Assembly: GCA_021787845.1 (NCBI GenBank)
Contig: JAJYLH010000012.1
Location: 1-64,000 of the forward strand
DNA length: 64,000 bases
Source: Myxococcales bacterium
Lineage (GTDB): Bacteria > Myxococcota > Myxococcia > Myxococcales > JAJYLH01
Direction: 5' to 3'
Shown here: piece after piece, positions 1 to 64,000 of the stretch
How the letters are laid out: each line of letters begins with the position of its first letter
How positions within the stretch are numbered: the stretch's first letter is position 1
Notes under the pieces: model-generated
What the model was told of the DNA's origin: nothing
Databases searched by the model: none
Seen by the model: only the letters and a program-made list of their open reading frames with translations
Made by a program: the position numbers and the translations under genes

Positions 1-107
1 AGGACGGGCGGTTTCGGCTTCACCGCGCTCGTCCCTCGACTGCGCTCGGGATGAGCGGCATTGCCCCCGTGGCCTGGTGTGGTGAACCCGATAAGCAGTC
101 CGATGCC
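1..107. repeat. Dispersed repeat, copy A
   Basis: This segment is clearly related to 55077-55204. Both contain the core CCCTCGACTGCGCTCGGGAT followed by GAGCGG, then a GG-TTGCCC stretch and a tail around CCTGGTG and AAGCAG. Copy B has a 22-bp tandem duplication inside that copy A lacks. The core also occurs as an inverted pair at 52954-53079. Open reading frames across this repeat are unlikely to be genes. Confidence 0.75.
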
Positions 108-245
108 AAAGCCGTAGAGGCTAGGCGGAAGGCTCTGGAGGGCACGATCGCCAAGCTCGGAAAGAAGCTCGGGAACCTGATCGCTCTGCGGGTAGAGGGG
201 GAAATCAGCAAGGAAGTGCTTCAACGCCGGTTCGACGAGTCGGGA
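108..245 (+). pseudogene. Remnant of a large serine recombinase (coiled-coil region)
   Basis: One frame reads as a charged helix, roughly KAVEARRKALEGTIAKLGKK followed by LIALRVEGEISKEVL. This matches the pattern of the C-terminal coiled coil of large serine recombinases, where the motif DGEIS-[KR]-E is typical. Only about 45 codons of similarity are visible. The frame then runs into unrelated sequence with no catalytic N-terminal domain, and dispersed repeat copy A sits directly upstream. I read it as a gene fragment left by an old integrated element. The tRNA-Asn 1.8 kb away is a possible former attachment site. The call rests on pattern resemblance only. Confidence 0.4.
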
Positions 246-450
246 GCCTCGGCGCGAGGGCCTCATACCACCCTACAAGCGAATTCAACTGGCGCTGCCT
301 GGGGCCACGGCGGGGTCGGCCGTCGCTAGTTGATCTCCGACTGCGGCGGTCAGCAGGCGCGACCGACTGATGCGCTCGACTTGGCGCTGGCATGGCGTAA
401 CATCTTGCAGTGAACGTCGCGCGAGTGCTGGCGGTTGTGCCTGCCGTGCT

Positions 451-494
451 GTTCACGAGGACATTCAAGACCCTCGCGTACGCAACTGCAACAC
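451..494 (+). repeat. Left terminal inverted repeat of the IS
   Basis: Begins GTTCACGAGGACATTCAAGA and continues through CGCAACTGCAAC. Its reverse complement matches the sequence at 1877-1921 with scattered mismatches. Similarity seems to continue weakly inward to about 515 and outward to about 442. Confidence 0.75.
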
Positions 495-559
495 CGGCGG
501 AAACACTGGCGAATTTGCGCGACGGCGGGAGCTGGACACCTCGGCGCGAGCGCGAGACG

Positions 560-793
560 ATGACGGGCATGACCGCTGCCGCGAGACGGACGTACGACCA
601 TCGGGTGCGGGAACTTGTGTGCGGGGCCGGGGATCGACGCGTTGCGTCGACGCTGGGGATTCCGCGATCGACAGCGGCGAGCTGGCGTCGGCGCGGCTGT
701 CGCGACGTGTTCACGATCGATCTCCTGACAGAGGACGCGGCGAACCTTCGCGGGAGAGTGCTCCGTCTCGAGCGCCGCGTCCCGTTCTGCTGA
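560..793 (+). CDS. IS transposase OrfA, HTH protein
   Basis: 77 codons from the ATG at 560; a longer frame from 410 would run through the terminal repeat, so the internal start is preferred. The protein has a helix-turn-helix segment (YDHRVRELVCG followed by VASTLGIPRSTAASWRRRG), then a leucine-rich helix (LRGRVLRLERR) like the multimerisation region of IS3 OrfA proteins. The frame stops at 791-793 while the DDE domain is open in the -1 frame. A shift near 779-782 would join the two as LERRVPVLLTLVRLL. No classical A-rich slippery heptamer is present, so either frameshifting is unusual here or the element carries an inactivating indel. Confidence 0.6.
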   Translation: MTGMTAAARRTYDHRVRELVCGAGDRRVASTLGIPRSTAASWRRRGCRDVFTIDLLTEDAANLRGRVLRLERRVPFC

Positions 794-810
794 CCCTCGT
801 TCGCCTGCTC

Positions 811-1785
811 GTGATGCTCGCGCGGTTGCGCCAGGCCCGCCTCGACGGCGACCGGCTGCCGGAGGGGGCGGCGAAGGAGAGAGTTCTCACGACGCTCGAG
901 AGGGCGAAGGAGGTCGTCGGCCTCGGCACCTCGTTGCGGGTCCTGGGCCTGCCGAAGGCCCGGTACCATGCCTGGCGGGGCGCACAACGCGCGTGCCAGC
1001 TCGACGACGTCCGCAGTTGCCCCAAGGCGACGCCGACGCAGCTGACGTCCGCGGAAGTGCGGCAGATCCACGACATGGTGACCGATCCGGGGTGGCGGCA
1101 CATCCCCGTGTCCGGCCTCGCGGTGCTGGCGCAACGTCTCGGGCGGATCTACGCGTCGGCGACGACTTGGACCAAGCTCATCCGCGAGCGCGGCTGGCTG
1201 CGTCCCCGGCAGCGGGTGCATCCGGAGAGCCCGACCAAGGGGATCCGAGCCACGCGACCGAACGAGTACTGGCACATCGACATCTCCGTGCTGCGGCTGT
1301 TGAACGGAACGCGGGTGAACCTGCAGGCGGTGATCGACAACTTCAGCCGGCGCATCCTGGCGTGGCGGGTGGAGCCCGCGAGGGAACCACGGGTGACGCG
1401 ACAGCTCCTCCTGGAGGCAGCGAAGTGGCTGACGGCCGGGACGCCCGCGCCGACCGTCGTGGCCGACTCGGGGACGGAGAACGTCAACGGGGAGGTCGAC
1501 AAGCTGGTCGAGTCCGGAGTGATCCGACGAGTCCTGGCCCAGGTCGAGGTGATCTACTCGAACTCGATGATCGAGGCGTGGTGGCGGTCGCTGAAACACC
1601 AGTGGCTGTTCCTGAACGTGCTCGACACGCTAGCAGCAGTGGAGCGGCTGGTCGCGTTCTACGTCGAGCAGCACAACACGGTGATCCCGCACTCCGCGCT
1701 CGGTGGGCTCACGCCGGACGAGGTGTACTTCGGGGTGCCGGCGTGCGATAGCAGATGGCCACGGCCTGGGCCCGAGCCCGAGTAA
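811..1785 (+). CDS. IS transposase OrfB, DDE integrase core
   Basis: The catalytic part of the IS transposase. The RNase H-like integrase core shows the three acidic residues in context: Asp in WHIDIS, Asp in VVADSGTEN and Glu in SNSMIEAWWRSLKHQWL. The C-terminal end HNTVIPHSALGGLTPDEVYFG is typical of rve-type transposases. The frame is open far upstream, so the start is a guess (GTG at 811); normally it would be made as an OrfAB fusion by a -1 shift from the preceding frame. The DDE residues look intact, so the element could be active if the fusion is made. It lies inside the inverted repeats. Confidence 0.75.
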   Translation: MMLARLRQARLDGDRLPEGAAKERVLTTLERAKEVVGLGTSLRVLGLPKARYHAWRGAQRACQLDDVRSCPKATPTQLTSAEVRQIHDMVTDPGWRHIPVSGLAVLAQRLGRIYASATTWTKLIRERGWLRPRQRVHPESPTKGIRATRPNEYWHIDISVLRLLNGTRVNLQAVIDNFSRRILAWRVEPAREPRVTRQLLLEAAKWLTAGTPAPTVVADSGTENVNGEVDKLVESGVIRRVLAQVEVIYSNSMIEAWWRSLKHQWLFLNVLDTLAAVERLVAFYVEQHNTVIPHSALGGLTPDEVYFGVPACDSRWPRPGPEPE

Positions 1786-1876
1786 CCCGACTCGCCGCAA
1801 ACCGGGAGGCCAGTTGCGGGGCCTGCCGGCCCAAGGAGGAGGTCCAGCCAGTGCCGAAAACGTCAGTCATTGCCGG

Positions 1877-1921
1877 GTTGTTGCAGTTGCGCACGCCGGA
1901 GTCCAGGATGTTCTCGTGAAC
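1877..1921 (-). repeat. Right terminal inverted repeat of the IS
   Basis: Contains GTTGCAGTTGCGCACGCC and ends TTCTCGTGAAC, the inverse of the left repeat at 451-494. It lies about 90 bp beyond the transposase stop. Confidence 0.75.
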
Positions 1922-1965
1922 GGCACCGATCACGAAAGGCCCTGAAATACGCCGGAGAAACGCAG

Positions 1966-1992
1966 CGGCCCCACGGGATTCCCATGGGGCCG
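1966..1992 (-). terminator. Hairpin downstream of tRNA-Asn, possible terminator
   Basis: CGGCCCCA and TGGGGCCG flank an inner GGG/CCC pair, giving a strong stem just past the 3' end of the tRNA. On the minus strand it is followed by a weak pyrimidine stretch (CTGCGTTTCTCC) rather than a clean U-run, so the terminator role is tentative. Confidence 0.4.
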
Positions 1993-2025
1993 TCAGCGGT
2001 GCCGCTCTTCGTGAGCGGCTCTGGT

Positions 2026-2101
2026 TGGCTCCCCGGGAGGGACTCGAACCCCCGACCTAGTGGTTAACAGCCACCCGCTCTGCCGGCTGAGCTACCGAGG
2101 A
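2026..2101 (-). tRNA. tRNA-Asn (GTT)
   Basis: The minus strand folds as a standard cloverleaf. The acceptor stem TCCTCGG pairs with CCGGGGA, the D-arm contains GTAGCTCAG, and the anticodon stem GGTGG/CCACT closes the loop CTGTTAA with anticodon GTT. The T-arm contains GGTTCGAGTCC and the 3' CCA is encoded. Length is 76 nt. A good promoter lies upstream (2151-2180). The 3' end faces the IS and the recombinase remnant, the orientation expected if this tRNA once served as an integration site. Confidence 0.95.
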
Positions 2102-2150
2102 TCATCTTGTCCGTCCGTCGGCGACACGCCCATCCGACGGGACGGTCGGC

Positions 2151-2180
2151 CTTATAGCCGCATCCCGGGACCGAAGTCAA
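2151..2180 (-). promoter_or_regulatory. Promoter of tRNA-Asn
   Basis: On the minus strand TTGACT is followed after 18 bases by TATAAG, close to the sigma70-type consensus. The expected start point lies about 45 bases upstream of the mature tRNA 5' end. Confidence 0.65.
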
Positions 2181-2251
2181 CCACCCCCTGGCTGACAGCG
2201 CAGCCGACGGCGATGCCAGCGTGCGATCGAGGCCCGGCGGATGAACGGCTC

Positions 2252-2572
2252 CTACGGAATCAACCGGTCGAGCGCGGCGCGGTCGGAACGGGACAACCGT
2301 TCGGCGGGACGCGCCCGGGTCGCGATGGTATGGGGGTGCGCTGGTGCCGAGCGTCGCCGCTCCCGGGGAACGTCGCGACTCGTGAGCAGCTCGACTTCGT
2401 GGCGGCCGCGCTCGACGACCGTCCTGCCGCCAATCGGCACCCGCGCCGCGACGAAAGCGAGCGCGCCGGCCACCGCCAGCGCGGCGAGAAGGAAGAGGCC
2501 GCGGTGCGGTCGACCTGACCTCGAGGCCGGGGGCGATGCCTTTTTCGCCGAACCCCTCTTCGCGCGTGCCAT
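2252..2572 (-). CDS. Small single-span membrane protein, unknown
   Basis: 106 codons from an ATG at 2572 preceded by GTGAGG seven bases upstream; the frame is open further up, but this start has the only good ribosome site. The protein has a very basic N-terminus (MARAKRGSAKK), one strongly hydrophobic segment at about residues 26-43 (GLFLLAALAVAGALAFVAA), and a basic, probably cytoplasmic or periplasmic tail ending RLSRSDRAALDRLIP. I do not recognise the family. It is divergent from the thioredoxin gene that follows. A true small gene is likely but not certain, because long frames are common in DNA this rich in G+C. Confidence 0.45.
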   Translation of the reverse strand: MARAKRGSAKKASPPASRSGRPHRGLFLLAALAVAGALAFVAARVPIGGRTVVERGRHEVELLTSRDVPRERRRSAPAHPHTIATRARPAERLSRSDRAALDRLIP

Positions 2573-2665
2573 CGAGAACCTCACGAAAAGCGCCATCACC
2601 GAGCGGAAGAGCGCCCAGATCGCGGTAGCACGCCCGGACAGGTGCTTCCAGTTTTCGACCCGGTT

Positions 2666-3211
2666 ATGGTCTTTCGCGTGACGAGCTTCTTCGAAAAGAA
2701 CCGTGGTCGGCTCCTGGCGCTGATGGCGATCGTCGGCGTCGCCTTTCTGATCTGGGTGGACGCGCATCGGCCGCCGGGGCCGGGGCCGCTCGCGGAGGGC
2801 GCGCCGCTGCCGGACGCGACCCTGCCGGTGCTGGGCCGAGCGGCACCGCTCCACCTCGCCGACTTGAAGGGGAAGCCCGCGGTGCTCGACTTCTGGGCGA
2901 CCTGGTGTCCGCCTTGCCGCGAGAGCTTGCCGCACCTGAACCAGCTCGCCGAGCAGTACGCGTCACGGGTCAGCTTCTACGCGGTCGACGCCTCGCAGGA
3001 GGACACCATCGGCGCTATCAGCCGGGCGCGCCAAGAGCTCGGGCTGACGGCGATTCCCATTGCGACCGGCGGTGCCGCTTACGCCGACCGCATCCGCATC
3101 GACGGGCTGCCGACCACGATCATCCTCGACAAGACCGGGAGGGTCGCCGTCTCGTTCACCGGGTTGACGAGCGAAGATCGGATCGCCGCGGCGCTCAACA
3201 AGCTGCTCTGA
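2666..3211 (+). CDS. TlpA/ResA-like membrane-anchored thioredoxin
   Basis: Predicted thiol-disulfide oxidoreductase of the TlpA/ResA group, held on the outside of the inner membrane by an N-terminal anchor (about residues 14-33, RLLALMAIVGVAFLIWV). The thioredoxin fold follows, with the redox motif WCPPC in FWATWCPPCRESLPHLNQL and the cis-proline context IDGLPTTIILDKTGRV. The family reduces cytochrome c or other exported protein disulfides, but no cytochrome biogenesis genes are nearby, so the substrate is unknown. Starts at ATG 2666 and GTG 2678 are both possible. TATGGT lies seven bases before the GTG, which could make that a leaderless start. Confidence 0.85.
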   Translation: MVFRVTSFFEKNRGRLLALMAIVGVAFLIWVDAHRPPGPGPLAEGAPLPDATLPVLGRAAPLHLADLKGKPAVLDFWATWCPPCRESLPHLNQLAEQYASRVSFYAVDASQEDTIGAISRARQELGLTAIPIATGGAAYADRIRIDGLPTTIILDKTGRVAVSFTGLTSEDRIAAALNKLL

Positions 3212-3272
3212 TTCGCCGCCGGGGTCCTCGACGCCGCTGGTGCGACGCGCGTTGGACGCCTAGCTCAATGGC

Positions 3273-4571
3273 GTGAGGGCGATGGCGTTCGGGGCGGCGC
3301 TCTTCGTCGGAGCGGCGCTGGCTCAGGGGCAGGTCCGGCGGGTGACCGTGACGGCGCCGCGCGTCGCGCTGGTCCCCGAGCCGAGCCTGCGATTAGTGCC
3401 GGGAGCGACACGCGAGCTATCGCAGGCGCTCTCCGATCATGGCGCGAGGCTCGTTCCGCTGCCGGCCCGGCGCCCACCGCAAACGCCAGCCGCGCTCGCG
3501 CGATCCGTCGGCGCCGACGCGGTGATTCAGGTCGGCGTCGACCGTCGTCGTCGCCCGCCGCGCTACCGGGCGGTCCTGCGGGTCACCGACGCGCGCGGGC
3601 AGGTGCGCCTGCGGTCGACGGTGCGGCTCGCGAGCCGGCGGCTGACCTGGCGGGAAGCAGGAGCGCTCGCGTCCCTCGCCGTACGCTCGCTGGAGCCGCC
3701 CGGCGGATGGGTGCGAAAGAAACCGGTGCTGCCCCCGGCGCCGGTGGGGCCGCCGTCGGTCGCGGGGCCAACGCCGCCGGTGCCGCGGCCGAAGGAGACG
3801 TCGGTTCCCCGGGCGCTCGCGCCTGCGCCGTCGACGCCGCCGGTGCCGGTGCCGGTCGTTCCGGCGCCGCGCAAGCTCGCTCTCGCTTCGCTCTTCGCCG
3901 GGCCGACGCTGACCTGGCGCGCGCAAGGGCTTTCGACGGGCGTGCCGGGCGTCCACGCGGGCCTCGGCAGCGCTAGCCCTTTCGTGGGGCTTGCCGTCGG
4001 CGGGAGCTTCTTCCCGTTCAACGAAGGCGGCCGGTCGCTCGGCTTTTCGTTGTCGTACTCCTACTCGCCGCTCCGGCTCACGTTCCCGAAGCTGAACGGG
4101 TCGGAGCGCGCGAGCGAGCACCAGTTCACCGCCGACGTGCTCGCGCATTTTCGCCAGGCGCTCTTCGGCGGCGACATCGTTCTCCATCTGGGGTTCGCGT
4201 ACGACGGGCTGTTGACGCCGGCGCATTCGCCGCTCGTGACCACGGTCCACTTCGGTCCGCGTCTCGGCGTCGGCTACTCGCATGGCCTGCCGTTCGGCTT
4301 GCGCGCGTTCGCCGACCTGAGCTTGCGCCCGTTCACCTACGTCGGCAGCGACCTGCGCGCCGCCTACGGGGCGAACGCCTCCTCGACCGGCATCGACGCC
4401 TCGGTCGGCCTCTCGGGACCGCTGCCGGTAGGCGTGCCGGGCCTGCGGTGGACGGCGGGGTACGGCTACCTGCGCTACGAGGACGAGCTACGCCAGGGCA
4501 GGGCGCTCACCTCGCAGACGACCAGCGTTCACCGCGTCACGCTCGGCGTCGACTACGAGCGGCGGTTCTGA
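3273..4571 (+). CDS. Secreted outer-membrane beta-barrel protein, unknown
   Basis: About 430 residues with three parts. First is a signal peptide (MAFGAALFVGAALAQGQ). Then comes a soluble region to about residue 150 that resembles a TolB-type or flavodoxin-like subunit (LSQALSDHGARLVPL, SVGADAVIQVGVD). After a Pro-rich linker (about 150-210) is a C-terminal half of alternating short strands ending VHRVTLGVDYERRF. The terminal aromatic residue and strand pattern suggest an outer-membrane beta barrel. GTG 3273 and ATG 3282 are both possible; GAGGG just before 3282 favours the latter. The family is not recognised. It is followed closely by a lipoprotein gene on the same strand. Confidence 0.7.
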   Translation: MRAMAFGAALFVGAALAQGQVRRVTVTAPRVALVPEPSLRLVPGATRELSQALSDHGARLVPLPARRPPQTPAALARSVGADAVIQVGVDRRRRPPRYRAVLRVTDARGQVRLRSTVRLASRRLTWREAGALASLAVRSLEPPGGWVRKKPVLPPAPVGPPSVAGPTPPVPRPKETSVPRALAPAPSTPPVPVPVVPAPRKLALASLFAGPTLTWRAQGLSTGVPGVHAGLGSASPFVGLAVGGSFFPFNEGGRSLGFSLSYSYSPLRLTFPKLNGSERASEHQFTADVLAHFRQALFGGDIVLHLGFAYDGLLTPAHSPLVTTVHFGPRLGVGYSHGLPFGLRAFADLSLRPFTYVGSDLRAAYGANASSTGIDASVGLSGPLPVGVPGLRWTAGYGYLRYEDELRQGRALTSQTTSVHRVTLGVDYERRF

Positions 4572-4600
4572 AGACGTCGGTCCTTGATATCGTGTGAGCG

Positions 4601-5323
4601 ATGCGCCTGCCGCTGCCCTGCGTGCTCGCCGCCGTTGTCGCCGCCTGCTCGGGCTCGACGCACACCATCGGCCGCACCGACCTCGAGCTGGTGGAGCCGC
4701 AGGAGGGCGCGCAGGTGTTCAGCGGCGACCCGCTCGCCATCCGCGCGACCGCGAGCGACAGCCAGGGAGTGAAAACGCTCTCGCTTGCCGTCGGCTCGGT
4801 CGTCGCGAAGACGTGCGCCTTCGACCCGACGACGACGGCGGACGCCGAGTGCGACGTGACGAAAGAGCCTCAGGACTACGCCGCGCAGGTTCACAACCAC
4901 GGGCTGAACGTCTCGGCGACCCTCGTCAACGGCGCGGGCCAGAAGTCGAGCCGCAGCGCCCTGGTCATCGTCTCGCCGCTCGTCGTCCGCTTCGTGAGTC
5001 CGGCGCCCGCGAATCCGGCGAAGGTCTCGGGCACCTCCACGCTCTCGGTCGACGTGCGCCACGAGGTGCTCGTCGACACGGTGGCGGTCACCTTCGACGG
5101 CGGCGCGCAGCTGACGCAGTGGACCGAGGAGCCGTACACGAGGCCGATCGACTGGGCGGCGGTGGTGAACCCCGGCGCGCACACGCTGACCGCGACCGCC
5201 ACCGATGCGCAGGGCAGGACCGCTACCGCCAAGCTAGACGTGCTGGTCGCCTGCGGGTCGGACGGCGACTGCGAGGGAGGGCAGCGCTGCTGCCAGGGGA
5301 CCTGCGCGGCGAAGTGCCCGTGA
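4601..5323 (+). CDS. Lipoprotein with Ig-like domains and Cys-rich tail
   Basis: 240 residues. A type II signal peptide ends in VVAAC, with the lipidated Cys at residue 16. Two bacterial Ig-like segments follow (LELVEPQEGAQVFSGDPLAI near 30 and VVRFVSPAPANPAKVSGTST near 130). Both have the Asp/Gly-rich edges seen in cadherin- or Big-type domains (TATASDSQG- and TATATDAQGRT-like). The last 25 residues form a compact Cys cluster (CGSDGDCEGGQRCCQGTC), a motif that recurs many times in the large Cys-rich lipoprotein at 23271-26291. It probably sits on the outer membrane; no enzymatic role is visible. Confidence 0.75.
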   Translation: MRLPLPCVLAAVVAACSGSTHTIGRTDLELVEPQEGAQVFSGDPLAIRATASDSQGVKTLSLAVGSVVAKTCAFDPTTTADAECDVTKEPQDYAAQVHNHGLNVSATLVNGAGQKSSRSALVIVSPLVVRFVSPAPANPAKVSGTSTLSVDVRHEVLVDTVAVTFDGGAQLTQWTEEPYTRPIDWAAVVNPGAHTLTATATDAQGRTATAKLDVLVACGSDGDCEGGQRCCQGTCAAKCP

Positions 5324-5329
5324 ACCGCC

Positions 5330-5506
5330 CAGTAGGTTGGACGGTCCGGCTCGCACGCCGAAAAAGCGGGCGAACGGCCGTCCGACATTCCAGAGCGATC
5401 GCTGTGGCGGCCGTTCAGCGATCGTTCTGGAATGTCGGACGACCGTTCGCGTGGTCGTCCCAGCGCCGTGCCCGTCCCCAACGCGACCGGATCGTCCACC
5501 CTACTG
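5330..5506. repeat. MITE-like element with nested inverted repeats
   Basis: About 177 bp with two nested inverted repeats. The outer arms begin CAGTAGG (5330-5354 and 5482-5506, about 25 bp with a few mismatches). The inner arms are 34 bp with two mismatches (5370-5403 and 5417-5450), around a 13-base loop. There is no coding potential. It fills the gap between two convergent genes. A non-autonomous transposon or a genome-specific palindromic element is likely; termination for both genes is a possible side role. Target duplications were not evident. Confidence 0.6.
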
Positions 5507-5544
5507 CGACGAGCGAGGGGACGGGCCTATCGCGCGACGTTATC

Positions 5545-6267
5545 TCACCACTGCGGCAGCGGGCCGTCGGGAAGGCCGTCGATGAACTGGCGCACGACCG
5601 GGTCGGGGGACTCGCGAAACGAGGCCGGCGGTCCGGAAAGATAGACGCGGCCGTCGTGGATCAGGTGCACCTGGTCGGCGACGCTCATGATCGACGCCAG
5701 GTCGTGGGAGATGACGAGCGCGCCCAGGCCGCGGGATTTCATCTGCACGATGAGCCGGTCGATCTGCCGGGCCGCCGCCGGGTCGAGGCCGCTCGTCGGC
5801 TCGTCGTAGATGATCATCCGGGGCTCGAGCGCGAGCGCCCGCGCCACCGCCGCCCGCAGAAGGATTCCGGGACCGCATTCGCTCGGATGGAGCGCTCCCG
5901 CCTCTTTCAAACCGACCTCGGCCAATAGCTCCCCCGCGCGCCCGAGCGCCCGCGCGCGTGCCATCCCGCGTGCGCGCGCCCCCAGGGCCACGTTTTCCAG
6001 GAGGTCGAGCCCGTCGAGCAGCGCCGCCCCTTGGAGAACGAACGCCGCCTGGCGCCGCCGCTCGGCCAGCTCCGACTCGACAAGCCGGTCGATCCGCTCG
6101 CCGAACAGGCGCACCTCGCCCTGGTCCGGGCGCATCAGGCCCGCGGCGTGCCGAGCGGCAACGCTCTTGCCCACCCCCGAGGGGCCGATGAGGAACGTGA
6201 TGGCGTCAGCGGGCGCGACGAGGTCGACCCCGCGCAGCACCGGCCGCCCGCCGAGCGACTTGTGCAA
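5545..6267 (-). CDS. ABC transporter ATPase, MlaF-like
   Basis: ATP-binding subunit resembling MlaF, which powers phospholipid trafficking between the outer and inner membranes. Walker A (GPSGVGKS), Q-loop (VLQGAALLDGLDLLENV), Walker B (MIIYDEPTSGLDP) and switch His (VISHD) are all present. The signature motif, normally LSGG, reads PSECGPG here, which is odd (see findings). The N-terminal strand usual for the family (SIELVGL) lies upstream of the TTG at 6267, so the true start is probably the CTG at 6288 or a nearby non-ATG codon. It lies 35 bp after the amidase gene, in the same direction. No permease (MlaE) or MCE protein is adjacent. Confidence 0.75.
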   Translation of the reverse strand: MHKSLGGRPVLRGVDLVAPADAITFLIGPSGVGKSVAARHAAGLMRPDQGEVRLFGERIDRLVESELAERRRQAAFVLQGAALLDGLDLLENVALGARARGMARARALGRAGELLAEVGLKEAGALHPSECGPGILLRAAVARALALEPRMIIYDEPTSGLDPAAARQIDRLIVQMKSRGLGALVISHDLASIMSVADQVHLIHDGRVYLSGPPASFRESPDPVVRQFIDGLPDGPLPQW

Positions 6268-6301
6268 TCCAACAAGCTCGATCGACAGAGCGGCCTCGCG
6301 C

Positions 6302-7168
6302 TCAAGGCAGGTCGCGCACCAGGTCGCCGTAGGCGTCCGGCCGCCGGTCCCGATAGAACTGCCACACCCGCCGCACCTCCTCGATCATCTCGAGGTTGCA
6401 GTCGGCGGTCACCAGCTCGTCCCGGTCCTCGCTCGCGGTGGCGAGGAAGTTCCCCCGCGGGTCGACGATGTAGCTCGTTCCGTAGAAGTTTCCGATGTTC
6501 CACGGCGCCTCGGTGCCCACCCGGTTCGACGCCGCGACGAAGTAGCCGTTCGCCACCGCGTGCGCCGGCTGCTCCAGCTTCCACAGGTGCCGGGAGAGCC
6601 CCGCCACCGTCGCCGACGGGTTGAAGACGACTTCCGCGCCGTGCAGGCCGAGCGCCCGCGCGCCCTCCGGGAAGTGGCGGTCGTAGCAGATGTAGACGCC
6701 GACCTGGGCGTAGGCGGTCCGGAAGGTCGGATAGCCCAGGTTGCCCGGCTTGAAATAGTACTTTTCCCAGAACCCCGCGGTCTGCGGGATGTGCGTCTTG
6801 CGGTACTTGCCGAGGTAGGTGCCGTCGGCGTCGACCACCGCGGCGGTGTTGTAGTAGACGCCGGCCATCTCCCGCTCGTAGACCGGAATCACCATCACCA
6901 TCTGGTATTTGCGCGCGTAGGGGATGAGCCGCTCGACCGTCGGGCCGGGCACCGGCTCGGCGGCGTCGTACCAGTTCGGCGTCTGGGCCGGGCAGAAGTA
7001 GGGCCCGTTGAAAATCTCCTGCAAGCCCAGAATCTGCACCCCTGCCTTCCCGGCCTGGTCGATGAACGGCAGGTGCTTCTCGAACATCGCCTCTTGAATC
7101 TCTCGGACCGTGCCCTCCGCCCGCGCGTTCCGGGCCTGGATGAGCCCCACCTTGACGCTCTTCGCCAT
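6302..7168 (-). CDS. Nitrilase-superfamily amidase (beta-ureidopropionase / carbamoylputrescine amidase type)
   Basis: 288 residues from an ATG with an excellent AAGGAGA site; in-frame codons further up lack one. The three catalytic residues of the carbon-nitrogen hydrolase family are visible in order: Glu in LGLQEIFNGPYFC, Lys in KYRKTHIPQ and Cys in YICYDRHFPEGAR. The CYDRHFPE context and the PYFCPAQ segment are typical of enzymes that hydrolyse N-carbamoyl compounds (beta-ureidopropionate or N-carbamoylputrescine), as in pyrimidine or polyamine breakdown. The exact substrate cannot be fixed by reading, and no agmatine deiminase or dihydropyrimidinase gene is adjacent. Cytoplasmic; probably co-transcribed with the following ATPase gene. 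Confidence 0.88.
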   Translation of the reverse strand: MAKSVKVGLIQARNARAEGTVREIQEAMFEKHLPFIDQAGKAGVQILGLQEIFNGPYFCPAQTPNWYDAAEPVPGPTVERLIPYARKYQMVMVIPVYEREMAGVYYNTAAVVDADGTYLGKYRKTHIPQTAGFWEKYYFKPGNLGYPTFRTAYAQVGVYICYDRHFPEGARALGLHGAEVVFNPSATVAGLSRHLWKLEQPAHAVANGYFVAASNRVGTEAPWNIGNFYGTSYIVDPRGNFLATASEDRDELVTADCNLEMIEEVRRVWQFYRDRRPDAYGDLVRDLP

Positions 7169-7375
7169 CGATTCTCCTTCGAGCGCCCGAGGGGGCGCAC
7201 TGGGCCAAGCCTCGCCTGCTTCTCGATCGAGCCCAGAGGGCATAGACCTTCGCCGCCGGCTCGGTCAAGGCGCACGGGAGCTTTGTGCTTGACAGCCGGC
7301 CGCCCGCGACGATCAAGATCCACGCGCGTTTTTTCGCGAACCTGCTTACGCTCGCGGACCGAAGGAGGCTCGTCC

Positions 7376-10132
7376 TTGCGCGTGTGCACCGTCTGCGGTG
7401 GCCGCTACGGCGACGACGTGTCTAGCTGCCCCGACGACGGCGCGAAGACGCTGCCGGAAGCGCAGGCCCCGGTCGACCCGCTGATCGGCCGCACCGTCGG
7501 CAGCTATCGCATCGAGAAGCTCATCGGCAAGGGAGGGATGAGCATCGTCTACCAGGCGGTGCACCCGGCCATCGGCTCCAAGGTCGCGGTCAAGTTCCTG
7601 CGCGACCAGTTCGCGACCGACCACACCATCGTCAGCCGCTTCTTCAACGAGGCGAAGGCCGTCAACGTCATCAACCACGACAACATCGTCCGCATCCTCG
7701 ACTTCAACCTCTTGGACGGGAATAAACCCTTCTTCGTGATGGAGCTGTTGGGCCAGGGCTTGGAGCTGTCGAAGCTCGCGCGCCGGCCGCTCTCGCTCGA
7801 GGTCGCGGGGCCCATCGTCCTCCAGGTGTGCGACGCGCTCGCCGCCGCCCACGCGCAAGGGGTCGTCCACCGCGACCTGAAGCCGGACAACATCTTCCTC
7901 TCCGAGCGCAGCGGCCGAAAGCACGTGGTCAAGCTGATGGACTTCGGCATCGCGAAGCTCATCGGCGGCGACCAGCGCCACACGAGCGCCGGGATGGTGA
8001 TCGGCACGCCGAACTACATGAGCCCGGAGCAGGCGAGCGGGAAGGTCGTCGCCGTCGACGGCCGCAGCGACATCTACTCGCTCGGCGTCGTCATGTTCCA
8101 ACTCGCGACCGGACGGGTCCCCTTCGTCGGCGACAGCTACGCGGAGACGCTCGTCAAGCACCTGACCGTGCTGCCCCCGCGCCCGCGCGACCTGAACCCG
8201 AACATCGAGCCGGCGTACGAAAGAATCATCTTGAAGTGCCTGGCGAAGGACCCTTTGGAGCGCTTCCAGACCGCCCGCGCGCTCGAAGAGGAGCTCGGCG
8301 GGCTCCTGGCGTCGCTCGGGCTGTCGATCGATCCGCCGCGAATCGCCGCCGCCGCGGCCCGGTCGCCGGCGCCCACCCCGGCCGCGCGTCCGCTCCCCAC
8401 GACACCGCCGCCGGCACCCGCGAGCGCTCCCAGGCCCCGCGTTCCCGCGGTCGCCGCCATCGGGCCTGCCGCGGAAAACGGAACCGGTCCCGGCCTCCAG
8501 AAGAGCCCTCGCGCAGAGGCACGGCAACCGGCCAACGGTACCGCTCCCGTAGAACAGCCGGCCTCCAGTCCAGCGGCTGCGGCGCTGGTGAACGGCTCCC
8601 CTCTCGCCGAGCCTTCGGGGCGGCCGACCCCGTCGCCGAAGAAGCCGGCGCTGTCGGACGAGCCCGCCTGGGCGACGGAAAAGACGGGGGAGAAGAAGCG
8701 CGACGTTCTCGCCCGGGAGTTCTCCGAAGAGCGCTGGGCCGGCGAGCCTCCCAGCCCGCGTCGAGCACCCGCGGAAATGAAGGGCCGCAAGAGCAAGGCG
8801 CCGTGGGTCGTGCTCGCCCTGGTCCTCGCCGGCGCGGCCGGCGCCGGCGGCTACTACCTTCTGCGCCCGGCTCCCGCGAGTCCGGCGGCGAAGGAGGCGT
8901 TCGACCAGGGGCGGCGCCTCACCTTCGCCGACGTGCGGGCGCAGTTTCCCCAGGCGCAGGCGGCGTACGAGAAGGCGCTCGCGTTGTCGCCGGACGACGC
9001 GGCCCAGGCGGACGCGTTGCTCGCGGAGCTTCACGCGGCCTGGAGCGAGTCCCTGACCGAGGAGGCGGACGCGCTCGGGCGGCTCAAGCCCTCGGCCGGG
9101 CAGGGTGCCGCGCGGACGACGACGATTGCCGCCGATCGCGCGCAGGCGGCCACCCAGGCACAGGAGACCTGCCGGTCGGCGAAAGCGGCGCAGCTTGCCG
9201 CGCCGGCCGCGCCGGCCACCTTCCGGGCGCTGCTCGCCTGCGCCCGGGTGACGCACGACCAGGCGTTGGGCTCCCAGGAAGCGGCAGCGCTCTCGCCCTA
9301 CGCGAGGGACCCGGAGACCGAAGCGGACCTCGCCGCGTGGGATTTCCAGAAGTCGCCGCCGGACCTGAAACGGGCGGAGGCGCTCCTGACCGAGGCCGCC
9401 GCCGCGCTCCCGACCTTCGTCCGAGCCCACCTCTGGCTCGCCCGGGTCCAAGAAGCCGAGGGCAACGAGCAGGCGGCGAGGGTCGAGCTCCAGGCGATCC
9501 TCCAGACCTCGCCGCAGGACGAGAGCGCTCACGTTATGCTCGAGGCGGTGGACGGGACGAAGCCGGCGCCGCGTCCCGAAAAGACGCCCCTGCCACCGCC
9601 GGCGCCGCCCGTCGCGACGAAGCCGGCGACCCCCTCCGGGTCCCCCCCGCCGCCGTCAGTGCCAGCGACGACCGCGGCCGCCCATCTCCAGCCGGCATCC
9701 TCACCGACGAAGCCCGTGGCGCCCCCCAAGGCCGCGGCGCCGGGCAAGGCCAACCGACGGCAAAAGAAAGCGAAGCCGGAGAGCGTGTCGGAGCTGGTCG
9801 CCCGGGCGGATCGGCTCGCGCCGCGCAGCTCGACGGCGGCGCTCAAGCTCTACGACGAGGCGCTGAACGTCGACCCGAAGAACATCGAGGCGCTCTTCGG
9901 GCGGGGCAAGGCGCTCTTCAACCTCGGCCAGGTGGACCAGGCGATCGCGGCGCTGAAGAAGACCCTCGCGCTCAGCCCCGAGTTCGCGGAAGCGATGTAC
10001 GTGCTCGGCGAGTCGTACCAGATCGAAGGGGCCAAGCCGCAAGCCATTCGATGGTACAAGAAATACCTCGACGCCCGGCCGGACGGCGAGCAGGCTCGCG
10101 CCGCCGCGCGTGCCCTCGAGGCGCTCCAGTAG
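7376..10132 (+). CDS. Membrane Ser/Thr protein kinase with TPR domain
   Basis: 918 residues from a TTG with AGGAGG seven bases upstream. Order of parts: a short Cys tag (C-x2-C...C-PDDG, residues 4-17); a Hanks-type kinase (about 40-310) with GKGGMS, the Lys in VAVKFL, HRDLKPDN, MDFGIAK and GTPNYMSPEQ, all intact; a long Pro/Ala linker; one membrane span near 476-495 (PWVVLALVLAGAAGAGGYYL); then a region of helical repeats ending in clear TPRs (about 820-915, for example AIAALKKTLALSPEFAEAMY). The kinase should face the cytoplasm and the TPR part the periplasm. This is a common Myxococcota layout. The open frame upstream to 5810 is not part of the gene. Confidence 0.9.
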   Translation: MRVCTVCGGRYGDDVSSCPDDGAKTLPEAQAPVDPLIGRTVGSYRIEKLIGKGGMSIVYQAVHPAIGSKVAVKFLRDQFATDHTIVSRFFNEAKAVNVINHDNIVRILDFNLLDGNKPFFVMELLGQGLELSKLARRPLSLEVAGPIVLQVCDALAAAHAQGVVHRDLKPDNIFLSERSGRKHVVKLMDFGIAKLIGGDQRHTSAGMVIGTPNYMSPEQASGKVVAVDGRSDIYSLGVVMFQLATGRVPFVGDSYAETLVKHLTVLPPRPRDLNPNIEPAYERIILKCLAKDPLERFQTARALEEELGGLLASLGLSIDPPRIAAAAARSPAPTPAARPLPTTPPPAPASAPRPRVPAVAAIGPAAENGTGPGLQKSPRAEARQPANGTAPVEQPASSPAAAALVNGSPLAEPSGRPTPSPKKPALSDEPAWATEKTGEKKRDVLAREFSEERWAGEPPSPRRAPAEMKGRKSKAPWVVLALVLAGAAGAGGYYLLRPAPASPAAKEAFDQGRRLTFADVRAQFPQAQAAYEKALALSPDDAAQADALLAELHAAWSESLTEEADALGRLKPSAGQGAARTTTIAADRAQAATQAQETCRSAKAAQLAAPAAPATFRALLACARVTHDQALGSQEAAALSPYARDPETEADLAAWDFQKSPPDLKRAEALLTEAAAALPTFVRAHLWLARVQEAEGNEQAARVELQAILQTSPQDESAHVMLEAVDGTKPAPRPEKTPLPPPAPPVATKPATPSGSPPPPSVPATTAAAHLQPASSPTKPVAPPKAAAPGKANRRQKKAKPESVSELVARADRLAPRSSTAALKLYDEALNVDPKNIEALFGRGKALFNLGQVDQAIAALKKTLALSPEFAEAMYVLGESYQIEGAKPQAIRWYKKYLDARPDGEQARAAARALEALQ

Positions 10133-10177
10133 CTGGACGCCGTCACCGCCTTCGTCCGAAGCCGGCGGGGAGCCATC

Positions 10178-12526
10178 ATGGTCCGAGCCTGGTTCGCTTG
10201 GATAGTGGTCGCCGCCTCGGTCGCGCAGGCCCAGGCGGTTGCGGTGCCGCCAACCGGGAGCCCTGTCGTACCCCGCAAAGCGACCGAGCCCGCCAGGCCC
10301 CGCGGCACCGCCCCCGGCGCCGAAATCGCCCGCCTCGACCAGGAGCTGAAGTCGCTGCAGGGGCTGCCGCGGGCCGAGCGGCTACTCGACTTCGCTGCCG
10401 CCTATCCGCTCGATCCGCGGGCATCCTCCGCGCTCGCGGAAGCGAAGGCGGCGATGGCTCGCGCACCGACCGGCAAGGCGAGCGACGCGCTCGTTCGGAC
10501 CGTCGACGCCGTGCTGTCGGCTCCCGATGCCGAGCGGCGCTCGCTCGTCGGCTCGCTCGCAGCGACCCGTGACCGGCGGGCGATTCCGGTCCTCGTCTAC
10601 CTGGCGAAGAGCGACCCCGATGCGGCCACCCGGTCCGAGGCCGCGCGGGACCTCGGCCGGTTCGGTCCGGTGGCCGAGCAGGCGGCCCTCGGGCTCGCCC
10701 GGCACGCGCCGACGACGCGCTGGGGCTGGTCCAGGTCGGAGGACCGCGAAGTCCAGGCCGCGGCGATCCGTGCCCTGGGTGACATCGGCACCGCTGCCGC
10801 CGAGCGTGCGCTGGAGACTCTCGCCCTGGATTCGAACGAGCCCGATTCGATTCGCCAGGTCGCGCTGGACACGCTGGGCGCGCATTTTCCGGCCGCCGCC
10901 GTCCGCCTCCACCTCGGGCCTCGAATCGTCAGCTCTTCCGGGCGTCCCCTGGCGACCGTGGTCGGAGCGCTCTCCGGCAGCTACCTGCTCGGCTTGGTCG
11001 GAGCGCTCTCGCCGAGCGCCGAATCGTGGGCGGGAAGGGAAGTCGGCGCGGCCGGCGGGCTCGTCATCGGCGGAACGGCGGCATACCTCCTGTCGCGCGC
11101 CTACCCGCTGTCCGCTGGCGACGCCGGCTACCTCTTGAGCGCGGGCGTGTGGAGCGTTCCGGTCGGCACCGACCTCGGAGGGTTGACCGGGGGGCCCGCC
11201 GCCGGCTGCGGCGTCGCGTGCAACGGCGTGATGCTCGCGACCCACGTCGTCTGGATGGGCGCCGCCTGGCTGACCCGGCGCCAGCTCCACCTCTCGCTGG
11301 AGGACGACCTCGACGTGAACCTGGCGGCTGCCTCGGCGCTGCTCATCACCGCCGGCGCGCTCAAGCAGCCGACGCCGGGAACCGAGCTACGCCCGGCGGC
11401 GGCGATCCTGGCAGGCGGGACCGCTGCCGGTTTCATCGCGGGGGCGGCGTTCGCGCACGACTTGGAGCTGACCCCGCCGCTGCTCGGGTTCGAGCTGCTC
11501 GGCACCGCCGAAGGAGTGCTGGCGGGAACCCTGGTCGGAGACGCCTGGATCCCCGCGAACAGCCCGACGGATCTCGCCCGGCACAACGACCGGGTGCTGG
11601 GCCTCGGCCTCCTGGGGGCCGGAGTCGGCGTCGGCGCGATCCTCGCCGCCAGCGCCGCCTGGCGCCCGACCTTGCACGACTTCTACGCCTCGACCCTCAC
11701 CACCTTGGATGGCAACCTCCTCGGCGGGGGCCTCGCCGCCTTCGCCAGCCGCTCGTCGACCGTGGCGGAGGGCTGGACCGGTATCGGAGGGCTTGTCGGG
11801 CTGGCGGCGGGCATCGGCTTCTCGCGGTCCTGGGACGCCCACCTGGACGGCGGCGACGTCGGGCTCGTGCTCCTCGGCCAGGCTTTCGCCGCGTGGCAGG
11901 GCATCGGCTGGGCGGCCGAGCAGCACCTGTTCGGGCAGAACGACCGGGCGGCGACGGGCCTGAGCCTGACCCTTCCCGGCCTCGCCGGCGCCGGCCTGCT
12001 CGCGCTCGCCGGCCGCTACCACTGGCCGTTCTCGCAGGGCGGGTGGGCGTTTTCCGGCGCCGTGTGGGGCGGCTGGCTCGCGGGCTGGACCTCCTACGCG
12101 CTCGCCGGCACCGATGACGAAAACCTGTCCGCCTGGCTCATCGGCTCCGACGTCGGCCTGGTGGCGGGCGTCGTCGCGGTCTCCCCACTCTTCGAGGTGC
12201 GGCCGGCGACCCTCGCCTGGACTTCGATCGGCGGCGTCGCCGGGATGACCCTCGCCACCATGGGCACGATTTTCATCGCCGACCCGAACACCAAGGCGCA
12301 CCCGGTGGCGACGGCGAACGTCGTCGGCACCGTCGTCGGCCTCGTCGCGGGAGGGGTGGTCTCGCACTGGCTGGAAGGCCCGGGGTCCGGCGGCGACGCG
12401 GCGCGCGTGCTCCGACCGGATTGGCTGAGCGGCTTCCCGCTCCCCGCGGCGGGCATCGCGCCGATGATGAGCCCGGACGGCCGCGCGGTCGAAGGGCTGA
12501 GCGGCGTCCTCGCCTGGTCGCTCTAG
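10178..12526 (+). CDS. Secreted HEAT-repeat protein with Gly-rich repetitive C-terminal half
   Basis: 782 residues; ATG preceded by GGGGAG. The signal peptide is about residues 1-19 (AWFAWIVVAASVAQAQA). Residues 100-230 contain HEAT-like helix pairs (AIPVLVYLAKSDPDAATRSE, AAIRALGDIGTAAAERALE). From about 245 to the end are roughly a dozen Gly/Ala-rich hydrophobic stretches, each near 20-25 residues (GLLGAGVGVGAILAASAAW, AGGLVIGGTAAYLLS). These are too Gly-rich to be clear transmembrane helices and recur at regular spacing, so a membrane-embedded or glycine-zipper repeat region is likely. The family is not recognised. It follows the TPR kinase by 45 bp and is probably in its operon. Confidence 0.65.
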   Translation: MVRAWFAWIVVAASVAQAQAVAVPPTGSPVVPRKATEPARPRGTAPGAEIARLDQELKSLQGLPRAERLLDFAAAYPLDPRASSALAEAKAAMARAPTGKASDALVRTVDAVLSAPDAERRSLVGSLAATRDRRAIPVLVYLAKSDPDAATRSEAARDLGRFGPVAEQAALGLARHAPTTRWGWSRSEDREVQAAAIRALGDIGTAAAERALETLALDSNEPDSIRQVALDTLGAHFPAAAVRLHLGPRIVSSSGRPLATVVGALSGSYLLGLVGALSPSAESWAGREVGAAGGLVIGGTAAYLLSRAYPLSAGDAGYLLSAGVWSVPVGTDLGGLTGGPAAGCGVACNGVMLATHVVWMGAAWLTRRQLHLSLEDDLDVNLAAASALLITAGALKQPTPGTELRPAAAILAGGTAAGFIAGAAFAHDLELTPPLLGFELLGTAEGVLAGTLVGDAWIPANSPTDLARHNDRVLGLGLLGAGVGVGAILAASAAWRPTLHDFYASTLTTLDGNLLGGGLAAFASRSSTVAEGWTGIGGLVGLAAGIGFSRSWDAHLDGGDVGLVLLGQAFAAWQGIGWAAEQHLFGQNDRAATGLSLTLPGLAGAGLLALAGRYHWPFSQGGWAFSGAVWGGWLAGWTSYALAGTDDENLSAWLIGSDVGLVAGVVAVSPLFEVRPATLAWTSIGGVAGMTLATMGTIFIADPNTKAHPVATANVVGTVVGLVAGGVVSHWLEGPGSGGDAARVLRPDWLSGFPLPAAGIAPMMSPDGRAVEGLSGVLAWSL

Positions 12527-12553
12527 CGGCCGCGCCAGAGGAAGGCAGGAGCG

Positions 12554-13345
12554 ATGCAGCTTCTCGTCGTGACCGGCGCGGGGGTCAGCGCCGCCTCGGG
12601 GATTCCGCTGTTTCGCGTCGGCGCCGACGCGGTCTGGGCCAAGGACACGACCGAGATGGGCACGTCCGGATTCTTCCGGCAGGCCCCGGTCGCCCAATGG
12701 CGGTGGTATCAGGAGCGCTTCCGCTCGGCGTCGACCGCGAGGCCGAACGCCGCGCACTTCGCGCTGGCGCGGCTGGAGGAGGCGGTGCCCGACTTCCTGC
12801 TCGTGACGCAGAACATCGACAAGCTGCACGAAGAGGCCGGGAGCCGGAAGCTGGTCAAGGTGCACGGCTCGGCCGACCGGGTGCGCTGCTCGAAGGTGGG
12901 CTGCAAGAACGCGGCGCCGTCGGGCTCGCTCGCGAAGAGCGACTTCGATGCCGACTTCCAGCGTTTCTCGGACGACCCGCGGCGCGAGACGCTTCCCTCT
13001 TGCCCCGCCTGCGGCGCACTCCTGAGGCCGCACGTGCTCTGGTTCGACGAGACGTACACCGAGCACGACAGCTATCAGTTCGGGCGCGTGGCCGAGTTCG
13101 CGAGCGCCGCCACCGACATCTACTTCATCGGCACCACGCTCCAGGTCGGCGTCTGCGCCATGGTCCTGGAGCAGGGCACCCGCCGAGCGAGACCGGCGCA
13201 GGTCACCGTCGTCGATCCCGATCCCCGAGTCGAGCACCTCCAGCTCGCGATGCGCTGGTCCGGGCTGCCGGATGTTCGAGTCGACACCGTGAAAGCGAAG
13301 GCCGAAAAGTTCCTGCCGCGGCTCGTCCGCGAGCTCGGCCGATAG
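12554..13345 (+). CDS. Sirtuin NAD-dependent protein deacylase
   Basis: 263 residues. All sirtuin landmarks can be read: NAD site GAGVSAASGIPLFR, the TQNIDKLH block, the catalytic His in KVHGS, and a four-Cys zinc site (VRCSKVGC ... PSCPACG). The LRPHVLWFDE segment corresponds to the usual VVWFGE, and IGTTLQV to IGTSLQV. It removes acyl groups from lysines using NAD, so it could regulate metabolic enzymes such as acyl-CoA synthetases, as CobB does. Only nine residues precede the Rossmann motif, a short N-terminus; AGGAAGGCAGGAG lies directly upstream of the ATG. Substrate specificity cannot be inferred with confidence. Confidence 0.9.
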   Translation: MQLLVVTGAGVSAASGIPLFRVGADAVWAKDTTEMGTSGFFRQAPVAQWRWYQERFRSASTARPNAAHFALARLEEAVPDFLLVTQNIDKLHEEAGSRKLVKVHGSADRVRCSKVGCKNAAPSGSLAKSDFDADFQRFSDDPRRETLPSCPACGALLRPHVLWFDETYTEHDSYQFGRVAEFASAATDIYFIGTTLQVGVCAMVLEQGTRRARPAQVTVVDPDPRVEHLQLAMRWSGLPDVRVDTVKAKAEKFLPRLVRELGR

Positions 13346-13749
13346 GGAGCGGCCTTGCCTCGACGCCCCGATGGCTCAGCATGTGCGATGAAAACGGGGA
13401 CATCGAGTCGGAGCCCGGACGTCCCGTCCGCCCTGGGGTGCCGGGCATCCTGCCCGGCGTCGGGCGGGACGCCCTCGATCCCATGGCGGGCAAGATGCTA
13501 AGCGCTCCGTGAAGGGGTGAGCGGTTCCGGTTCTTTGCTCTGCGTCTGCCTTGGGCCACGCCCTCCAAGACCCGCGCGAGCCCGCGACCCGGTCAGTGAG
13601 GGCCGCGACGGGCACCGATCTCATTTTGGGACCGGCAGTCCCATTTCGAGACGGCGGCCGGCCTGGAAGCACGGTCTGCGCGGCTTTTCAAGCGATTCTT
13701 GGGTTGGCCCGGCGTTTGCTTTCGCCTCCCCGCGACACGGGGAAGGCCG
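13346..13749. other. Intergenic gap with a strong GC hairpin
   Basis: No gene seen in about 400 bp. Between 13420 and 13471 a two-tier hairpin can form: the inner stem GCCGGGCA/TGCCCGGC has a 3-base loop, and the outer arms are CGTCCCGTCCG and CGGGCGGGACG. It lies about 75 bp past the sirtuin stop and could end transcription or be another dispersed palindrome. The rest shows no repeat or clear promoter. Confidence 0.5.
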
Positions 13750-15540
13750 ATGGACCACCTCTCGAGAACATCGACGTGCTTTCGTGCAGCAGCGCTGCTG
13801 CTGGGCCTCTCGGTGGCCGCGCGATCCGCTCGGGCCAACGCGCAGCACGCGACCTGGGAACGGGTGGAGGTCGGCGTCGGGGAAGCGCTGACGGCCTTGG
13901 CGGTCGATGCGGTCGATCCGCGGCGGGTGTTCGTCGGAGCGCCAGGCGCGATCTACGTGAGCCACGACGGCGGATGGTCGTGGAAGCGTCACGCGCTTTG
14001 CGGCGCCGATCGCGCCGAGCCTCAGCGCCTCGCGGGGAACGACCCGTCTCCCGCAGACCGTCTCGCCGACGCGTACGCCGACGAGCGGGAGCGTGCGCTC
14101 GAAGAGGCGCGGGAAACGGTCGCGCACGAGCTCAGCTTCGAGGAAGACGATTTCGTCAGCCGTTCGGACCCGGCGGTCGACGAGCTCGCGCGGCAGGCGG
14201 TCGACGGCGAACGCGGCGAGATTCAGAGGAAGGCGCGCCGGATGCTTGCCGGTCATGACGCCCCGGCCGACCGCAACCGCGCTGCCGCGACGTGCGAACG
14301 CGCGGCGGTCCAGCGCATCGTTCCCGCGCCCGGCGGACGGGTGTTCGTCGCGACGAACCGCGGGCTCTTCGTGCTTCAGGGCCAAGTCGTTCGCCTAATG
14401 CCCCTCGGCAGCGGTTCCGGCATCGACGACGTTCGGGCGGTCGCCATCAGTCGGACCAGCCCGCACCGAATGTACGCAGGCACTGCGGGAGGGCTCCTGG
14501 CTAGCGATGACGGCGGGGACACCTGGCGCCTCTCGACTGCGCTGCCGCCAGCCGCGGCGGTCACCGTGGCCATCGACCCGACCGACGCGCAGCACCTGGT
14601 CGTCGCCACCGATCGGGGCGTCTTCGAATCGATCGACGGCGGGCGCGATTTTGTCGCCCTCACGTTGCCCGTCCGGACGTTTCGGCGGACCCAGCTCGCC
14701 GCTGGCTCCCGCACCGTGTTCGTGGCCACCGAGCATGACCTCTATCGCTGGATCGCGGGCAAAGCCGAGCCGGTGCTCACCTCTGGGGGGGCTCCCATTC
14801 TGCTCGCCAGGAGCGCCGACGGAATCCTCGTCGCCACCGATCGCGGCCTTGTCGCGTCGGTCGACGGAGGCGTCACTTTCCAGTGGCTCTCCCGGAACCC
14901 GGACGACGAGACCATCCGCGCGCTCGCGGTCTCGCCAAGGCGCTCCACGGCCTGGGCGCTGACGAACGGCGGCCTCTACGTCCGTCGATGGGGCCCGAAG
15001 CGGCCCGCGTGGCGACCTCTCGTCGAGCGCGCACCGAGCCTGGCCAGCACTCTCGCGATGGCTGTTCACGCCGCCTCGCTCGATTCGGCCCCGGCCCGCG
15101 GCTGGTCGGCTCGTGCGGCGCTGTCCGCCTTCGCTCCAAGGATCCTGGTGCGCTTCGGCAGGACCGATTCGATCCTGCCTGCCGTCGACGACGGCTCGTT
15201 CTTCGGGACCGACGCCCTCGTCGTCGCCCCGTGCCAGACGACCTTTCTCGTCCTCCTCTCCTGGGATACCTCGCGCTGGTCGCTGAACCCCGAAACGCTC
15301 GCGGCCACTCGTGCCGCGCAGCTCGTCGCCCGGCGTCGCGCGTGGCTCAGCCAGCGCGTCGAAGCCGTCTACCGCAAGCGCCGCCGCCTGGCGGCTCGTC
15401 TCGCCGCCGCGCCCCCGCGCGACCCGCTCGCCTTCGCCCGCGCGACCTTGCGCCTGGACGAGCTGACGGGCGAGCTCGACGCCTGGACCCACGGCGCCTT
15501 CTCCCACGCGCGCGATGTCGCGCAAGGAACCCGGCCATGA
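13750..15540 (+). CDS. Secreted Asp-box beta-propeller protein
   Basis: 596 residues from an ATG preceded by GGGGAAGG. Signal peptide with basic start and hydrophobic core (FRAAALLLGLSVAARSARA). At least four Asp-box motifs of the sialidase/VPS10 propeller type are present (SHDGGWSWKR, SDDGGDTWRL, SIDGGRDFVA, SVDGGVTFQW), each following a strand pair with VFVATNRGLFVL-like wording, so a beta-propeller is expected at about 30-440. The last 75 residues are helical and charged (RRRAWLSQRVEAVYRKRRRL ... LDELTGELDAWTHGAFSHA) and resemble the end of the next protein. Its stop overlaps the next start (ATGA), so the two are translationally coupled. Periplasmic or surface; no enzyme active site recognised. 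Confidence 0.8.
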   Translation: MDHLSRTSTCFRAAALLLGLSVAARSARANAQHATWERVEVGVGEALTALAVDAVDPRRVFVGAPGAIYVSHDGGWSWKRHALCGADRAEPQRLAGNDPSPADRLADAYADERERALEEARETVAHELSFEEDDFVSRSDPAVDELARQAVDGERGEIQRKARRMLAGHDAPADRNRAAATCERAAVQRIVPAPGGRVFVATNRGLFVLQGQVVRLMPLGSGSGIDDVRAVAISRTSPHRMYAGTAGGLLASDDGGDTWRLSTALPPAAAVTVAIDPTDAQHLVVATDRGVFESIDGGRDFVALTLPVRTFRRTQLAAGSRTVFVATEHDLYRWIAGKAEPVLTSGGAPILLARSADGILVATDRGLVASVDGGVTFQWLSRNPDDETIRALAVSPRRSTAWALTNGGLYVRRWGPKRPAWRPLVERAPSLASTLAMAVHAASLDSAPARGWSARAALSAFAPRILVRFGRTDSILPAVDDGSFFGTDALVVAPCQTTFLVLLSWDTSRWSLNPETLAATRAAQLVARRRAWLSQRVEAVYRKRRRLAARLAAAPPRDPLAFARATLRLDELTGELDAWTHGAFSHARDVAQGTRP

Positions 15541-16415
15541 CCCGCCACCTCTTCTCGCTCGCCGTTCTGCTCCTCGTTCTCTCTGCTCCGTCGGCGCAGG
15601 CGCGCTCGCGGGTGGACCTGAACCGCGCTTCCCGCGACGACCTGGTGCGCCTCGGAGGCTTTCGCGAGAGCCTCGCTTCGCGCATCGTCTCTTACCGGGT
15701 GCTGCACGGCCCGTTCGGGTCCGTCGACGATCTGCGCCAGGTGCCCGGCGTCTCACCCGACCTCCTCGAGCGGCTGCGCGCACGGCTGTCGGTCTCCAAC
15801 GCGATCGAGATGAAACCGCGTTTGGCGGCACCGGTGTTGCACGGATCGGGCGCGGGGAGCAGGAGCGCCGTCGATACCCAGGCGATCCTCCAGCGGTTCG
15901 CCAGCGAGCCGAGCGTTCGCGCGGTCCAAGTGGCCGCGGCGCGGTATGCGGAAGTGCATCCGGAGCTCATCGCCTCCTGGCGAACCCGGGCGCGTCTCGC
16001 CGCCCTCGGCCCGCGCCTGCGCGCCGAGTACCGTTACGCCGGCGCCCTCGACACCCGACTGCACACCGGTGGCGGCACCCCCGACTACCAGCAGGAGGTC
16101 ATCGAAGCGCAGAACGAGCCACTGGTCGGCGCCGAATGGGACCTCGACCGCCTGGTCTTCAACCCCGACGAGTTGCGCGTCGCCGACGAGACGACCCAGC
16201 TCGTGCGCCTGCGGCAGACGATGCTGGAAACGGTGACCCGCCTCTACTTCGCGCGCCGCCGCCAGCAGGTCGAGCTCGCGCTCGCGCCCTCGCGTGACGG
16301 CGCCCACCGCCTGCGCGCCGAGCTGGAAATCGAAGAGCTGACCGCCGACCTCGACGCCCTCACCGGCGGCTTCTTCTCGAAGGCGCTCGCCGAGCACCAG
16401 GACCGCAGGAGCTGA
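15537..16415 (+). CDS. Secreted helix-hairpin-helix (ComEA-like) protein
   Basis: 292 residues; the start overlaps the previous stop by four bases. Signal peptide to about residue 22, then a ComEA-type HhH pair at about 24-85 (VDLNRASRDDLVRLGGF ... FGSVDDLRQVPGVSPDLLERL), a fold that binds DNA or proteins. The middle region is helical and not recognised. The C-terminal 75 residues (QTMLETVTRLYFARRRQQVE ... EIEELTADLDALTGGFFSKA) match the pattern ending the upstream propeller protein. Unlike competence ComEA the protein is long and carries this extra tail. Export of an HhH protein together with a propeller partner suggests a periplasmic complex, but the role is unknown. Confidence 0.75.
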   Translation: MTRHLFSLAVLLLVLSAPSAQARSRVDLNRASRDDLVRLGGFRESLASRIVSYRVLHGPFGSVDDLRQVPGVSPDLLERLRARLSVSNAIEMKPRLAAPVLHGSGAGSRSAVDTQAILQRFASEPSVRAVQVAAARYAEVHPELIASWRTRARLAALGPRLRAEYRYAGALDTRLHTGGGTPDYQQEVIEAQNEPLVGAEWDLDRLVFNPDELRVADETTQLVRLRQTMLETVTRLYFARRRQQVELALAPSRDGAHRLRAELEIEELTADLDALTGGFFSKALAEHQDRRS

Positions 16416-16417
16416 CC

Positions 16418-18262
16418 ATGAGCCCTCACACCCAACACCACGCCTTCGCGCTTCTCGCCCTCGTTTCGGTAGCCGCTTGCGGTCCCGCCCAGCAGAGCGT
16501 CTCCGTCGACCTGGTGCCACCGCACGTCGTCTCGGTCACGCCCGGCCCCGCCGCCGTGCCGCCCGCCGCGCTGCTCACCGTGCGATTCTCCAAGCCCATC
16601 GCGAAGGACCGCATCTATTGGACCCTCCCGAAGTCGAACGAGACGGTGCCCGACTCGGTTCTGGTGGGCCGCGTAGCCGACCGGGACGCGCTCGTGCGCG
16701 CCGCGGACAATCCGCCCTTGTCCAAGTCCGAGCGCGCGAAGACGGTCGAGGCCGCCGTCACCCTCTCCGCTGACCGGACGACCCTCACGGTCGCGCCATC
16801 GCAGCCGCTCCAGGGGACGCGCGACTACGTGCTGGTGCTGTCCCGGCGCATCGCCGACGAGCACCTGAACGGCCTGTGCGCGCCCGGGTCGAAGGTGAAC
16901 GCGACGCAGGTCTGGGCGTTCTCGACCGATTTCACGCCGGACGACGCGCCGCCCGCCGCGAGCCTCGACTCGCCTCCGCCCGGGACCCAAGGCGTGCCGA
17001 CCGACCTCCCGCGGCTCGCGGTCCGCTTCACCAAGCCCATCGACTCCAACAGCGCCGCCCTGGGGCGCATCGGCCTCTTGGACCTGACGCAGCACCTTTC
17101 GCTCGAGCCGGCCGCACTGACCTGGAGCGGTACCGATGCCCTGCTCGCCCTCCGGCAAGACATCGGCCAGGGCTGCGCGACCCTGTGCCCCAGCCATTCG
17201 TACGCGCTCTACGTCGACCCCACGGTCACCGACGTCGACGGACACCCGGTCCAGCCGGTCAACCCGAACACCCAGTCGTTCGTCGCGGCGAGCTGCCTGC
17301 GCGAGGTTCCACCCGACATCGCGCCCGCCTCGATTCGAGCCACGCCGAGCGATCGCGGCGCCACGCTCGCCTGGCTGACCGACGAGCCGTCGAGCTCCCG
17401 GGTCGTCTACACCCCCGGCGGCGCCGACGCGCTCGCGGCGTGCCTGAAAGGGGGGAGCTGCGAGACGGCGACCGGACCCGACGCCTCCTGCTGGGTCGAT
17501 CCGTGCGCCGCGCCAGACGAGGCGAACGAGACGTGCCGGCACACGGTGCGCCTCCCGGGGCTCGAGGCGCAGGCCACCTACACTTTCGCGGTGGAATCGC
17601 AGGACGCCGGCGGGCGCCAGGCGCAGTCCGCCGCGTCGACCTTCACCACCCTGGCGCCGCTCCCCCGGCTCGTTCTCTCCGAGCTCTTCGCGTCGCCGGT
17701 CGGCCTGACCGACGAGAACGGCAAACCCAGCGCCGACCTGGGCAAGTTCGTCGAGATCTACAACGCCGACTCGCAACCGGTCGACCTGACGCCGACCGGG
17801 AGCGGTTCCACTCGCCAAGCCTGGGCGCTCGCTCGCTGTGCCGACGCGACCTGCACGGGCGGGCTCACCCGCGTCTGGCCGATGAAGCCCATCGGCTCCG
17901 CTACCGTCCTCCAGCCGGGCGGCTTCGCGCTGGCCGTCGGGCAGGCGTTCGACCCGGTGCGGGTGGGTGTCCCTTTCGGGACGATCCTTCTCGGCAACGA
18001 CGGCACCTCGCGCACCGTCCTCGGCAACAGTCTGAGCAAGAGCGCTGCCGCTGCCTACGCGCTCCTCGCGCCGGGCGGCGTCGTCGTCTCGACCTACGGC
18101 GGCTGGCTCGGCGTCCCCAGCGACGACGAGGGGCACTCGTTCGAGCGCATCGATCCGACGGCCGACGACGACGCGAGTGGATGGGCCACCGCGACGGACG
18201 AGCTGCTCGACGCGCCCGGCAACTTCGCGACGCCCGGGCGCCGGAACAGTCGCTGGCCGTGA
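16418..18262 (+). CDS. Lipoprotein with Big-type, fibronectin-like and lamin-tail domains
   Basis: 614 residues, two bases after the HhH gene and with AGGAG before the ATG, so probably the third gene of one operon. Lipobox VSVAAC with Cys 21. The N-terminal half has two Ig-like segments of the Big_5 type (VVSVTPGPAAVPPAALLTVRF and the similar RLAVRFTKPIDSNSA). Next comes a fibronectin-III-like segment (IRATPSDRGATLAWLTDEPS ... ATYTFAVESQDAGG), then a lamin-tail-like domain near 420-590 (LVLSELFASPVGL ... GKFVEIYNADSQPVDLT). Several Cys pairs suggest disulfides. Likely surface adhesion or scaffolding; no catalytic site seen. Confidence 0.75.
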   Translation: MSPHTQHHAFALLALVSVAACGPAQQSVSVDLVPPHVVSVTPGPAAVPPAALLTVRFSKPIAKDRIYWTLPKSNETVPDSVLVGRVADRDALVRAADNPPLSKSERAKTVEAAVTLSADRTTLTVAPSQPLQGTRDYVLVLSRRIADEHLNGLCAPGSKVNATQVWAFSTDFTPDDAPPAASLDSPPPGTQGVPTDLPRLAVRFTKPIDSNSAALGRIGLLDLTQHLSLEPAALTWSGTDALLALRQDIGQGCATLCPSHSYALYVDPTVTDVDGHPVQPVNPNTQSFVAASCLREVPPDIAPASIRATPSDRGATLAWLTDEPSSSRVVYTPGGADALAACLKGGSCETATGPDASCWVDPCAAPDEANETCRHTVRLPGLEAQATYTFAVESQDAGGRQAQSAASTFTTLAPLPRLVLSELFASPVGLTDENGKPSADLGKFVEIYNADSQPVDLTPTGSGSTRQAWALARCADATCTGGLTRVWPMKPIGSATVLQPGGFALAVGQAFDPVRVGVPFGTILLGNDGTSRTVLGNSLSKSAAAAYALLAPGGVVVSTYGGWLGVPSDDEGHSFERIDPTADDDASGWATATDELLDAPGNFATPGRRNSRWP

Positions 18263-18265
18263 GCG

Positions 18266-18691
18266 CTACTGCTTTTCGGATTCGGTCTTGGCCTCTTCCG
18301 CCTCGGCCGCCTGCTCCGCCTCGGCCCGGCTCGACTCCAGGGCGGCGCGCCACTCGGTGACGAGCGGGAGGGCCCGCGCCTTCTCCCGGTCCGGCACCAC
18401 GATCGACCAGGTGGTCGGCACGGCGGTGGTCAAGGTCCCGAGGGTCGACGGCCTCGAGGACACGATGTCCACGTCGAAGCCCGCGTCGGCGAGGTCCTGG
18501 GCGAGCTCGTCGGCCTCGAAGCGGTCTTCGAAGACCGCGATCGCCGCGAGCGTCTTCGCGTCGATGGGGCTGCGGCCCTGGCGGGCGAGCTCGGCTTCCC
18601 AGGTCGCGCGGTCGACGAGCGGCGTGCCATCGTCCGCACAGCGGTCGACGTTGTCCTGGTACTCCTCGTCACAGGTCGGACAGTAGCGCAT
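18266..18691 (-). CDS. Zinc-ribbon-tagged DUF2007-like signalling protein
   Basis: 141 residues with GGAGG before the ATG. The N-terminal tag YCPTCDEEYQDNVDRCADDG has the same C-x2-C...C-x-DDG pattern as the start of the TPR kinase at 7376. Residues 50-90 (IAVFEDRFEADELAQDLADA followed by GFDVDIVSS) match the beta-alpha-alpha-beta pattern of DUF2007, a small domain thought to act in signalling. The end is an acidic, Ala/Glu-rich helix. Convergent with the lipoprotein gene and separated from it by only three bases. Cytoplasmic; function unproven. Confidence 0.7.
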   Translation of the reverse strand: MRYCPTCDEEYQDNVDRCADDGTPLVDRATWEAELARQGRSPIDAKTLAAIAVFEDRFEADELAQDLADAGFDVDIVSSRPSTLGTLTTAVPTTWSIVVPDREKARALPLVTEWRAALESSRAEAEQAAEAEEAKTESEKQ

Positions 18692-18877
18692 GAGCCCTCC
18701 GTCGAAGATGCGCGGCGGCAACGGTATCATCGCCCACCGACGCGCGGGCGACCGCCGGGGAAGGTTCGCGGACTGCTCGCGGCCGGGCCTGGCGCGGTGG
18801 CCGCGAAATCCGCCCCTTCGGGTCGACCGGTGGCGACAGAGGGCTTTTCGCGAGCCGCCCACCGGCAGGAGGCCATC

Positions 18878-19330
18878 ATGAGTTGGCTCGAGCTGTGGCA
18901 TGTCGTCTCGGTCGGGCTCTTCTCGGGAGCGGTCCTGGCCACCGTGGCCGTGCACAGCCTCCTGGCGCGCGCGCTCGACGACGCCGAGCGCAAGCCGCTC
19001 GCGCATGCCGCCGCCACGCTCGGCCAGGCGGTCGTAATGCCGACGATGTACCTGGGCTTCGTCTCCGGCCTCGTTTTCTTCGCCGTTGAGTGGCACGAGG
19101 GGGCGCTGCGGCGTCCCATGCACGTCGACCTGATGGCCGCTGCCGGCGTGGTGGCGGTCGGGCTCGCGTCGATGTGGAAGGCGAAGGCGCGCCAGCTCGC
19201 CCGGGCACTCGAGGGGGGAGAGCCGTACGCCAAGCTCGCCAAGCTCGCCCGGCGCAGCTTCGTCTTCGCGACGGGCGCGCTCTTCTTCACGCTCGTCGCC
19301 TACGCCTTCGCGATGTGGAAGAGCCTCTGA
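18878..19330 (+). CDS. Four-helix integral membrane protein
   Basis: 150 residues from an ATG with AGGAGG seven bases upstream; longer in-frame starts lack such a site. Four hydrophobic helices can be drawn at about 5-27, 50-75, 83-100 and 122-147, with conserved-looking His residues in the first (LWHVVSVGLFSGAVLATVAVH). The general look is that of DUF2269 or CopD-like small membrane proteins, but I cannot assign a family with confidence. Divergent from the DUF2007-like gene (186-bp gap that should hold promoters for both). Confidence 0.65.
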   Translation: MSWLELWHVVSVGLFSGAVLATVAVHSLLARALDDAERKPLAHAAATLGQAVVMPTMYLGFVSGLVFFAVEWHEGALRRPMHVDLMAAAGVVAVGLASMWKAKARQLARALEGGEPYAKLAKLARRSFVFATGALFFTLVAYAFAMWKSL

Positions 19331-19563
19331 CCGGATCTCGCCACTGTTTGGCGCGCTCTTCCGGCTCGGCCACCCGACGTGAAGCCAGGACTCGTCGGGG
19401 TCCAGAGTGCGTCGCGAGCCTCGAGGCGCAGCCGGGCACTCGCGCGCCAGGGCTCCAACATCGGTAGCAACGTCGACCGGGTCGCTCGGGTCGGTGTAGT
19501 TCGCGCACAGGCGACGCGGGCGATCGCGTCCCTAGCTTTTCATCGAGGTCGGGGGGACCGGAG

Positions 19564-20169
19564 ATGAGCCAGAGCTTGAGCGGATGCGTGCTCGCCCTGC
19601 TTCTGACCGATGGCATGGAGGGCGGACAGGTGACGCGGCTGCGCACGCTGTTGCGTCGAGCCGGCGCGCGCGTACACCTCGTCGCGCCCGGCGGGGGTCT
19701 CGCGCACGCGCAGGATGGTGCCCGCTTCGCGTGCGACGCCGACGCGCGGGAGATTCACCCGCATTACTACGACGCGCTGGTGATTCCCGGCGGCGCCAGG
19801 TCGGCGAAAGCGCTCTCGGAAGACGAATCGATCGTCGAGCTGGTGCGGGTGATGCGCCTCGCGCTGCGACCGCTGGGCGCGGTCGGGGAGGGCACGGTGG
19901 TCTTGTGCGCTGCCGGTGTCCTGGATGGCTGCCACATCGCGGCACCGCAGTCGCTCAACGACGCCATTCGCGCGGCGGGGGGCATCGCGGTCGGTGCGCA
20001 GGCCGTGGCGGACCGGCTGATCGTCACCGGACAGGACGCGGGGGCGATCGATCGGTTCGTCGAGCTGTTGGCGGAAGAGGTCGCGCAGGCTCGGCGCGAC
20101 GAGGTCGAGGAGCTTTCGCTCGAATCGTTCCCGGCGAGCGATGCGCACGGCGGAGGTGTGGCCATCTGA
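19564..20169 (+). CDS. DJ-1/PfpI-family protein
   Basis: 201 residues. The DJ-1/PfpI fold is shown by the first strand (VLALLLTDGMEGGQVTRLRT), the YDALVIPGG block near residue 76, and the nucleophile elbow VVLCAAGVLDGC with a Cys where the family has its catalytic Cys. The family includes deglycases, chaperones and amidotransferase-like proteins. The usual following Gly-Pro is absent (CAAGV instead of CHGP), so the chemistry may differ. A C-terminal acidic extension (about 170-201) is extra. No operon partner; cytoplasmic. Confidence 0.8.
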   Translation: MSQSLSGCVLALLLTDGMEGGQVTRLRTLLRRAGARVHLVAPGGGLAHAQDGARFACDADAREIHPHYYDALVIPGGARSAKALSEDESIVELVRVMRLALRPLGAVGEGTVVLCAAGVLDGCHIAAPQSLNDAIRAAGGIAVGAQAVADRLIVTGQDAGAIDRFVELLAEEVAQARRDEVEELSLESFPASDAHGGGVAI

Positions 20170-20211
20170 CGCATTTGAAGACGCCCGCCGACCGATGGCA
20201 TCCTCGCTGAC

Positions 20212-21795
20212 ATGCGTCTGCTCCCGTTTGCCCTCGCCTCGATTCCCGCCGTCGCGCTCGCGACGAACTTCCCCTACGTCACCAAGGGCCCGGTGATCAC
20301 CAGCGTCACGCCGACCGACGCCTGGGTCGCGTGGGAGACCGCGCACCACGAGGGCAAAGGCACCGACCCGACGGATTCCCTCGAGAACTGCGACACCGAG
20401 GCGAGCCTGCCGCTCATCGGCGATCACAACAACGACACCCCGACCTTGACCTTGAGCGACGGCGAGACGTTCACCGACGCGACCTGCTCGCGCGACCACC
20501 ACGTCCACCTGACCGGGCTCGCGCCGAACACGCACCATTCGTTCACGCTGGACAAGCCGTTCGACAGCTCGACGGGACCGACCGCCGGCGGCGAGTTCAC
20601 CACCGCGACCACCGACCCCGACGCGCGCTTCTCGTTCATCGTCTACGGCGACAACCGCGACGACCAGGCGCTGACCGGAACCTCGACCCAGACCGACCAT
20701 CAGGCGGTCGCGAACGCCATCGCCGACGACGACTCGGACGCGGCGTTCATCATCAACACCGGCGACCTGGCGCTGAACATCACCGCGGTCTCCGGGGACG
20801 ACAACGGCTACACCGAGTTCTTCGACGTCGAGCGGGCGCTGTTGTCGACGCGGCCGCTCTTCACCGCCATCGGGAACCACGAGACCATCGACACGAGCGA
20901 GTTCGACACGCTCATCAACCCGCGCTCCTGGGAAGGGCTGCCGCACCCCTACTACTGGTCGTTCGACTGGGGCGCCGCGCACTTCGCGATCCTCGACGCC
21001 TTCGAGGGAGCGAAGTCCTACGCTGGGCTCGGCGACCGGGCGCCCGGGGTGAGCGACGCCCAGGCGCAGTGGCTCGACCAGGACCTCGCGCAGGCGCAGG
21101 CGAAGGGGCAGATTCTCATCGTCGTCGCCCACCAGAGCCCCTTCTCGCACCCGGCGCCGAACGAGACGAGCGGTCACGGCGACTCGGTTCCGATGCAACA
21201 GAAGATCCTGCCGATTCTCTTGAAATATGGCGTCTACGCGCTCTTCGCCGGGCACGACCACTACTACCAGCACGGCCACGAGGGGTGCCTCGACTACTTC
21301 GTGGTGGGCGGCGGCGGTGCCCCTCAGTACAAGCCCGATCCGAACGCGCCGGGGGTCATCGCCGCGGTGGAGACGACGAGCTACGTGGTGGTGACGGTCA
21401 GCGGGCACCAGGCGACCGGCATCGCGAAAGCGACCTCGGGCGACGTCCTCGACCAGTTCACGCTAACCCCCGCGAACGGGGCTCCGTGCGGGGTGACGAC
21501 CGTCGGCCCGGCGGGAGGTCCCGATGGGGGGACGACCGGGCCCGACGCGGGCGCGCCTGGCGTCGACGCGGGGACATCCGCCGCTGACGCGGGAGGGGCA
21601 GCGGTTGCGGATGCCGGCAGCGGTGCCGGACCCACCACGACCGACGCTGGCGCGCAGCCGACCGACGCCGGTGGGCAGACGACCTCGAACGCGCACGCGG
21701 GCGGCTGCCAATGCGGTCTCGGAGGCGGCGCCTCGGCGCTCGTCGGGCTGCTACTCCTCTCGCTCGCCCTCGCCCGGCGCCGGCGGACGCAGTAG
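20212..21795 (+). CDS. Secreted purple-acid-phosphatase-like metallophosphoesterase with MYXO-CTERM-like tail
   Basis: 527 residues. The signal peptide is followed by an N-terminal fibronectin-like domain (VITSVTPTDAWVAWET), then a calcineurin-type phosphoesterase with its metal motifs in order: YGDNRDD, INTGDLAL, GNHET, VVAHQSP and AGHDHYY. After residue 430 comes a low-complexity Gly/Asp/Ala/Thr stalk. The end is a sorting tail (GGCQCGLGGGASALVGLLLL then ARRRR): Cys motif, hydrophobic helix and Arg cluster, as in the MYXO-CTERM signal known from Myxococcota. The enzyme is therefore probably displayed on the cell surface or released, and could scavenge phosphate from organic esters. Substrate unknown. 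Confidence 0.88.
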   Translation: MRLLPFALASIPAVALATNFPYVTKGPVITSVTPTDAWVAWETAHHEGKGTDPTDSLENCDTEASLPLIGDHNNDTPTLTLSDGETFTDATCSRDHHVHLTGLAPNTHHSFTLDKPFDSSTGPTAGGEFTTATTDPDARFSFIVYGDNRDDQALTGTSTQTDHQAVANAIADDDSDAAFIINTGDLALNITAVSGDDNGYTEFFDVERALLSTRPLFTAIGNHETIDTSEFDTLINPRSWEGLPHPYYWSFDWGAAHFAILDAFEGAKSYAGLGDRAPGVSDAQAQWLDQDLAQAQAKGQILIVVAHQSPFSHPAPNETSGHGDSVPMQQKILPILLKYGVYALFAGHDHYYQHGHEGCLDYFVVGGGGAPQYKPDPNAPGVIAAVETTSYVVVTVSGHQATGIAKATSGDVLDQFTLTPANGAPCGVTTVGPAGGPDGGTTGPDAGAPGVDAGTSAADAGGAAVADAGSGAGPTTTDAGAQPTDAGGQTTSNAHAGGCQCGLGGGASALVGLLLLSLALARRRRTQ

Positions 21796-21804
21796 ACCCT
21801 TCAC

Positions 21805-22446
21805 GTGTTGGAAGAACCCGTGACCCTCGGCCAGCGCTTGCGCATCGCCCTCGCCTGGGGGCTCGGGCTCGGCGTCCTGCTCGTCCTCTGTCTCGCGGTG
21901 GCGGTCGACCGCTTCGGCCAGGAAGAGCGCGCCCGGCCGGCGCGGGTGATCGTGGTGCTGGGCAGCGGCGTCCTGCCGAACGGCAGCCCTTCCGCCGACC
22001 TCAAGGGCCGCGTCGACCACGCCGTCGACCTGTGGCGCCGCCACCTGGCGCCAGCGCTCCTGTTCACCGGCGCGAAGCTGGAGGGGCCGGTGTCGCAGGC
22101 CGAGTCCGCCCGCCGTTACGCGCGGAGCCTGGGCGTCCCGCGGTCCGCTTGCTTCGTCGACCAGGCGAGCCGGAACACCGCGGAGAACGCCCGCGACGCC
22201 GTGCGCATCATCCGCGAGAACGGCTGGCGTTCGGCGATCGTCACGAGCGACCCGTTCCATCTGTTGCGCGCCCGGCAGCTCTTCCGGGAGGACGGCCTGG
22301 AAGTCGCGACCAGCCCCGCCCTCGACGTGAAGCGAAACCGCTCCTGGCCAGCGCGCGCCTATTGGACCCTGCGGGAGGTGGCGGCGCTGCTCGACCGTCC
22401 GAGGCTGCTCGTGCTGGGGCCGGTGCCGAACCAGCGTCGCGAATGA
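21805..22446 (+). CDS. DUF218 (YdcF/SanA/ElyC-like) membrane protein
   Basis: 213 residues starting at GTG 21805 or GTG 21820 (GAAGAA precedes the latter). One N-terminal membrane helix (LRIALAWGLGLGVLLVLCLAVAV) is followed by the DUF218 domain: VIVVLGSGVLPNGSPS, a Glu/Ser-rich TGAKLEGPVSQAESARRY segment, SRNTAENARDAVRI, and AIVTSDPFHLLRARQLF. Relatives (ElyC, SanA) affect cell-envelope integrity and peptidoglycan precursor or vancomycin sensitivity; the biochemical activity is unclear. It begins nine bases after the phosphatase stop, so the two are probably co-transcribed. Confidence 0.8.
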   Translation: MLEEPVTLGQRLRIALAWGLGLGVLLVLCLAVAVDRFGQEERARPARVIVVLGSGVLPNGSPSADLKGRVDHAVDLWRRHLAPALLFTGAKLEGPVSQAESARRYARSLGVPRSACFVDQASRNTAENARDAVRIIRENGWRSAIVTSDPFHLLRARQLFREDGLEVATSPALDVKRNRSWPARAYWTLREVAALLDRPRLLVLGPVPNQRRE

Positions 22447-22579
22447 TGCGCCCGTCGCGGGGTCATTCGGACCGCGCGCAGGGAATCGGCGCCCGGCTCG
22501 TCTGGCGCATGGCGATGTTCTAGCTTTCGCGACCTCGCGGTGGCCCAAGGCCGCCGCCTCGTTACTCGAAGGAGCCGGG

Positions 22580-23020
22580 ATGGGCGCGTTGAGCGAAGTG
22601 GTCTCGAACCCCGAGAAGAAGCCGGCGATCGTGCGCGACGCCGCGGTGCTGCTCGACGAAGAGGTGGCGAGCAAGAGCGGCGTCGCTGGGCTCGCGGTCA
22701 AGGCGGCCTTCGGGATGGTCAAGGCGGTCAAGCCGGGCATCATCCCGCACGTGATCGACGGGCTCCTGCCGGACTTCGCGAGCGCGCTCGACCCGATTCT
22801 CGACGAGCGGCCGGCCGGCACCAGCGCGAGCGCGCATCTGCTCCAAAACCAGGCTCGGGTGGTGGCGGCGCTCTTGTCGGTCACCGACGAGCGCGCCCGC
22901 CACACGCCCCACGCGGTGCTCCTCAAGGCGTATCAGAAGCTGCGGCCAGCCGCGGAGAAGCACGTCAGCCTGGGGCTGCCCCGGCTCGCCAGGCTCGTCG
23001 ACCAGCATGTCCGCGGCTGA
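22580..23020 (+). CDS. Conserved-looking helical cytoplasmic protein, unknown
   Basis: 146 residues, all helix by appearance, with no signal peptide or membrane span. GAAGGAG stands nine bases before the ATG. Features: a charged N-terminal helix (NPEKKPAIVRDAAVLLDEEV), a middle segment AAFGMVKAVKPGIIPHVIDGLLPDF, and a C-terminal part AYQKLRPAAEKHVSLGLPRL. The balanced codon use and regular helices suggest a real protein. It resembles uncharacterised DUF families found in actinobacteria and myxobacteria, but I will not name one. It stands alone between two short gaps. Confidence 0.6.
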   Translation: MGALSEVVSNPEKKPAIVRDAAVLLDEEVASKSGVAGLAVKAAFGMVKAVKPGIIPHVIDGLLPDFASALDPILDERPAGTSASAHLLQNQARVVAALLSVTDERARHTPHAVLLKAYQKLRPAAEKHVSLGLPRLARLVDQHVRG

Positions 23021-23155
23021 GCGCGACGGGCCGAGGCGCGCCGAGGCGCCCGTGGCACCGACCGCTTCCCTCCGACCCGGCGACGCGCGAGGGGTCGACC
23101 GGCCGAGCGCAAAGGCATCGCGACGGACCAGCGCTCTTCCTGCTCGCCGACCCCC

Positions 23156-23185
23156 TTGACGCGCCGCATCGTCCTGTGGCATACC
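23156..23185 (+). promoter_or_regulatory. Possible promoter for the Cys-rich lipoprotein gene
   Basis: TTGACG followed after 18 bases by CATACC, about 85 bp upstream of the start at 23271. The -35 is good and the -10 is poor. Confidence 0.25.
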
Positions 23186-23270
23186 GCGCGCTTTCTGGGC
23201 GAGCCGTCCGCAACCCGCCGCTCCATCGCGGCCGAAGGGTTGCCCGCTCGCACCACGCGAGGAGAACGTC

Positions 23271-26200
23271 ATGGGAAATCTCTCGAGGACTTTCTGGCGC
23301 ACCGGCTCGGCCGTGGCAATGGCGATCGGGCTTGCGCTCGCGGGATGTTCGAGCGGCAAGCCGACCACCTGCGGCGGTGGCGCGAAGGCGTGCGGCTCCA
23401 ACGCCGACTGCAACGGCTTCCAATGCGTGAACGGCTGCTGCGGCACGACCCCCATCTGCCAGAAGGACAGCGACTGCCCTACCGGTGAGCACTGCGCCGG
23501 CGGCACCTGCACGTCGTCGAACAACGGCAGCTCGTGCAGCTCCAACGCCGACTGCGCGAGCGTCGCCGGGGCGACCAAGTGCGACCTCATCACCGGCGCC
23601 TGCGTCGAGTGCGTGAACCCGACCGACTGCGGCACGCCGACCAAGACCTGCACCGCCAACCAGTGCGTCACGGTCCCCAACGCCTGCGCGTCGGACACCG
23701 ACTGCGCTCAGAGCACGGTCGGCCCCAAGTGCGACCTCGCGAACCACCAGTGCGTCGCCTGCCTGGGCAACGGCGACTGCGAAATCGGCCAGGTCTGCAA
23801 CAGCTTCACCTGCGTCGCCGCCAACGGCGCCTGCTCGAACGACACCGCCTGCTCCGGGAGCACCCCGCACTGCGACTTGGCCCAGCAGAAATGCGTCGAG
23901 TGCATCGACAACAGCCAGTGCACGAACGGCGAGGTGTGCGTGAGCGACGCCTGCCAGACCTCCAACACCGGCTGCACCGACGACACGTCGTGCTCGGGGA
24001 CGCCCGCCACGCCCAAGTGCGACACCACGAGCGGCAAGTGCGTCGCCTGTCTGGCGAGCGCCGACTGCAACGACCCGACGATGACCTGCCAGAACGAGGC
24101 CTGCGTCGCCGCGCCCTCGGGCTGTCAGAACGACAGCGGCTGCTCGGCACCGACGCCGCATTGCGACACCGCTTCCGCCCAGTGTGTCGCCTGCCTCCAG
24201 GACTCGGACTGCCCGAGCGGCGATGCCTGCGTCGGCAACGCCTGCCAGCCCAAGCCCGCGGGCTGCACCGGCGACGGGGACTGCGCCACCCAGGCAGGCA
24301 CCCCCAAGTGCGACACGCAAAGCGGCAAGTGCGTCGCCTGCCTGACCGGCGGGGACTGCCCCGCGAGCGGCCTGTGCGACCCGACCGCGCACACCTGTGA
24401 GAGCGGCTGCGCTTCCGATCAGTACTGCGCGAACCTCGCGCCCAAGTGCGACACGACCTCGCACGTCTGCGTCGCCTGCCTCCAGACGAGCGACTGCGCC
24501 TCCGGCAAGTACTGCAAGAGCGAGAAGTGCCTGTCCGGTTGCGCGACCGACCAGGACTGCGCGCAGAGCTCGGCCGGCAAGAAGTGCGACACCTCGACCA
24601 ACAGTTGCGTCGCCTGCCTCGCCGACGCCGATTGCGCGCAGAGCGCGAGCGGCCACAAGTGCCTGACCTCGGCCCACGCCTGCGTCGCCTGCCTCGCCGA
24701 CTCCGACTGCCCGAGCGGCGACAAGTGCGCGAACAACGCCTGCGTGACGAACACCACCACCGACCCGCCCTGCGGCGCGAACGACTCGTGTCAGGCGGGC
24801 ACGACCTGCGTCCCCGACGCCTCCGGCGCCAAGACCTGCCGGACCCAGTGCGACCCGTACAACCCGGGCACCACCTGCCAGAGCGGGAAGGTCTGCGAGT
24901 GGATCGGCTTCGACTCGAACAACGCCGCGGCGGGCGCGTGCGTGCCCGCGAACGGCAACGGCGGGGCCGGCGCGACCTGCCAGCAGGACTCGGATTGCGA
25001 GGCGAACCTGCTCTGCGTGCCGGTCAGCGCGACCGTCGCCCAGTGCGCGGCGCTCTGCGACCCTTCGGGCGGCACCTGCGCCTCGGGCGACAGTTGCCAC
25101 GCGCTGCCGACCTACTACGACGACACGTCGAGCACCCTCTTGAGCATCGGTGTCTGCCTCGCGTCGACCTCCACCTACGCCGACGCCTGCTACTCGGACT
25201 TCTCCCTCAAGGGCGGCGCGACCACTCCGGATTGCGGCGCCGGGATGACCTGCGGCCCGGAGACGCTCTTCGCCGACCCGTCGCTCGTGGTCTCGATGTG
25301 CAAGTACCCGGTGGGCGACAGCGCTCCTGCTGCCCCGTGCACCGACCCGGCGACCTGTGTCAGCGGCGCCTGCCTCGCGGGCCCGAACGTGTGCGACACG
25401 AGCTGCCACTGGACGAGCGACTGCAAGCGGGCGGGGCTCCAGAGCAACTACCTGTGCCTGCCCTACCCGTGGATCGCTCAGAGCCCGTACACCGGCAACG
25501 TGAACGTCTCCGACACCGGGGCATGCATGCCGACCTGCGTGTCCGACGCGACCTGCGCCTCGGGGACGTTCTGCGACCTCACCCCCACCTTCGCGAACTC
25601 CTATCAGTACGCGTCCGCGTTCTACGCCTTCTGCTATCCGCAGCTCGGCGATCCGAGCGGCCCGCTGAAGAAGGCGGGACAGCCGTGCGCACAGGACTCG
25701 GATTGCGAGAGCGATTTCTGCTGGACCAACGGCACCGCCGGCGCCACCGACGGCTACTGCTTCGGCGCCTGCGACGCCTCCAAGGCGTCGACCGAGTGCG
25801 ACCCGGCCGGCGGCACCACCTGCGACTCGGCGGGCGTCGGCTTGCTGCTCAACGCCGGCAAGGACGGCCAGGTCGGCACGAGCGACGACGTCTACGGCCG
25901 GGCTTACGTGTGCAGCGGGGTCCGCTGCGAGAGCGACGCCGACTGCGCCGGGTTCAGCGCCGACTCGACGAAGGCGCGCACCTGCGCCCCGACGCTCCAG
26001 GTCAACGTGGCGAACACCAAGTACCCGGGGAGCTTCAGCGGTTCCGTGGAGAGCGTGCGCCTGACCTGCCAGCCGCGGACGGGCGACGCCCAGGCGGGCA
26101 CCGTGTGCACCGACGCCTCGACCTGCGAGTCCGGCCTCTGCATGGCGCTGTCGAGCGGCAGCACGACCGAGTATTGCGTCGGGGGCTGCAAGACCGACGC

Positions 26201-26291
26201 GGACTGCGCGAGCGGCACCACCTGCCAGCAGGTCCAGATGGGGTCGAACCCGGACGGAACGCCGAACCTGATGAACCTCTGCGCGCCGTAG
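23271..26291 (+). CDS. Very large Cys-rich repeat lipoprotein
   Basis: 1006 residues. Signal peptide with lipobox ALAGC (Cys 26) and a GAGGAG site before the ATG. Residues 35-520 are about sixteen short disulfide-type repeats of the form CxxDxDCxxGxxCxxxxCVxC (for example CQKDSDCPTGEHCAGGTC). The second half is more irregular and Cys-poor, with segments such as TCVPDASGAKTCRTQCDPYN and a later return of the short motif. This architecture of TIL/EGF-like mini-repeats is common in Myxococcota surface lipoproteins of unknown role. It probably forms a long rod outside the outer membrane, and very many disulfides must be formed on export. A disulfide oxidase homologue lies 3 kb downstream. Confidence 0.8.
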   Translation: MGNLSRTFWRTGSAVAMAIGLALAGCSSGKPTTCGGGAKACGSNADCNGFQCVNGCCGTTPICQKDSDCPTGEHCAGGTCTSSNNGSSCSSNADCASVAGATKCDLITGACVECVNPTDCGTPTKTCTANQCVTVPNACASDTDCAQSTVGPKCDLANHQCVACLGNGDCEIGQVCNSFTCVAANGACSNDTACSGSTPHCDLAQQKCVECIDNSQCTNGEVCVSDACQTSNTGCTDDTSCSGTPATPKCDTTSGKCVACLASADCNDPTMTCQNEACVAAPSGCQNDSGCSAPTPHCDTASAQCVACLQDSDCPSGDACVGNACQPKPAGCTGDGDCATQAGTPKCDTQSGKCVACLTGGDCPASGLCDPTAHTCESGCASDQYCANLAPKCDTTSHVCVACLQTSDCASGKYCKSEKCLSGCATDQDCAQSSAGKKCDTSTNSCVACLADADCAQSASGHKCLTSAHACVACLADSDCPSGDKCANNACVTNTTTDPPCGANDSCQAGTTCVPDASGAKTCRTQCDPYNPGTTCQSGKVCEWIGFDSNNAAAGACVPANGNGGAGATCQQDSDCEANLLCVPVSATVAQCAALCDPSGGTCASGDSCHALPTYYDDTSSTLLSIGVCLASTSTYADACYSDFSLKGGATTPDCGAGMTCGPETLFADPSLVVSMCKYPVGDSAPAAPCTDPATCVSGACLAGPNVCDTSCHWTSDCKRAGLQSNYLCLPYPWIAQSPYTGNVNVSDTGACMPTCVSDATCASGTFCDLTPTFANSYQYASAFYAFCYPQLGDPSGPLKKAGQPCAQDSDCESDFCWTNGTAGATDGYCFGACDASKASTECDPAGGTTCDSAGVGLLLNAGKDGQVGTSDDVYGRAYVCSGVRCESDADCAGFSADSTKARTCAPTLQVNVANTKYPGSFSGSVESVRLTCQPRTGDAQAGTVCTDASTCESGLCMALSSGSTTEYCVGGCKTDADCASGTTCQQVQMGSNPDGTPNLMNLCAP

Positions 26292-26583
26292 CGCGCGTCC
26301 TCGGCGCTCGCCCACTTCGACGGCGGCCGGTCTCGATTCGTCGGGGCCGGCCGTGCCGTTTTCGCCCCGTCCAGAGCGCCAACGCCTCCGTCCGCGGCGG
26401 GGATGGCGCGGCTCGTGCCGTGGGAGGTGGCCTCGCGCCAGTGGGATCGGCATCGCGCGGGCGAGGTGTCGGTCCGGGTGGCCGGCGAGGACGGCCGCGC
26501 TCCCGGGGAGGCGCGCCTCTGGCCTTGTCGTCTGCTCGATGCCCTCGGGGTAGAATCGGCGCTCGCTCGTGGGAGGCAAGGGG

Positions 26584-29211
26584 ATGGCCCGCCGCATCGC
26601 CGGACCGCAACTGCTCACGAAAGCGCTGCTGCTCACCTGCGCGCTCGGCCTGGCCGCGTGCCCGGTGCAGGACGCGCACGTCCCGCTCCCGCCGACGCTC
26701 GACGGCTCGCACGTCACCACCTCGCGCGCGTCGTTCTTCCTGACCGGCGACGCCGAGCCCGGCGCCCGCATCGTGATCACCCGGGTGCCGCTGTTCTCGG
26801 CGCGGGAACAGCCGGGCGCGGTCTACGCCGACCCGTCCGATGCGCGCTTCGGGGTGGAAGTGCCGCTCGTGCCGCGGAGCGAGAACGTCTTCTACGTCTC
26901 GGCGATGGACAGCGCCGGCATCGGCTCGAAGGCGAGCGAGCTCGATGTCGACCAGGTCGCGCCCTCGCCGTCGCGCGTCACCCTCGCGCTCGCCGACGAC
27001 CACCCGGCGATCGCGGCGGATGGCCAGGCGACGTTGAGAGCGCGCGCGACCCTCGAGCTGTCCGACGGCGCTTCCCCCGAGGGGCAGCCCGTCGTCTTCC
27101 ACGTCGCCGGCTACGCTCCCGCCCCGCCCGACATCACCGCGAAGGCCGACGCCCGAGGACGGGCGGTGATCTCGTTCGATGAGCTGACCCGGGTCGGCGC
27201 GGGAACGCTCACCGCGACCGTGCCCGACGGCTCCATCTCGAGCGACCCGCTGCCGTTCGAGGTGCTCGCGGGCCAAGCGGTGAACGCGGCCCTGGTGCTC
27301 GACGCGAACCCGCCGGCCGGTCAGGTGAGCGGCAGCGCTATCACCGTGCCCGAGGATCTCGACGTCACCGCGACGGTGGTGGCGAAAGACGGCGCGGGAA
27401 ACCTGGTCCAGCCAGGCTGGAGCCTTTCCGTCGTACCCGAGGCCCTGGTCGCCGGCGGCGTCGTGCGGTTCGAGAGCCCCGGCTCGTACACGGTGACCGC
27501 CCGCGTCGACGGCGCGCCGCAGAACCCGCCCTTGACCGCGACCGCGACGGTCACCGTCTCGCCGAGCGGCGAGTCCCTGCCGAGCACGCTTTCCGTGTCG
27601 ATGCCGGGTCCGGCGACGAGCGGAGTGCCGCTGCCCTACCGCCTGGCGGTAGCGGATGAGCTCGGCGACCGCATCGATGCGCCGGTGCCCACCGTCAGCC
27701 TCTCTGACTCCCGCGGGACGTTCTCGACCGCGAGCTCGACCGTCACCTTCGTCACGGCGGGGTGGCAGACCGCGACCTTCCAAGTGACCCTCGGGAGCCA
27801 GCGCTTGACGGCGAAGGCGTCGGTCTTCGTGCGGCCGGGACCGGTGAGCGCGCTCGCCCTCGAGCTCGCAGGGATAGCGGCACCGCTGTCGGGCCCCCGC
27901 ATCACGCAACCGGGCGAGGTCGATGCGGTCACGTGGAGCGCGCAGGACGCGGCCGGCAACGCCGTGCCCGACACGCCGGTGGTGCTCTCGGCCGACTCGC
28001 CGGTGTCGGTGTTCGGCAGCTCCCTCACGGCGCCGGACGCGCCGGGTACCTACGCGGTCGTCGCCCAGGTTCCCGCCACCCGGGTCGAGGCCGTCGCCGC
28101 GATGACCGTGCAGCCGCAACCGCCGGCGTCGCTCTCGCTGTCGTGCCCGCTTCAGGCGGTCGCGGGCGAGCCCATCCTCTGCCACCCGACGATCACCGAC
28201 GCGAACGGGCTGCCGGTCGCGGGCACCGTCGGCTACAAGTTCGAGCCCCCCGGCGGGGCGGGCGCGGTCGGTTCCGACCTGATTCTCACCGTCGCCGGGA
28301 CCGTGGTCGTCACCGCGACCGTGTCCGGGTCCTCCGTCTCGGCGTCGACCGCGGTCACGGTGCGGCCCGCACCTGCCGCCGAGCTGAAGCTCTCCATCTG
28401 GCCGGGAGCGGTCTCGGTCGGCCAGACGGCGGAAGCGAGGACCGTGGTCGCCGACGCGTTCGGCAACCCGCTCCCGGTGGCGACGGAAATCTCCACCGGG
28501 GCCCCGGGCGCCATCGTCGGCGGCGGCCTGCTGTCGAACCTGACGTCGTCCGGGCTCTTCCAGGTCTTCGCGGTGACCCCGCCGGGCGTTCCCGCGTTGT
28601 CGGCGACCGGGTACCTGCGGGTGACGGCCGGTCCGGCGAGGAGCGTGGTGCTCGATGTCTCGCCCCTCGACACCGCTGCCGGTGAGCCGATGACCGTCTC
28701 GGCGACGGCCCTCGATGCGAGCGGCAATCCGACCGCGGACCGTCCGGCGATCACCGTCGATGGTCGGGCGCCGGACGACATCCACGCGACGCTCGCCGGG
28801 GCCGCGCTGACCTTGTTCGATCCCGGCCCCCACCTCGTCGCCGCGACGACCGGCGACGCCGCCGCCTCCCAAATCGTGCTCGTCCATCCGGCGGCCGACC
28901 TGACGCCGCCCGAGGTGAGCGTCGCCCTCGACGCCGCTTCCTACGCACCGGGAAGCACGGTGACGGTAACCGTGACCGCGCGCGACGACCGCGCGCTCCA
29001 GGGCGCGCGCGTCCACGTGTCGGGCACCGCCTTGAGCCTTCCGTTCGACCAGATCGTGGCGGCGCCGATGCCGCCGTCGCCGGAGCTGTCCAGCTCCGCC
29101 TCCTTCACGCTTCCCGCCAGTGCCGTCGGTCAGCTCACGGTCGAGGCCTCCGCCGTCGACACCTCCGGGAACTCGGCCGACGCCCTCCCGGTGACCGCGA
29201 CCGTCCCCTGA
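26584..29211 (+). CDS. Ig-like repeat lipoprotein
   Basis: 875 residues from ATG 26584, with GGGAGGCAAGGGG just upstream; a GTG at 26569 lies inside that site. Lipobox LGLAAC (Cys 26). The rest is about eight Ig-like segments of roughly 90-100 residues with repeated wording (TYAVVAQVPATRVEAVAAMT, VVVTATVSGSSVSASTAVTV, and a last YAPGSTVTVTVTARDDRALQ), the style of Big or cadherin-like domains. Only the signal-peptide Cys residues and one later pair are seen, unlike the Cys-rich neighbour. Probably a surface stalk or adhesin. TAGAAT about 35 bases upstream could be a -10 element, but no -35 fits well. Confidence 0.75.
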   Translation: MARRIAGPQLLTKALLLTCALGLAACPVQDAHVPLPPTLDGSHVTTSRASFFLTGDAEPGARIVITRVPLFSAREQPGAVYADPSDARFGVEVPLVPRSENVFYVSAMDSAGIGSKASELDVDQVAPSPSRVTLALADDHPAIAADGQATLRARATLELSDGASPEGQPVVFHVAGYAPAPPDITAKADARGRAVISFDELTRVGAGTLTATVPDGSISSDPLPFEVLAGQAVNAALVLDANPPAGQVSGSAITVPEDLDVTATVVAKDGAGNLVQPGWSLSVVPEALVAGGVVRFESPGSYTVTARVDGAPQNPPLTATATVTVSPSGESLPSTLSVSMPGPATSGVPLPYRLAVADELGDRIDAPVPTVSLSDSRGTFSTASSTVTFVTAGWQTATFQVTLGSQRLTAKASVFVRPGPVSALALELAGIAAPLSGPRITQPGEVDAVTWSAQDAAGNAVPDTPVVLSADSPVSVFGSSLTAPDAPGTYAVVAQVPATRVEAVAAMTVQPQPPASLSLSCPLQAVAGEPILCHPTITDANGLPVAGTVGYKFEPPGGAGAVGSDLILTVAGTVVVTATVSGSSVSASTAVTVRPAPAAELKLSIWPGAVSVGQTAEARTVVADAFGNPLPVATEISTGAPGAIVGGGLLSNLTSSGLFQVFAVTPPGVPALSATGYLRVTAGPARSVVLDVSPLDTAAGEPMTVSATALDASGNPTADRPAITVDGRAPDDIHATLAGAALTLFDPGPHLVAATTGDAAASQIVLVHPAADLTPPEVSVALDAASYAPGSTVTVTVTARDDRALQGARVHVSGTALSLPFDQIVAAPMPPSPELSSSASFTLPASAVGQLTVEASAVDTSGNSADALPVTATVP

Positions 29212-29333
29212 CGGAGCTTCGAGGGCGGGCGGCCGCCTTCTGGATTCCCCGCGGGAATGCGACATCCGGGCACGCTGTTCTGCGCGCCCGGACGGAAGCG
29301 GCCGTCTCTCAGGAGGGGATGAGCGTTCGGCGC

Positions 29334-29362
29334 TTGCCCTTCCGGAACGAAGCTGCTATCAA
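29334..29362 (+). promoter_or_regulatory. Possible promoter for the triple DsbA gene
   Basis: TTGCCC, 17 bases, TATCAA. It would start transcription near 29369, about 160 bases before the ATG at 29532. Nothing else was noted in the 320-bp gap 29212-29531. Confidence 0.4.
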
Positions 29363-29531
29363 GCGCACCTTTTCGAGGTCGGAGCGCGCGAGCTTCCGGC
29401 CTCGACGAAGCGCACACCGGAGGGCGATGCGCCCGACGGTGATCTGACGGTGGCCGTCTCTCGCCGAGGCGTCCGCGACGTTTCTCAACGGAGGTCCCCC
29501 CGCGGCGGTGGGCCCCAAGGAAGGACCGGAG

Positions 29532-31535
29532 ATGAAGAACGGTAATCTGCTCATCGCCCTGATCGTCGGCGGGGTGATCGGTTTCGTCATCGGCAAGGCG
29601 ACGACGACGAAGTCCGCTCCGTCGGCGGACAGCACCGCTCCCGCTGTCATCGCGAAGGCCGCTCCCGCCCCGGCCCAGCAGGCGGAAGGCCCGAACACGG
29701 TCTACGCGGTGCCGGTCACCGCCAGCGACAACATCCGGGGGCCCGCCACCGCGAAGGTGACGATGGTCGAGTGGTCGGACTTCCAGTGCCCGTTCTGCGG
29801 CCGGGCCGAGGGAACGCTGAAGCAGATCTTCGCGACCTACGGCGACAAGGTGCGGCTCGTCTTCAAGCAGTACCCGCTGCCGTTCCATCAGTACGCGGGC
29901 GAGGCCGCCGAGGCGTCGCTCGCCGCCGCCGCCCAGGGCAAGTTCTGGCCGATGCATGACGCGATGTACGCGAACCAGCAGCACCTGACCCGGGCGGACC
30001 TCGACAACTACGCGAAGGAGGTCGGCCTCGACGTGACCCGGTTCGACGCTGAGCTCAACAGCCACCAGTACAAGGCGCAAGTGCTGCGGGAAGAGGCGCA
30101 GGGCACCAACTTCGGGGTGCACGGGACGCCGACGTTCTTCGTCAACGGCCACAAGCTGGTCGGCGCGCAGCCGTTCTCGGCGTTCAAGACGGTGATCGAT
30201 CAGCAGATTGCACAGGCGGAGCAGCTCTCGGCCCGCGGGGTGCCGGCGACGCAGCTCTACGCCGAGATGACCAAGAACGGCGCGACCCACGCGCTCGCGC
30301 CCGCTCCGAGCCCCAACCGGCCGCCGCCGCCCGCGCCGGGCTCGCAGGTGCAGGACGTGACCGACCTGTCCGGTCCGACGCGCGGAGCAGCCAACGCCAA
30401 GGTGACCATCGTCGAGTGGTCGGATTTCCAGTGCCCGTTCTGCGGCCGGGCCGAGCCGGTGCTGAAGCAGATTTTCGACACCTACGGCAAGGACGTGCGG
30501 CTCGTCTGGAAGAACCAGCCGCTGCCGTTCCATCCGCACGCGATGCCGGCGGCGACCGCGGCGATGGCCGTCTACCGGCAGGGCAACGCGAAGTTCTGGA
30601 AGATGCACGACGAGATCTTCGCCGACCAGGGCTCGGAGGCGACCACCCCGGACGCGCCCGTCTTCCAGAAGTGGGCGCAGGAGGCCGGCGCCAACGTGAC
30701 CGCGTGGAAGGCCGAGCTCCAGGACCCGAAGGTGGTGGGAAAGATTCATACCGACATGGTCTACGGACGGAAGTTCGGCGCGAACGGGACGCCCACCTTC
30801 TTCATCGACGGGCGGGAGATTCCGGGCGCGATGCCCTTCCCGATGTTCAAGACGATCATCGACGACGAGTTGAAGAAGGCGGACGCGTTGCTCGCCAAGG
30901 GCGTCAGCCGGCATGATCTGTACGCGAAGCTGCTCCAGGAGAACCTGGCGAACGCGCCGAAGGCGCCGCTCGCGCCCCCATCGGCGGCGCTGCCGACGGA
31001 CAACGGCGCTCCCGTCAAGGTCGCGATCGGCGACTCTCCGGTGCGCGGCAACCCGCGCGCGCCGGTCACCATCGTCACCTTCTCCGACTACCAGTGCCCG
31101 TTCTGCAGCCGGGCGGAGCCGACGGTGCAGGAGGTCCTGCAGAAGTACGGGCGGAAGGTGAAGTTCGTGTTCAAGAACTATCCGCTCCCGTTCCATCCGT
31201 ACGCGATGGGCGCGGCCGAGGCCGCCGAAGCCGCGGGCGAGCAGGGCAAGTACTGGCAGATGCACGACCTGCTCTTCAAGAACAACACGGCGCTGACGGT
31301 GGACGACCTCGACAAGTACGCGAGCGAGATCGGGCTGAACGTGACGAAGTTCAAGGCCGCGATGGATTCGCCGCAGGTCAAGGCGGCCATCTCCCAGGAC
31401 CAGGCCCAGGGCAGCTCGGTGGGCGTCGACGGGACGCCGACCTTCTTCATCAACGGCCACAAGCTGGTCGGAGCGCAGCCCCTCGAGGCGTTCACCGCGC
31501 TCATCGACAAGGAGCTGGCCAAGAAGAAGGGCTAG
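29532..31535 (+). CDS. Membrane-anchored protein with three DsbA-like thioredoxin domains
   Basis: 667 residues from an ATG with AAGGACCGGAG directly upstream. An N-terminal anchor (LLIALIVGGVIGFVIG) is followed by three DsbA/Thioredoxin_4 domains at roughly 65-245, 275-450 and 485-665. Each has the active site CPFC in nearly the same context (WSDFQCPFCGRAE, WSDFQCPFCGRAE, FSDYQCPFCSRAE) and the cis-Pro motif GTPTFF(V/I). They are joined by Pro/Ala-rich linkers. Such proteins oxidise or isomerise disulfides in exported proteins. Single-domain forms are usual, and a tandem triple is rare in my experience. With the huge Cys-rich lipoproteins in this window, a role in their folding is a reasonable inference. 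A terminator-like hairpin follows. Confidence 0.9.
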   Translation: MKNGNLLIALIVGGVIGFVIGKATTTKSAPSADSTAPAVIAKAAPAPAQQAEGPNTVYAVPVTASDNIRGPATAKVTMVEWSDFQCPFCGRAEGTLKQIFATYGDKVRLVFKQYPLPFHQYAGEAAEASLAAAAQGKFWPMHDAMYANQQHLTRADLDNYAKEVGLDVTRFDAELNSHQYKAQVLREEAQGTNFGVHGTPTFFVNGHKLVGAQPFSAFKTVIDQQIAQAEQLSARGVPATQLYAEMTKNGATHALAPAPSPNRPPPPAPGSQVQDVTDLSGPTRGAANAKVTIVEWSDFQCPFCGRAEPVLKQIFDTYGKDVRLVWKNQPLPFHPHAMPAATAAMAVYRQGNAKFWKMHDEIFADQGSEATTPDAPVFQKWAQEAGANVTAWKAELQDPKVVGKIHTDMVYGRKFGANGTPTFFIDGREIPGAMPFPMFKTIIDDELKKADALLAKGVSRHDLYAKLLQENLANAPKAPLAPPSAALPTDNGAPVKVAIGDSPVRGNPRAPVTIVTFSDYQCPFCSRAEPTVQEVLQKYGRKVKFVFKNYPLPFHPYAMGAAEAAEAAGEQGKYWQMHDLLFKNNTALTVDDLDKYASEIGLNVTKFKAAMDSPQVKAAISQDQAQGSSVGVDGTPTFFINGHKLVGAQPLEAFTALIDKELAKKKG

Positions 31536-31562
31536 AGCGCTTCTGCTGGACGATTGGACGGG

Positions 31563-31593
31563 AGGCCCGTTCCGGCGCTGCCGGGGCGGGCCT
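31563..31593 (+). terminator. Terminator-like hairpin after the triple DsbA gene
   Basis: AGGCCCG and CGGGCCT form a 7-bp stem around a 17-base loop that itself contains CCGG/CCGG. It begins 28 bases after the stop. The following TTCGCGTTCGG is only weakly U-rich. Confidence 0.45.
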
Positions 31594-31732
31594 TCGCGTT
31601 CGGACGGTACAAGCACATCAGGGGCCGAAAGAGATCCCATCGGAGCGCCGGATGTCCCTTCCGCAACTGGGGTTTCGGGCGTCTCGGGCGAAGAGCCGTG
31701 GGCTCCTGCGAGCGCGAGGCTCTTCGTCGAAT

Positions 31733-31847
31733 CCGGGGAAGCGACAGGAGCCGGGCACATCGATGCCCGGAAAGAGCAGTGCCTTCTCGCCGCACCGGAA
31801 GGGTCGCTGCGCGTCTTCGCTCCGTGCCCGGATCCTGTCGCTCCCCG
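31733..31847. repeat. Long imperfect inverted repeat in a convergent gap
   Basis: Arms 31733-31758 and 31824-31847 are inverted copies with two or three differences (both contain GCGACAGGA and GGGCAC). A smaller perfect palindrome, CCGGGCA...TGCCCGG, sits inside at 31751-31770. The stretch 31536-31986 lies between two convergent transcription units and has no gene. It could be a mobile palindromic element or a structured RNA. Confidence 0.5.
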
Positions 31848-31918
31848 CATCGGATGGTGACGGCACTTCCGCGCCCGGGCTCCGCCACGCGGCCTTCCCT
31901 GGTCTCGGCGAAGAGCCG

Positions 31919-31959
31919 AAAAACGAATCGAGGCAGCGCCCGGGAAGGGAGCTGCCTCG
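31919..31959 (-). terminator. Rho-independent terminator of rplM-rpsI
   Basis: On the minus strand the 9-bp stem CGAGGCAGC/GCTGCCTCG is followed by ATTCGTTTTT. It lies 27 bases past the rpsI stop. This is the clearest intrinsic terminator in the window. Confidence 0.8.
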
Positions 31960-31986
31960 GTGTCGGAAGGCGGGAGCGCTTCTCGC

Positions 31987-32388
31987 TCAGCGCTTGGAGA
32001 ACTGGAACCGGCGGCGGGCGCCCGGCTGGCCGTACTTCTTGCGCTCGACCTCGCGGGCGTCGCGGGTGAGCATCCCGGCCTTCTTCAACGGCGGGCGCAG
32101 CTCGGGGTTGTACTCGGCGAGCGCCCGGGCGATGCCGTGGCGGATGGCGCCCGACTGGCCGGAGAGCCCGCCACCCTCGACGTTGATCGCGAGGTCGACC
32201 TTGTCCTTCATCTCGACCAGCTCGAGCGGCTGCATCAGGACCATCTTCGCCACGTCGCGGCCGCCGAAGTACTGGTCGAGCGTGCGGCCGTTGATGGTGA
32301 AGGCGCCGGTTCCCGCCTTGAGGCGGACGCGAGCGACAGCCTGCTTGCGCCGGCCGGTGGCCCAGTTCTCGTTGCGGACGGTGGCCAT
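31987..32388 (-). CDS. rpsI: 30S ribosomal protein S9
   Basis: 133 residues. The start [21 protein letters not shown] and the basic end ([10 protein letters not shown]) are diagnostic for S9; the C-terminal SKR tail contacts tRNA in the ribosomal P site. Other landmarks are [28 protein letters not shown] and the AGMLTRD block. The ATG at 32388 was chosen because all family members begin here; codons just upstream are open but carry no conserved sequence. Second gene of the rplM-rpsI operon, 62 bp after rplM, followed by a strong terminator. Confidence 0.97.
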
Positions 32389-32450
32389 GTTCTCGTGCAC
32401 CCTTCGCCGGCGCGCCCAGCCAAGCGGCAGCCGCGCCGGTCTCCTAGAGC

Positions 32451-32888
32451 CTAGTAGGTCAGCTTGAGCGGTTCCGGCTTCTGCGCCGCGTGCGGATGGC
32501 TGGGCCCGGCGTAGACCTTGAGCTTGGTCATGATCTGCCGGCCGAGCGGGCTGCGGCGAATCATCCGGCGGACGGCGTCCTCGACGAGCTGGGTCGGATG
32601 GCGCTCCATCACCATGCGGGCGTTGAACGAGTGCAGCCCTCCCGGATAGCGGGAGTGGTGGCGGTACATCTTGTCGTCCCACTTCTTCCCGGTCAACCGC
32701 ACCTTTCCCGCGTTGACGACGATGACGAAGTCGCCGGTGTCGGCGTGGGGCGTGAAGGTCGGCTTGTTCTTGCCGCGCAGGATGAGGGCAATCTGGCTGG
32801 CGGCGCGGCCGAGGACCAGGTCCTTCACGTCCACCACGTACCAGCGCCGCTGGGTCTTCTCTGCGCTGAAGCTGGGCGTCGTCTGCAT
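32451..32888 (-). CDS. rplM: 50S ribosomal protein L13
   Basis: 145 residues, the usual length. Landmarks: [20 protein letters not shown] at the N-terminus, a [33 protein letters not shown]-like core, and the [19 protein letters not shown] end. L13 binds 23S rRNA early in 50S assembly. An AAAAGGG site touches the ATG. First gene of the operon; a near-consensus promoter lies 83-111 bp upstream, leaving a leader of about 75 nt. Confidence 0.97.
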
Positions 32889-32970
32889 CCCTTTTCTAGC
32901 TCCATCCTGCCGAAAAAGCGGTCGCGCTCTCTAAAAGACGGGCCGAGCAGGCGCCCGAAAAGAGCCGCGC

Positions 32971-32999
32971 TCTATACCGGCGGCCGCGCGCCGTGTCAA
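32971..32999 (-). promoter_or_regulatory. Promoter of rplM-rpsI
   Basis: On the minus strand TTGACA, 17 bases, TATAGA: a near-perfect sigma70-type promoter. It lies between pheT (ends 33026) and rplM (starts 32888), in the orientation that reads rplM. Confidence 0.85.
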
Positions 33000-33025
33000 G
33001 AGCGCGAAAACCCTGGCCAGCCACT

Positions 33026-35440
33026 TCACGCGCGCAGCTCGGCGCCGAACGCTTGGCGCAGTCGGTCGACGATGACGGCGTGGGCGCGGTTCACCTCGTC
33101 GTCCTGCAGAGTCCGGTCGGCGGCGCGGTAGCTGAGTGAGTAGGCGAGGTTCTTCTTGCCTTCCGGCAGCGGTGCCCCTCGGTAGACGTCGAAGAGCGAC
33201 ACCGCTTCTACTAGGCGCTTCTCGTCGGCCCGCCGGATCTCGGCGGCGACGTCGGCGGCGGTCACCCGCTCCTCGACCACGATGGCGAGGTCCCGCAGCG
33301 ATGCCGGGTAGCGGGGGACCTCGTGGTAGCGCGGCACCAGGGTCGCCGCGTCCACCAGCAGGTCGAGCCCCAGCTCCGCGACGAGCGTCGCGCGCGGGAG
33401 CTCGAGCGCGTCGGCGATGGACGGGTGCAGCTCGCCGAGGGTTCCCGCCGGGCGGTCGCCGACGAACAGCCGCGCGGCCGAACGCGGGTGCAGGAAGGAC
33501 ACATCGGTGGCGCGCTCGAAGCGGACGCGGGTCAGGGCGAGCGCTTGCCGCACCTGCTCGATGGCTCCCTTGAGATCGAAGAAATCGAACGGTTCCTTGC
33601 CCGCCGCCCAGCCGTGCGCGCGGGTCCCCGTCGCGACCAGCGCGAGGTGCAGCGGCTCCTCGGCGGCCTGGAATTCCGGCGTGCCGGGCGACGCCGCGGG
33701 CACCTTCTCGTGCGCGCGGAAGACGCGACCGATTTCGTAGAGCCGCAGCGCTCCTGCCCCATGCCGGAGGTTGTGCGAGAGGTTCTTGAGCAAGCCGGGC
33801 ACGAGCGAGGTGCGCATCACCGCCATGTCCTGGGCGATGGGGTTCTTCAGCGCTATCGGTTCGAGGTCGGGGCGGATGCGCGAGAGATCCTCGGGCGCGA
33901 CGAAGGCGTAGTTCACCGCTTCGTGGAAGCCCATCGACATCAGCGCTTCGCGCGCCCGCGCCTGCGCGACCGCGTGCGGGCGCTCGCGCGCGTCGGTGCC
34001 GGTGATCTTCGGCTCGGTCGCGGGAATCGAATCGAACCCGCGCAGCCGGGCGACCTCCTCGATGAGATCGATCTCCGCCGTCAGGTCGCCGCGCGCGCCC
34101 GGCACCTCGATCGTCGCACCGTCCGGGTCGCGCTCGACGACGGTGAGCGAGAGCGCTTCCAGGAGGCTCAACGCTTCGTCGAAGGGAACCTCGGTGCCGA
34201 GCACGGTGTTCAGCCGGGTGCGCCGCAGACGGATGCGCGGTCGCTCGAACGGTTTCGCGCGCACGTCGATAGCGGCGCCGCGGGGACGGCCGCCGGCGAC
34301 CTCGAGAATCACCTGCGCGAGGCGGTCGAGCGCCACCGGCACCGTCTCCGGATCGACGCCGCGTTCGAAGCGGTGCGACGACTCGGAGTGGATGCCGTGG
34401 CGGCGCGACGAGCGGCGAACGGTCGAGGGGACGAAGTACGCGCTCTCGAGAAGCAGCCGCGTCGTTTCGGCGGTGACCTCGCTCGACTCGCCGCCCATCA
34501 CGCCGGCGAGGCCGACCGGTCGGGCGGCATCGGCGATGACCAGATCGTCGGGTGAAAGCGCGCGATCTCTTCCGTCGAGCGTGCGCAGGGTCTCGCTAGG
34601 AAGCGCGCGGCGCGCAACCAGGCGGGAGCCCTTGAGCTTATCGAGATCGTAAGCGTGGAGCGGCTGGCCGAGCTCGAAGAGGACGAAGTTCGTCGCGTCG
34701 ACCACGTTGTTGATCGACCGCTGGCCGAGCGCTTCGAGCCGGCGCTTGAGCCACGCCGGCGACGGTCCGATCTTCACGCCGCCGATCACCCGCGCGCAGA
34801 AGCGCTGGCACAGGTCCTCGGCGGTGATCTCCACCCACGCCGGGCTCTCGGCGCCGACGTCGTCGACCTGCGGCACGACGTCCCGCAGCGGCGCGTCGAA
34901 CAGCGCGGACAGCTCGCGCGCGACGCCACGGTGGCTGAGGGCGTCCGCGCGATTCGGCGTCACGTTGATTTCGAAGGCGACGTCGTCTTTCCCGAGCACT
35001 TTCGCGATGGGCGTTCCGGGCACGGTGTCGCGCGCGAGGATGAGCAGGCCGTCGACGCCGTCGTCGGCGCCGAGCTCGCGCCCGGAGCAGAGCATCCCGA
35101 AGCTCTCGACGCCCTTGAGCTTCGCTTTCCCGATGCGCTTGCCGTCCGGGAGAACGGCACCGATTCCGGCCAGCGGAACGTGGTCGCCGGCCGCGTGGTT
35201 CTGCGCGCCGCAGACGATTTGCAGCTCGCTCGTCCCGTCGAAGACGCGGCAGACCGACAGCTTCGTTTCCGGGATGGGGGAGCGCTCCCGGATCTCGGCG
35301 ACGACGACCTTCTCCAAGCCGCGGTCGAGCCGCTCGATCGCCTCCACCTCGAGGCCGCCGCCGGTCAGGCGCCGCGCGATTTCCCCCACGTCATCCGGGA
35401 GATCGACCAGCTCACGCAACCAGCTCAGAAGCACGCGCAC
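33026..35440 (-). CDS. pheT: Phenylalanine-tRNA ligase beta subunit
   Basis: 804 residues, normal for bacterial PheT. Order: N-terminal segment VLLSWLRELVDLP; OB-fold tRNA-binding region near 40-150 (VVVAEIRERSPIP ... LQIVCGAQNHAAGDHVPLA); B3/B4 editing region near 210-370 (RRLEALGQRSINNVVDATNF, GVMGGESSEV); B5 domain near 395-470; synthetase-like core with EEVARLRGFDSIPATEPK; and the C-terminal FDX-ACB anticodon-binding domain (VPRYPASLRDLAIVVEE). It forms an alpha2-beta2 enzyme with PheS and charges tRNA-Phe. Last gene of the infC operon, 83 bp after pheS. Confidence 0.97.
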   Translation of the reverse strand: MRVLLSWLRELVDLPDDVGEIARRLTGGGLEVEAIERLDRGLEKVVVAEIRERSPIPETKLSVCRVFDGTSELQIVCGAQNHAAGDHVPLAGIGAVLPDGKRIGKAKLKGVESFGMLCSGRELGADDGVDGLLILARDTVPGTPIAKVLGKDDVAFEINVTPNRADALSHRGVARELSALFDAPLRDVVPQVDDVGAESPAWVEITAEDLCQRFCARVIGGVKIGPSPAWLKRRLEALGQRSINNVVDATNFVLFELGQPLHAYDLDKLKGSRLVARRALPSETLRTLDGRDRALSPDDLVIADAARPVGLAGVMGGESSEVTAETTRLLLESAYFVPSTVRRSSRRHGIHSESSHRFERGVDPETVPVALDRLAQVILEVAGGRPRGAAIDVRAKPFERPRIRLRRTRLNTVLGTEVPFDEALSLLEALSLTVVERDPDGATIEVPGARGDLTAEIDLIEEVARLRGFDSIPATEPKITGTDARERPHAVAQARAREALMSMGFHEAVNYAFVAPEDLSRIRPDLEPIALKNPIAQDMAVMRTSLVPGLLKNLSHNLRHGAGALRLYEIGRVFRAHEKVPAASPGTPEFQAAEEPLHLALVATGTRAHGWAAGKEPFDFFDLKGAIEQVRQALALTRVRFERATDVSFLHPRSAARLFVGDRPAGTLGELHPSIADALELPRATLVAELGLDLLVDAATLVPRYHEVPRYPASLRDLAIVVEERVTAADVAAEIRRADEKRLVEAVSLFDVYRGAPLPEGKKNLAYSLSYRAADRTLQDDEVNRAHAVIVDRLRQAFGAELRA

Positions 35441-35523
35441 GGTTCATCTCCCGCCAACGATAGCCGACACGTTTCGTCGGTCACCACGTGCACCGCCGCC
35501 CGACGCGGGCGAGAACCACTGCC

Positions 35524-36594
35524 TCAAAACTGCTCCAGGAACCGCACGTCGTTCTCGAAGAGGAGCCGGAGGTCGTCGATGCCGTAGCGGTTCATCGCGA
35601 TGCGCTCGACGCCGAAGCCGAAGGCGAAGCCGGTGAACTTCTCGGCGTCGACCTGGCAGGCGCGAAAGACGTTCGGATGGACCATCCCGGCGCCCATCAC
35701 CTCGACCCAGCCCGACGCCTTGCAGGTCCGGCACGGCTCGCCGCCCGGGAGTTGGCCGCTCCCGCCGCAGACGCCGCAGGCCATGTCCATCTCCGCGCCC
35801 GGCTCGACGAAGGGGAAGTAGCTCGGGCGAAAACGCGTCGGCCGGTCGCCGAACATCGCCTTCGCGTAGGCGTCGAGGGTGCCCTTCAGGTCCGCGAAAG
35901 AGACGCCTTGGTCGACGTAGAGCCCTTCGACCTGGTGGAACATCGGGCTGTGGGTCGGGTCGGAGTCGCAGCGAAAGGTGGTGCCCGGCATGATGAGCCG
36001 GAGCGGCGGCCGGCGCGAGAGCATCGCCCGCACCTGCACCGGCGAGGTGTGGGTGCGCAGGAGCACGTCTTGACGCCCACGAAGAGCGCCCAAGCTCTCC
36101 GGTTCGACGAAGAAGGTGTCCTGCATGTCCCGCGCCGGGTGGTCCTTGGGGAAGTTCAGCGCCTCGAAGTTGTAGAAGTCGAGCTCGATGAGCGGCCCTT
36201 CGAGAACGCCGAACCCGAGCCGCTGGAAAATCGCGACGATGTCTTCGAGGGTGCGCGTCAAGGGGTGCCGGTGGCCGAGAGCGGTGCGGCGCCCCGGAAG
36301 CGTCACGTCCAGCGGCGTGCTCTCGAGCTCCGCCTCGAGCGCCGCGCGCGCCAGCCGCGACTTCGCCGCGGCGAGCAGCGCCTCCACCTGGTCGCGGGCC
36401 TCGTTCACCGCCTGCCCCACGAGAGGCCTTTCGCTCGGCGGGACCTGTCCCATCCCCCGGAGCGCCAGCGCCAAGGACCCCTTCTTCCCGAGATAACGCA
36501 CCCGCAGGGTCTCGAGAGCGCTCTCGTCCTGCGCCACGTCGATGGCGCCTTGGGCCTCCTCCCGGATGCGCCTCAGATCGTCGATCACCGACAT
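35524..36594 (-). CDS. pheS: Phenylalanine-tRNA ligase alpha subunit
   Basis: 356 residues from the ATG at 36594, where GAGG stands six bases upstream; the frame is open for 55 more codons but they do not fit the family. An N-terminal coiled-coil arm is followed by the class II catalytic core: motif 1 region (HPLTRTLEDIVAIFQRLGF), motif 2 (LRLIMPGTTFRCDSDPTHSP) and motif 3 (GFAFGFGVERIAMNRYGI). A Cys-rich insert (CGVCGGSGQLPGGEPCRTC) probably binds zinc, as in many PheS proteins. Catalyses Phe activation. A hairpin in the rplT-pheS gap (36627-36650) may modulate expression. Confidence 0.97.
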   Translation of the reverse strand: MSVIDDLRRIREEAQGAIDVAQDESALETLRVRYLGKKGSLALALRGMGQVPPSERPLVGQAVNEARDQVEALLAAAKSRLARAALEAELESTPLDVTLPGRRTALGHRHPLTRTLEDIVAIFQRLGFGVLEGPLIELDFYNFEALNFPKDHPARDMQDTFFVEPESLGALRGRQDVLLRTHTSPVQVRAMLSRRPPLRLIMPGTTFRCDSDPTHSPMFHQVEGLYVDQGVSFADLKGTLDAYAKAMFGDRPTRFRPSYFPFVEPGAEMDMACGVCGGSGQLPGGEPCRTCKASGWVEVMGAGMVHPNVFRACQVDAEKFTGFAFGFGVERIAMNRYGIDDLRLLFENDVRFLEQF

Positions 36595-36626
36595 CGAAAC
36601 CTCGTTCGCCGAACGGATCATCGATG

Positions 36627-36650
36627 AAAGGCCCGAAACGCGAACGGGCC
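36627..36650 (-). terminator. Possible attenuator or partial terminator before pheS
   Basis: On the minus strand GGCCCG and CGGGCC enclose a 9-base loop and are followed by TTTC, 33 bases before the pheS start. It would reduce read-through from rplT into pheST. The short U-run argues for weak termination. Confidence 0.45.
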
Positions 36651-36795
36651 CGCCTGGCCTCATCGCCACGCGAGCCCGAGCCTTCGACCCGGAGAATGGG
36701 TCGCGCGAAAGCGTCGCCCACCTTGCGGCCGTCGTCGATGGGCTCCGCTGACGCTTCACCCATCCTGCACGCCCGGATGAGCGCGTCTTCCTTAG

Positions 36796-37140
36796 CTACG
36801 CCAGCGCCACCTTGGCGAGCGCGCCGAACGCCGCGAGGTCGTTCAACGCCAGGTCGGCCAGCATCTTGCGGTCGACCGCGATGTGCTTCGCGCTCATCCC
36901 GTGGATGAGCTTCGAGTAGGTGGTGCCGACCATCCGGGCCGCCGCGTTGATGCGGACGATCCACAGCGACCGGAAGTCGCGGCGGCGCATCCGGCGGCCC
37001 TTGGCCGACTGCGCCATCGCCCGCTCGACCGCCTCGGCCGCCCGCTTGTACGTGTTGCCCGGCCGCCCGCGAAAGCCGCTCGCGAGCTTGAGAACCCGAT
37101 TGCGGCGGCGACGGGCCTTGAAACCTCTCTTGACGCGCAT
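36796..37140 (-). CDS. rplT: 50S ribosomal protein L20
   Basis: 114 residues. The very basic N-terminus ([20 protein letters not shown]) and the globular end ([20 protein letters not shown] ... LADLAL) are typical. L20 binds 23S rRNA and is essential early in 50S assembly; in other bacteria it represses its own operon through the mRNA. GAGG lies seven bases before the ATG. Conserved order infC-rpmI-rplT is kept, with 128 bp from rpmI. Confidence 0.97.
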
Positions 37141-37268
37141 CTTCGTCCTCGCTTGGGTCGGCGCGGGTCCCTGATGGACCGCTTCGCTTGGCGCTGTCCC
37201 CGGTGGTCGGGGCTTCGTTTTCCACCGCGCCCCGAAGAGCGGTGCCTCCTCTGCAAGGAGGGGGAAGC

Positions 37269-37481
37269 CTATTTCGGCAAGCCGTACGGCACGGTCTGGC
37301 GCACGAGCTTCGCGTCCCGGCTCGCGAGGATCCCGGACCCGCGCAATTGGGCCTTCCCCTTGCGCGCTTTCCCCGTCAAGAGGTGCCGCTTGCCCGCCCG
37401 TCCGAACTTGACCTTGCCGGTGCCGGTCGACCGCATCCGCTTGACCGCCGCGCGCTTGCTCTTGAGCTTGAACTTCGCCAT
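37269..37481 (-). CDS. rpmI: 50S ribosomal protein L35
   Basis: 70 residues, all basic: it begins [19 protein letters not shown] and contains [19 protein letters not shown], the L35 pattern. The open frame extends 41 codons upstream but only from this ATG does it match the family. The ribosome site is weak (GGGAAAGAAC), suggesting coupling to infC, whose stop is 135 bp upstream. Confidence 0.95.
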
Positions 37482-37616
37482 CGGTGCGTTCTTCTTTCCC
37501 GCCGCCCGCGAGACCTGCCCGGCGGCTCGAATTCGTCTCGTCGTCTGCCGGCCGAAGGTCCGGCCGGGGCCGCGCTTATTGCCAGTGGCCAGCCGGAAAG
37601 TCAAGCGGCCAGTTCG

Positions 37617-38309
<693 letters not shown>

Positions 38310-38594
38310 GGCGGACTCCCAAACGGCGCTTGACGGCGCCTGTTGCGTGGCCCGCGCGATTGCGGGCGAAACACCCGAGTGGAAAGGTCCGCTCGGGGCG
38401 GCGACTTGGCAAAGTCACGGGCGACCTCTCGCTCACGCCAGGTGGCGCTCTTCGGTCAAGCACGCCACGAAGCCGGGCGTCGCGGTTCGAAACCGCCGCC
38501 CCCCTTGGCGCCTGACGACCGGCGCCGAGGGAAAGCTTTCAGCGTGCTTCGCGAACGTCAATAGCGCGTCAGGTACACGCGGCCCACCAAACGG
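38310..38594 (-). promoter_or_regulatory. Long leader of the infC operon
   Basis: About 285 nt separate the predicted transcript start from the infC start. Several stems can form on the minus strand: GCGGTT/AACCGC (38482-38496), GGCGCC/GGCGCC (38507-38526), CCCGAG/CTCGGG followed by TGTTTCG (38374-38397) and CCCGC/GCGGG (38351-38366). No gene is seen in it. Ribosomal or IF-3 feedback, or attenuation, is possible but not shown. Confidence 0.4.
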
Positions 38595-38600
38595 AGCCGC

Positions 38601-38628
38601 ATTTTAACGATCGACGGTCGGGAGTCAA
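38601..38628 (-). promoter_or_regulatory. Promoter of infC-rpmI-rplT-pheS-pheT
   Basis: Minus strand TTGACT, 16 bases, TAAAAT. It stands in the divergent gap with the sensor-like gene at 38702 and is the best match there. Confidence 0.7.
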
Positions 38629-38701
38629 GCCCGATGGTCGCGAACGCACGCCGCGGATCTGGCTCACGGGCCGCGAGCGGGTATGCTCCCGGGCGGACGA
38701 G

Positions 38702-39952
38702 ATGGCTCAGGAGCGGCCGACGCTGTTGGAACGGGGCGGGCTGTCGCCCCAGCAGGTGCGCGAGGTGGCGCTCTTGGCGCGCGCCCTCTCCCAGGCGCCG
38801 GGGCTGCCGACGCTCCTGTCGCGGCTCGGTCACGGAGTAAGAGCGCTCCTGGAGGCCGACCTGCTGGCGCTCGCGATGCGGGGCGCCGACGGGAAGACCT
38901 GGGCGCTGTTCGCCCGCGGAGGGCAGGAGCCCGCCTGGGTAGAGCTACCGCCGTCGGGGAGCGCGATCGATCTGGCGGTCGACCAGAACCGCACCGTTCG
39001 GCTCGACCGGCCCGCGGGACCGGTGCCGGTTCCCGACAGCGCTGCCCTGGGGACGCTCGCCGCCTATCCGAGCGCCATCGCGGTGCCGCTCCGAGGCGCG
39101 CAGGGGCCGATGGGCGCCCTGGCGGTGTTCGCCTCGCGCCCGTACGCCTATGACCCCGGCCACGAAGCCATGGTCGAGTTGCTCGGCTCGACGGTCGAAC
39201 AATCGGCGCGAAGGTTCCTGCTGCTCGACGAGCTGTCGCGCGCGCACAAGGAGCTGACCCGGGCGGAGGGCTTGCCGGGCGGGCTGATGCGGGGTTTCGC
39301 GGCCGACCTGACGCCCGAACTCGAGTCGCTCGTGGCGGCCATCCAGCGGCTGCAGGGCGAGGTGCTGACGGACGAGGCGCCGGTCGAGGCGCGGCGGCTT
39401 TTCGACGAGCTCAAGGAGGCGGCGAGCGACCTCGCGGGCCTCGTCGGGAACGTCGCGGAGCTGGCGCGGTTCGAGGCGGGGCAGGTCAAGCTCGCGCGCT
39501 CGCCGGTGCCGCTGCGCGCGTTCTTGAGCGAACGGCTGCGGGCGAAGGCGGCGCTCGCGCGCGCGCGGGGGGTGCTGCTGCTCTGGCGGGTCGAGCCCGA
39601 GGAGCTGCGCGTCGCGGTCGACGCGAAACAGCTCGGCCGGGTGGTCGACGCGCTGGTGCTCGACGCGCTTGGGCGCACGCCGCGGGGCGGACAGGTCGCG
39701 GCGGTCGCGCGGCTCGGCCGCGGGTACGTCGACCTCGCCGTGGGGGACACCGGGTCGCTGGCGCCCGACCAGCGCGACCGGATCTTCACCGAGCCTGGAC
39801 CGGCCCTCGGCGACACGCCGCTCGCGCGGTCGGCGAAAGGGCTCTCGCTCTACTTCTGCCGGCTGGTGGTCGAGCTGCACGGCGGACGCATTCGGCTCGA
39901 CGAGCCGCCGCCGGGCGTCGGCGCTCTCGTCCGGCTGGCGCTGCCCGCGTAA
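38702..39952 (+). CDS. GAF-domain sensor with degenerate histidine kinase module
   Basis: 416 residues, no membrane span. A GAF-like sensor region (about 20-175; LLEADLLALAMRG, YPSAIAVPLRGAQGPMGALAVF) is followed by a two-helix dimerisation segment and an ATPase-like end. The position of the phospho-accepting His reads RGFAADLTPELESLV, with no His. The N-box (QLGRVVDALVLDAL) lacks its Asn, and the G-boxes are reduced to VGDTGSLAPDQRDRIF and KGLSLYFCRLVVELHGG. It is therefore probably a pseudo-kinase that senses or scaffolds rather than phosphorylates. TATGCT lies 14 bases before the ATG as a possible -10. No response regulator is adjacent. Confidence 0.75.
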   Translation: MAQERPTLLERGGLSPQQVREVALLARALSQAPGLPTLLSRLGHGVRALLEADLLALAMRGADGKTWALFARGGQEPAWVELPPSGSAIDLAVDQNRTVRLDRPAGPVPVPDSAALGTLAAYPSAIAVPLRGAQGPMGALAVFASRPYAYDPGHEAMVELLGSTVEQSARRFLLLDELSRAHKELTRAEGLPGGLMRGFAADLTPELESLVAAIQRLQGEVLTDEAPVEARRLFDELKEAASDLAGLVGNVAELARFEAGQVKLARSPVPLRAFLSERLRAKAALARARGVLLLWRVEPEELRVAVDAKQLGRVVDALVLDALGRTPRGGQVAAVARLGRGYVDLAVGDTGSLAPDQRDRIFTEPGPALGDTPLARSAKGLSLYFCRLVVELHGGRIRLDEPPPGVGALVRLALPA

Positions 39953-40032
39953 AGGGCTTGGCCTCGGGCACCGGCTGCGCCGCCAACGCTTTCTGCCTCT
40001 GCGCCGTTGGAGTGGGAAGCGGAAGTGGAGTG

Positions 40033-40103
40033 GGAGCCGGACACGTGAGTGTCCGGGTTGGAAACGGCGTCACGGGCACCCGGACACTGACATGTCCGGC
40101 TCC
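40033..40103. repeat. Paired palindromic repeat (BIME-like)
   Basis: Two 26-bp units, 40033-40058 and 40078-40103, are inverted copies with two differences. Each is itself a hairpin (CCGGACAC...GTGTCCGG in the first). It lies between the convergent sensor and MORN genes, so it may end transcription from both sides or be a REP-type element. Confidence 0.6.
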
Positions 40104-40160
40104 ATCCCTCGTCGCAGCTCGCACAGATTTCGTCGAAGAGTCTTCTTCCGCCGGTTCGGG

Positions 40161-40568
40161 TCAGGTTCCCGTCGGTGGAGGCTTCACCTCCCGCCCCGCC
40201 TTGTAGAATGCCTCCCACTCGATGGCGCCTTCCTCGTCGTAGACGACCTCGCGCCCATCCTTCGCGCCGAAGGCGTACTCGACCTCCGTCTCCAACGCGC
40301 CCGAGGCATAGAATTCGCGGACGGTCCCGTGGAGCAGGCCGTCCTGGTAGCTCAGCTCCGACTGCTTGACCCCGGTTTCGTAGTAGGTGACGGTCAAGCC
40401 GTTCAGCTCGCCGTCGACCCAGGTCTCCTCCGCGTAGACTTTGCCCGACGGATAGAACATGCGGCCGGGGCCGTGCTTGCGGCCGTCGACGATGGTGTTC
40501 TCGCAGCACGGCCCTCCGTCGGGGCGCGCGTGACAGACGAGTTGGGGCGTGGCGTCTTCGGCGCTCAT
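40161..40568 (-). CDS. MORN-repeat protein
   Basis: 135 residues, cytoplasmic by appearance. Four or five MORN_2-type units are visible (GPGRMFYPSGKVYAEETWVD, LNGLTVTYYETGVKQSELSY, LHGTVREFYASGALETEVEY, KDGREVVYDEEGAIEWEAFY). A short Cys/Pro N-terminus precedes them (CHARPDGGPCCENT). Such proteins usually mediate protein or membrane contacts; YwqK-type relatives are annotated as antitoxin components, without proof here. The next gene on this strand lies 55 bp upstream (40624). Confidence 0.75.
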   Translation of the reverse strand: MSAEDATPQLVCHARPDGGPCCENTIVDGRKHGPGRMFYPSGKVYAEETWVDGELNGLTVTYYETGVKQSELSYQDGLLHGTVREFYASGALETEVEYAFGAKDGREVVYDEEGAIEWEAFYKAGREVKPPPTGT

Positions 40569-40623
40569 GCTGCGCCCAGGATAGCACGACCGCCGGGCGG
40601 GAACGCGCGGCGGGGGAGGGCCA

Positions 40624-43605
40624 TCACGGCGGGTCGGCGTAGCCCGCCGGCCTGTTGCCGCATTCCATGTTGTCGAGCCAGGAGATCGACGCGTGCGTCG
40701 AGCCTCCGAAGCCCGGCCAGCCGGAGGTGGAGACGGTGCCGTCGCCGTTGGAGATGACGATGTGCCCGGCGTAGCCGTTGCGCCGGTTGCGGTCCCAGAA
40801 GAGAATCACGCCGCACGGAGCGGTTCCCGCCCAGGGGTGGAGCTTGCCTTCGGCGCGGTAGGCGTCGAGGGAGTCCGCCGCGGTCGCTTTCTGAAGCTCC
40901 CGAACCGTGACCCCGGCGCCGTAGCGGAAAGCCTGGCTGACGAACGCCAGGCAGTAGTCCGAGTAGCTGTGGCCTTCGGCGAGTTGCTTGGCTTCCCAGG
41001 CGAGCGCTTCGCGCGAGTAGGCGTCGCAGCTTCCGGCATTGCACTGGTCGGGCGTGCCCGCCGGCTCGACCGCGCATCCGGCCGGGCAGGCCCTGACGGT
41101 CGAGAGCCGGCCGTTGGTGCACTGGTAGAGCGTGTTCGCGTTCGCTCCGACTTCCGATCCGCAGTACAGGCCGTCGCCCGCGGGGCAGCTCCCGCCAGCG
41201 CAGGCGTCGGGAGTGCCGGGCGGGTTGACCTGGCACCGGCTCGCGCAGACCTGCTGCACGCTGAGCCGCCCGCTCTGGCATCGGTAGAGCGTGTTCTGGT
41301 CGGCGCCGACCTCCGAGCCGCAGTAGAGCCCGTCCCCGGACGGGCACGGCGTCGCCCTGCACTGATCTTGCTGCCCCGGCGGGTTCACCTGGCAGCCGTT
41401 CGCGCACCTCTGGGATACCGCGAGCGTGCCATTGGTGCAGGTGTAGAGGGTGCTCGGCTCGGCGCCGACTTCCGACCCGCAGTAGAGCCCGTTGCCGGAG
41501 GGACAGGCGGCCGCCTTGCACTGATCTTGCTGGCCCGGCGGATTCACCTGGCAGCCGTTCGCGCACTTCTCGAGCGTGGTGAGGCCGCCATTCGTACACT
41601 GATAGAGCGTGTTCTGGTCCGCGCCGACCTCCGAGCCGCAGTAGACGCCGTTCCCCGACGGGCACGACGCGGTCTTGCACTGATCTTCCTGCCCCGATGG
41701 ATTGACCTGGCATCCGTTCGCGCACTTCTGCGACACCGTGAGCGATCCGTTCGTGCACTGGTAGAGCGTGCTCTGGTCCGCGCCGACCTCGGACCCGCAG
41801 TAGAGCCCGTTGCCGGAAGGGCACGACGCCGATTTGCACTGGTCCGGCGTCCCGGCCGCGTTCGCTTGGCATCCGCTCGGGCACGCCTGCGCCACCGTCA
41901 GCGTGCCGTTGGCGCAGTCGTAGAGCGTGTTCGCGTCGCCGCCGACTTCCGCTCCACAGTAGAGGCCGTTGCCCGAAGGGCAAGTCACTTGCTTGCACTG
42001 ATCTTCCTGGCCCGCGGGATTGACCTGGCATCCGTTGGCGCAGCGTTGCGAGACGGTGAGCGCGCCGTTGTCGCAGTCGTAGAGCGTGTTGGAGTCGGCG
42101 CCGACTTCGGAGCCGCAGTAGAGCCCGTTGCCCGATGGGCACGAACCGGACTTGCACGCGTCGGCGATCCCCGCCGAATTGACCTGGCATCCGTTCGCGC
42201 ACTGCTCGTGTACCGTGAGCGTCCCGTCGTTGCAGTCGTAGAGCGTGTTCGCGTTCGCGCCGACCTCCGAGCCGCAGTAGAGGCCGTTGCCCGCCGGGCA
42301 GCTCGTCCCGTTGCAGTAGTCGGCGACGCCGGCCGGGCTCTGATGACATCCGCTCGCGCACGTCTTGGCCACGGTGAACGCGCCGTCGGTGCATTGATAG
42401 AGGGTGCTCGCATCCTTGCCGACTTCCGAGCCGCAATACAGTCCATTGCCGCTCGGGCAACTCGTCGTCGACTTGCACGCGTCGGCCGACCCGGCGCTAT
42501 TCACCTGGCATCCACTGGAACAGCGTTGAGCGACCGCGAGCGTGCCATCGGTACACTGATAGAGCGTGTTGGCGTCTTCGCCGACTTCCGAACCGCAGTA
42601 GAGTCCGTTGCCGCTCGGGCAGCTCGGCTTGCAGGCGTCGGCGGTGCCCCCGCCGTTCACTTGGCACCCGTTCGAGCACTGCTGCACGGCCGTGACGTTC
42701 CCGTCGGTGCACTGATAGAGGGTGCTCGCATCCTTGCCGACTTCCGAGCCGCAGTAGAGTCCGTTGCCGCTGGGGCAGCTCGTCGCCTTGCAGGCGTCGG
42801 GCGTGCCGCCGCCGTTGTGTTGGCATCCGTTGGCGCAGTGGTCGGCGACGGTCAACGCGCCGCTGGCGCAGTGGTACAGAGTCGATGGATCGGCTCCGAC
42901 TTCCGATCCGCAGTAGAGCCCGTCGCCGTTCGGGCATCCGCTGCAGGCGTCGGGGAGGCCAGCGGGGTTGACCTGGCACGCGCCCGGGCAGCGCTCCTTG
43001 GATGAGACCACCCCGTCTTCGCAGTCGTAGAGGACGTTTGCGTCGAGCTGGAGCCGGCTGCCGCAGTAGAGTCCATTGCCGTCGGGGCACGAGGAGCAGG
43101 CGTCCTCGCTCCCGTTCGTGCCGTCGACGCAGATGCCCGGGCAGGTGGCGCTGACGAGAATCTGTCCCTTCTCGCAATCGTAGAGGGTCTGCGGGTCGCG
43201 GCCGAGGCGGTCGCCGCAATAGAGTCCGTCCCCGTCGGGGCAGGGGCAGGCGTCGGCGACGCCGTCGGCTCCGATGACGCACTGGCCGGCGCACGCTTGC
43301 GCGACGGCGATCTGACCATCCTTGCAGGCATAGAGCTTGGTTGGGTCGAGCCCCAGCGTCTGCCCGCAGTACTCGCCATCGCCGTTGGGGCAGGCGGACC
43401 CGGCGTCGGGGTAGTCGGTGGGGACCTTCTGGAACGGGTCGCCGGCATCGGCCTCGGCGCCGCTGCCGCCGTCCGGCAGGCCCGAGCTCGACGCGTCGCC
43501 GGGCGCGTTCTCGGAGGGAACCTTGGCGGCCTGCGCGCACGCGGTGACGACGAACGCCGCCAGAATCCAGCCGCATCGTGCCTTGCGCCAGCCTGCGATG
43601 GACAT
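40624..43605 (-). CDS. Secreted 15-repeat Cys-rich lipoprotein with CHAP/NlpC-like C-terminal domain
   Basis: 993 residues from the ATG at 43605, which has GGAGG. Lipobox VVTAC (Cys 23). Fifteen tandem units of about 47-50 residues follow (about 70-840), each reading roughly CPSGNGLYCGSEVG, then a TLYxC block and a CANGCQVN block. Six Cys per unit suggest three disulfides. The last 130 residues are a separate domain with YCLAFVSQAFRYGAG, WAGTAPCGVILFW and YAGHIVISNGDGTVSTSGW. The Cys and later His match the CHAP/NlpC-P60 pattern of peptidoglycan amidases or endopeptidases. I infer a wall-binding repeat arm with a peptidoglycan hydrolase head. Repeat units 4-13 are highly similar, showing recent expansion. 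Confidence 0.8.
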   Translation of the reverse strand: MSIAGWRKARCGWILAAFVVTACAQAAKVPSENAPGDASSSGLPDGGSGAEADAGDPFQKVPTDYPDAGSACPNGDGEYCGQTLGLDPTKLYACKDGQIAVAQACAGQCVIGADGVADACPCPDGDGLYCGDRLGRDPQTLYDCEKGQILVSATCPGICVDGTNGSEDACSSCPDGNGLYCGSRLQLDANVLYDCEDGVVSSKERCPGACQVNPAGLPDACSGCPNGDGLYCGSEVGADPSTLYHCASGALTVADHCANGCQHNGGGTPDACKATSCPSGNGLYCGSEVGKDASTLYQCTDGNVTAVQQCSNGCQVNGGGTADACKPSCPSGNGLYCGSEVGEDANTLYQCTDGTLAVAQRCSSGCQVNSAGSADACKSTTSCPSGNGLYCGSEVGKDASTLYQCTDGAFTVAKTCASGCHQSPAGVADYCNGTSCPAGNGLYCGSEVGANANTLYDCNDGTLTVHEQCANGCQVNSAGIADACKSGSCPSGNGLYCGSEVGADSNTLYDCDNGALTVSQRCANGCQVNPAGQEDQCKQVTCPSGNGLYCGAEVGGDANTLYDCANGTLTVAQACPSGCQANAAGTPDQCKSASCPSGNGLYCGSEVGADQSTLYQCTNGSLTVSQKCANGCQVNPSGQEDQCKTASCPSGNGVYCGSEVGADQNTLYQCTNGGLTTLEKCANGCQVNPPGQQDQCKAAACPSGNGLYCGSEVGAEPSTLYTCTNGTLAVSQRCANGCQVNPPGQQDQCRATPCPSGDGLYCGSEVGADQNTLYRCQSGRLSVQQVCASRCQVNPPGTPDACAGGSCPAGDGLYCGSEVGANANTLYQCTNGRLSTVRACPAGCAVEPAGTPDQCNAGSCDAYSREALAWEAKQLAEGHSYSDYCLAFVSQAFRYGAGVTVRELQKATAADSLDAYRAEGKLHPWAGTAPCGVILFWDRNRRNGYAGHIVISNGDGTVSTSGWPGFGGSTHASISWLDNMECGNRPAGYADPP

Positions 43606-43744
43606 CGCGCGACCTCCGGCGCCCGATTCTCCCGCTCGCGCGCCGGTGCGCCATCGGACAACCGGCGGACGAAAGGCGATCGATCGCGTCCGAGGCGCAG
43701 CGAGCCGCCTCGGCGCCGAGTAGACTTCCGCCGGGAGGCGTGCT

Positions 43745-44857
43745 TTGGACAAGCGAGCGGATCTCTGGCTGCAGAACCTCCGCGACGAGCGCGACGGCGC
43801 GGCGCTGTATGAAGGGATGGCGGCGCTCGAGAAGAACCCGGCGCGAGCGGCGAGCTTTCGAGAGCTCGCCCAGGCCGAGCGCCGTCACGCGGAGTTGTGG
43901 GCGCAAAAGCTCGTCGCGCAAGGCGTGGCGCTGCCGGCGGACGCGCCCTCGTCGCGGGTGCGATTGACGTTGTGGCTCGCCCGGCGCCTGGGGGTCGCGG
44001 CGGTGCTCGGCCAGGTGGTCGAGACCGAGACCGTCGATGCCGACAAGTACGCGCAGCAGGGCGAGGACGCGGCGGCGCTGGTGGCGGAGGAGCAGGAGCA
44101 TCGGGACGTGCTCGCGCGCATGCGCGGGCCCGCGACCGGCGGCGCCGCGGGGGCCATCGTCACCCGCGAGCGCTGGCACAAGGGCGGTCGCGCCGGGTCG
44201 ATCCGGGCGGCGGTCTTTGGCATGAACGACGGGCTCATCTCCAACCTGTCGCTGGTCTTGGGCGTTGCCGCGGCGGGCGCGGCCGACCGAGCGCTGGTCG
44301 TCACCGGACTCGCGGGGCTCCTCGCCGGCGCCTGCTCGATGGCGGCTGGCGAGTACACGTCCGTCGCGAGCCAGCGCGACCTGCTCCGCCGCCAAATCGA
44401 TCTCGAGCGCCGCGAGCTCGCCGAGGATCCCCGCGAAGAGGCTGCCGAGATCGCTCTCATCTTCGAGCAGAAGGGACTGTCGCCGGAGCAGGTCGGCCGC
44501 ACGACGAGCGAAATCCTCAAGAACCCGGAAGCGGCGCTCGACACCCTCGTGCGCGAAGAGCTGGGCCTCGACCCCAGCGACCTCGGCTCGCCCCTGAGCG
44601 CGGCGCTCTCCTCCTTCGCGATGTTCGCTGTCGGCGCCGCGATGCCCATCCTGCCGTTCCTCTTCGCCCGCGGCTGGACCGCGGTCGGCATCGCCAGCGG
44701 TCTCGCGGCGGCTCTCCTCATTGCCGTCGGCACCCTGCTCGGCATCCTCGCCGGCACGAGTCCCATCAAGTCCGCCGCCCGGATGGTCGGACTCGCCGCC
44801 CTCGCCGCGGCAGTCACTTTCGGATTGGGCCGGCTCGTCGGCAAGACGGTGGGATGA
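43745..44857 (+). CDS. Rubrerythrin-VIT1 fusion, MbfA-like iron exporter
   Basis: 370 residues from a TTG with GGGAGG six bases upstream. Residues 1-140 form a ferritin-like four-helix bundle with di-iron Glu/His positions (ERDGAALYEG, AQAERRHAELWAQ, VVETETVDADKY, AEEQEHRDVL). Residues 150-370 are a VIT1/CCC1-type transporter (GSIRAAVFGMNDGLISNLSL, SMAAGEYTSVASQRD) with about five membrane helices. The same fusion occurs in MbfA, a membrane-bound ferritin that exports iron and protects from peroxide. Both halves look intact. Divergent from the Cys-rich lipoprotein gene (139-bp gap). Confidence 0.88.
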   Translation: MDKRADLWLQNLRDERDGAALYEGMAALEKNPARAASFRELAQAERRHAELWAQKLVAQGVALPADAPSSRVRLTLWLARRLGVAAVLGQVVETETVDADKYAQQGEDAAALVAEEQEHRDVLARMRGPATGGAAGAIVTRERWHKGGRAGSIRAAVFGMNDGLISNLSLVLGVAAAGAADRALVVTGLAGLLAGACSMAAGEYTSVASQRDLLRRQIDLERRELAEDPREEAAEIALIFEQKGLSPEQVGRTTSEILKNPEAALDTLVREELGLDPSDLGSPLSAALSSFAMFAVGAAMPILPFLFARGWTAVGIASGLAAALLIAVGTLLGILAGTSPIKSAARMVGLAALAAAVTFGLGRLVGKTVG

Positions 44858-44873
44858 GACCGCTAGCCTCCGA

Positions 44874-45521
44874 TCATGGCGCACGAACAGGATGGACAGG
44901 AAGGTTCGTGTAGGTGTCGACCTCTCGCGGCTCGTGACAAGCCGCGACGAACGCATCGCACAGTGAAGTGCTGGGCCACGAGGTCAGCATCCGAGCGAGA
45001 AACGGTGTCCCCAATCCCGCGTCGTAGTCCTCGTCGCGAATTCGCACACTGGATTCGCTGGCGACAAGATAGACATCGCGACATTCGGTGCCGAGCGCTC
45101 CAAAGATATCTGAGTGGCAGATGGCAAAGATGAGCGATGCATGCCCCCTAAACGGGGCAAGCCACCCGCGAAGGTCGCCAGGCGAAACCCATTCTGGACC
45201 TGGACGGAACCCGCGTTGGTCGGGACGAGTGACAATCCCCTCCTTGCGGCCATGGTTGGCGACCACCATCACGAGGTTGTCGCTGGTCTCGGCCCGCAGC
45301 GCGATCAGATTCAGCTCGCGCTCCAGCGAGGCCCGCGTCGGGGGAAACAGGTGAAAGCCGTGTTCGCCGACAAGGCCAGATGGGGCGAAGACCAGCAAGT
45401 TCTCACGACTGACCCCGGCTCTTCGTCCAGCTTCCAGCGTGACCATCAAGTCGCGGCGGCAGATCTCCCGGTCTCCCGGGTGATCGAATCGCGCGGCCCA
45501 CGCGATGAGAAACTGCGCCAT
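44874..45521 (-). CDS. Legumain/caspase-like cysteine peptidase (clan CD), operon gene 4
   Basis: 215 residues. The layout follows the C13/C14 fold: N-terminal strand FLIAWAARFDHPGDREICRR, then an AGRRAGVSRENLLVF segment, a strand ending in the catalytic His (LVMVVANHG, His 90-Gly 91), and a strand ending in the catalytic Cys (LIFAICHSD, Cys 135). A later YLVASESSVRIRDEDYDAG resembles the ATTASNPEESS-like strand of legumains. No signal peptide, so it acts in the cytoplasm, unlike secreted legumains. Its ATG overlaps the preceding stop (TGATG). It is the last gene of a four-gene operon with an ABC-type ATPase and looks like its effector. Homology is by pattern, so moderate confidence. Confidence 0.65.
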   Translation of the reverse strand: MAQFLIAWAARFDHPGDREICRRDLMVTLEAGRRAGVSRENLLVFAPSGLVGEHGFHLFPPTRASLERELNLIALRAETSDNLVMVVANHGRKEGIVTRPDQRGFRPGPEWVSPGDLRGWLAPFRGHASLIFAICHSDIFGALGTECRDVYLVASESSVRIRDEDYDAGLGTPFLARMLTSWPSTSLCDAFVAACHEPREVDTYTNLPVHPVRAP

Positions 45522-45910
45522 CAGTTCAGCTCGATAAAGACAAACGGTACCCCAGACTCGGTTCTCGGCTGCGGGGGAAATTCGGCCGTCACTTCTGAGA
45601 CACGCGAGAAATCGGGCGCGATGAAGTAGTAACGCGCACGGTGTCCCCACTTTGCCCGCGGACTCGGATCGACAAACGCAACCCAAGCCTCTTCGAACCC
45701 TTCGTCCTGTGGCGGCTGGATGGGGTTGAAGGCGAGATCGAGCAGCAAATCTCGTGCAACGGGAGAAGAAGAGAGACGGACCCGCGCCCCGGCGCCAAGG
45801 TCGTCCCTCAGCTTGTCGAGAACGAATGCGCGCGCGTCTTCGAACTGGGCCGCAGGTGGTACCACGACCTTGTACTCGCCTTTGAGGGCATCGGTGTAGC
45901 TCGGCGCCAC
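45521..45910 (-). CDS. Unknown small protein, operon gene 3
   Basis: 129 residues beginning at a GTG that overlaps the ATPase stop (TAGTG), with GGAG eight bases upstream. No membrane span or signal peptide. It has a mixed alpha/beta look: FEDARAFVLDKLRDDLGAGA, then strands VRLSSSPV and WVAFVDPSPRA, an aromatic-rich segment RARYYFIAPDF, and an acidic end ESGVPFVFIELN. I do not recognise it. Its place between ATPase and peptidase, with one-base overlaps on both sides, suggests an adaptor, substrate or inhibitor of the peptidase made in matched amounts. Confidence 0.7.
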   Translation of the reverse strand: MAPSYTDALKGEYKVVVPPAAQFEDARAFVLDKLRDDLGAGARVRLSSSPVARDLLLDLAFNPIQPPQDEGFEEAWVAFVDPSPRAKWGHRARYYFIAPDFSRVSEVTAEFPPQPRTESGVPFVFIELN

Positions 45911-46977
45911 TACCGCTCCTCCGGATCAGCAAGCCTGAAGACCAGCTCTCCCGGCACAGAGCCCGAAATGAGCACCGAGTGCGTGGTCACGATGAACTGG
46001 GTCGTCGGCAGGAATGCGCACAAAGCCGGGAGCATGATCCGTTGCCATCCCGGATGGAGGTGCTGCTCGATCTCGTCGATGAGGACGATGCCGTTCGCGG
46101 GTGCCCGGTAGGCGAGCTCCGCGAAGAGCAGCAGAATCGCGCGCTGGCCGTCGCTCAGGCCCTCGATGTCCCGCGGGCGGCCGTGCTCGAGGATGAGCGG
46201 CATCAGGTCGTCCGACGGCTCGATGGTCGGGATGCTCTTGAAGAGCGACGGCATCGACAGCACCTCGCGCATGCGTCCGAACCAGCCATCGCGGTCCATC
46301 CGGTCTGGCGCGAGCATCGCCAACGCGATCCGGCCGGCCAACGACTTGAACCGCTCGTTGTCCTCCGCCAGCGCGCCGACTCGGGGCTGGTGGCGCAGTG
46401 TCGCGAGCGTCGCCGCGTCAAAGGACTGGAGGATGTCGCGCCGCGCAGACAGATACACGAACGGAGCGCGCGAGGCGTCGCCTCGAATTTCCTCCTCCAC
46501 CCGAACGCGTTGCGCTTCCTCCTCCGGCGAGAGCTGCACGATCGGTTTCTCTGGCGAATCGATGGCCTCGACCCGCCAGCCTTTGCCGGTCAGAACCTGC
46601 TCCAACGTCAGGGCAGTCAGCGCGAACGGAGCCTGCTCGCCATCGGATCTCTCATGGGCGCCAGCGATTTCCCGACGAATTCGGACACGCTGCTTCTTCT
46701 CGGCGTACGGGTGGACGACACCTTCGAGCTCGATGAACGCGGGTTTGCCCTCCCCCGCCGCGGCATCCGAGACGTCCTTGGCTCCGAGCCGCGGACCCTT
46801 CAACAGGTCGTCGAGCCCACCTAGGGTCGAGGCGATCGCCCGAAGGAAGGTTGACTTCCCCGAACCGTTCGGCCCGATGACCACGTAGGTGGTCGTCACG
46901 ACGTCACCGGATGGGAGCGAAAGATCGAGCGAGCGGATCGACCGCAGGTTCTCGATGTGGATGCGGGTCAGGTGCAT
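45910..46977 (-). CDS. ABC-type (SMC/RecF-like) ATPase, operon gene 2
   Basis: 355 residues. N-terminal strand MHLTRIHIENLRSIRSLDL, Walker A GPNGSGKST (residues 35-43), a central helical region with LSARRDILQSF, signature-like GLSDGQRAILLLF, Walker B IVLIDEIEQHLHPGW and switch His in IVTTHS. The order fits the AAA_21/AAA_15 group of solitary ATPases used in conflict systems such as Septu, PARIS and the ATPase half of OLD proteins. No TOPRIM, HNH or other nuclease part is present. It starts 12 bp after gene 1 and overlaps gene 3 by one base. A role as an ATP-dependent sensor that controls the peptidase is inferred. Confidence 0.85.
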   Translation of the reverse strand: MHLTRIHIENLRSIRSLDLSLPSGDVVTTTYVVIGPNGSGKSTFLRAIASTLGGLDDLLKGPRLGAKDVSDAAAGEGKPAFIELEGVVHPYAEKKQRVRIRREIAGAHERSDGEQAPFALTALTLEQVLTGKGWRVEAIDSPEKPIVQLSPEEEAQRVRVEEEIRGDASRAPFVYLSARRDILQSFDAATLATLRHQPRVGALAEDNERFKSLAGRIALAMLAPDRMDRDGWFGRMREVLSMPSLFKSIPTIEPSDDLMPLILEHGRPRDIEGLSDGQRAILLLFAELAYRAPANGIVLIDEIEQHLHPGWQRIMLPALCAFLPTTQFIVTTHSVLISGSVPGELVFRLADPEER

Positions 46978-46989
46978 CGGAGATCCCCA

Positions 46990-47616
46990 CTATCCCAGCG
47001 GTTGGTCGAGATACGTGAACAAGGGCGCGTTGGCAAGGTCGTTGAGCTCGCGCGCCGCGCGCTCGTAGTTCCGGAACGCCTGGAGGTAGGCGTTTCGGGC
47101 ATCAATCTGTTCTTGCGTCGGAGCAGGGATCCGGCGATAGGCCCGCCCGCACTGGAGCCCGATGACGAACAGCGAGCGGCCACAGACTCCGGCGATCAGC
47201 GGGAGCCGCATTCGTCCGGCCTCATCGTCGAGTAGAGCGCGCGCCTGCCGGAGACCTTCGCGTTCGATGACGTGGATCTGGATCTCATCATCGTCCAGCA
47301 CGAAACGAGGAAGCGAATCCGAACGAAGAGAATCGGTCCGCAGGAGTAGCTCGTCGAGGCTCATCCTCATATCACGTCGCGCCGCTTGCCAGTGGTGAGG
47401 CCATGACACCTCCACGAGAAGAGAACTGGCACCGAACATCACACCGACGCGGAACTCGGCAGGAGCCGCACGAAAACTTGGCCCCAGGCTGGCTTCCACA
47501 CCCGGACTCAACGAAAGAAAGTCGCTTGTGAGGGCGTCGACGTTAGCCTGCGACAGGGAGCCTGATGCACCTGCTCGAGCCAACGCCTTCTGAAACTCCT
47601 GCCAGTCCCTCACCAT
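46990..47616 (-). CDS. Unknown protein, operon gene 1
   Basis: 208 residues starting MVRDWQEFQKALARAGASGS; the frame is open 99 codons further up but that part overlaps a dispersed repeat and shows no family features. The protein is mainly alpha/beta: a central IQIHVIEREGLRQARALLDD and LPLIAGVCGRSLFVIGLQCG, then a helical end (YLQAFRNYERAARELNDLAN). No membrane helix. There is no Shine-Dalgarno sequence, but TATAGT lies seven bases before the ATG, as expected of a leaderless message. Not recognised. It may be the sensor or a TIR/effector-binding partner; nothing in the sequence decides this. Confidence 0.65.
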   Translation of the reverse strand: MVRDWQEFQKALARAGASGSLSQANVDALTSDFLSLSPGVEASLGPSFRAAPAEFRVGVMFGASSLLVEVSWPHHWQAARRDMRMSLDELLLRTDSLRSDSLPRFVLDDDEIQIHVIEREGLRQARALLDDEAGRMRLPLIAGVCGRSLFVIGLQCGRAYRRIPAPTQEQIDARNAYLQAFRNYERAARELNDLANAPLFTYLDQPLG

Positions 47617-47623
47617 CGAGCCG

Positions 47624-47629
47624 ACTATA
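47624..47629 (-). promoter_or_regulatory. -10 element for a leaderless operon start
   Basis: TATAGT on the minus strand, with CGGCTCG between it and the ATG of the 208-residue gene. Transcription would begin at or next to the A of the start codon. No convincing -35 is present. Confidence 0.4.
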
Positions 47630-47709
47630 CGCGAGCCGCCGCCCGCGCGCTCGTCTTCATCCGGAGCTGACCTCTGGGCCATCCGCCCTGATGCGTGCCC
47701 GCCGGCCGG

Positions 47710-47743
47710 TTGCGCGCCCAGCGGCACCCCCGTCGGCTCTCGG
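47710..47743. repeat. Direct repeat flanking the HEPN-MNT module (copy 1)
   Basis: Contains CCCAGCGGCACCCCCGT followed by a variable GGCT-CGG end and TCGCC 10 bases on. The same string is at 48602-48633 in the same orientation, about 0.9 kb away, on the other side of the HEPN-MNT pair. Confidence 0.6.
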
Positions 47744-47780
47744 CTACGGCATCGCCTGACGCGGCGCCGCGCTCCCGGCA

Positions 47781-48173
47781 TCATCCCGCCCGAACGCCCG
47801 CCTCGGCCCAGGCGCGAAGCTGCCGCAAGAGTTCTCGCGCCGCAGGGCGGTCGAGCGGAGCCGAGGTGGACGCGAGGAAGTCGTAGCGGGCCTCGACCGC
47901 GAATGGGGTCCAAACGTCCAGCTCGGACAAGGCATCCGGCAGTGGATGCCCCGCGTCCGACAGGAGGTCCGCAAGCTCCCCGAGATCGTGCGTCTTGCGA
48001 TACACCACCACGTGCGCTGCGAGCACGGCCTTGAACAGCTTTTCCGCGGCTTGCTGGAAGTGGAACCCGACCACCTCGTCGGCGATGTCGGCGTCGGCGA
48101 GCACGCGATCGAGGAGGAGCTCGTCCTACGCGGCTTTGGCGAGCAACCGTTCGGCGAGATCACGAGGTCTCAA
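47781..48173 (-). pseudogene. HEPN-domain toxin gene interrupted by an in-frame TAG
   Basis: From a TTG at 48173 (overlapping the MNT gene by 14 bp) the frame reads RPRDLAERLLAKAA, then TAG at 48126-48128, then DELLLDRVLADADIADEVVG and onward to the stop. The pre-stop and post-stop parts together match the usual HEPN start, so the stop looks like a GAG-to-TAG change. The rest has the HEPN core: FHFQQAAEKLFKAVL, the YRKTHDLGEL region with the RNase-type Arg/His pair, and a helical end. Restart at the GTG at 48104 (108 codons) is possible. HEPN-MNT pairs are known toxin-antitoxin systems in which MNT modifies HEPN. Confidence 0.7.
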
Positions 48174-48480
48174 GCAGCACCCGGCCTTCCTTCAGCGCGG
48201 GGTACAGAGCCGTTCCTGGCAGCCCGCCCCATTCGGCGACGTCGCGGTCGGTGACGACCAGCAGGTCGACCGGGATGCGCAGCGGGCGCAGGACGCGCCG
48301 CAGACGGACCAGCTCGGCGCGCCGATCGACAAGCCCGGGCTCGACCACGAGCAAGTCCACATCGCTTTCGGGGCCGGCATCGCCGCGAGCATGGGACCCG
48401 AACAGGATGAGCGTCGCCGAAGGCGCTGCCTCTCGGAGTAGCTCCGCGGCACGCGCGATGGTCTCGGGAACGACGCCCAT
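48160..48480 (-). CDS. MNT-type nucleotidyltransferase antitoxin
   Basis: 106 residues. The minimal nucleotidyltransferase motif is complete: LILFGSHARGDAGPESDVDL, i.e. GS-x9-DxD, with a further Asp in IPVDLLVVTDRD. Small MNT proteins of this kind AMPylate or otherwise modify a HEPN partner encoded next to them, silencing its RNase activity. It precedes and overlaps the HEPN gene. It looks intact although the HEPN gene is interrupted, which is the pairing expected if the toxin was lost first. Cytoplasmic. Confidence 0.85.
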   Translation of the reverse strand: MGVVPETIARAAELLREAAPSATLILFGSHARGDAGPESDVDLLVVEPGLVDRRAELVRLRRVLRPLRIPVDLLVVTDRDVAEWGGLPGTALYPALKEGRVLLETS

Positions 48481-48601
48481 GCCTGGAAGCTAGCACCCCT
48501 ATCCGGTTGACGCACTTGCCCCGACGTTGGAGCCGACACGTAACAACCGTCCGAACTCCGCGTCAATCGGAGTCACCGAAGCCAGCTCTCGCGATTCGGG
48601 C

Positions 48602-48633
48602 TTGCGCCCAGCGGCACCCCCGTTGGCTTCCGG
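48602..48633. repeat. Direct repeat flanking the HEPN-MNT module (copy 2)
   Basis: Same CCCAGCGGCACCCCCGT core and orientation as 47710-47743. Two or three single-base differences and one 2-base gap separate the copies. Confidence 0.6.
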
Positions 48634-48714
48634 CAGGGGTCTCGCCTCTCAGGCGCCGGCTCAGGTCGTGGTCGCCGGGGTCGGGGCCGTCTGGGCACCG
48701 GAGGCGGTGCCGCT

Positions 48715-49500
48715 CTACGGCTGCGCTGGCGTCTGGCCGCCGGGGGCGGTGCCGCTCCCCTGCGGCGCTTGCGTCTGGGTGCCGGGAGAGGTGCTGCCCT
48801 GCGCGGGCTCGGAGTGCGCCGGGTCGGTCTGGCGGCGGTGCCGGTTCGGTCCGCCTCCCTTGAGGCGCCGGTCGTACCCGTACTCGTGCTTCGCCTCGTA
48901 CGCCGCGTCCTCAGTGCCGAAGTCACCGTCGAGCATCGAGTGCATCCGCTTCTGGTCCTCGATGCCCTTGGCACGCAGCGCCTTGAGCGTCTTGTAGCTG
49001 CCGCGATAGAGCTGGCCCGCCGTCGTCGTCGGCAGCTCGGTCTCCGCTTTCTTGTGCGCGGCGACCTGCGCGGTCACCTCGGATGGCACCAGCGGCGCCG
49101 GCAGCAGCTTCGCCCCGAACAGCTTCGTGAAGATCGCCGGCCACGCTTCCAGCCGCGCGAGATCCTCTTCCTCGTCGTCGCCGACGGTGACGCTCGGGAT
49201 CTCCTTGCCCAGCGCCTCCTCCTGCTCCATCTCGATCGCCATCCCGCGCAAGAGGAGCGTCAAGCCGAGCACCCGGCGATGCGTGACGCCGAAGACCGAC
49301 AGCAGCGGCGCGATCTGTTTGCGCTGCGCGTCCGTCAGCGCCGCGGGATTCATCGCCGCCTTGAACTTGAGGAGCCAGTCGGCGAGCTCCTTCGCATACG
49401 CCTCGCGCTGCGCGCCGACGAAGAACTTTCTCGCCGTTCCCACCTGGTAGAACTGAGCGAGCTGGTCATAGAGCCGCTTGTCGCCGGGTCGAGTCGCCAT
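48715..49500 (-). CDS. Unknown helical cytoplasmic protein with disordered tail
   Basis: 261 residues; GGAGG precedes the ATG. About 180 residues are mostly helical (LYDQLAQFYQVGTARKFFVG, LADWLLKFKAAMNPAALTDA, RVLGLTLLLRGMAIEMEQEE). A basic-acidic segment with QKRMHSMLDGDFGTEDAAYE follows, then a Gly/Thr/Gln/Pro tail of low complexity (about 215-261). The family is not recognised. Only one weakly hydrophobic helix (LGLTLLLRGMAI), so probably soluble. It borders the accessory region; whether it belongs to it is unclear. Confidence 0.6.
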   Translation of the reverse strand: MATRPGDKRLYDQLAQFYQVGTARKFFVGAQREAYAKELADWLLKFKAAMNPAALTDAQRKQIAPLLSVFGVTHRRVLGLTLLLRGMAIEMEQEEALGKEIPSVTVGDDEEEDLARLEAWPAIFTKLFGAKLLPAPLVPSEVTAQVAAHKKAETELPTTTAGQLYRGSYKTLKALRAKGIEDQKRMHSMLDGDFGTEDAAYEAKHEYGYDRRLKGGGPNRHRRQTDPAHSEPAQGSTSPGTQTQAPQGSGTAPGGQTPAQP

Positions 49501-49646
49501 GTCGTCCTCCTAGTGAGTGTCCGACCGCATGCTCCACCCGGGCCGGACGAATGTCAACACCCCCCGGCGTCAGCCGGGACAACACGGCGCGTCAACCCTG
49601 CGGGGTCCCGGAAGGCCGGAAACGGCCTGGAGGGGCCTCTACGGTA

Positions 49647-49981
49647 CCCTAGCTGGCATCCTGAGACATTGAGCACGAAGCGCGATGTCTCTGGGAGCCG
49701 TCTGGAGTCTTTGGCGATTCGGTCGAATGTCTCGGGGAGGCGCCTGGAGTCTCTGGTGGTCCGGGCGAACGTCTCCGGGAGGCGTCGGGAGACATCGAGC
49801 CGACGGCACAATCACTCTGGGAGGCGCCTGGAGTCTTTCGCGATCCGGTCGAATGTCTCCGGAAGGCATCCGGAATCCCTCGCGCCGAGGCGAATCACTC
49901 TGGACGCCTCCTGGAGACATTCGCTGTCGACGTGAAAGACTCCGGGAGCCTCCCGAAGGGATTCGTTCTCCTGGCGAAGCT
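49647..49981. repeat. Tandem array of about eight 42-bp units
   Basis: Units start at 49647, 49689, 49731, 49773, 49815, 49857 and so on, each about 42 bp with the consensus CTCCGGGAGGCG-CTGGAGTC-...-CGGTCGAATGT. Units differ by 20-40%, and a few have one base fewer. 42 bp equals 14 codons, so a frame (SGRRLESLAIRSNV-like) stays open through the array on one strand, but it has no conserved start and I do not call it a gene. The remaining parts of the gap 49501-50092 show nothing else. Confidence 0.7.
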
Positions 49982-50092
49982 CGTCGGAATGGGATGAAGC
50001 GACCGGCCTCATGGGCTGTCCCTCGTGGCGGCCGCTGGAGGGATAAGGTCGCACTCTTGCGCACGGCGTCCGACACGCCATGCTCTCGCCCG

Positions 50093-52873
50093 ATGACCGA
50101 CCATGCGCGCGAGCCGACCGGGAGCCCTTCCAAGGAGACCATCGCCGCGTTGCGGGAGGAGGTGGCGCAAGCGCACGCGGCGCGCCATCCGGGGAGTGAG
50201 ATCGCGCGGCTCTTCGCACGAGGCATCGACGCGATCGTCGCCTCGGCGTTCGCGCGGGCGCTGGAAGCGGTGCCGCTCCCCGGTTGCGCTCTGGTCGCCC
50301 TGGGTGGTCTCGGCCGGCAGGAGCTCTCCCCGTTCAGCGACGTGGACCTGCTGCTCGTCGTTCCCGAGGCGGCGCGCGACGAAGCGGAGCGGCTCGCGCA
50401 CGCGCTCTTCACGCCGCTGTGGGATGCGGGGCTCGAGCCGGGAACCGCGTTGCGCACGCCGGCCGAGGCGTTGGAGATCGCGCGCGCCGATCACACGGCG
50501 GCCACCGCGATGCTCGACGCGCGGTTCCTCGCCGGCGACCCGGTCGCGGTCGATCGCCTCCTGCATGGATTTTGGATGGAGCTGCGCGGCGAGGCGCTGG
50601 AGGCGTTCGTCGCGGCGAAGGCGGCGGACCTGGCGGAGCGGCGGGCGCGGTTCGGTGGCTCGGTCTACCTCCTGGAGCCGAACATCAAGAATTCCCCCGG
50701 CGGCATACGTGACCTCTCGACCGGCCTCTGGATGGCGCATGCCCGGCATCGTGTCCGAGGGCTCGATGATGTCGCCGCGGCGCGCCTGCTGCCGGCGCAG
50801 GAGGTCGAATCCCTCCGGGAGGCGCGCGAAGGGCTGCTGACGATTCGCTGCGCGCTGCACCTCTTCGCGGGGCGGCGCGACGACCGGCTGACGTTCGAGG
50901 CGCAGGAGGAGATTGCGAAGCGCCTCGGCTACGCCGGTTCCGCGCACGCGCTCGCGGTCGAGCAGTTGATGCGCGACTACTACCTCGCCGCGCAGAGCAT
51001 CGAACACGCGACCGACGCGCTCATCGACCGCTGTGCGCACGAGGCGAAACCGGGGCCGAGCGAGCGGCGACCGATCGACGACGACTTCGAGCTCATCGGC
51101 GATCGCGTGGCGCTCCGCGGGTCGATAGCTCTCGTTGATCGCCCGGAGCTGGTGGTCGAATTGTTCGTCGCGGCCGAACGGGAACGGGCACCGGTCCTGC
51201 CCAGCGCGCGCGACCAGGTGGCGCACGAGGTCGCGCGGCTCGGCGAGAAGCTCGCGACGATGCCCGCGCCGATGCGGGCGTTCCTCGCGTATCTCGAAAG
51301 CCCGGGCGCGAACGGGCGCGCGCTCGACGGGCTCCACGAAACGGGTGTGCTCGGCGGGCTTTTTCCGGAATTCGCGCGGCTCAAGGCGCGGGTGCAACAC
51401 GACGCGTACCACGTGTTCACCGTCGACACGCACACGCTCTTCGCCCTCCAGAAGCTCCTCCGGCTGCGCGCGGGCGAGCTCGACGCCGAGGAGCCGGGGT
51501 TCACGAGGCTCGCCCAGGACCTGGCGGATCCGCTGCCGCTCTGCTTGGCGCTGCTCTTCCACGATCTCGGCAAGGCGACCGGCGGAGGCCACGCCAAGAA
51601 AGGCGAAACGCTCGTGCGGGACTGGGGGGAGCGAGCGGCTCGCGCCGCGGGTTCGCCCCCGTTCCCGCGGCCGGCCGCCCTGTTGTCTCCGCGGTCGGGA
51701 CCCGCGGGCGAGCCAGACTCGCACCCGGTCGATCGGACCGATCAGTCGGATCCGACCGATCGGTCCGATCGGCGTGACGCGCCGCCGAGTCAACCGCCGC
51801 CTGGTGACTTCACCGCTCCTGTCCCCCTCGACCCGCACACCATCGGCGCTGCTGCCTTCCTGGTGCGCGAGCACCTGACGCTCTCGCAGATTGCGTTCCG
51901 CCGCGACCTGTCCGACCCGGCGCTCATCCAGCGCGTCGTCGACCTGGCCGGCACCCGCGAGCGCCTCGACGAGCTGTACCTCCTGACCTACGCGGACATC
52001 TCCAGCGTCGGCCCGGAGACCTGGAACGACTGGCGGGCGCGGCTGCTCGCGGAGCTGTACGACAAGGCGCGCGCCCGACTCGATTCCGATCTGCCTCAGG
52101 TCGCGCAGACGCGCACCGAAGCCGCGCTCGCGGGTGCGAGAGCCCTCCGGCAACTCGTGGGCGCCGACCCCGAGCTGGAGCGCTTCATCTCCCTGCTCCC
52201 GGAGCGGCACGTGGCGACGGTTCCCGCTCGGGCGGCCCGCGCGCATTTCGAGCTGTGGAAGCGCGCCCGCGGGCGGCTCGCGACGGGCGAGGTCCACCCG
52301 CGGCCGGACGCGGGAAACGTCTCCGAGCTGGTCATCGTCGCCGACGATCGACCGGGGCTCCTCGCGGACATCGCCGGCGTGCTCGCCGCCCACAGCATCG
52401 ACATTCTCAGCGCGGAGATTTTCTCGCTCACCGACGGACGCGCGCTGGACAGCTTTCTCGTACGCGAGCCGGGAGGGCTGCCGGCCTCCGCGGAGCGCTG
52501 TGCGCGAGCGCTCCTGGACCTCGAACGGCTCCTCGCGGGAGAAGAGACGGTGCCCGAGCTGGTCGCGCGCCGCCGCGGAGCGAGCTTCGTCAGCGCCGGA
52601 CCCGCGGTACCGACCCGCGTGCGATTCGATCTCTCCGCCGCCCGCGACGCGACCGTCCTCGACGTCTTCACCCGCGACCGCATCGGCCTCCTGCACGACC
52701 TCGCCGCCGCCATCCACGACGCGGGCGCCTCCATCGTCCTCGCCCGCGTCGCGACCGAAGGCAACAAGGCGACCGACGGCTTCTATCTGCAGGATGCGAA
52801 CGGCCGGAAGATCGCCGACCCGGCAGCGCTCGAGCGGCTGCGGACCGCGGTCGAGCAGGCGCTCGCGACGTGA
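50093..52873 (+). CDS. glnD: Bifunctional uridylyltransferase / uridylyl-removing enzyme GlnD
   Basis: 926 residues. The nucleotidyltransferase domain (GGLGRQELSPFSDVDLLLV, about 72-90) uridylylates PII; the HD domain (LFHDLGKATGGGHAKKG, His 490) removes UMP; two ACT domains (about 742-800 and 850-920: VADDRPGLLADIAGVLAAHS, FTRDRIGLLHDLAAAIHDAG) sense glutamine. GlnD is the primary nitrogen sensor. Inside the HD domain, about residues 525-585 form a low-complexity insert containing DRTDQSDPTDRSDRRD, encoded by the dispersed palindrome at 51731-51772. The insert sits between the HD core and the conserved HLTLSQIAFRRDLSDP helix. No clear ribosome site precedes the ATG. The start was chosen by family length. 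Confidence 0.93.
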   Translation: MTDHAREPTGSPSKETIAALREEVAQAHAARHPGSEIARLFARGIDAIVASAFARALEAVPLPGCALVALGGLGRQELSPFSDVDLLLVVPEAARDEAERLAHALFTPLWDAGLEPGTALRTPAEALEIARADHTAATAMLDARFLAGDPVAVDRLLHGFWMELRGEALEAFVAAKAADLAERRARFGGSVYLLEPNIKNSPGGIRDLSTGLWMAHARHRVRGLDDVAAARLLPAQEVESLREAREGLLTIRCALHLFAGRRDDRLTFEAQEEIAKRLGYAGSAHALAVEQLMRDYYLAAQSIEHATDALIDRCAHEAKPGPSERRPIDDDFELIGDRVALRGSIALVDRPELVVELFVAAERERAPVLPSARDQVAHEVARLGEKLATMPAPMRAFLAYLESPGANGRALDGLHETGVLGGLFPEFARLKARVQHDAYHVFTVDTHTLFALQKLLRLRAGELDAEEPGFTRLAQDLADPLPLCLALLFHDLGKATGGGHAKKGETLVRDWGERAARAAGSPPFPRPAALLSPRSGPAGEPDSHPVDRTDQSDPTDRSDRRDAPPSQPPPGDFTAPVPLDPHTIGAAAFLVREHLTLSQIAFRRDLSDPALIQRVVDLAGTRERLDELYLLTYADISSVGPETWNDWRARLLAELYDKARARLDSDLPQVAQTRTEAALAGARALRQLVGADPELERFISLLPERHVATVPARAARAHFELWKRARGRLATGEVHPRPDAGNVSELVIVADDRPGLLADIAGVLAAHSIDILSAEIFSLTDGRALDSFLVREPGGLPASAERCARALLDLERLLAGEETVPELVARRRGASFVSAGPAVPTRVRFDLSAARDATVLDVFTRDRIGLLHDLAAAIHDAGASIVLARVATEGNKATDGFYLQDANGRKIADPAALERLRTAVEQALAT
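51731..51772. repeat. Dispersed palindromic repeat, copy 1 (inside glnD)
   Basis: Runs of GATCGGACCGAT- and GACCGATCGGTCCGATCGG-like sequence. Shares a 26-bp identical stretch with 59204-59242 (GGATCCGACCGATCGGTCC and beyond), and resembles 54769-54807. Read in frame it encodes Asp/Arg/Ser/Thr residues in GlnD. Confidence 0.8.
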
Positions 52874-52953
52874 CGATGATCACCGGTGGCGCGGACGACC
52901 CGGCAGACCCTCACCCCCCGCTGCCGCGCGCCAGTCACTCCCATTGACCAACT

Positions 52954-53079
52954 CGCTCCTCCCTCGACTGCGCTCGGGATGAGCGGAACGGGCGAGCGAC
53001 AGGGCTCGGAGCGGCGGTGCTTGGCAATCCCTTCGTCTCGACCAACCCGCTCATCCCGAGCGCAGTCGAGGGAGGAGCG
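52954..53079. repeat. Inverted pair of the CGACTGCGCTCGGGATGAG repeat
   Basis: Arms 52954-52986 and 53047-53079 are perfect 33-bp inverted copies with 60 bp between them. The core matches repeat copies A (1-107) and B (55077-55204). The rest of the 375-bp gap after glnD has no gene. Confidence 0.8.
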
Positions 53080-53248
53080 GAACGAAGATGAGGCGAGGGG
53101 ACGCGCGGTAGCGGGGGGTGCGGCCGAATCACCGAGAACCTGAGTGAACCGGAAAGCCCATCGTGGTTGAATCGACCGGCGCCGTGAATGACCCGCGGGT
53201 TCGATCGTCACACGCGGCAGGCGCTCGTCGGACCTGAAAGGAGTCAGC

Positions 53249-54751
53249 ATGTTTCGCCGGTCGCTCGCCACCCTCGCCGGGCTCGCTCTAGCCGCGTGCG
53301 CTCCAGCCCCCCTGTACACCTACCCCGAACCGGCTCCGCCGCCGCCCGCCGTGGCCGCTCCCGCCCCCTCGACCGCTCCGGCGCCGGTGGTGGAGGCGCA
53401 GCCCGGGCCGCCAGTGACCGTCGAGGCCGAACCGACCCCCAGCGCTCCCGCCCAGCAGCCGTGCTACGTCTACGACGGGCCCCACCCGATTCCCGACGAC
53501 TACGGCGGCGGCTGGTGCGACATCCAGGGCCCCCACTGCGAGCCGTATCCGCCGCCCTACGCCGACCAGTTCGTCGTCGTGAACGGCCAGTACCGCTTCG
53601 GCGCTCAGACCACCTGGTGGTACTTCGGCCCGCACCCGATTCCGCCGAATTTCGGCGGCGGATGGTGCCAGGTTCCCGGCCTGCACATCGAGCCGTATCC
53701 GCCCTGGGACGTGTTCGGATACAACACGACCGGCCACTACTACTTCTACAACCCCGACTGGCGACACCACGTCCACCGGCGGCCGAGCTATCCGGGCGAG
53801 TACTCGTACGACCCCATCCGGCCGGTGCCGCCCGCGCACGTCAACTTCCCGCAACATCCGACGCCGGAGCCGGGTGGCGGCTACGCTCCGACGCCCTTGC
53901 CGACGCCGCAGCCGGGTGGCGCGTACGCTCCGACGCCCTCGCCGACGCCGCAGCCGGGTGGCGCCTACGCTCCGACGCCCTCGCCGGCGCCGCAGCCGGG
54001 TGGCGCCTACGCTCCGACGCCCTCGCCGACGCCGCAGCCGGGTGGCGCCTACGCTCCGACGCCCTCGCCGGCGCCACAGCCGGGCGGCGGCTACGCTCCT
54101 ACTCCCCAGCCGACGCCGCAGCCGGGTGGCGCGAGCGCTCCTGCCCCCGAGCCGACGTCCGAGGGGCCGGTCGGGACCGTCAGCGTGATCCAGGTAACGC
54201 CCTCGCCAATGCGCCCCCATCCGCCGCTCCAGGTCGTCCCCCGACCGGCACCGCAGACGCAGCCGGTGATCGTCACCGGGCATCCCGCGCCGGTTCCGCC
54301 GGCACCGTGGTGGGCGAGCCCGACGGACACCTCGACATCGCAACCGGGCGGCGCGGGCGCTCCTGCTCCCGAGCCAACGCCACAGCGGCCGACCGGGACT
54401 GTCACCGCGACCCAACCGCCGCCGTGGTGGGCGAGCCCGACGGACACCACGACGCCTCGACCGGGCAACGTCAGAGGTCCGCCCCCCGCGCCACGCCCGA
54501 TCTTCCGCCCCGCGAGGCCGTCCTGGGGCGAGCCGTCGAATATGCGAGTGCCGGCGCCGCGTCCGCTGCCGATTCCCCACCGGGTCCTCCCCGGCGAGCG
54601 CGTCTCGGGGCCGGGATATCGCACCATGCCTCGCGGCCCGCGACCGGGCTTCCGTCCCGGCCAGCAGCGCCGGCGCCAGACCGCGCCCCAGGCGCAACCC
54701 AAGAGGCGAGCGCCCCCGCGCAGAGCGGCACCGGTGCCGGAACACTTCTAG
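53249..54751 (+). CDS. Lipoprotein with tandem 14-residue Pro-rich repeats
   Basis: 500 residues. Lipobox ALAAC (Cys 17), AAAGGAGT before the ATG. After a Pro-rich stalk come two copies of an aromatic module (YDGPHPIPDDYGGGWC near 75 and WWYFGPHPIPPNFGGGWC near 127). About seven tandem 14-residue units of the form GGAYAPTPSPTPQP follow near 205-300, encoded by a near-identical 42-bp DNA repeat. The end is a long Pro/Arg-rich, likely disordered region. Probably an outer-membrane lipoprotein with an extended arm that crosses or leaves the envelope. The GPHPIP modules recur in myxobacterial proteins of unknown role as far as I recall. No catalytic features. Confidence 0.7.
   Translation: MFRRSLATLAGLALAACAPAPLYTYPEPAPPPPAVAAPAPSTAPAPVVEAQPGPPVTVEAEPTPSAPAQQPCYVYDGPHPIPDDYGGGWCDIQGPHCEPYPPPYADQFVVVNGQYRFGAQTTWWYFGPHPIPPNFGGGWCQVPGLHIEPYPPWDVFGYNTTGHYYFYNPDWRHHVHRRPSYPGEYSYDPIRPVPPAHVNFPQHPTPEPGGGYAPTPLPTPQPGGAYAPTPSPTPQPGGAYAPTPSPAPQPGGAYAPTPSPTPQPGGAYAPTPSPAPQPGGGYAPTPQPTPQPGGASAPAPEPTSEGPVGTVSVIQVTPSPMRPHPPLQVVPRPAPQTQPVIVTGHPAPVPPAPWWASPTDTSTSQPGGAGAPAPEPTPQRPTGTVTATQPPPWWASPTDTTTPRPGNVRGPPPAPRPIFRPARPSWGEPSNMRVPAPRPLPIPHRVLPGERVSGPGYRTMPRGPRPGFRPGQQRRRQTAPQAQPKRRAPPRRAAPVPEHF
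53860..54140. repeat. 42-bp coding minisatellite
   Basis: Six to seven copies of a 42-bp unit around CCGCAGCCGGGTGGCGCC-TACGCTCC, several identical over 40 bases. Copy number is likely to vary between strains by replication slippage. Confidence 0.75.
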
Positions 54752-54768
54752 GCGTAGTGCCCGCGCGC

Positions 54769-54807
54769 CATCGGACCGATCGGTCGGATCGGTCCGATCG
54801 GTCGGAC
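54769..54807. repeat. Dispersed palindromic repeat, copy 2
   Basis: ATCGGACCGATCGGTCGGAT followed by CGGTCCGATCGG. Lies 18 bp after the lipoprotein stop, where its self-complementarity could end transcription. Confidence 0.75.
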
Positions 54808-54921
54808 TTGCTGATCGGGGTGACCGCATCTCGCACGAATTTCCAACCGCTCGTCCTGATCTACTAAGCCTCGAAAGGCTCGCGCCGCGCGCAGATTCTC
54901 GGCGCCACGTAGCACGACTTC

Positions 54922-55012
54922 GTGGCACGGGCGTCCCCGCCCGTGAGCGCTTGGGGACCTGCCATGCCAGCGGGTTCGACTGGGCTTTCACGGGCGAGGA
55001 CGCCCGTGCCAC
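54922..55012. repeat. Inverted repeat, 25-bp arms
   Basis: Arms 54922-54946 and 54988-55012 (GTGGCACGGGCGTCC...) differ at one position. Non-coding; part of the repeat-filled gap 54752-55286. Confidence 0.7.
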
Positions 55013-55076
55013 GATTCCGATCGTCTCCAAGGTCGAGCTTGGGTTGCGGGCGTCGGCCCGCGCTGAGCGCAGTCGA

Positions 55077-55204
55077 AGGGCGGGCGGTTGGGGCGGCAAC
55101 GCGCTCGTCCCTCGACTGCGCTCGGGATGAGCGGCGTTGCCCATGCGACCTGGTGGCGTTGCCCATGCGACCTGGTGCGGTGATCCCGACAAGCAGCCCG
55201 GTCC
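55077..55204. repeat. Dispersed repeat, copy B
   Basis: Related to 1-107 along its whole length, with a 22-bp tandem duplication (GGCGTTGCCCATGCGACC...) in its right half. GCTGAGCGCAGTCGA just upstream is an inverted copy of the core, so the left part can form a hairpin. Confidence 0.75.
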
Positions 55205-55229
55205 GATTCTTCAGACGCCGCGTCGCGTC

Positions 55230-55259
55230 TTGGACCTGCGCGCGGAAACGCGGTAGAAG
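55230..55259 (+). promoter_or_regulatory. Possible promoter of the FadL-like gene
   Basis: TTGGAC, 18 bases, TAGAAG, about 30 bases before the TTG start at 55287. It lies just after repeat copy B, so the repeat inserted close to the promoter. Confidence 0.45.
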
Positions 55260-55286
55260 AGCGCCCTCTGCCTTGGGAGGCGCCTC

Positions 55287-56723
55287 TTGAGAACCGCACC
55301 CGTTCGTGGTCCGGCGAGCTGGCTCGCGCTCGCGCTCATCGCTCTGGCTCCGCTGTCGGCCCGCGGGGCCGGCGTCGAAATCCCCGACAACGGAGCGCTT
55401 CCGATCGCTCGCGGCGGCACCGCGGTGAGCATGTTCGGCAACGCCTACTCGCTCGAGTTCAACCCGGCCGCGATGGCCACCGTCGACGGGCTCGACGTCC
55501 GCCTGGACATGCGGGACATCGACAACACGGTGACCTTCCAGCGGGGGCCCGCCGGGGACGGCAGCGTTTTCGACAAGGTCTCCAACAGCGCTGGCGGAGA
55601 CATCGAGCCCTCGTTGCAGGTCGCCTATCGGTTGCGCCACATCCTCCAAGGGCGGCTCGCGTTCGGCCTGGGCATCTGGGGGCCGCCGGGCGTCCTCCAC
55701 TACAAGTACCCGAGCCCCCTGAACGAGCCGAAGGAAGAGGGGTGGCACCAGGTCGACGCGCAGACGCCGCAGCGCTACTCGCTCATCGACTCGTACATGC
55801 TCATCATCTATCCGAGCGTCGGGGTGGCATTCCGGATTACCCACCAGCTCGCGGTCGGCCTGACCCTCCAGGACGTCGTCGCGAACATCGACTTCCACCA
55901 GGCCATCGGCCTCTACGTCCCGGGGATCACGCAGCCGGGCCAGGAGGACACCGACTTCGACGCCATCGCCCACTTGAGCGTGCACCAGAGCTACGGGCTG
56001 ACGGGCATCCTCGGCGTCGCCTACATGCCGATTCCCAAGCTCCACCTCGGCCTGAGCTTCCGCCCGCAGATCGTGATCAAGGCGGACGGCACCCTGAACG
56101 TCCAGCTCCCGAAGACCGCGACCAGCATGGGCGAGCAGATGCAGGGAAACAGCGCGACCTTCGAGTTCGCGCTGCCGCCGGTGGCGCACCTCGGCGCGAC
56201 CTACCTCTTCAGCGACCGGCTGAACGTGAGCGCGGAAGCGGTCTGGGAGGGCTGGAGCGTCGTCAAGAGCCAGTCGCTGCAGCCGCACGACATCGCGGTC
56301 ACCGGACCGATTCCGGCTGCGGTCTCGCCGATTTCCATCCCCCGGCACTGGATGGACTCGTACAGCGGTCGGATCGGCGCGACGTACACGGTGCTCGAGT
56401 GGGCGCAGCACGACCCGCTGCTCGACGTGAGCGCCGGAGCGCTGTTCGAGACGTCCGCGGTTCCCTCGTCGTACCAGGCGGTCGACTTCGTCAACGGGAA
56501 CCGGTACGCGGGCGGGCTCGGGCTGACGTTCCACTGGCACCACTTCGCCTTGACCGCCTCCGGGATGTACTACCCGGAGGTGGACGTCGACATCTCGGAC
56601 AGCAAGGTCGCGCGAACGACCGCTCCGCCCGAGCCGCAGCCGCTCATCGTCGGGAACGGCACCTACACCACCAGCTCCTGGATCGCCGCGGTGGGCCTCG
56701 CGTACAGCGGTCTCGGAGGGTAG
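55287..56723 (+). CDS. FadL/OMPP1-family outer-membrane transporter
   Basis: 478 residues from a TTG with GGGAGG seven bases upstream. Signal peptide (WLALALIALAPLSARG), then the FadL N-terminal hatch (DNGALPIARGGTAVSMFGNAY, EFNPAAMATVDGLDV), which is conserved across the family. A barrel of long strands with repeated YxxxxxxxLGL-type ends follows (HLGLSFRPQIVIKADG, YSGRIGATYTVLEWAQHDPL). FadL proteins take up hydrophobic substrates such as long-chain fatty acids or aromatics. The C-terminal end SSWIAAVGLAYSGLGG lacks a final Phe, unlike the classic member. Next gene four bases on, so one operon. Confidence 0.88.
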   Translation: MRTAPVRGPASWLALALIALAPLSARGAGVEIPDNGALPIARGGTAVSMFGNAYSLEFNPAAMATVDGLDVRLDMRDIDNTVTFQRGPAGDGSVFDKVSNSAGGDIEPSLQVAYRLRHILQGRLAFGLGIWGPPGVLHYKYPSPLNEPKEEGWHQVDAQTPQRYSLIDSYMLIIYPSVGVAFRITHQLAVGLTLQDVVANIDFHQAIGLYVPGITQPGQEDTDFDAIAHLSVHQSYGLTGILGVAYMPIPKLHLGLSFRPQIVIKADGTLNVQLPKTATSMGEQMQGNSATFEFALPPVAHLGATYLFSDRLNVSAEAVWEGWSVVKSQSLQPHDIAVTGPIPAAVSPISIPRHWMDSYSGRIGATYTVLEWAQHDPLLDVSAGALFETSAVPSSYQAVDFVNGNRYAGGLGLTFHWHHFALTASGMYYPEVDVDISDSKVARTTAPPEPQPLIVGNGTYTTSSWIAAVGLAYSGLGG

Positions 56724-56727
56724 GAAG

Positions 56728-57603
56728 ATGCGCCGAACCGTCCCTCTCGCGCTCCTTCTCCTCGCAGCGTGCAGCGGCTCGCCGAAGAGCTCCGGCTCCG
56801 ACGGCGGGACCAAGCCCGCCCAGCACGAGTACATCCCCATCAGCGGGACCGTGCAGTTCCATCCGCTGGAGCAGCTCTGGCGGGCGGGGACGATTCCCGG
56901 CGCGGTCGCCGCGAGCAGCACCGCTCTTCCCGGCCTCGACGGCGCGACGCTCAACGTCGAAGACTCGGTGGACGCGCTCATCGGCCGCCCGCCGCTCGCC
57001 CAGACGACCCTCGGGGCGGACGGAAAGTTCTCGTTCGCTCAGGTCGACGTGGTGAACGTGTCGGTCGCGCTGGTCGCGGACGTGTCGCCGACGAGCACCT
57101 TGATGGAGAGCGGGTTCGGCCTCTACCGCTACGAGGCGGGCAAGCCGCGGCCGACCTCGCTCTTGAATATGCCGGTGTGGATCATCAGCAAGGAGTTCGA
57201 GGCGATGCTCGCGAAGGCGGCCGGCCTCACCACCGACGACCTGGAGCAGGGAGGCTTCGTCCTCGGGCAGATCGTGGTCCCCGATGCGAACGACGCGCTG
57301 CACAACCAAGGCGTCGAAGGAGCCCAGCTCGCGCAGGAGGTGCCGGCGAGCAACGGCTTCAAGGCGGTGGCGCTACAGAGCACCAACACCAACCCGGACG
57401 CGAGCCCGCCCCTCTACTACTTGAACTCCGACCTCACCGGTCTCGCCACGGGCGACCAGACGAGCTCCTCCGGCGTGTTCCTCTTCTTCCCCGGCGTCAA
57501 CACGATCGACTGCACGGCGTTGAAGAGTGGCCAGACCTTCGCGGTCCACCTGGTGGGCGCGCGGCACGAGACCGCGCTGGCGGCGTACATCGAGCAGCAG
57601 TAG
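56728..57603 (+). CDS. Lipoprotein partner of the FadL-like porin
   Basis: 291 residues, ATG four bases after the FadL stop. Lipobox LLLAAC (Cys 15). The mature part begins with a Ser/Gly linker, then beta-rich sequence: TVQFHPLEQLWRAGTIPGAV, ATLNVEDSVDALIGRPPLAQ and KFSFAQVDVVNVSVALVADV, like a carboxypeptidase-regulatory or transthyretin fold. The end is FFPGVNTIDCTALKSGQTF. It may hold substrate for, or stabilise, the porin. The pairing is inferred from the operon only. Confidence 0.7.
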   Translation: MRRTVPLALLLLAACSGSPKSSGSDGGTKPAQHEYIPISGTVQFHPLEQLWRAGTIPGAVAASSTALPGLDGATLNVEDSVDALIGRPPLAQTTLGADGKFSFAQVDVVNVSVALVADVSPTSTLMESGFGLYRYEAGKPRPTSLLNMPVWIISKEFEAMLAKAAGLTTDDLEQGGFVLGQIVVPDANDALHNQGVEGAQLAQEVPASNGFKAVALQSTNTNPDASPPLYYLNSDLTGLATGDQTSSSGVFLFFPGVNTIDCTALKSGQTFAVHLVGARHETALAAYIEQQ

Positions 57604-57757
57604 CGCTCGAGCCGGCCGTCGGGTGCATTCGCATCGTGGGATCGGTGAAGCGGACCGGAGCACAGCGATTTCGCCGATCGCCGCTCGATGGGTTGCGCTA
57701 GCGCTCCGCCCATCCTACGAACCCGTTCGAGCCGTTCGAAGGAGCTCCCGACCCGCG

Positions 57758-59179
57758 ATGGCGCCGACCCTGCTGATCGTCGACGACGAGAAGAACATCC
57801 TCGCCACGCTGTCCAGGGCGCTGGAAATCGAGGGCTACCAGACCGAGACGGTGTCGACCGCGCGGGCGGCGCTGGACCGGCTCGCCGAGCGGCCGGTGGA
57901 CCTGGTGCTGCTCGACGTCAAGCTGCCCGACGGCGACGGTCTCGACGTGCTCGCGCAGATCCGGCAGCAGTCGGAGTCGGTGCCGGTCCTGATGATGAGC
58001 GGCCACGGCACCATCGAGACGGCGGTCAAGGCGACGCGCCTGGGCGCGCTCGACTTCCTGGAGAAGCCCATCGGGAGCGACCGGCTCTTCGTCGCGGTGG
58101 CGAACGCGCTGCGCTTGAGCCGCGTCGAGGAGGAGAACCGCGAGCTCAAGGACGAGCTCGGCCGTTTCGACATGGTCGGCGCCTCGGCGGTGATGCGGGG
58201 ACTCTTCGAGACGTTGCGCCGGGTCGCGCCGAGCGAAGGCCGGGTGCTCATCACCGGCGAGAACGGCACCGGCAAAGAGCTCATCGCCCGGGCGCTTCAC
58301 CAGCACTCCAAGCGCAAGTCGGGACCCTTCGTGAAGGTCAACTGCGCTGCCGTCCCCCACGACCTGATCGAGAGCGAGCTGTTCGGGCACGAGCGCGGCG
58401 CGTTCACGGGCGCGGTGGCGGCGCGGCGCGGGAAGTTCGAGCTGGCGAACGGCGGAACGCTCTTTCTCGACGAGGTCGGAGACGCGCCGCTGTCCTTGCA
58501 GGCGAAGCTGTTGCGCGTGCTCCAGGAGGGCGAGCTCGAACGCGTCGGCGGCACGCAGACCCTTCGCGTCGACGTGCGCGTCGTCGCCGCGACCAACAAG
58601 GACGTGAAGACCGAAATCGCCGCCGGCCGTTTCCGCGAGGACCTCTACTACCGGCTCAACGTCGTGGCGCTGCGCGCGCCGGCGTTGCGGGAGCATCCGA
58701 CCGACATCCCCGACCTCGTCCGCTTCTTCCTCGCCGAAGCCTGCCGCCGCAACGGACGCCACACGCTCGAGCTGACGCCGGCCGCGATCGACGCCTTCGT
58801 CGGCTACCGCTACCCGGGGAACGTCCGCGAGCTGAAGAACCTGGTCGAGCGCCTGGCGATTCTGGCCGACGGCCCCGAGGTCGACGCCGACGAGCTCCGG
58901 TCGATTCTCGACGTGCTGGAGGAGTCGGGACCGCTCCCGCTCCGCACGGCGACGCGCGAGGCTCAGGCGGCGATGACGCAGGCTGGCACCGGTGCCGCCA
59001 TCCTCCCGCCGGCGGGACAGGCGCTGCGCGATCAGGTCGCCGAGAGCGAGCGGCAGATCATCCTGCGCACCCTGGAGCAGACGGACGGCAACGTCGCCGA
59101 GACCGCGCGGCTGTTGGACCTCGAGCGGTCGCACCTCTACAAGAAGATGCGTGCGCTCGGCATCAAGCCTCCCCGGTGA
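57758..59179 (+). CDS. NtrC-family sigma54 activator / response regulator
   Basis: 473 residues. Receiver domain (1-120) with the Asp triad: DDEKN, the phosphorylation Asp in [12 protein letters not shown] (about residue 54) and Lys in LEKPIG. AAA+ domain (about 145-380) with Walker A GENGTGKE, the sigma54-contact loop GAFTGA, Walker B LFLDEVGD and arginine fingers in LYYRLNVV. The C-terminal Fis-type HTH ([20 protein letters not shown]) binds DNA. It should activate sigma54 promoters when phosphorylated; no cognate kinase is in the window. GAAGGAG lies 15 bases before the ATG, a long spacing. Its position 155 bp after the FadL operon suggests, without proof, regulation of it. Confidence 0.93.
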
Positions 59180-59203
59180 CTGCTCGCGTCGCGGGCGGCT
59201 GAC

Positions 59204-59242
59204 GTCCGATCGGACGGATCCGACCGATCGGTCCGATCGGAC
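59204..59242. repeat. Dispersed palindromic repeat, copy 3
   Basis: GTCCGATCGGACGGATCCGA followed by CCGATCGGTCCGATCGGAC. Between convergent genes, 25 bp after the NtrC-family stop, so a bidirectional terminator role is possible. Confidence 0.8.
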
Positions 59243-59272
59243 CTCGATAGGCCGCCGCGACCCTGGCGACGT

Positions 59273-60205
59273 TCACGCGCGGGCGCGGGTCCACCGGCTC
59301 GTCGAGAGCAGCAGGCCGACCGGCACGAAGACGAGCTGCCGCGCGCGCAACAAGAGCCCCAGCGCGAGCCCCGTCGAAGGGGCGATGCCGGTCATCATCA
59401 AGGCGCCGGTCAGGGCCGCCTCCTGAACGCCGATCTGGCCGGGCACGAGGGGCAGCGCCGCCGCCGAGAGGGCCATCGCGCCGGCCGCGAAGAACCAGGC
59501 GACGAAGCTCAGATGTACGCCGAGCAGGAGCGCCCCTAACCACACCTCGCCGGCGATCGCGAGCCGCGCGCACAGGTGCAGCGCCAGCGACCCGGTCGCG
59601 CGCGGCCACGACGGCCGCAGCTCCGGGGGCGGGTGGGTGAGCTGCGGAAAGAAGCGGCCGAGCTTTCGCGCGAGCCATTGCCGAAGAGCGCCGATTCTCG
59701 TCAGCCCCACGAGGCTCGCGCCGCCCGCGAGGTAGCCGGCGAGCGCCACCAGCGTCGCCGCCCAGAACGCCGCGCCGCCAATCGCGTGGCCGCCCATCCC
59801 GGCGAGCGCCAGAAAGGCACCGCTCGCCCCCAGGTACAGCGCGCGATCCCAGATCAGCGCTTCGCCCGCTTGCACCCGACCATCCGGCGCCACCGCGCGC
59901 AGCCGCACCGGCTCGCCGAAGAAACCGCTCGGCAGGATGACGTTGACCGCCGCCGCCGCGAACCGCGTTGCCACCACCGCGCTCCACCGTGGCCGGTGCG
60001 CGCGCGGAACGAGCAGCCCCCAGGGAATCGAATAGAGCGCGGTCGCCAGCGCGTAGGGCACTACCAAAAGGAGCAGCCCCGGTCCTGCCCCCTTCGCGGT
60101 CTCCAGCGCCCGCGAGAAGCCCGCGCGCGAAGCCAGCCACACGAAGGCCAGGAGCCCTGCCGCCAAGCCCACGAGGTGCAGCGGTCTCGTCCGCCGGCGG
60201 GCCAT
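59273..60205 (-). CDS. Flippase-like / LPG synthase TM-domain membrane protein
   Basis: 310 residues from an ATG with GGGGGGAAC. About eight hydrophobic helices (LVGLAAGLLAFVWLASRAGF, GLLLLVVPYALATALYSIPW, HAIGGAAFWAATLVALAGYL and others). Motifs AVNVILPSGFFGEPVRL, LPLVPGQIGVQEAALTGALM and ARQLVFVP match the UPF0104 / lysylphosphatidylglycerol synthetase membrane domain. Members flip or help make membrane lipids; no catalytic synthase domain is attached. Convergent with the NtrC-type gene. Confidence 0.82.
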   Translation of the reverse strand: MARRRTRPLHLVGLAAGLLAFVWLASRAGFSRALETAKGAGPGLLLLVVPYALATALYSIPWGLLVPRAHRPRWSAVVATRFAAAAVNVILPSGFFGEPVRLRAVAPDGRVQAGEALIWDRALYLGASGAFLALAGMGGHAIGGAAFWAATLVALAGYLAGGASLVGLTRIGALRQWLARKLGRFFPQLTHPPPELRPSWPRATGSLALHLCARLAIAGEVWLGALLLGVHLSFVAWFFAAGAMALSAAALPLVPGQIGVQEAALTGALMMTGIAPSTGLALGLLLRARQLVFVPVGLLLSTSRWTRARA

Positions 60206-60336
60206 GTTCCCCCCAATTTCGAGGCTAGGACCGTGCGCCGCGAACGGCACGCGCCCCGCGATGCGCTATCGCCGCGCGGGCGACCGCTTGCGCGCAAGGA
60301 GCGACGCGATTCGCTCGCACGGTGAATCGCGACGGC

Positions 60337-61653
60337 TCACCCGCACAGCTCGCGAACGAGCGCCTCGTAGACGTCGATCGCCCGCTCGACCTCTCGGAGA
60401 GACGCGCGCTCGTTGGGCGTGTGCGCGTTGGCGGTCGACGGCGAGGGCCCGAACACCAGCGTCGGTACCCCTGCCCGATGAAACACGCCGCCCTCGGTCG
60501 AGGTCGGCTTCGCGACCGGCCGGCCGTCGAGCCCCAACCGCTCCAACACCGCTCCCGCCCGCCGCACGAGCTCCGAGTCCTCCGCCAGGCTCATTCCGCC
60601 GGCGTCCCGCAACACCTCGACCGAGACGTCGATTCCGGGAACCCGAGCGACGCGGTCGAATCGATCGAGCAGCTCGCGCGGCTCATGAGCGGGGAGGAGC
60701 CGCGCATCCATCACCATCGCGACCGAACCATCGTCGCCGAAAATCTGCGTCAGGCTCCCGACCGCCGTCGCCGGGTCGAAGCGCTCGTCGCGCGCAGGCT
60801 CCAGGGATTCGATGGCGCGTTTCCACCGGTCGCGCAGCTCGCGCGCCAGGGACAGGAGCGGTCGCAGGTCGGTTCCGGTGTCGCTCAGCGTCGCCTCGCA
60901 CCGCGCCGGAATGGTGTTCGGGCTCGACCCGCCGTGGACGGTCACGACGCGGCTTGGCTGCGAGACCAGCGCGTCCAGAGCCCGGTCGATGGCGTTGACG
61001 CCGAGCTGCGGCGTCGACGAGTGCGCCGCCTTCCCCTCGAAGACCAGCGCCTGCCCAGGCGCTTGCCCCGAGCGCTGCTGCCCTCTTCCGCGGAGGGTCA
61101 CCCGCACCATCGCGTAGCCCTTGTGCGCGTGGTGCAGGCGCAGCGCGCAAGGCTCCCCGCAAAGAGCAAACGCCGGCCGGAACGGCGCCTCGGCCACGAA
61201 CGCCTTCGCGCCGCGCAGGCCCGCCTCTTCGCCGTAGGTGCCGAGGAAATAGAACGGGCGGGAGAGCCGAACCCCGATGAGCCGCCTGGCCGCCCACAGC
61301 TTGCACAAGGCGTCGAGCTTCACGTCCGCGACGCCGAGGCCGAACGCCTGCTCGCCCTCGACGGTGAGCGAGAACGGATCGGTCCGCCAGGCTTCGCGCG
61401 GTCCCGGCTCGACGGTGTCGAGGTGCGTCACGAGGAGGAGCGGATCGCCCTCGACCTCGACGCCGCCGCCGGGTCCCGCGAGGAGGTTCGCGTCGCGGCC
61501 GGGCGAGTCCGGTGCTGGAATCCGAATGGGCTCCAGACCAGCGGCGCGGCAGATAGGCTCCAGGAGCGCCACCGCCCGGAGGTTCCCATGCTCCGTCAGC
61601 GTGTCGGCGCCGATCAGCGCGCGGGCGGCCTCGAGAAACTCGGCATCCAGCAT
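60337..61653 (-). CDS. M20-family metallopeptidase (ArgE/DapE/carboxypeptidase G2 type)
   Basis: 438 residues. Zinc ligands and helpers can be read in order: His and Asp in LLVTHLDTVEPG, Asp in GLGVADVKLDALC, Glu-Glu in GTYGEEAGLRG, Asp/Glu-type FALCGEPCALRL, and His near the end (NAHTPNERAS). The dimerisation insert (GKAAHSSTPQLGVNAIDRAL) is intact. The enzyme hydrolyses a peptide or N-acyl amide bond in the cytoplasm; substrate not determined. The ATG is 21 bp after the DksA-like gene read the other way along the transcript (61675), so the genes 62071-63681, 61675-62013 and this one lie in one direction and may be an operon. Confidence 0.9.
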   Translation of the reverse strand: MLDAEFLEAARALIGADTLTEHGNLRAVALLEPICRAAGLEPIRIPAPDSPGRDANLLAGPGGGVEVEGDPLLLVTHLDTVEPGPREAWRTDPFSLTVEGEQAFGLGVADVKLDALCKLWAARRLIGVRLSRPFYFLGTYGEEAGLRGAKAFVAEAPFRPAFALCGEPCALRLHHAHKGYAMVRVTLRGRGQQRSGQAPGQALVFEGKAAHSSTPQLGVNAIDRALDALVSQPSRVVTVHGGSSPNTIPARCEATLSDTGTDLRPLLSLARELRDRWKRAIESLEPARDERFDPATAVGSLTQIFGDDGSVAMVMDARLLPAHEPRELLDRFDRVARVPGIDVSVEVLRDAGGMSLAEDSELVRRAGAVLERLGLDGRPVAKPTSTEGGVFHRAGVPTLVFGPSPSTANAHTPNERASLREVERAIDVYEALVRELCG

Positions 61654-61674
61654 CGCTCTCGCTCCCCGGCGCCG

Positions 61675-62013
61675 CTAGAGCGTGCCTTCGCGCACCGCCT
61701 TCTGAAAGCAGGCGCCGCAGCGCGAGGTCCACGGCATCTCTCGCAGGCGGTCGTCCTCGATGCGGCCGCCGCAGTCGGCGCAGGTCCCGAAGGTGCCGGC
61801 GTCGAATGACTTGACCACCCGGTCGATTTGGTCGAGCAGCTTGCGCAGGCGCCGGCGCTTGTCCCGCTCGCTCTCGAAGTCGCGACCGGCGCCGAGGTCC
61901 TCGAGCCGCACGTCGAGCCCGTTCATCAGCTTCTCCAGGGCGAGCGCGACCGACTGGCCCTTGTCCAGAACCTGCCGCTTCAATCGCCGCAACACCGTCG
62001 GATCTTCGATCAT
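61675..62013 (-). CDS. DksA/TraR-family zinc-finger protein
   Basis: 112 residues. A long helical coiled-coil arm (about 1-75; LRRLKRQVLDKGQSVALALE ... RRLRKLLDQIDRVVKSFDAG) ends in a C4 zinc finger (CADCGGRIEDDRLREMPWTS then RCGAC). This is the hairpin-plus-finger plan of DksA/TraR. True DksA has two Asp at the coiled-coil tip that act with ppGpp on RNA polymerase; the middle here (RLEDLGAGRDFESERDK) keeps an acidic patch, but I cannot confirm the tip. It may act on transcription under stress. Confidence 0.85.
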   Translation of the reverse strand: MIEDPTVLRRLKRQVLDKGQSVALALEKLMNGLDVRLEDLGAGRDFESERDKRRRLRKLLDQIDRVVKSFDAGTFGTCADCGGRIEDDRLREMPWTSRCGACFQKAVREGTL

Positions 62014-62070
62014 CCGCGCACCTCCAAGCCTCGAGTTGCTCTCCGGTCGGGCCTCGCTTTCCCGGCACGC

Positions 62071-63681
<1,611 letters not shown>

Positions 63682-64000
63682 TTTCACAGGTTTTCGCGCC
63701 GCCAGCGCGGCGGGGCGTCTCGGGCAGGCCCTTCGCCTGCGCGCCGCTGTCCGCCGCCCGAGGCGGTCGTGGGGCCGCCGGGCAAGACCCTTCAGGTAGC
63801 CCCACAAGACGTGCGCCGCCAGGGCAGCGTGGAAATGCGCGCGGATGGGGAACGCTTCCACAGCCCGCGCCGGCTGTCGCGGATGAGGCTGTGCAAAGAC
63901 CAGGAACGCAGCCGTTCCGCTCGATGGCCCGGTCCTTGCTTGAGTCGCCGGGTGCGCGGGAACCCCAACCCCTGCTCCGCGCGCCGAGGCTCTCCATGTC
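63682..64000. other. Right-edge stretch without a visible gene
   Basis: No open frame with coding character. It probably holds the upstream region of the kinase and of a gene beyond the window. A sigma54-like motif at 63925-63940 is the only element noted. Confidence 0.4.
63925..63940 (+). promoter_or_regulatory. Possible sigma54 promoter facing out of the window
   Basis: TGGCCCGGTCCTTGCT has GG and GC at the -24/-12 spacing and one mismatch to TGGCACG-N4-TTGC. Its gene would begin beyond 64000. Confidence 0.3.

Follow-up and report, generated by a model that had tools for sequence, protein, structure and literature searches.

The window (the whole 64,000-nucleotide stretch of DNA that was analysed) carries a tightly packed operon of four minus-strand genes, gene 1 to gene 4, and on balance genes 2-4 are best explained as a conflict system derived from Septu, with a two-piece legumain-like protease in place of the PtuB HNH nuclease. 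Gene 2 would provide the ATPase platform, gene 4 the cysteine protease and gene 3 the N-terminal regulatory domain of the protease, encoded separately. The features of the operon are:

46990..47616, minus strand: gene 1, ORF of 208 aa, possible accessory or cargo
45910..46977, minus strand: gene 2, 355 aa, PtuA (Septu)-like ABC ATPase without the PtuA C-terminal tail
46849..46875, minus strand: Walker A GPNGSGKST, residues 35-43 of gene 2, from the translation
46144..46161, minus strand: signature-like GLSDGQ, residues 273-278 of gene 2, from the translation
46063..46083, minus strand: Walker B LIDEIEQ, residues 299-305 of gene 2, from the translation and the alignment to the ATPase of a second locus, L169
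45521..45910, minus strand: gene 3, 129 aa, GTG start, carries the FVD-x-P-x-W-x-H (FVD/WxH) domain
45563..45691, minus strand: FVD/WxH domain core, residues 74-116 of gene 3, from the hmmsearch alignment
44874..45521, minus strand: gene 4, 215 aa, predicted divergent C13/legumain-like clan CD cysteine protease, from hhalign
45252..45254, minus strand: predicted catalytic His90 of gene 4 in VANHG, an invariant H in the five-row profile A9, aligning with NHG of C13-like proteases
45117..45119, minus strand: predicted catalytic Cys135 of gene 4 in AICHSD, an invariant C in A9, aligning with QC of C13-like proteases

The preliminary description had reported four minus-strand genes spaced by 12 bp and two one-base overlaps, and the ORF coordinates agree: the 12 bp gap separates gene 1 from gene 2, and 1-bp overlaps join gene 2 to gene 3 (TAGTG) and gene 3 to gene 4 (TGATG). 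From this spacing genes 1-4 would be expected to share a single transcript. A promoter scan of 44700-48600, blind to types other than sigma-70-like, gave no hit (0.4 expected by chance). The low G+C reported for the region was also confirmed. At 63.4%, the 2.74-kb operon region is the lowest stretch of the window, below all 246 segments of equal size taken in 250-bp steps across the 64 kb. Some of these segments overlap the region, and they average 70.4% (sd 1.8) with a minimum of 63.9%; the flank line at 44281 has 76.7% G+C.

Gene 2 matched AAA_21 in Pfam (4.7e-25) and PtuA in both PADLOC (1.2e-32) and NCBIfam (1e-28, at 100.6 bits below the curated cut-off of 500). This affinity for PtuA supports the earlier view of gene 2 as a solitary ABC ATPase of defence type, and the translation contains the intact Walker A, GLSDGQ and Walker B motifs ascribed to it. 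The best PADLOC PtuA stretch stops at profile position 335 of 421, leaving about 85 last positions unmatched, and the tail of gene 2 is 46 aa. Tail length was compared using 109 ORFs with the Walker B motif of the ATPase in 135 loci, three of these ORFs being copies of gene 2. An HNH-type gene follows 85 of the 109, and among these 85 the tail was 100 aa or more in 84 and shorter than 100 aa in one (L058).

Gene 4 was assigned through its relatives. Searched alone, it gave no family in Pfam at E<=1 or in PADLOC, nothing in PHROGs at E<=0.1 and no PDB sequence at E<=10. Its sole NCBIfam match was MreC at E=0.29, and assignment as this rod-shape protein was dropped. With gene 4 as the only query, 195 genomes of the phylum returned its own copy only, 12 genomes gave no match at E<=0.1, plasmids none at E<=1 and phages four matches, all at E>=2, while 0 of 58 stretches were confirmed by a pattern search of genome contigs and 0 of 5 in viral contigs. 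Matches in 7 of 294 genomes (E 0.003-0.02; 25-100 residues, some with stops) were judged to be chance. When gene 4 was compared by hhalign to a four-member C13-like profile built without it, the alignment spanned His90 and Cys135 with a probability of 87% and a score of 44.8, against 23.4 for the best of 150 shuffles; an earlier three-member profile reached 25% only. The A9 profile, whose five rows include two chains that are Pfam C13 members, matched plant VPE-gamma at 7.4e-9 as well as legumains. His90 followed by Cys135, the clan CD order noted at the outset, was invariant in all five rows of A9, and these comparisons support gene 4 as a putative clan CD protease of C13-like type. An AF2 single-sequence model that is not reliable (pLDDT 37.1) has strands ending at residues 89 and 135, in the C13/C14 order, which at this low confidence would agree with a caspase-hemoglobinase fold.

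Gene 3 matched no family in Pfam or PADLOC (E<=1), in NCBIfam or in PHROGs (E<=0.1). It was detected by a five-sequence profile built without it (E=4.9e-8, 31.7 bits), as compared to 9.2 bits for the best of 3000 shuffles and 17.3 bits for the best ORF judged unrelated. The 4050 "decoy" ORFs of this control included copies of the window's own genes 3 and 4 (orf3892, orf4005) and, twice, a genuine homologue from L151/L154, which at 38.0 bits scored above gene 3. The FVD/WxH domain is small, unnamed and newly noticed here, and is common to archaeal and bacterial C13-like proteases. Elsewhere it lies N-terminal to the C13-like protease in one chain (12 chains read), and genes 3 and 4 are therefore best seen as a single protease unit divided over two genes. 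The preliminary description had cast genes 1 and 3 as sensor, adaptor or substrate; for gene 3 this is refined to a protease-partner domain gene, and for gene 1 a core role is not supported (below).

Used alone as a query, gene 3 gave matches at E<=0.1 in 37 of 195 genomes, its own genome counted. Re-examination of matches at 19 loci left only L033 as real, and six others with E <0.01 look like chance. Searching for the domain gave matches in 3 of 193 genomes of the window's phylum, in 3/199 (one of them G654), 0/194, 4/169 and 7/160 genomes of further sets, and in one of the two genomes that make up the last order, the already-known G243. None of 12 viral stretches carried the domain and plasmids gave an archaeal record only. 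Most relatives of the domain start with a signal- or lipoprotein-like sequence (by eye) and 16 of the 17 domain loci read (6-10 kb each) have no such ATPase, so the usual role of the domain is probably not defence. Some solitary ABC ATPases have a role in repair. That role, and the mostly secreted-type domain-protease fusions with no such ATPase nearby, would fit a non-defence unit in which an ATPase and regulated proteolysis serve a housekeeping or developmental purpose. We consider this unlikely given the PtuA affinity of gene 2, the sparse distribution, the low GC and the candidate defence gene beside L169.

L169, from a genome of another phylum, carries an ATPase, a domain gene and a C13-like protease in the order and tight spacing of genes 2-4:

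6491-5445: L169 ATPase
5443-5000: L169 domain gene
5003-4308: L169 protease

The L169 ATPase matched PADLOC PtuA at 9.6e-47, with residues 1-343 on profile positions 1-336 of 421, so here too the C-terminal part is unmatched. The L169 protease matched no Pfam family at E<=1; its residues 84-170 matched a record annotated as C13 family peptidase at 27.5% (E=0.02), and as a query it found none among 15 viral stretches. A PDC-S41 protein, a candidate defence gene (PADLOC, 1.1e-276), lies 472 bp beyond the trio. Two examples of the trio were found in all, the window and L169. Of the co-occurrence in distant genomes proposed as a check at the outset, the ATPase/protease pairing was observed in this one genome, and because the pairing recurs in another phylum, chance is an unlikely explanation for it. 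In the ATPase tree (57 rows) gene 2 and the L169 ATPase were not grouped with support (p-AU 0.111), a result that neither shows nor rejects a common origin of the two trios. The protease tree (15 rows) did not group gene 4 with the L169 protease and is not relied on: it used the wrong core for L174, the wrong His for L168/L173 and the wrong Cys for L170/L177. The protease alignment itself places L168, L173, L170 and L177 correctly, and L174 does carry the motifs. The missing PtuA tail and HNH gene could also be read as a decayed Septu, with ptuA truncated, ptuB lost and unrelated genes adjoining by chance. We regard this as very improbable, as the recurrence of the trio in another phylum, with matching gene order and close packing, already disfavours it, the ATPase motifs and the His/Cys pair are intact and conserved, and the genes overlap by 1 bp.

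Gene 1 had no match in Pfam, PADLOC or NCBIfam at E<=1 or in PHROGs at E<=0.1, no homologue in plasmids and none among 17476 six-frame ORFs of the other compared loci (best E=2). Its AF2 single-sequence model was mostly helical and not usable (pLDDT 37.3). No gene 1-like sequence was found in L169, so a core role for gene 1 is not supported. On the upstream side of the low-GC region Pfam confirmed the adjoining HEPN-MNT module:

47781-48104: HEPN gene, PF05168 7.7e-13
48160-48480: nucleotidyltransferase gene, PF01909 1.2e-12

The HEPN gene stops 164 bp ahead of gene 1, and a convergent VIT1 gene lies downstream of gene 4. A HEPN gene also directly precedes PtuA-HNH pairs in L069 and L081, and in L069, but not L081, Pfam confirmed a nucleotidyltransferase gene ahead of it. 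These neighbours bear on a second possibility, that the protease is an activator rather than a killer, with gene 1 or the HEPN-nucleotidyltransferase pair as the zymogen or toxin. As presented in the main text of PMC12799240, Canu (CanA caspase, CanB and CanC nuclease) acts in this way, its protease cleaving a pro-enzyme, and the protease of trypsin-nuclease pairs likewise activates a pro-enzyme. The GC3 of gene 1 (69.4%) is low like that of genes 3 and 4 (67.7 and 69.0%), and the HEPN genes of L069 and L081 would also fit. Activation remains doubtful in our view, as gene 1 has neither a family match nor anything similar in L169, and the window operon has no recognisable nuclease or pro-enzyme of another kind.

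For the Septu-derived system proposed here, gene 3 would probably sit on gene 4 as a pro-domain, chaperone or substrate holder, and before infection the ATPase, with nucleotide bound, would keep the pair inactive in the resting cell. Infection, sensed as nucleotide loss, DNA damage or a phage protein, would change the ATPase; the protease would then be released or aligned and would cut proteins of the host or the phage, which would arrest growth or switch on a downstream toxin. We infer complex formation, ATPase gating, trigger, target and the defence role itself, and the make-up of the operon suggests an immune system that would act by protein cleavage instead of the nucleic acid cleavage of Septu. 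Tentatively, we put at just short of even the chance that this is an immune system not described before, present in two or more phyla, whose Septu-type ATPase has control over a legumain-type protease with its N-terminal domain in trans. Such a system would be a prokaryotic equivalent of platforms from which an ATPase sets a caspase-fold protease free, the Septu nuclease being swapped for a protease. If true, the PtuA-type ATPase would be a general platform for protease as well as nuclease, and C13/legumain-like proteases would join the caspase-fold enzymes of prokaryotic immunity. The operon offers a testable setting for the unnamed FVD/WxH domain of archaeal and bacterial C13-like proteases, and the split into genes 3 and 4 allows separate expression and testing of the protease and its partner.

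Among known systems, Canu resembles the window operon in that its defence operon pairs a caspase-fold protease with a small partner, as set out in the main text of PMC12799240. The MBL-fold pro-nuclease of Canu was not recognised in the window operon, where genes 1 and 3 match no family and a VIT1 gene lies below gene 4, and here the protease is C13-like and an ABC ATPase is present; "ABC ATPase" occurs 0 times in that main text. The logic of an NTPase with a caspase-superfamily peptidase is shared with NTP-dependent conflict systems, which the text of PMC7159879 presents with MoxR-vWA, STAND and GTPase cores and with 0 occurrences of "ABC ATPase". Peptidase C13 (legumain, vacuolar processing enzyme; PF01650) has the same order of His-Gly then Cys as gene 4, which differs in being short, lacking a Pfam or PDB sequence match alone, having its partner domain split off and being ATPase-linked. 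Unlike PARIS/OLD, genes 1-4 include no TOPRIM nuclease partner or domain in Pfam, the family being absent from all 23 matches of gene 2. Three pairs of ATPase and VEGxxD-type effector (L005, L013, L053) likewise have an ABC ATPase of ~350 aa with a 47 aa tail and then an effector gene, but that gene is not protease-like by motif; we take these effectors to be TOPRIM/DUF4435-like. The ABC three-component systems of Krishnan et al. 2020 are said to combine an ABC ATPase, a family-specific middle component and an effector. Septu (PtuA-PtuB) is also found in retron Ec78/Eco7, and the window's own genome has other PtuA-type ATPases with an HNH-type gene next in line (L052, L054, L055). As in PtuA-PtuB, the window operon has a PtuA-kind ABC ATPase, with Walker A, signature and Walker B intact, closely followed by an effector gene. 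It differs from Septu in that gene 2 has no PtuA C-terminal part (335/421; 46 aa tail), genes 1, 3 and 4 have no match to the HNH nuclease PtuB in Pfam, PADLOC or NCBIfam, and the presumed effector, a C13-like protease, has its FVD/WxH partner encoded separately.

The operon comprises four minus-strand genes separated by a 12-bp gap and then two 1-bp overlaps, and the coordinates agree with this arrangement as first proposed.

Genes of the operon in the window
47616-46990, minus strand, gene 1, ORF
46977-45910, minus strand, gene 2, ORF (ATPase)
45910-45521, minus strand, gene 3, ORF
45521-44874, minus strand, gene 4, ORF (protease)

The preliminary description had also noted low G+C, and at 63.4% the operon lay under every one of 246 same-size windows across the 64 kb (mean 70.4%, lowest 63.9%). 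GC3 was 68-69% in genes 1, 3 and 4, 83% in gene 2 and 80-91% in five neighbouring stretches, of which the HEPN stretch is overlong and contains a stop and the glnD-like stretch begins at an arbitrary point. The low G+C together with the GC3 contrast fits horizontal acquisition. The assembly consists of 153 contigs totalling 6.24 Mb. A convergent VIT1-family gene (43745-44857, 2.8e-65) stops 16 bp short of gene 4, and its N-terminal end weakly matches rubrerythrin. A 159-bp unit encoding Cys-rich repeats (CPSGNGLYCGSEVGAD...) recurs in tandem about 11 times in a large minus-strand ORF (40624-43752), whose end region, in our estimation, resembles a CHAP-type amidase. Degenerate 42-bp tandem repeats (49685-49924) lie upstream of a gene that we take to be glnD-like.

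Gene 2 matched AAA_21 in Pfam (4.7e-25), and PtuA, the Septu ATPase, was the top PADLOC family (1.2e-32) among the 25 listed of 161 matching families. The NCBIfam match was to PtuA of retron Ec78 (1e-28), far under that family's curated cut-off. The best stretch of gene 2 on the 421-position PtuA profile stopped at 335. The 135 loci compared contained 109 ORFs with the Walker B motif; this total takes in gene 2 in triplicate, and some of the ORFs are overlapping frames from a single gene. For 85 of the 109, the next ORF showed a zinc-ribbon-like HNH motif. The tail after the Walker B motif was shorter than 100 aa in just one of these 85, and is 46 aa in gene 2. In L005, L013 and L053, where a VEGxxD gene comes after the ATPase, the tail is similarly short (47 aa). 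The truncated profile match and the short tail indicate, at the level of sequence, that gene 2 represents a PtuA-type ATPase core and lacks the region that comes next in PtuA. It is plausible, as a conjecture, that the part missing from gene 2 serves to bind the HNH nuclease PtuB. Within the window's genome, HNH-type genes also follow three PtuA-type ATPases (L052, L054, L055), and at L053 a VEGxxD-type gene follows one further ATPase. In two Bacteroidota loci (L069:6554-7269 and L081:6808-7197) HEPN genes lie directly 5' of PtuA-HNH pairs with a 4-bp overlap, and the accompanying nucleotidyltransferase gene was confirmed by Pfam in L069 only. A HEPN-nucleotidyltransferase pair is also found upstream of gene 1.

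Searches of Pfam, PADLOC, NCBIfam and PHROGs returned no family for gene 3. A weak match (E=0.001) to locus L033 had the stretch FVDxxPxAxWGH...FPP in common with it. A plasmid search with the L033 domain reached Methanomethylovorans hollandica (E=4e-9), where the domain occurs twice, once in an unannotated ORF and once as the N-terminal part of the gene after it, whose annotation is C13 family peptidase (Pfam Peptidase_C13, 1.2e-7). We call it the FVD/WxH domain after its FVD-x-P-x-W-x-H stretch, and to our knowledge it has no published name. A five-sequence profile built without gene 3 found gene 3 at E=4.9e-8 (31.7 bits). Shuffling gene 3 3000 times gave 9.2 bits at most, and the highest-scoring ORF judged unrelated reached 17.3.

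FVD-x-P-x-W-x-H domain before C13/caspase-like proteases
L145, 3962-4336 and 4387-4728
also in L033, L168 and L170-L177

In G013, G561, L168 and L170-L177 the domain precedes, in a single chain, a protease with His-Gly and Cys (His-Ala in place of His-Gly in L171). With Methanomethylovorans this makes 12 chains, the domain score of L177 being weak (E=0.004). These chains occur in bacteria and one archaeon and are often lipoprotein-like. Among six chains scanned against Pfam, Methanomethylovorans and L168 passed the C13 cut-off, L173 and L174 fell below it, L172 reached no more than a weak C14 score (E=0.15), and L170 matched neither C13 nor C14. The domain stands alone in gene 3, L169, L033/L144 and the archaeal ORF, and L154 has a tandem pair; the stand-alone forms scanned matched no Pfam family.

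Gene 4 alone gave nothing of note in Pfam, PADLOC, NCBIfam, PHROGs or PDB sequences. Against a C13-like profile of three FVD/WxH-linked proteases it narrowly topped 4050 ORFs and 3000 shuffles (11.1 bits vs 9.0 for the next ORF, its own extended frame set aside), and hhalign gave 25% and a score of 30.3 (200 shuffles at most 19.8). Against a four-member profile that contains the L169 protease but not gene 4, gene 4 scored 16.5 bits vs 5.4 for the next unrelated ORF, and hhalign rose to 87% (score 44.8; 150 shuffles at most 23.4). This alignment passes through His90 and Cys135, in line with the earlier assignment of gene 4 as a clan CD-like protease. A five-row profile including gene 4 matched plant vacuolar processing enzyme (7.4e-9), metacaspase-4 (2.2e-8) and legumains, and much of this strength surely comes from its two rows that are Pfam C13 members. 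Invariant in all five rows were the His with its following Gly, Asp81 and Cys135. The AlphaFold model of gene 4 is too low in confidence to serve as evidence (pLDDT 37.1); its strand-helix order, in which strands stop at residues 89 and 135, is consistent with the assignment.

A domain search of 169 genomes from the phylum of a Planctomycetota genome reached L169, a locus in G243, which is not one of the 195 genomes compared from the window's own phylum.

Genes of the L169 trio
6491-5445, ATPase, 348 aa
5443-5000, domain gene, 147 aa
5003-4308, protease, 231 aa, GTG start, with NHG and QCHAG

Gene order is as in the window, with a 1-bp gap between ATPase and domain gene and a 4-bp overlap between domain gene and protease. 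The L169 ATPase is 28% identical to gene 2 over their length and matches PtuA (9.6e-47), ending at 336 of 421, near where gene 2 does. Next, 472 bp past the trio, comes a gene whose product Pfam assigns to the Schlafen group 3 helicases (2.4e-84) and PADLOC to the candidate defence protein PDC-S41 (1.1e-276). The proposed search for the genes in distant genomes near defence genes found the trio, next to a candidate defence gene. No relative of gene 1 was found among the other loci compared. By motif, an ATPase was present only in L169 among 17 domain-match loci (6-10 kb per locus; two, L178 and L179, are doubtful matches). Common origin of the two trios was neither rejected nor established with the ATPases (p-AU 0.111), and the protease tree was weak.

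Judged from sequence, on strong anatomy and a modest sample, the gene set is real, recurrent and unusual, combining an ATPase like that of Septu with a legumain-like protease split over two genes. None of the top-ranked literature matches, by title and abstract opening, described it, subscription papers being mostly outside this scope. From sequence and analogy we infer a putative defence role and a working model. Gene 1 is probably cargo, target or accessory. Because relatives of gene 3 precede the protease in one chain, the simplest reading is that gene 3 would be a pro-domain or partner of gene 4 supplied in trans. By analogy with Septu, the gene 2 ATPase would respond to infection, with the gene 4 protease acting as effector. 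In Septu, Walker and HNH mutations each abolish defence and infected cells grow poorly (PMC13096335). Gene 3 alongside gene 4 also resembles Canu, in which the caspase CanA is accompanied by CanB (PMC12799240).

Follow-up and report, generated by a model that had tools for sequence, protein, structure and literature searches.

What is a palindromic DNA sequence, recurring elsewhere in the same stretch of a Myxococcales genome, doing in frame within glnD, and does it alter the encoded enzyme? To answer these questions, we analyzed the 64,000 nucleotides of contig JAJYLH010000012.1 in which the gene lies (hereafter the window) together with the remainder of the genome, related genomes and viral contigs. 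With a probability that we put at roughly 0.65 for the explanation as a whole, its lineage specificity included, the sequence in glnD is a copy of a REP-like element specific to this lineage, namely a copied palindrome that normally lies just past stop codons and that is tolerated in frame within genes. This reading is based on the observed copy number, common unit order, placement at gene 3' ends, absence from relatives and use of one reading frame, and on predicted disorder.

The array in glnD and its protein context

All three copies of the repeat that had been claimed for the window are present (Table 1), and the 26 identical bases said to be common to the copy in glnD and the copy at 59204 were recovered as CGGATCCGACCGATCGGTCCGATCGG. 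The DNA of the glnD copy is CGATCGGACCGATCAGTCGGATCCGACCGATCGGTCCGATCGG, the bases 1-42 of which form a palindrome centred on GGATCC with one mismatched pair. The other two copies lie at gene ends, as proposed, one of them 18 nt past a stop codon and the other in a convergent gap, 23 and 29 nt away from the two stops. Another dispersed repeat, CGCTCGTCCCTCGACTGCGCTCGGGATGAGCGG, occurs in the window in both orientations, and an inverted pair of it is located directly 3' of glnD.

Table 1. Features of the window, and arrays on a contig with phage genes (positions refer to the window unless a locus is named).
Feature	Position	Strand	Remarks
42-bp tandem repeat	49655-49924		directly upstream of glnD
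glnD, [protein-PII] uridylyltransferase, 926 aa	50093..52873	+	TIGR01693 653 bits (cut-off 519); Pfam GlnD_UR_UTase, ACT, HD
Codon of GlnD residue 499	51587-51589	+	G; adjoins invariant H500
62-residue insert (residues 515-576)	51635..51820	+	between two HD-domain helices; alignment with 18 relatives
Palindromic array of 9-bp units	51730-51772	+	inside the glnD insert; read as VDRTDQSDPTDRSDR
Second copy of the array	54770-54806	.	past the stop of a + gene ending 54751
Third copy of the array	59203-59243	.	between convergent genes ending 59179 (+) and 59273 (-)
CGCTCGTCCCTCGACTGCGCTCGGGATGAGCGG repeats	26-58, 52954-52996, 53037-53079, 55102-55134		both orientations
Arrays on locus L232	2023-2053, 3164-3190, 5249-5266, 6183-6218

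An alignment of GlnD with 18 relatives revealed that none of the 18 has a residue at the place of the insert; a different insert at this place in relatives, which would have made the repeat similarity look like chance, was looked for and is likewise absent from all 18. The expectation of a repeat-bearing insert of about 60 residues thus held for the insert, but the palindrome encodes no more than 15 of its 62 residues. For the DNA behind the remaining 47 residues, the genome yielded no further copy; this DNA is single-copy, for which reason we rejected the idea that the whole insert is a mobile unit. A scan of a collection of genome contigs for GlnD returned only distant Pelobacter GlnD. In an AlphaFold2 model of the protein (15-sequence alignment, mean pLDDT 79), the insert lies between helices 500-518 and 581-601 with a pLDDT of about 32, residues 527-577 having values below 50, and the prediction makes it a disordered loop that connects two HD-domain helices. 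The residues H440, H447, H490, D491, H500 and D635, which we take to be part of the HD active site, are invariant in the alignment, this GlnD included. A PII gene is present in the genome.

A repeat family of 9-bp units at gene 3' ends

The element is about 43 bp long and near-palindromic, and it is assembled from 9-bp units of the form SGATCSGWC. Each unit is its own reverse complement up to phase, and consensus units are free of stop codons in all frames. Throughout the genome (6.24 Mb in 153 contigs, 98% complete), an 18-mer pattern of two successive units gave 795 forward matches against 0 for a reversed control pattern, far more than chance would give. The prediction of a dispersed palindrome lying in frame within glnD is borne out. 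A 32-mer variant of the array was found at 15 places in the genome, with 8 of the 15 being identical, glnD among them. Within a 2.05-Mb sample of the genome, where genes were called by a purpose-built hexamer-based gene caller, we counted 140 arrays (about 430 by extrapolation to the genome), most of which are 32-48 nt long in the first 1.26 Mb of that sample. Other high-copy 14-mers in the sample are CGTGTCCGGCTCCA (72), CCGCTCATCCCGAG (69) and GACGCCCGTGCCAC (53), and several dispersed repeat families coexist in this genome.

The arrays have a common unit order, with 35.8 net matches to that order versus 29.0 ± 0.26 when the variable letters were permuted within each array, a score that measures sharing and not origin since the common order was taken from the same arrays. 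Array symmetry was 11.9 compared to 10.5 ± 0.28 for shuffled arrays. Because the unit order is common far beyond chance, the arrays look like copies of one element, and independent microsatellite growth was rejected on these grounds. The flanks of the arrays are not conserved and their similarity (3.16 versus 3.17 in shuffled pairs) gave no sign of a target-site duplication, which led us to reject a MITE with flanking direct repeats. The view that the repeat is mobile is sustained by its copy number and shared sequence, and mobility is probably how the copies spread, but we found neither a mobilising enzyme for it nor a target-site duplication nor, outside glnD, a close relative with an empty/filled site.

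Counting the arrays together with their position in genes showed that 93% of the sampled copies are extragenic, 10 of the 140 (7%) being located in genes compared to the 81% expected by length. The others were found in convergent (48), tandem (65) and divergent (12) gaps or at stretch edges (5), and 24% of the convergent gaps carry an array (48/203). Most extragenic arrays lie no further than 125 nt after a stop codon; their density peaks within 75 nt of the stop, at about 1.5 per 1000 positions, and is almost nil beyond 200 nt, although that range holds almost half of the positions available. As RNA, the arrays have a mean minimum free energy of −28 kcal/mol versus −14 kcal/mol after shuffling. 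The hairpins are not followed by a T-run (1.63 T per 12 nt downstream, no excess over the mirrored upstream side), and a role as intrinsic terminator was rejected for this reason; the mismatches of tandem-gap arrays have no G-U bias in the transcript sense. Judged from its sequence and placement, the element resembles a REP-like 3'-end hairpin, which may act, as RNA or as DNA, at the 3' end of transcripts.

Within genes, all seven internal arrays of the sample are read in one frame, (D-R-S/T)n, which gives a charged linker (T-D-R-S-D-R...). They are located in GlnD, a TPR-like protein (two arrays), a spermidine-synthase-like/FMN-binding membrane protein, a Band-7 protein, a glycosyltransferase-like membrane protein and a NirA-like nitrite/sulfite reductase, "TPR-like" and "spermidine-synthase-like" being our readings of the sequences. 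An eighth copy in the same frame, in a GltD-like glutamate synthase small subunit outside the sample, came to light because it resembles the copy in glnD, and two of the seven cases share one gene, so that the cases are few and partly dependent on each other. The hydrophobic I-G-P frame was seen once, in a C-terminal tail. Since the consensus units are stop-free in every frame, stops can account for little of the choice of frame. The array of the NirA-like protein falls within a linker whose length varies among relatives. Nitrogen metabolism is represented by three of the enzymes that carry a copy in frame (GlnD, and the NirA-like and GltD-like proteins of loci L108 and L204), a grouping that may be coincidence given so few cases.

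The pattern matches at most once per strand in any of 144 further genomes of the order, a comparison in which this genome is the sole member of its family, and in the wider phylum only genomes G150 (73 matches) and G165 (16) exceed this number. The arrays of these two that could be read are nearly all coding, for D-G-S repeats in G150 and for Asp-rich linkers in G165. BLAST searches with the DNA returned no relatives on plasmids or isolated phages, a result on which the low-complexity filter may bear. In IMG/VR, 17 stretches of contigs have at least three units, and the exact unit order of the genome's element is absent from that collection. On one of these contigs, L232, which has phage genes and a first large ORF matching portal proteins, three junctions have an array whose first position is the final base of the stop codon, and in a fourth the array starts 24 nt past the stop. 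Further metagenomic phage contigs show a similar placement: on each of L234, L236, L242, L243, L244, L245 and L246, one or more arrays come to within about 12 nt of where a gene ends, and four copies on L242 are intragenic and read in the D-R-S/T frame. It is conceivable, if rather improbable in our estimation, that arrays of 9-bp units are a general 3'-end signal of hosts and phages, in which a stop-free, frame-preserving unit doubles as gene-end hairpin and protein spacer.

Relation to known palindromic elements

REPs are reported to lie near gene 3' ends, most of all in convergent gaps, and are known inside genes in several species (PMC3733652). The present element shares the general features of REPs, being a short palindrome in many copies that is mostly extragenic (140 arrays, 10 in genes) and near 3' ends. 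It resembles the GTAG and CGTC super-families (PMC3733652) in being high-copy, rich in convergent gaps and found in some ORFs, but differs from them in its stem of about 20 bp composed of 9-bp units, as opposed to mostly 6-9 bp with a loop, and in having neither the terminal GTAG or CGTC tag nor a linked transposase. CGTC is present at 20 of 248 array ends (8%) versus 36 of 850 internal sites (4%), and GTAG is not among the common 4-mers at array ends; as the end tags are missing, membership in these super-families was rejected. The genome does encode a REP-associated tyrosine transposase (RAYT, NF047646; C24, locus L175, 1324-1788), and a second, weak Y1 match was found at L176. The RAYT of L175 is flanked by GTAGGATGGACAGTCC repeats of the GTAG type (at about 1105 and 1786) and not by an array of 9-bp units. 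These repeats are a separate REP family of the genome, and mobilisation of the element by this RAYT in a REPIN/RAYT system was rejected because the flanking repeats differ from it.

Palindromic elements inserted in frame are known in Rickettsia (PMC10969869), and like those RPEs the present element lies in frame within unrelated protein genes, with an insertion in GlnD that the 18 relatives lack and further in-frame copies. RPEs are however about 150 bp long with nearly half of them in ORFs, compared to about 43 bp and 7% in genes here. The mobile RU repeats of enterobacteria (PMC2759123), which are intergenic and also encode peptides within genes, measure 103-168 bp and do not consist of short tandem units. 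Inverted repeats also lie within functional protein-coding genes of Nematomorpha mitochondria (PMC6649704), but there the palindrome arms encode conserved protein regions, whereas the element described here is dispersed and lies in a non-conserved loop. No description of this repeat family was found in the part of the literature that we covered. In-frame palindromes are thus already known from Rickettsia RPEs and intragenic REPs; what we take to be new is an untagged family with a stop-free consensus.

Weighing the explanations

The GATC of the unit, which with the fixed G and C positions is its best kept part, could indicate that an array is a cluster of Dam sites working via methylation and not via hairpins, all the more since each array has about four to five GATC sites at a 9-bp spacing and the genome encodes a Dam-family methyltransferase. 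We consider this unlikely, because of the 9294 GATC sites in the sample only about 6% (595) fall within arrays, the other fixed positions of the unit are also kept, and methylation leaves the symmetry and the 3'-end placement unexplained. That every internal in-gene copy reads as a hydrophilic linker, and that the examined arrays of G165 and G150 lie in coding repeats, is what one would expect if D-R-S/T repeats were selected as flexible linkers and the palindrome were a by-product of codon choice or slippage of 9-bp units. The intergenic majority in this genome (93% of copies) weakens such a protein-level origin, as does the unit order common among copies, and we regard it as quite unlikely.

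The original prediction went further in suggesting an effect on UMP removal, which our data do not support. An insertion that tunes or weakens uridylyl removal would be in the right place, within the HD domain that carries this activity, and the glycine at residue 499, where nearly all aligned relatives have aspartate, stands beside the invariant H500. Yet the invariant HD residues are intact, the insert is a predicted disordered loop between helices, and other copies occupy linkers of unrelated enzymes, which together make this the least probable of the explanations considered. Based on the alignment and the model, the GlnD insertion is most likely a tolerated loop that leaves catalysis unaffected, and it would then be neutral.

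The preferred explanation, a REP-like element of this lineage, would operate as follows. A near-perfect palindrome of about 43 bp, built from self-complementary 9-bp units, would be copied around the genome, its copies normally being placed just past stop codons, where a strong hairpin could form at transcript ends. Because the 9 bp of a unit correspond to three codons and the consensus is stop-free, copies that land in genes can be read through, and selection would retain them in flexible loops or linkers in the (D-R-S/T)n frame. In GlnD, the copy would occupy an HD-domain loop that is enlarged and disordered.

The element adds a myxobacterial lineage to the settings of in-frame palindromes, next to Rickettsia and the tagged REPs, and the rule on frame is unusually clean, every internal case found using one of three frames. 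With about 30 in-gene copies expected in this one genome, a number extrapolated from the 2.05-Mb sample, the tolerance of proteins for dispersed DNA becomes testable.
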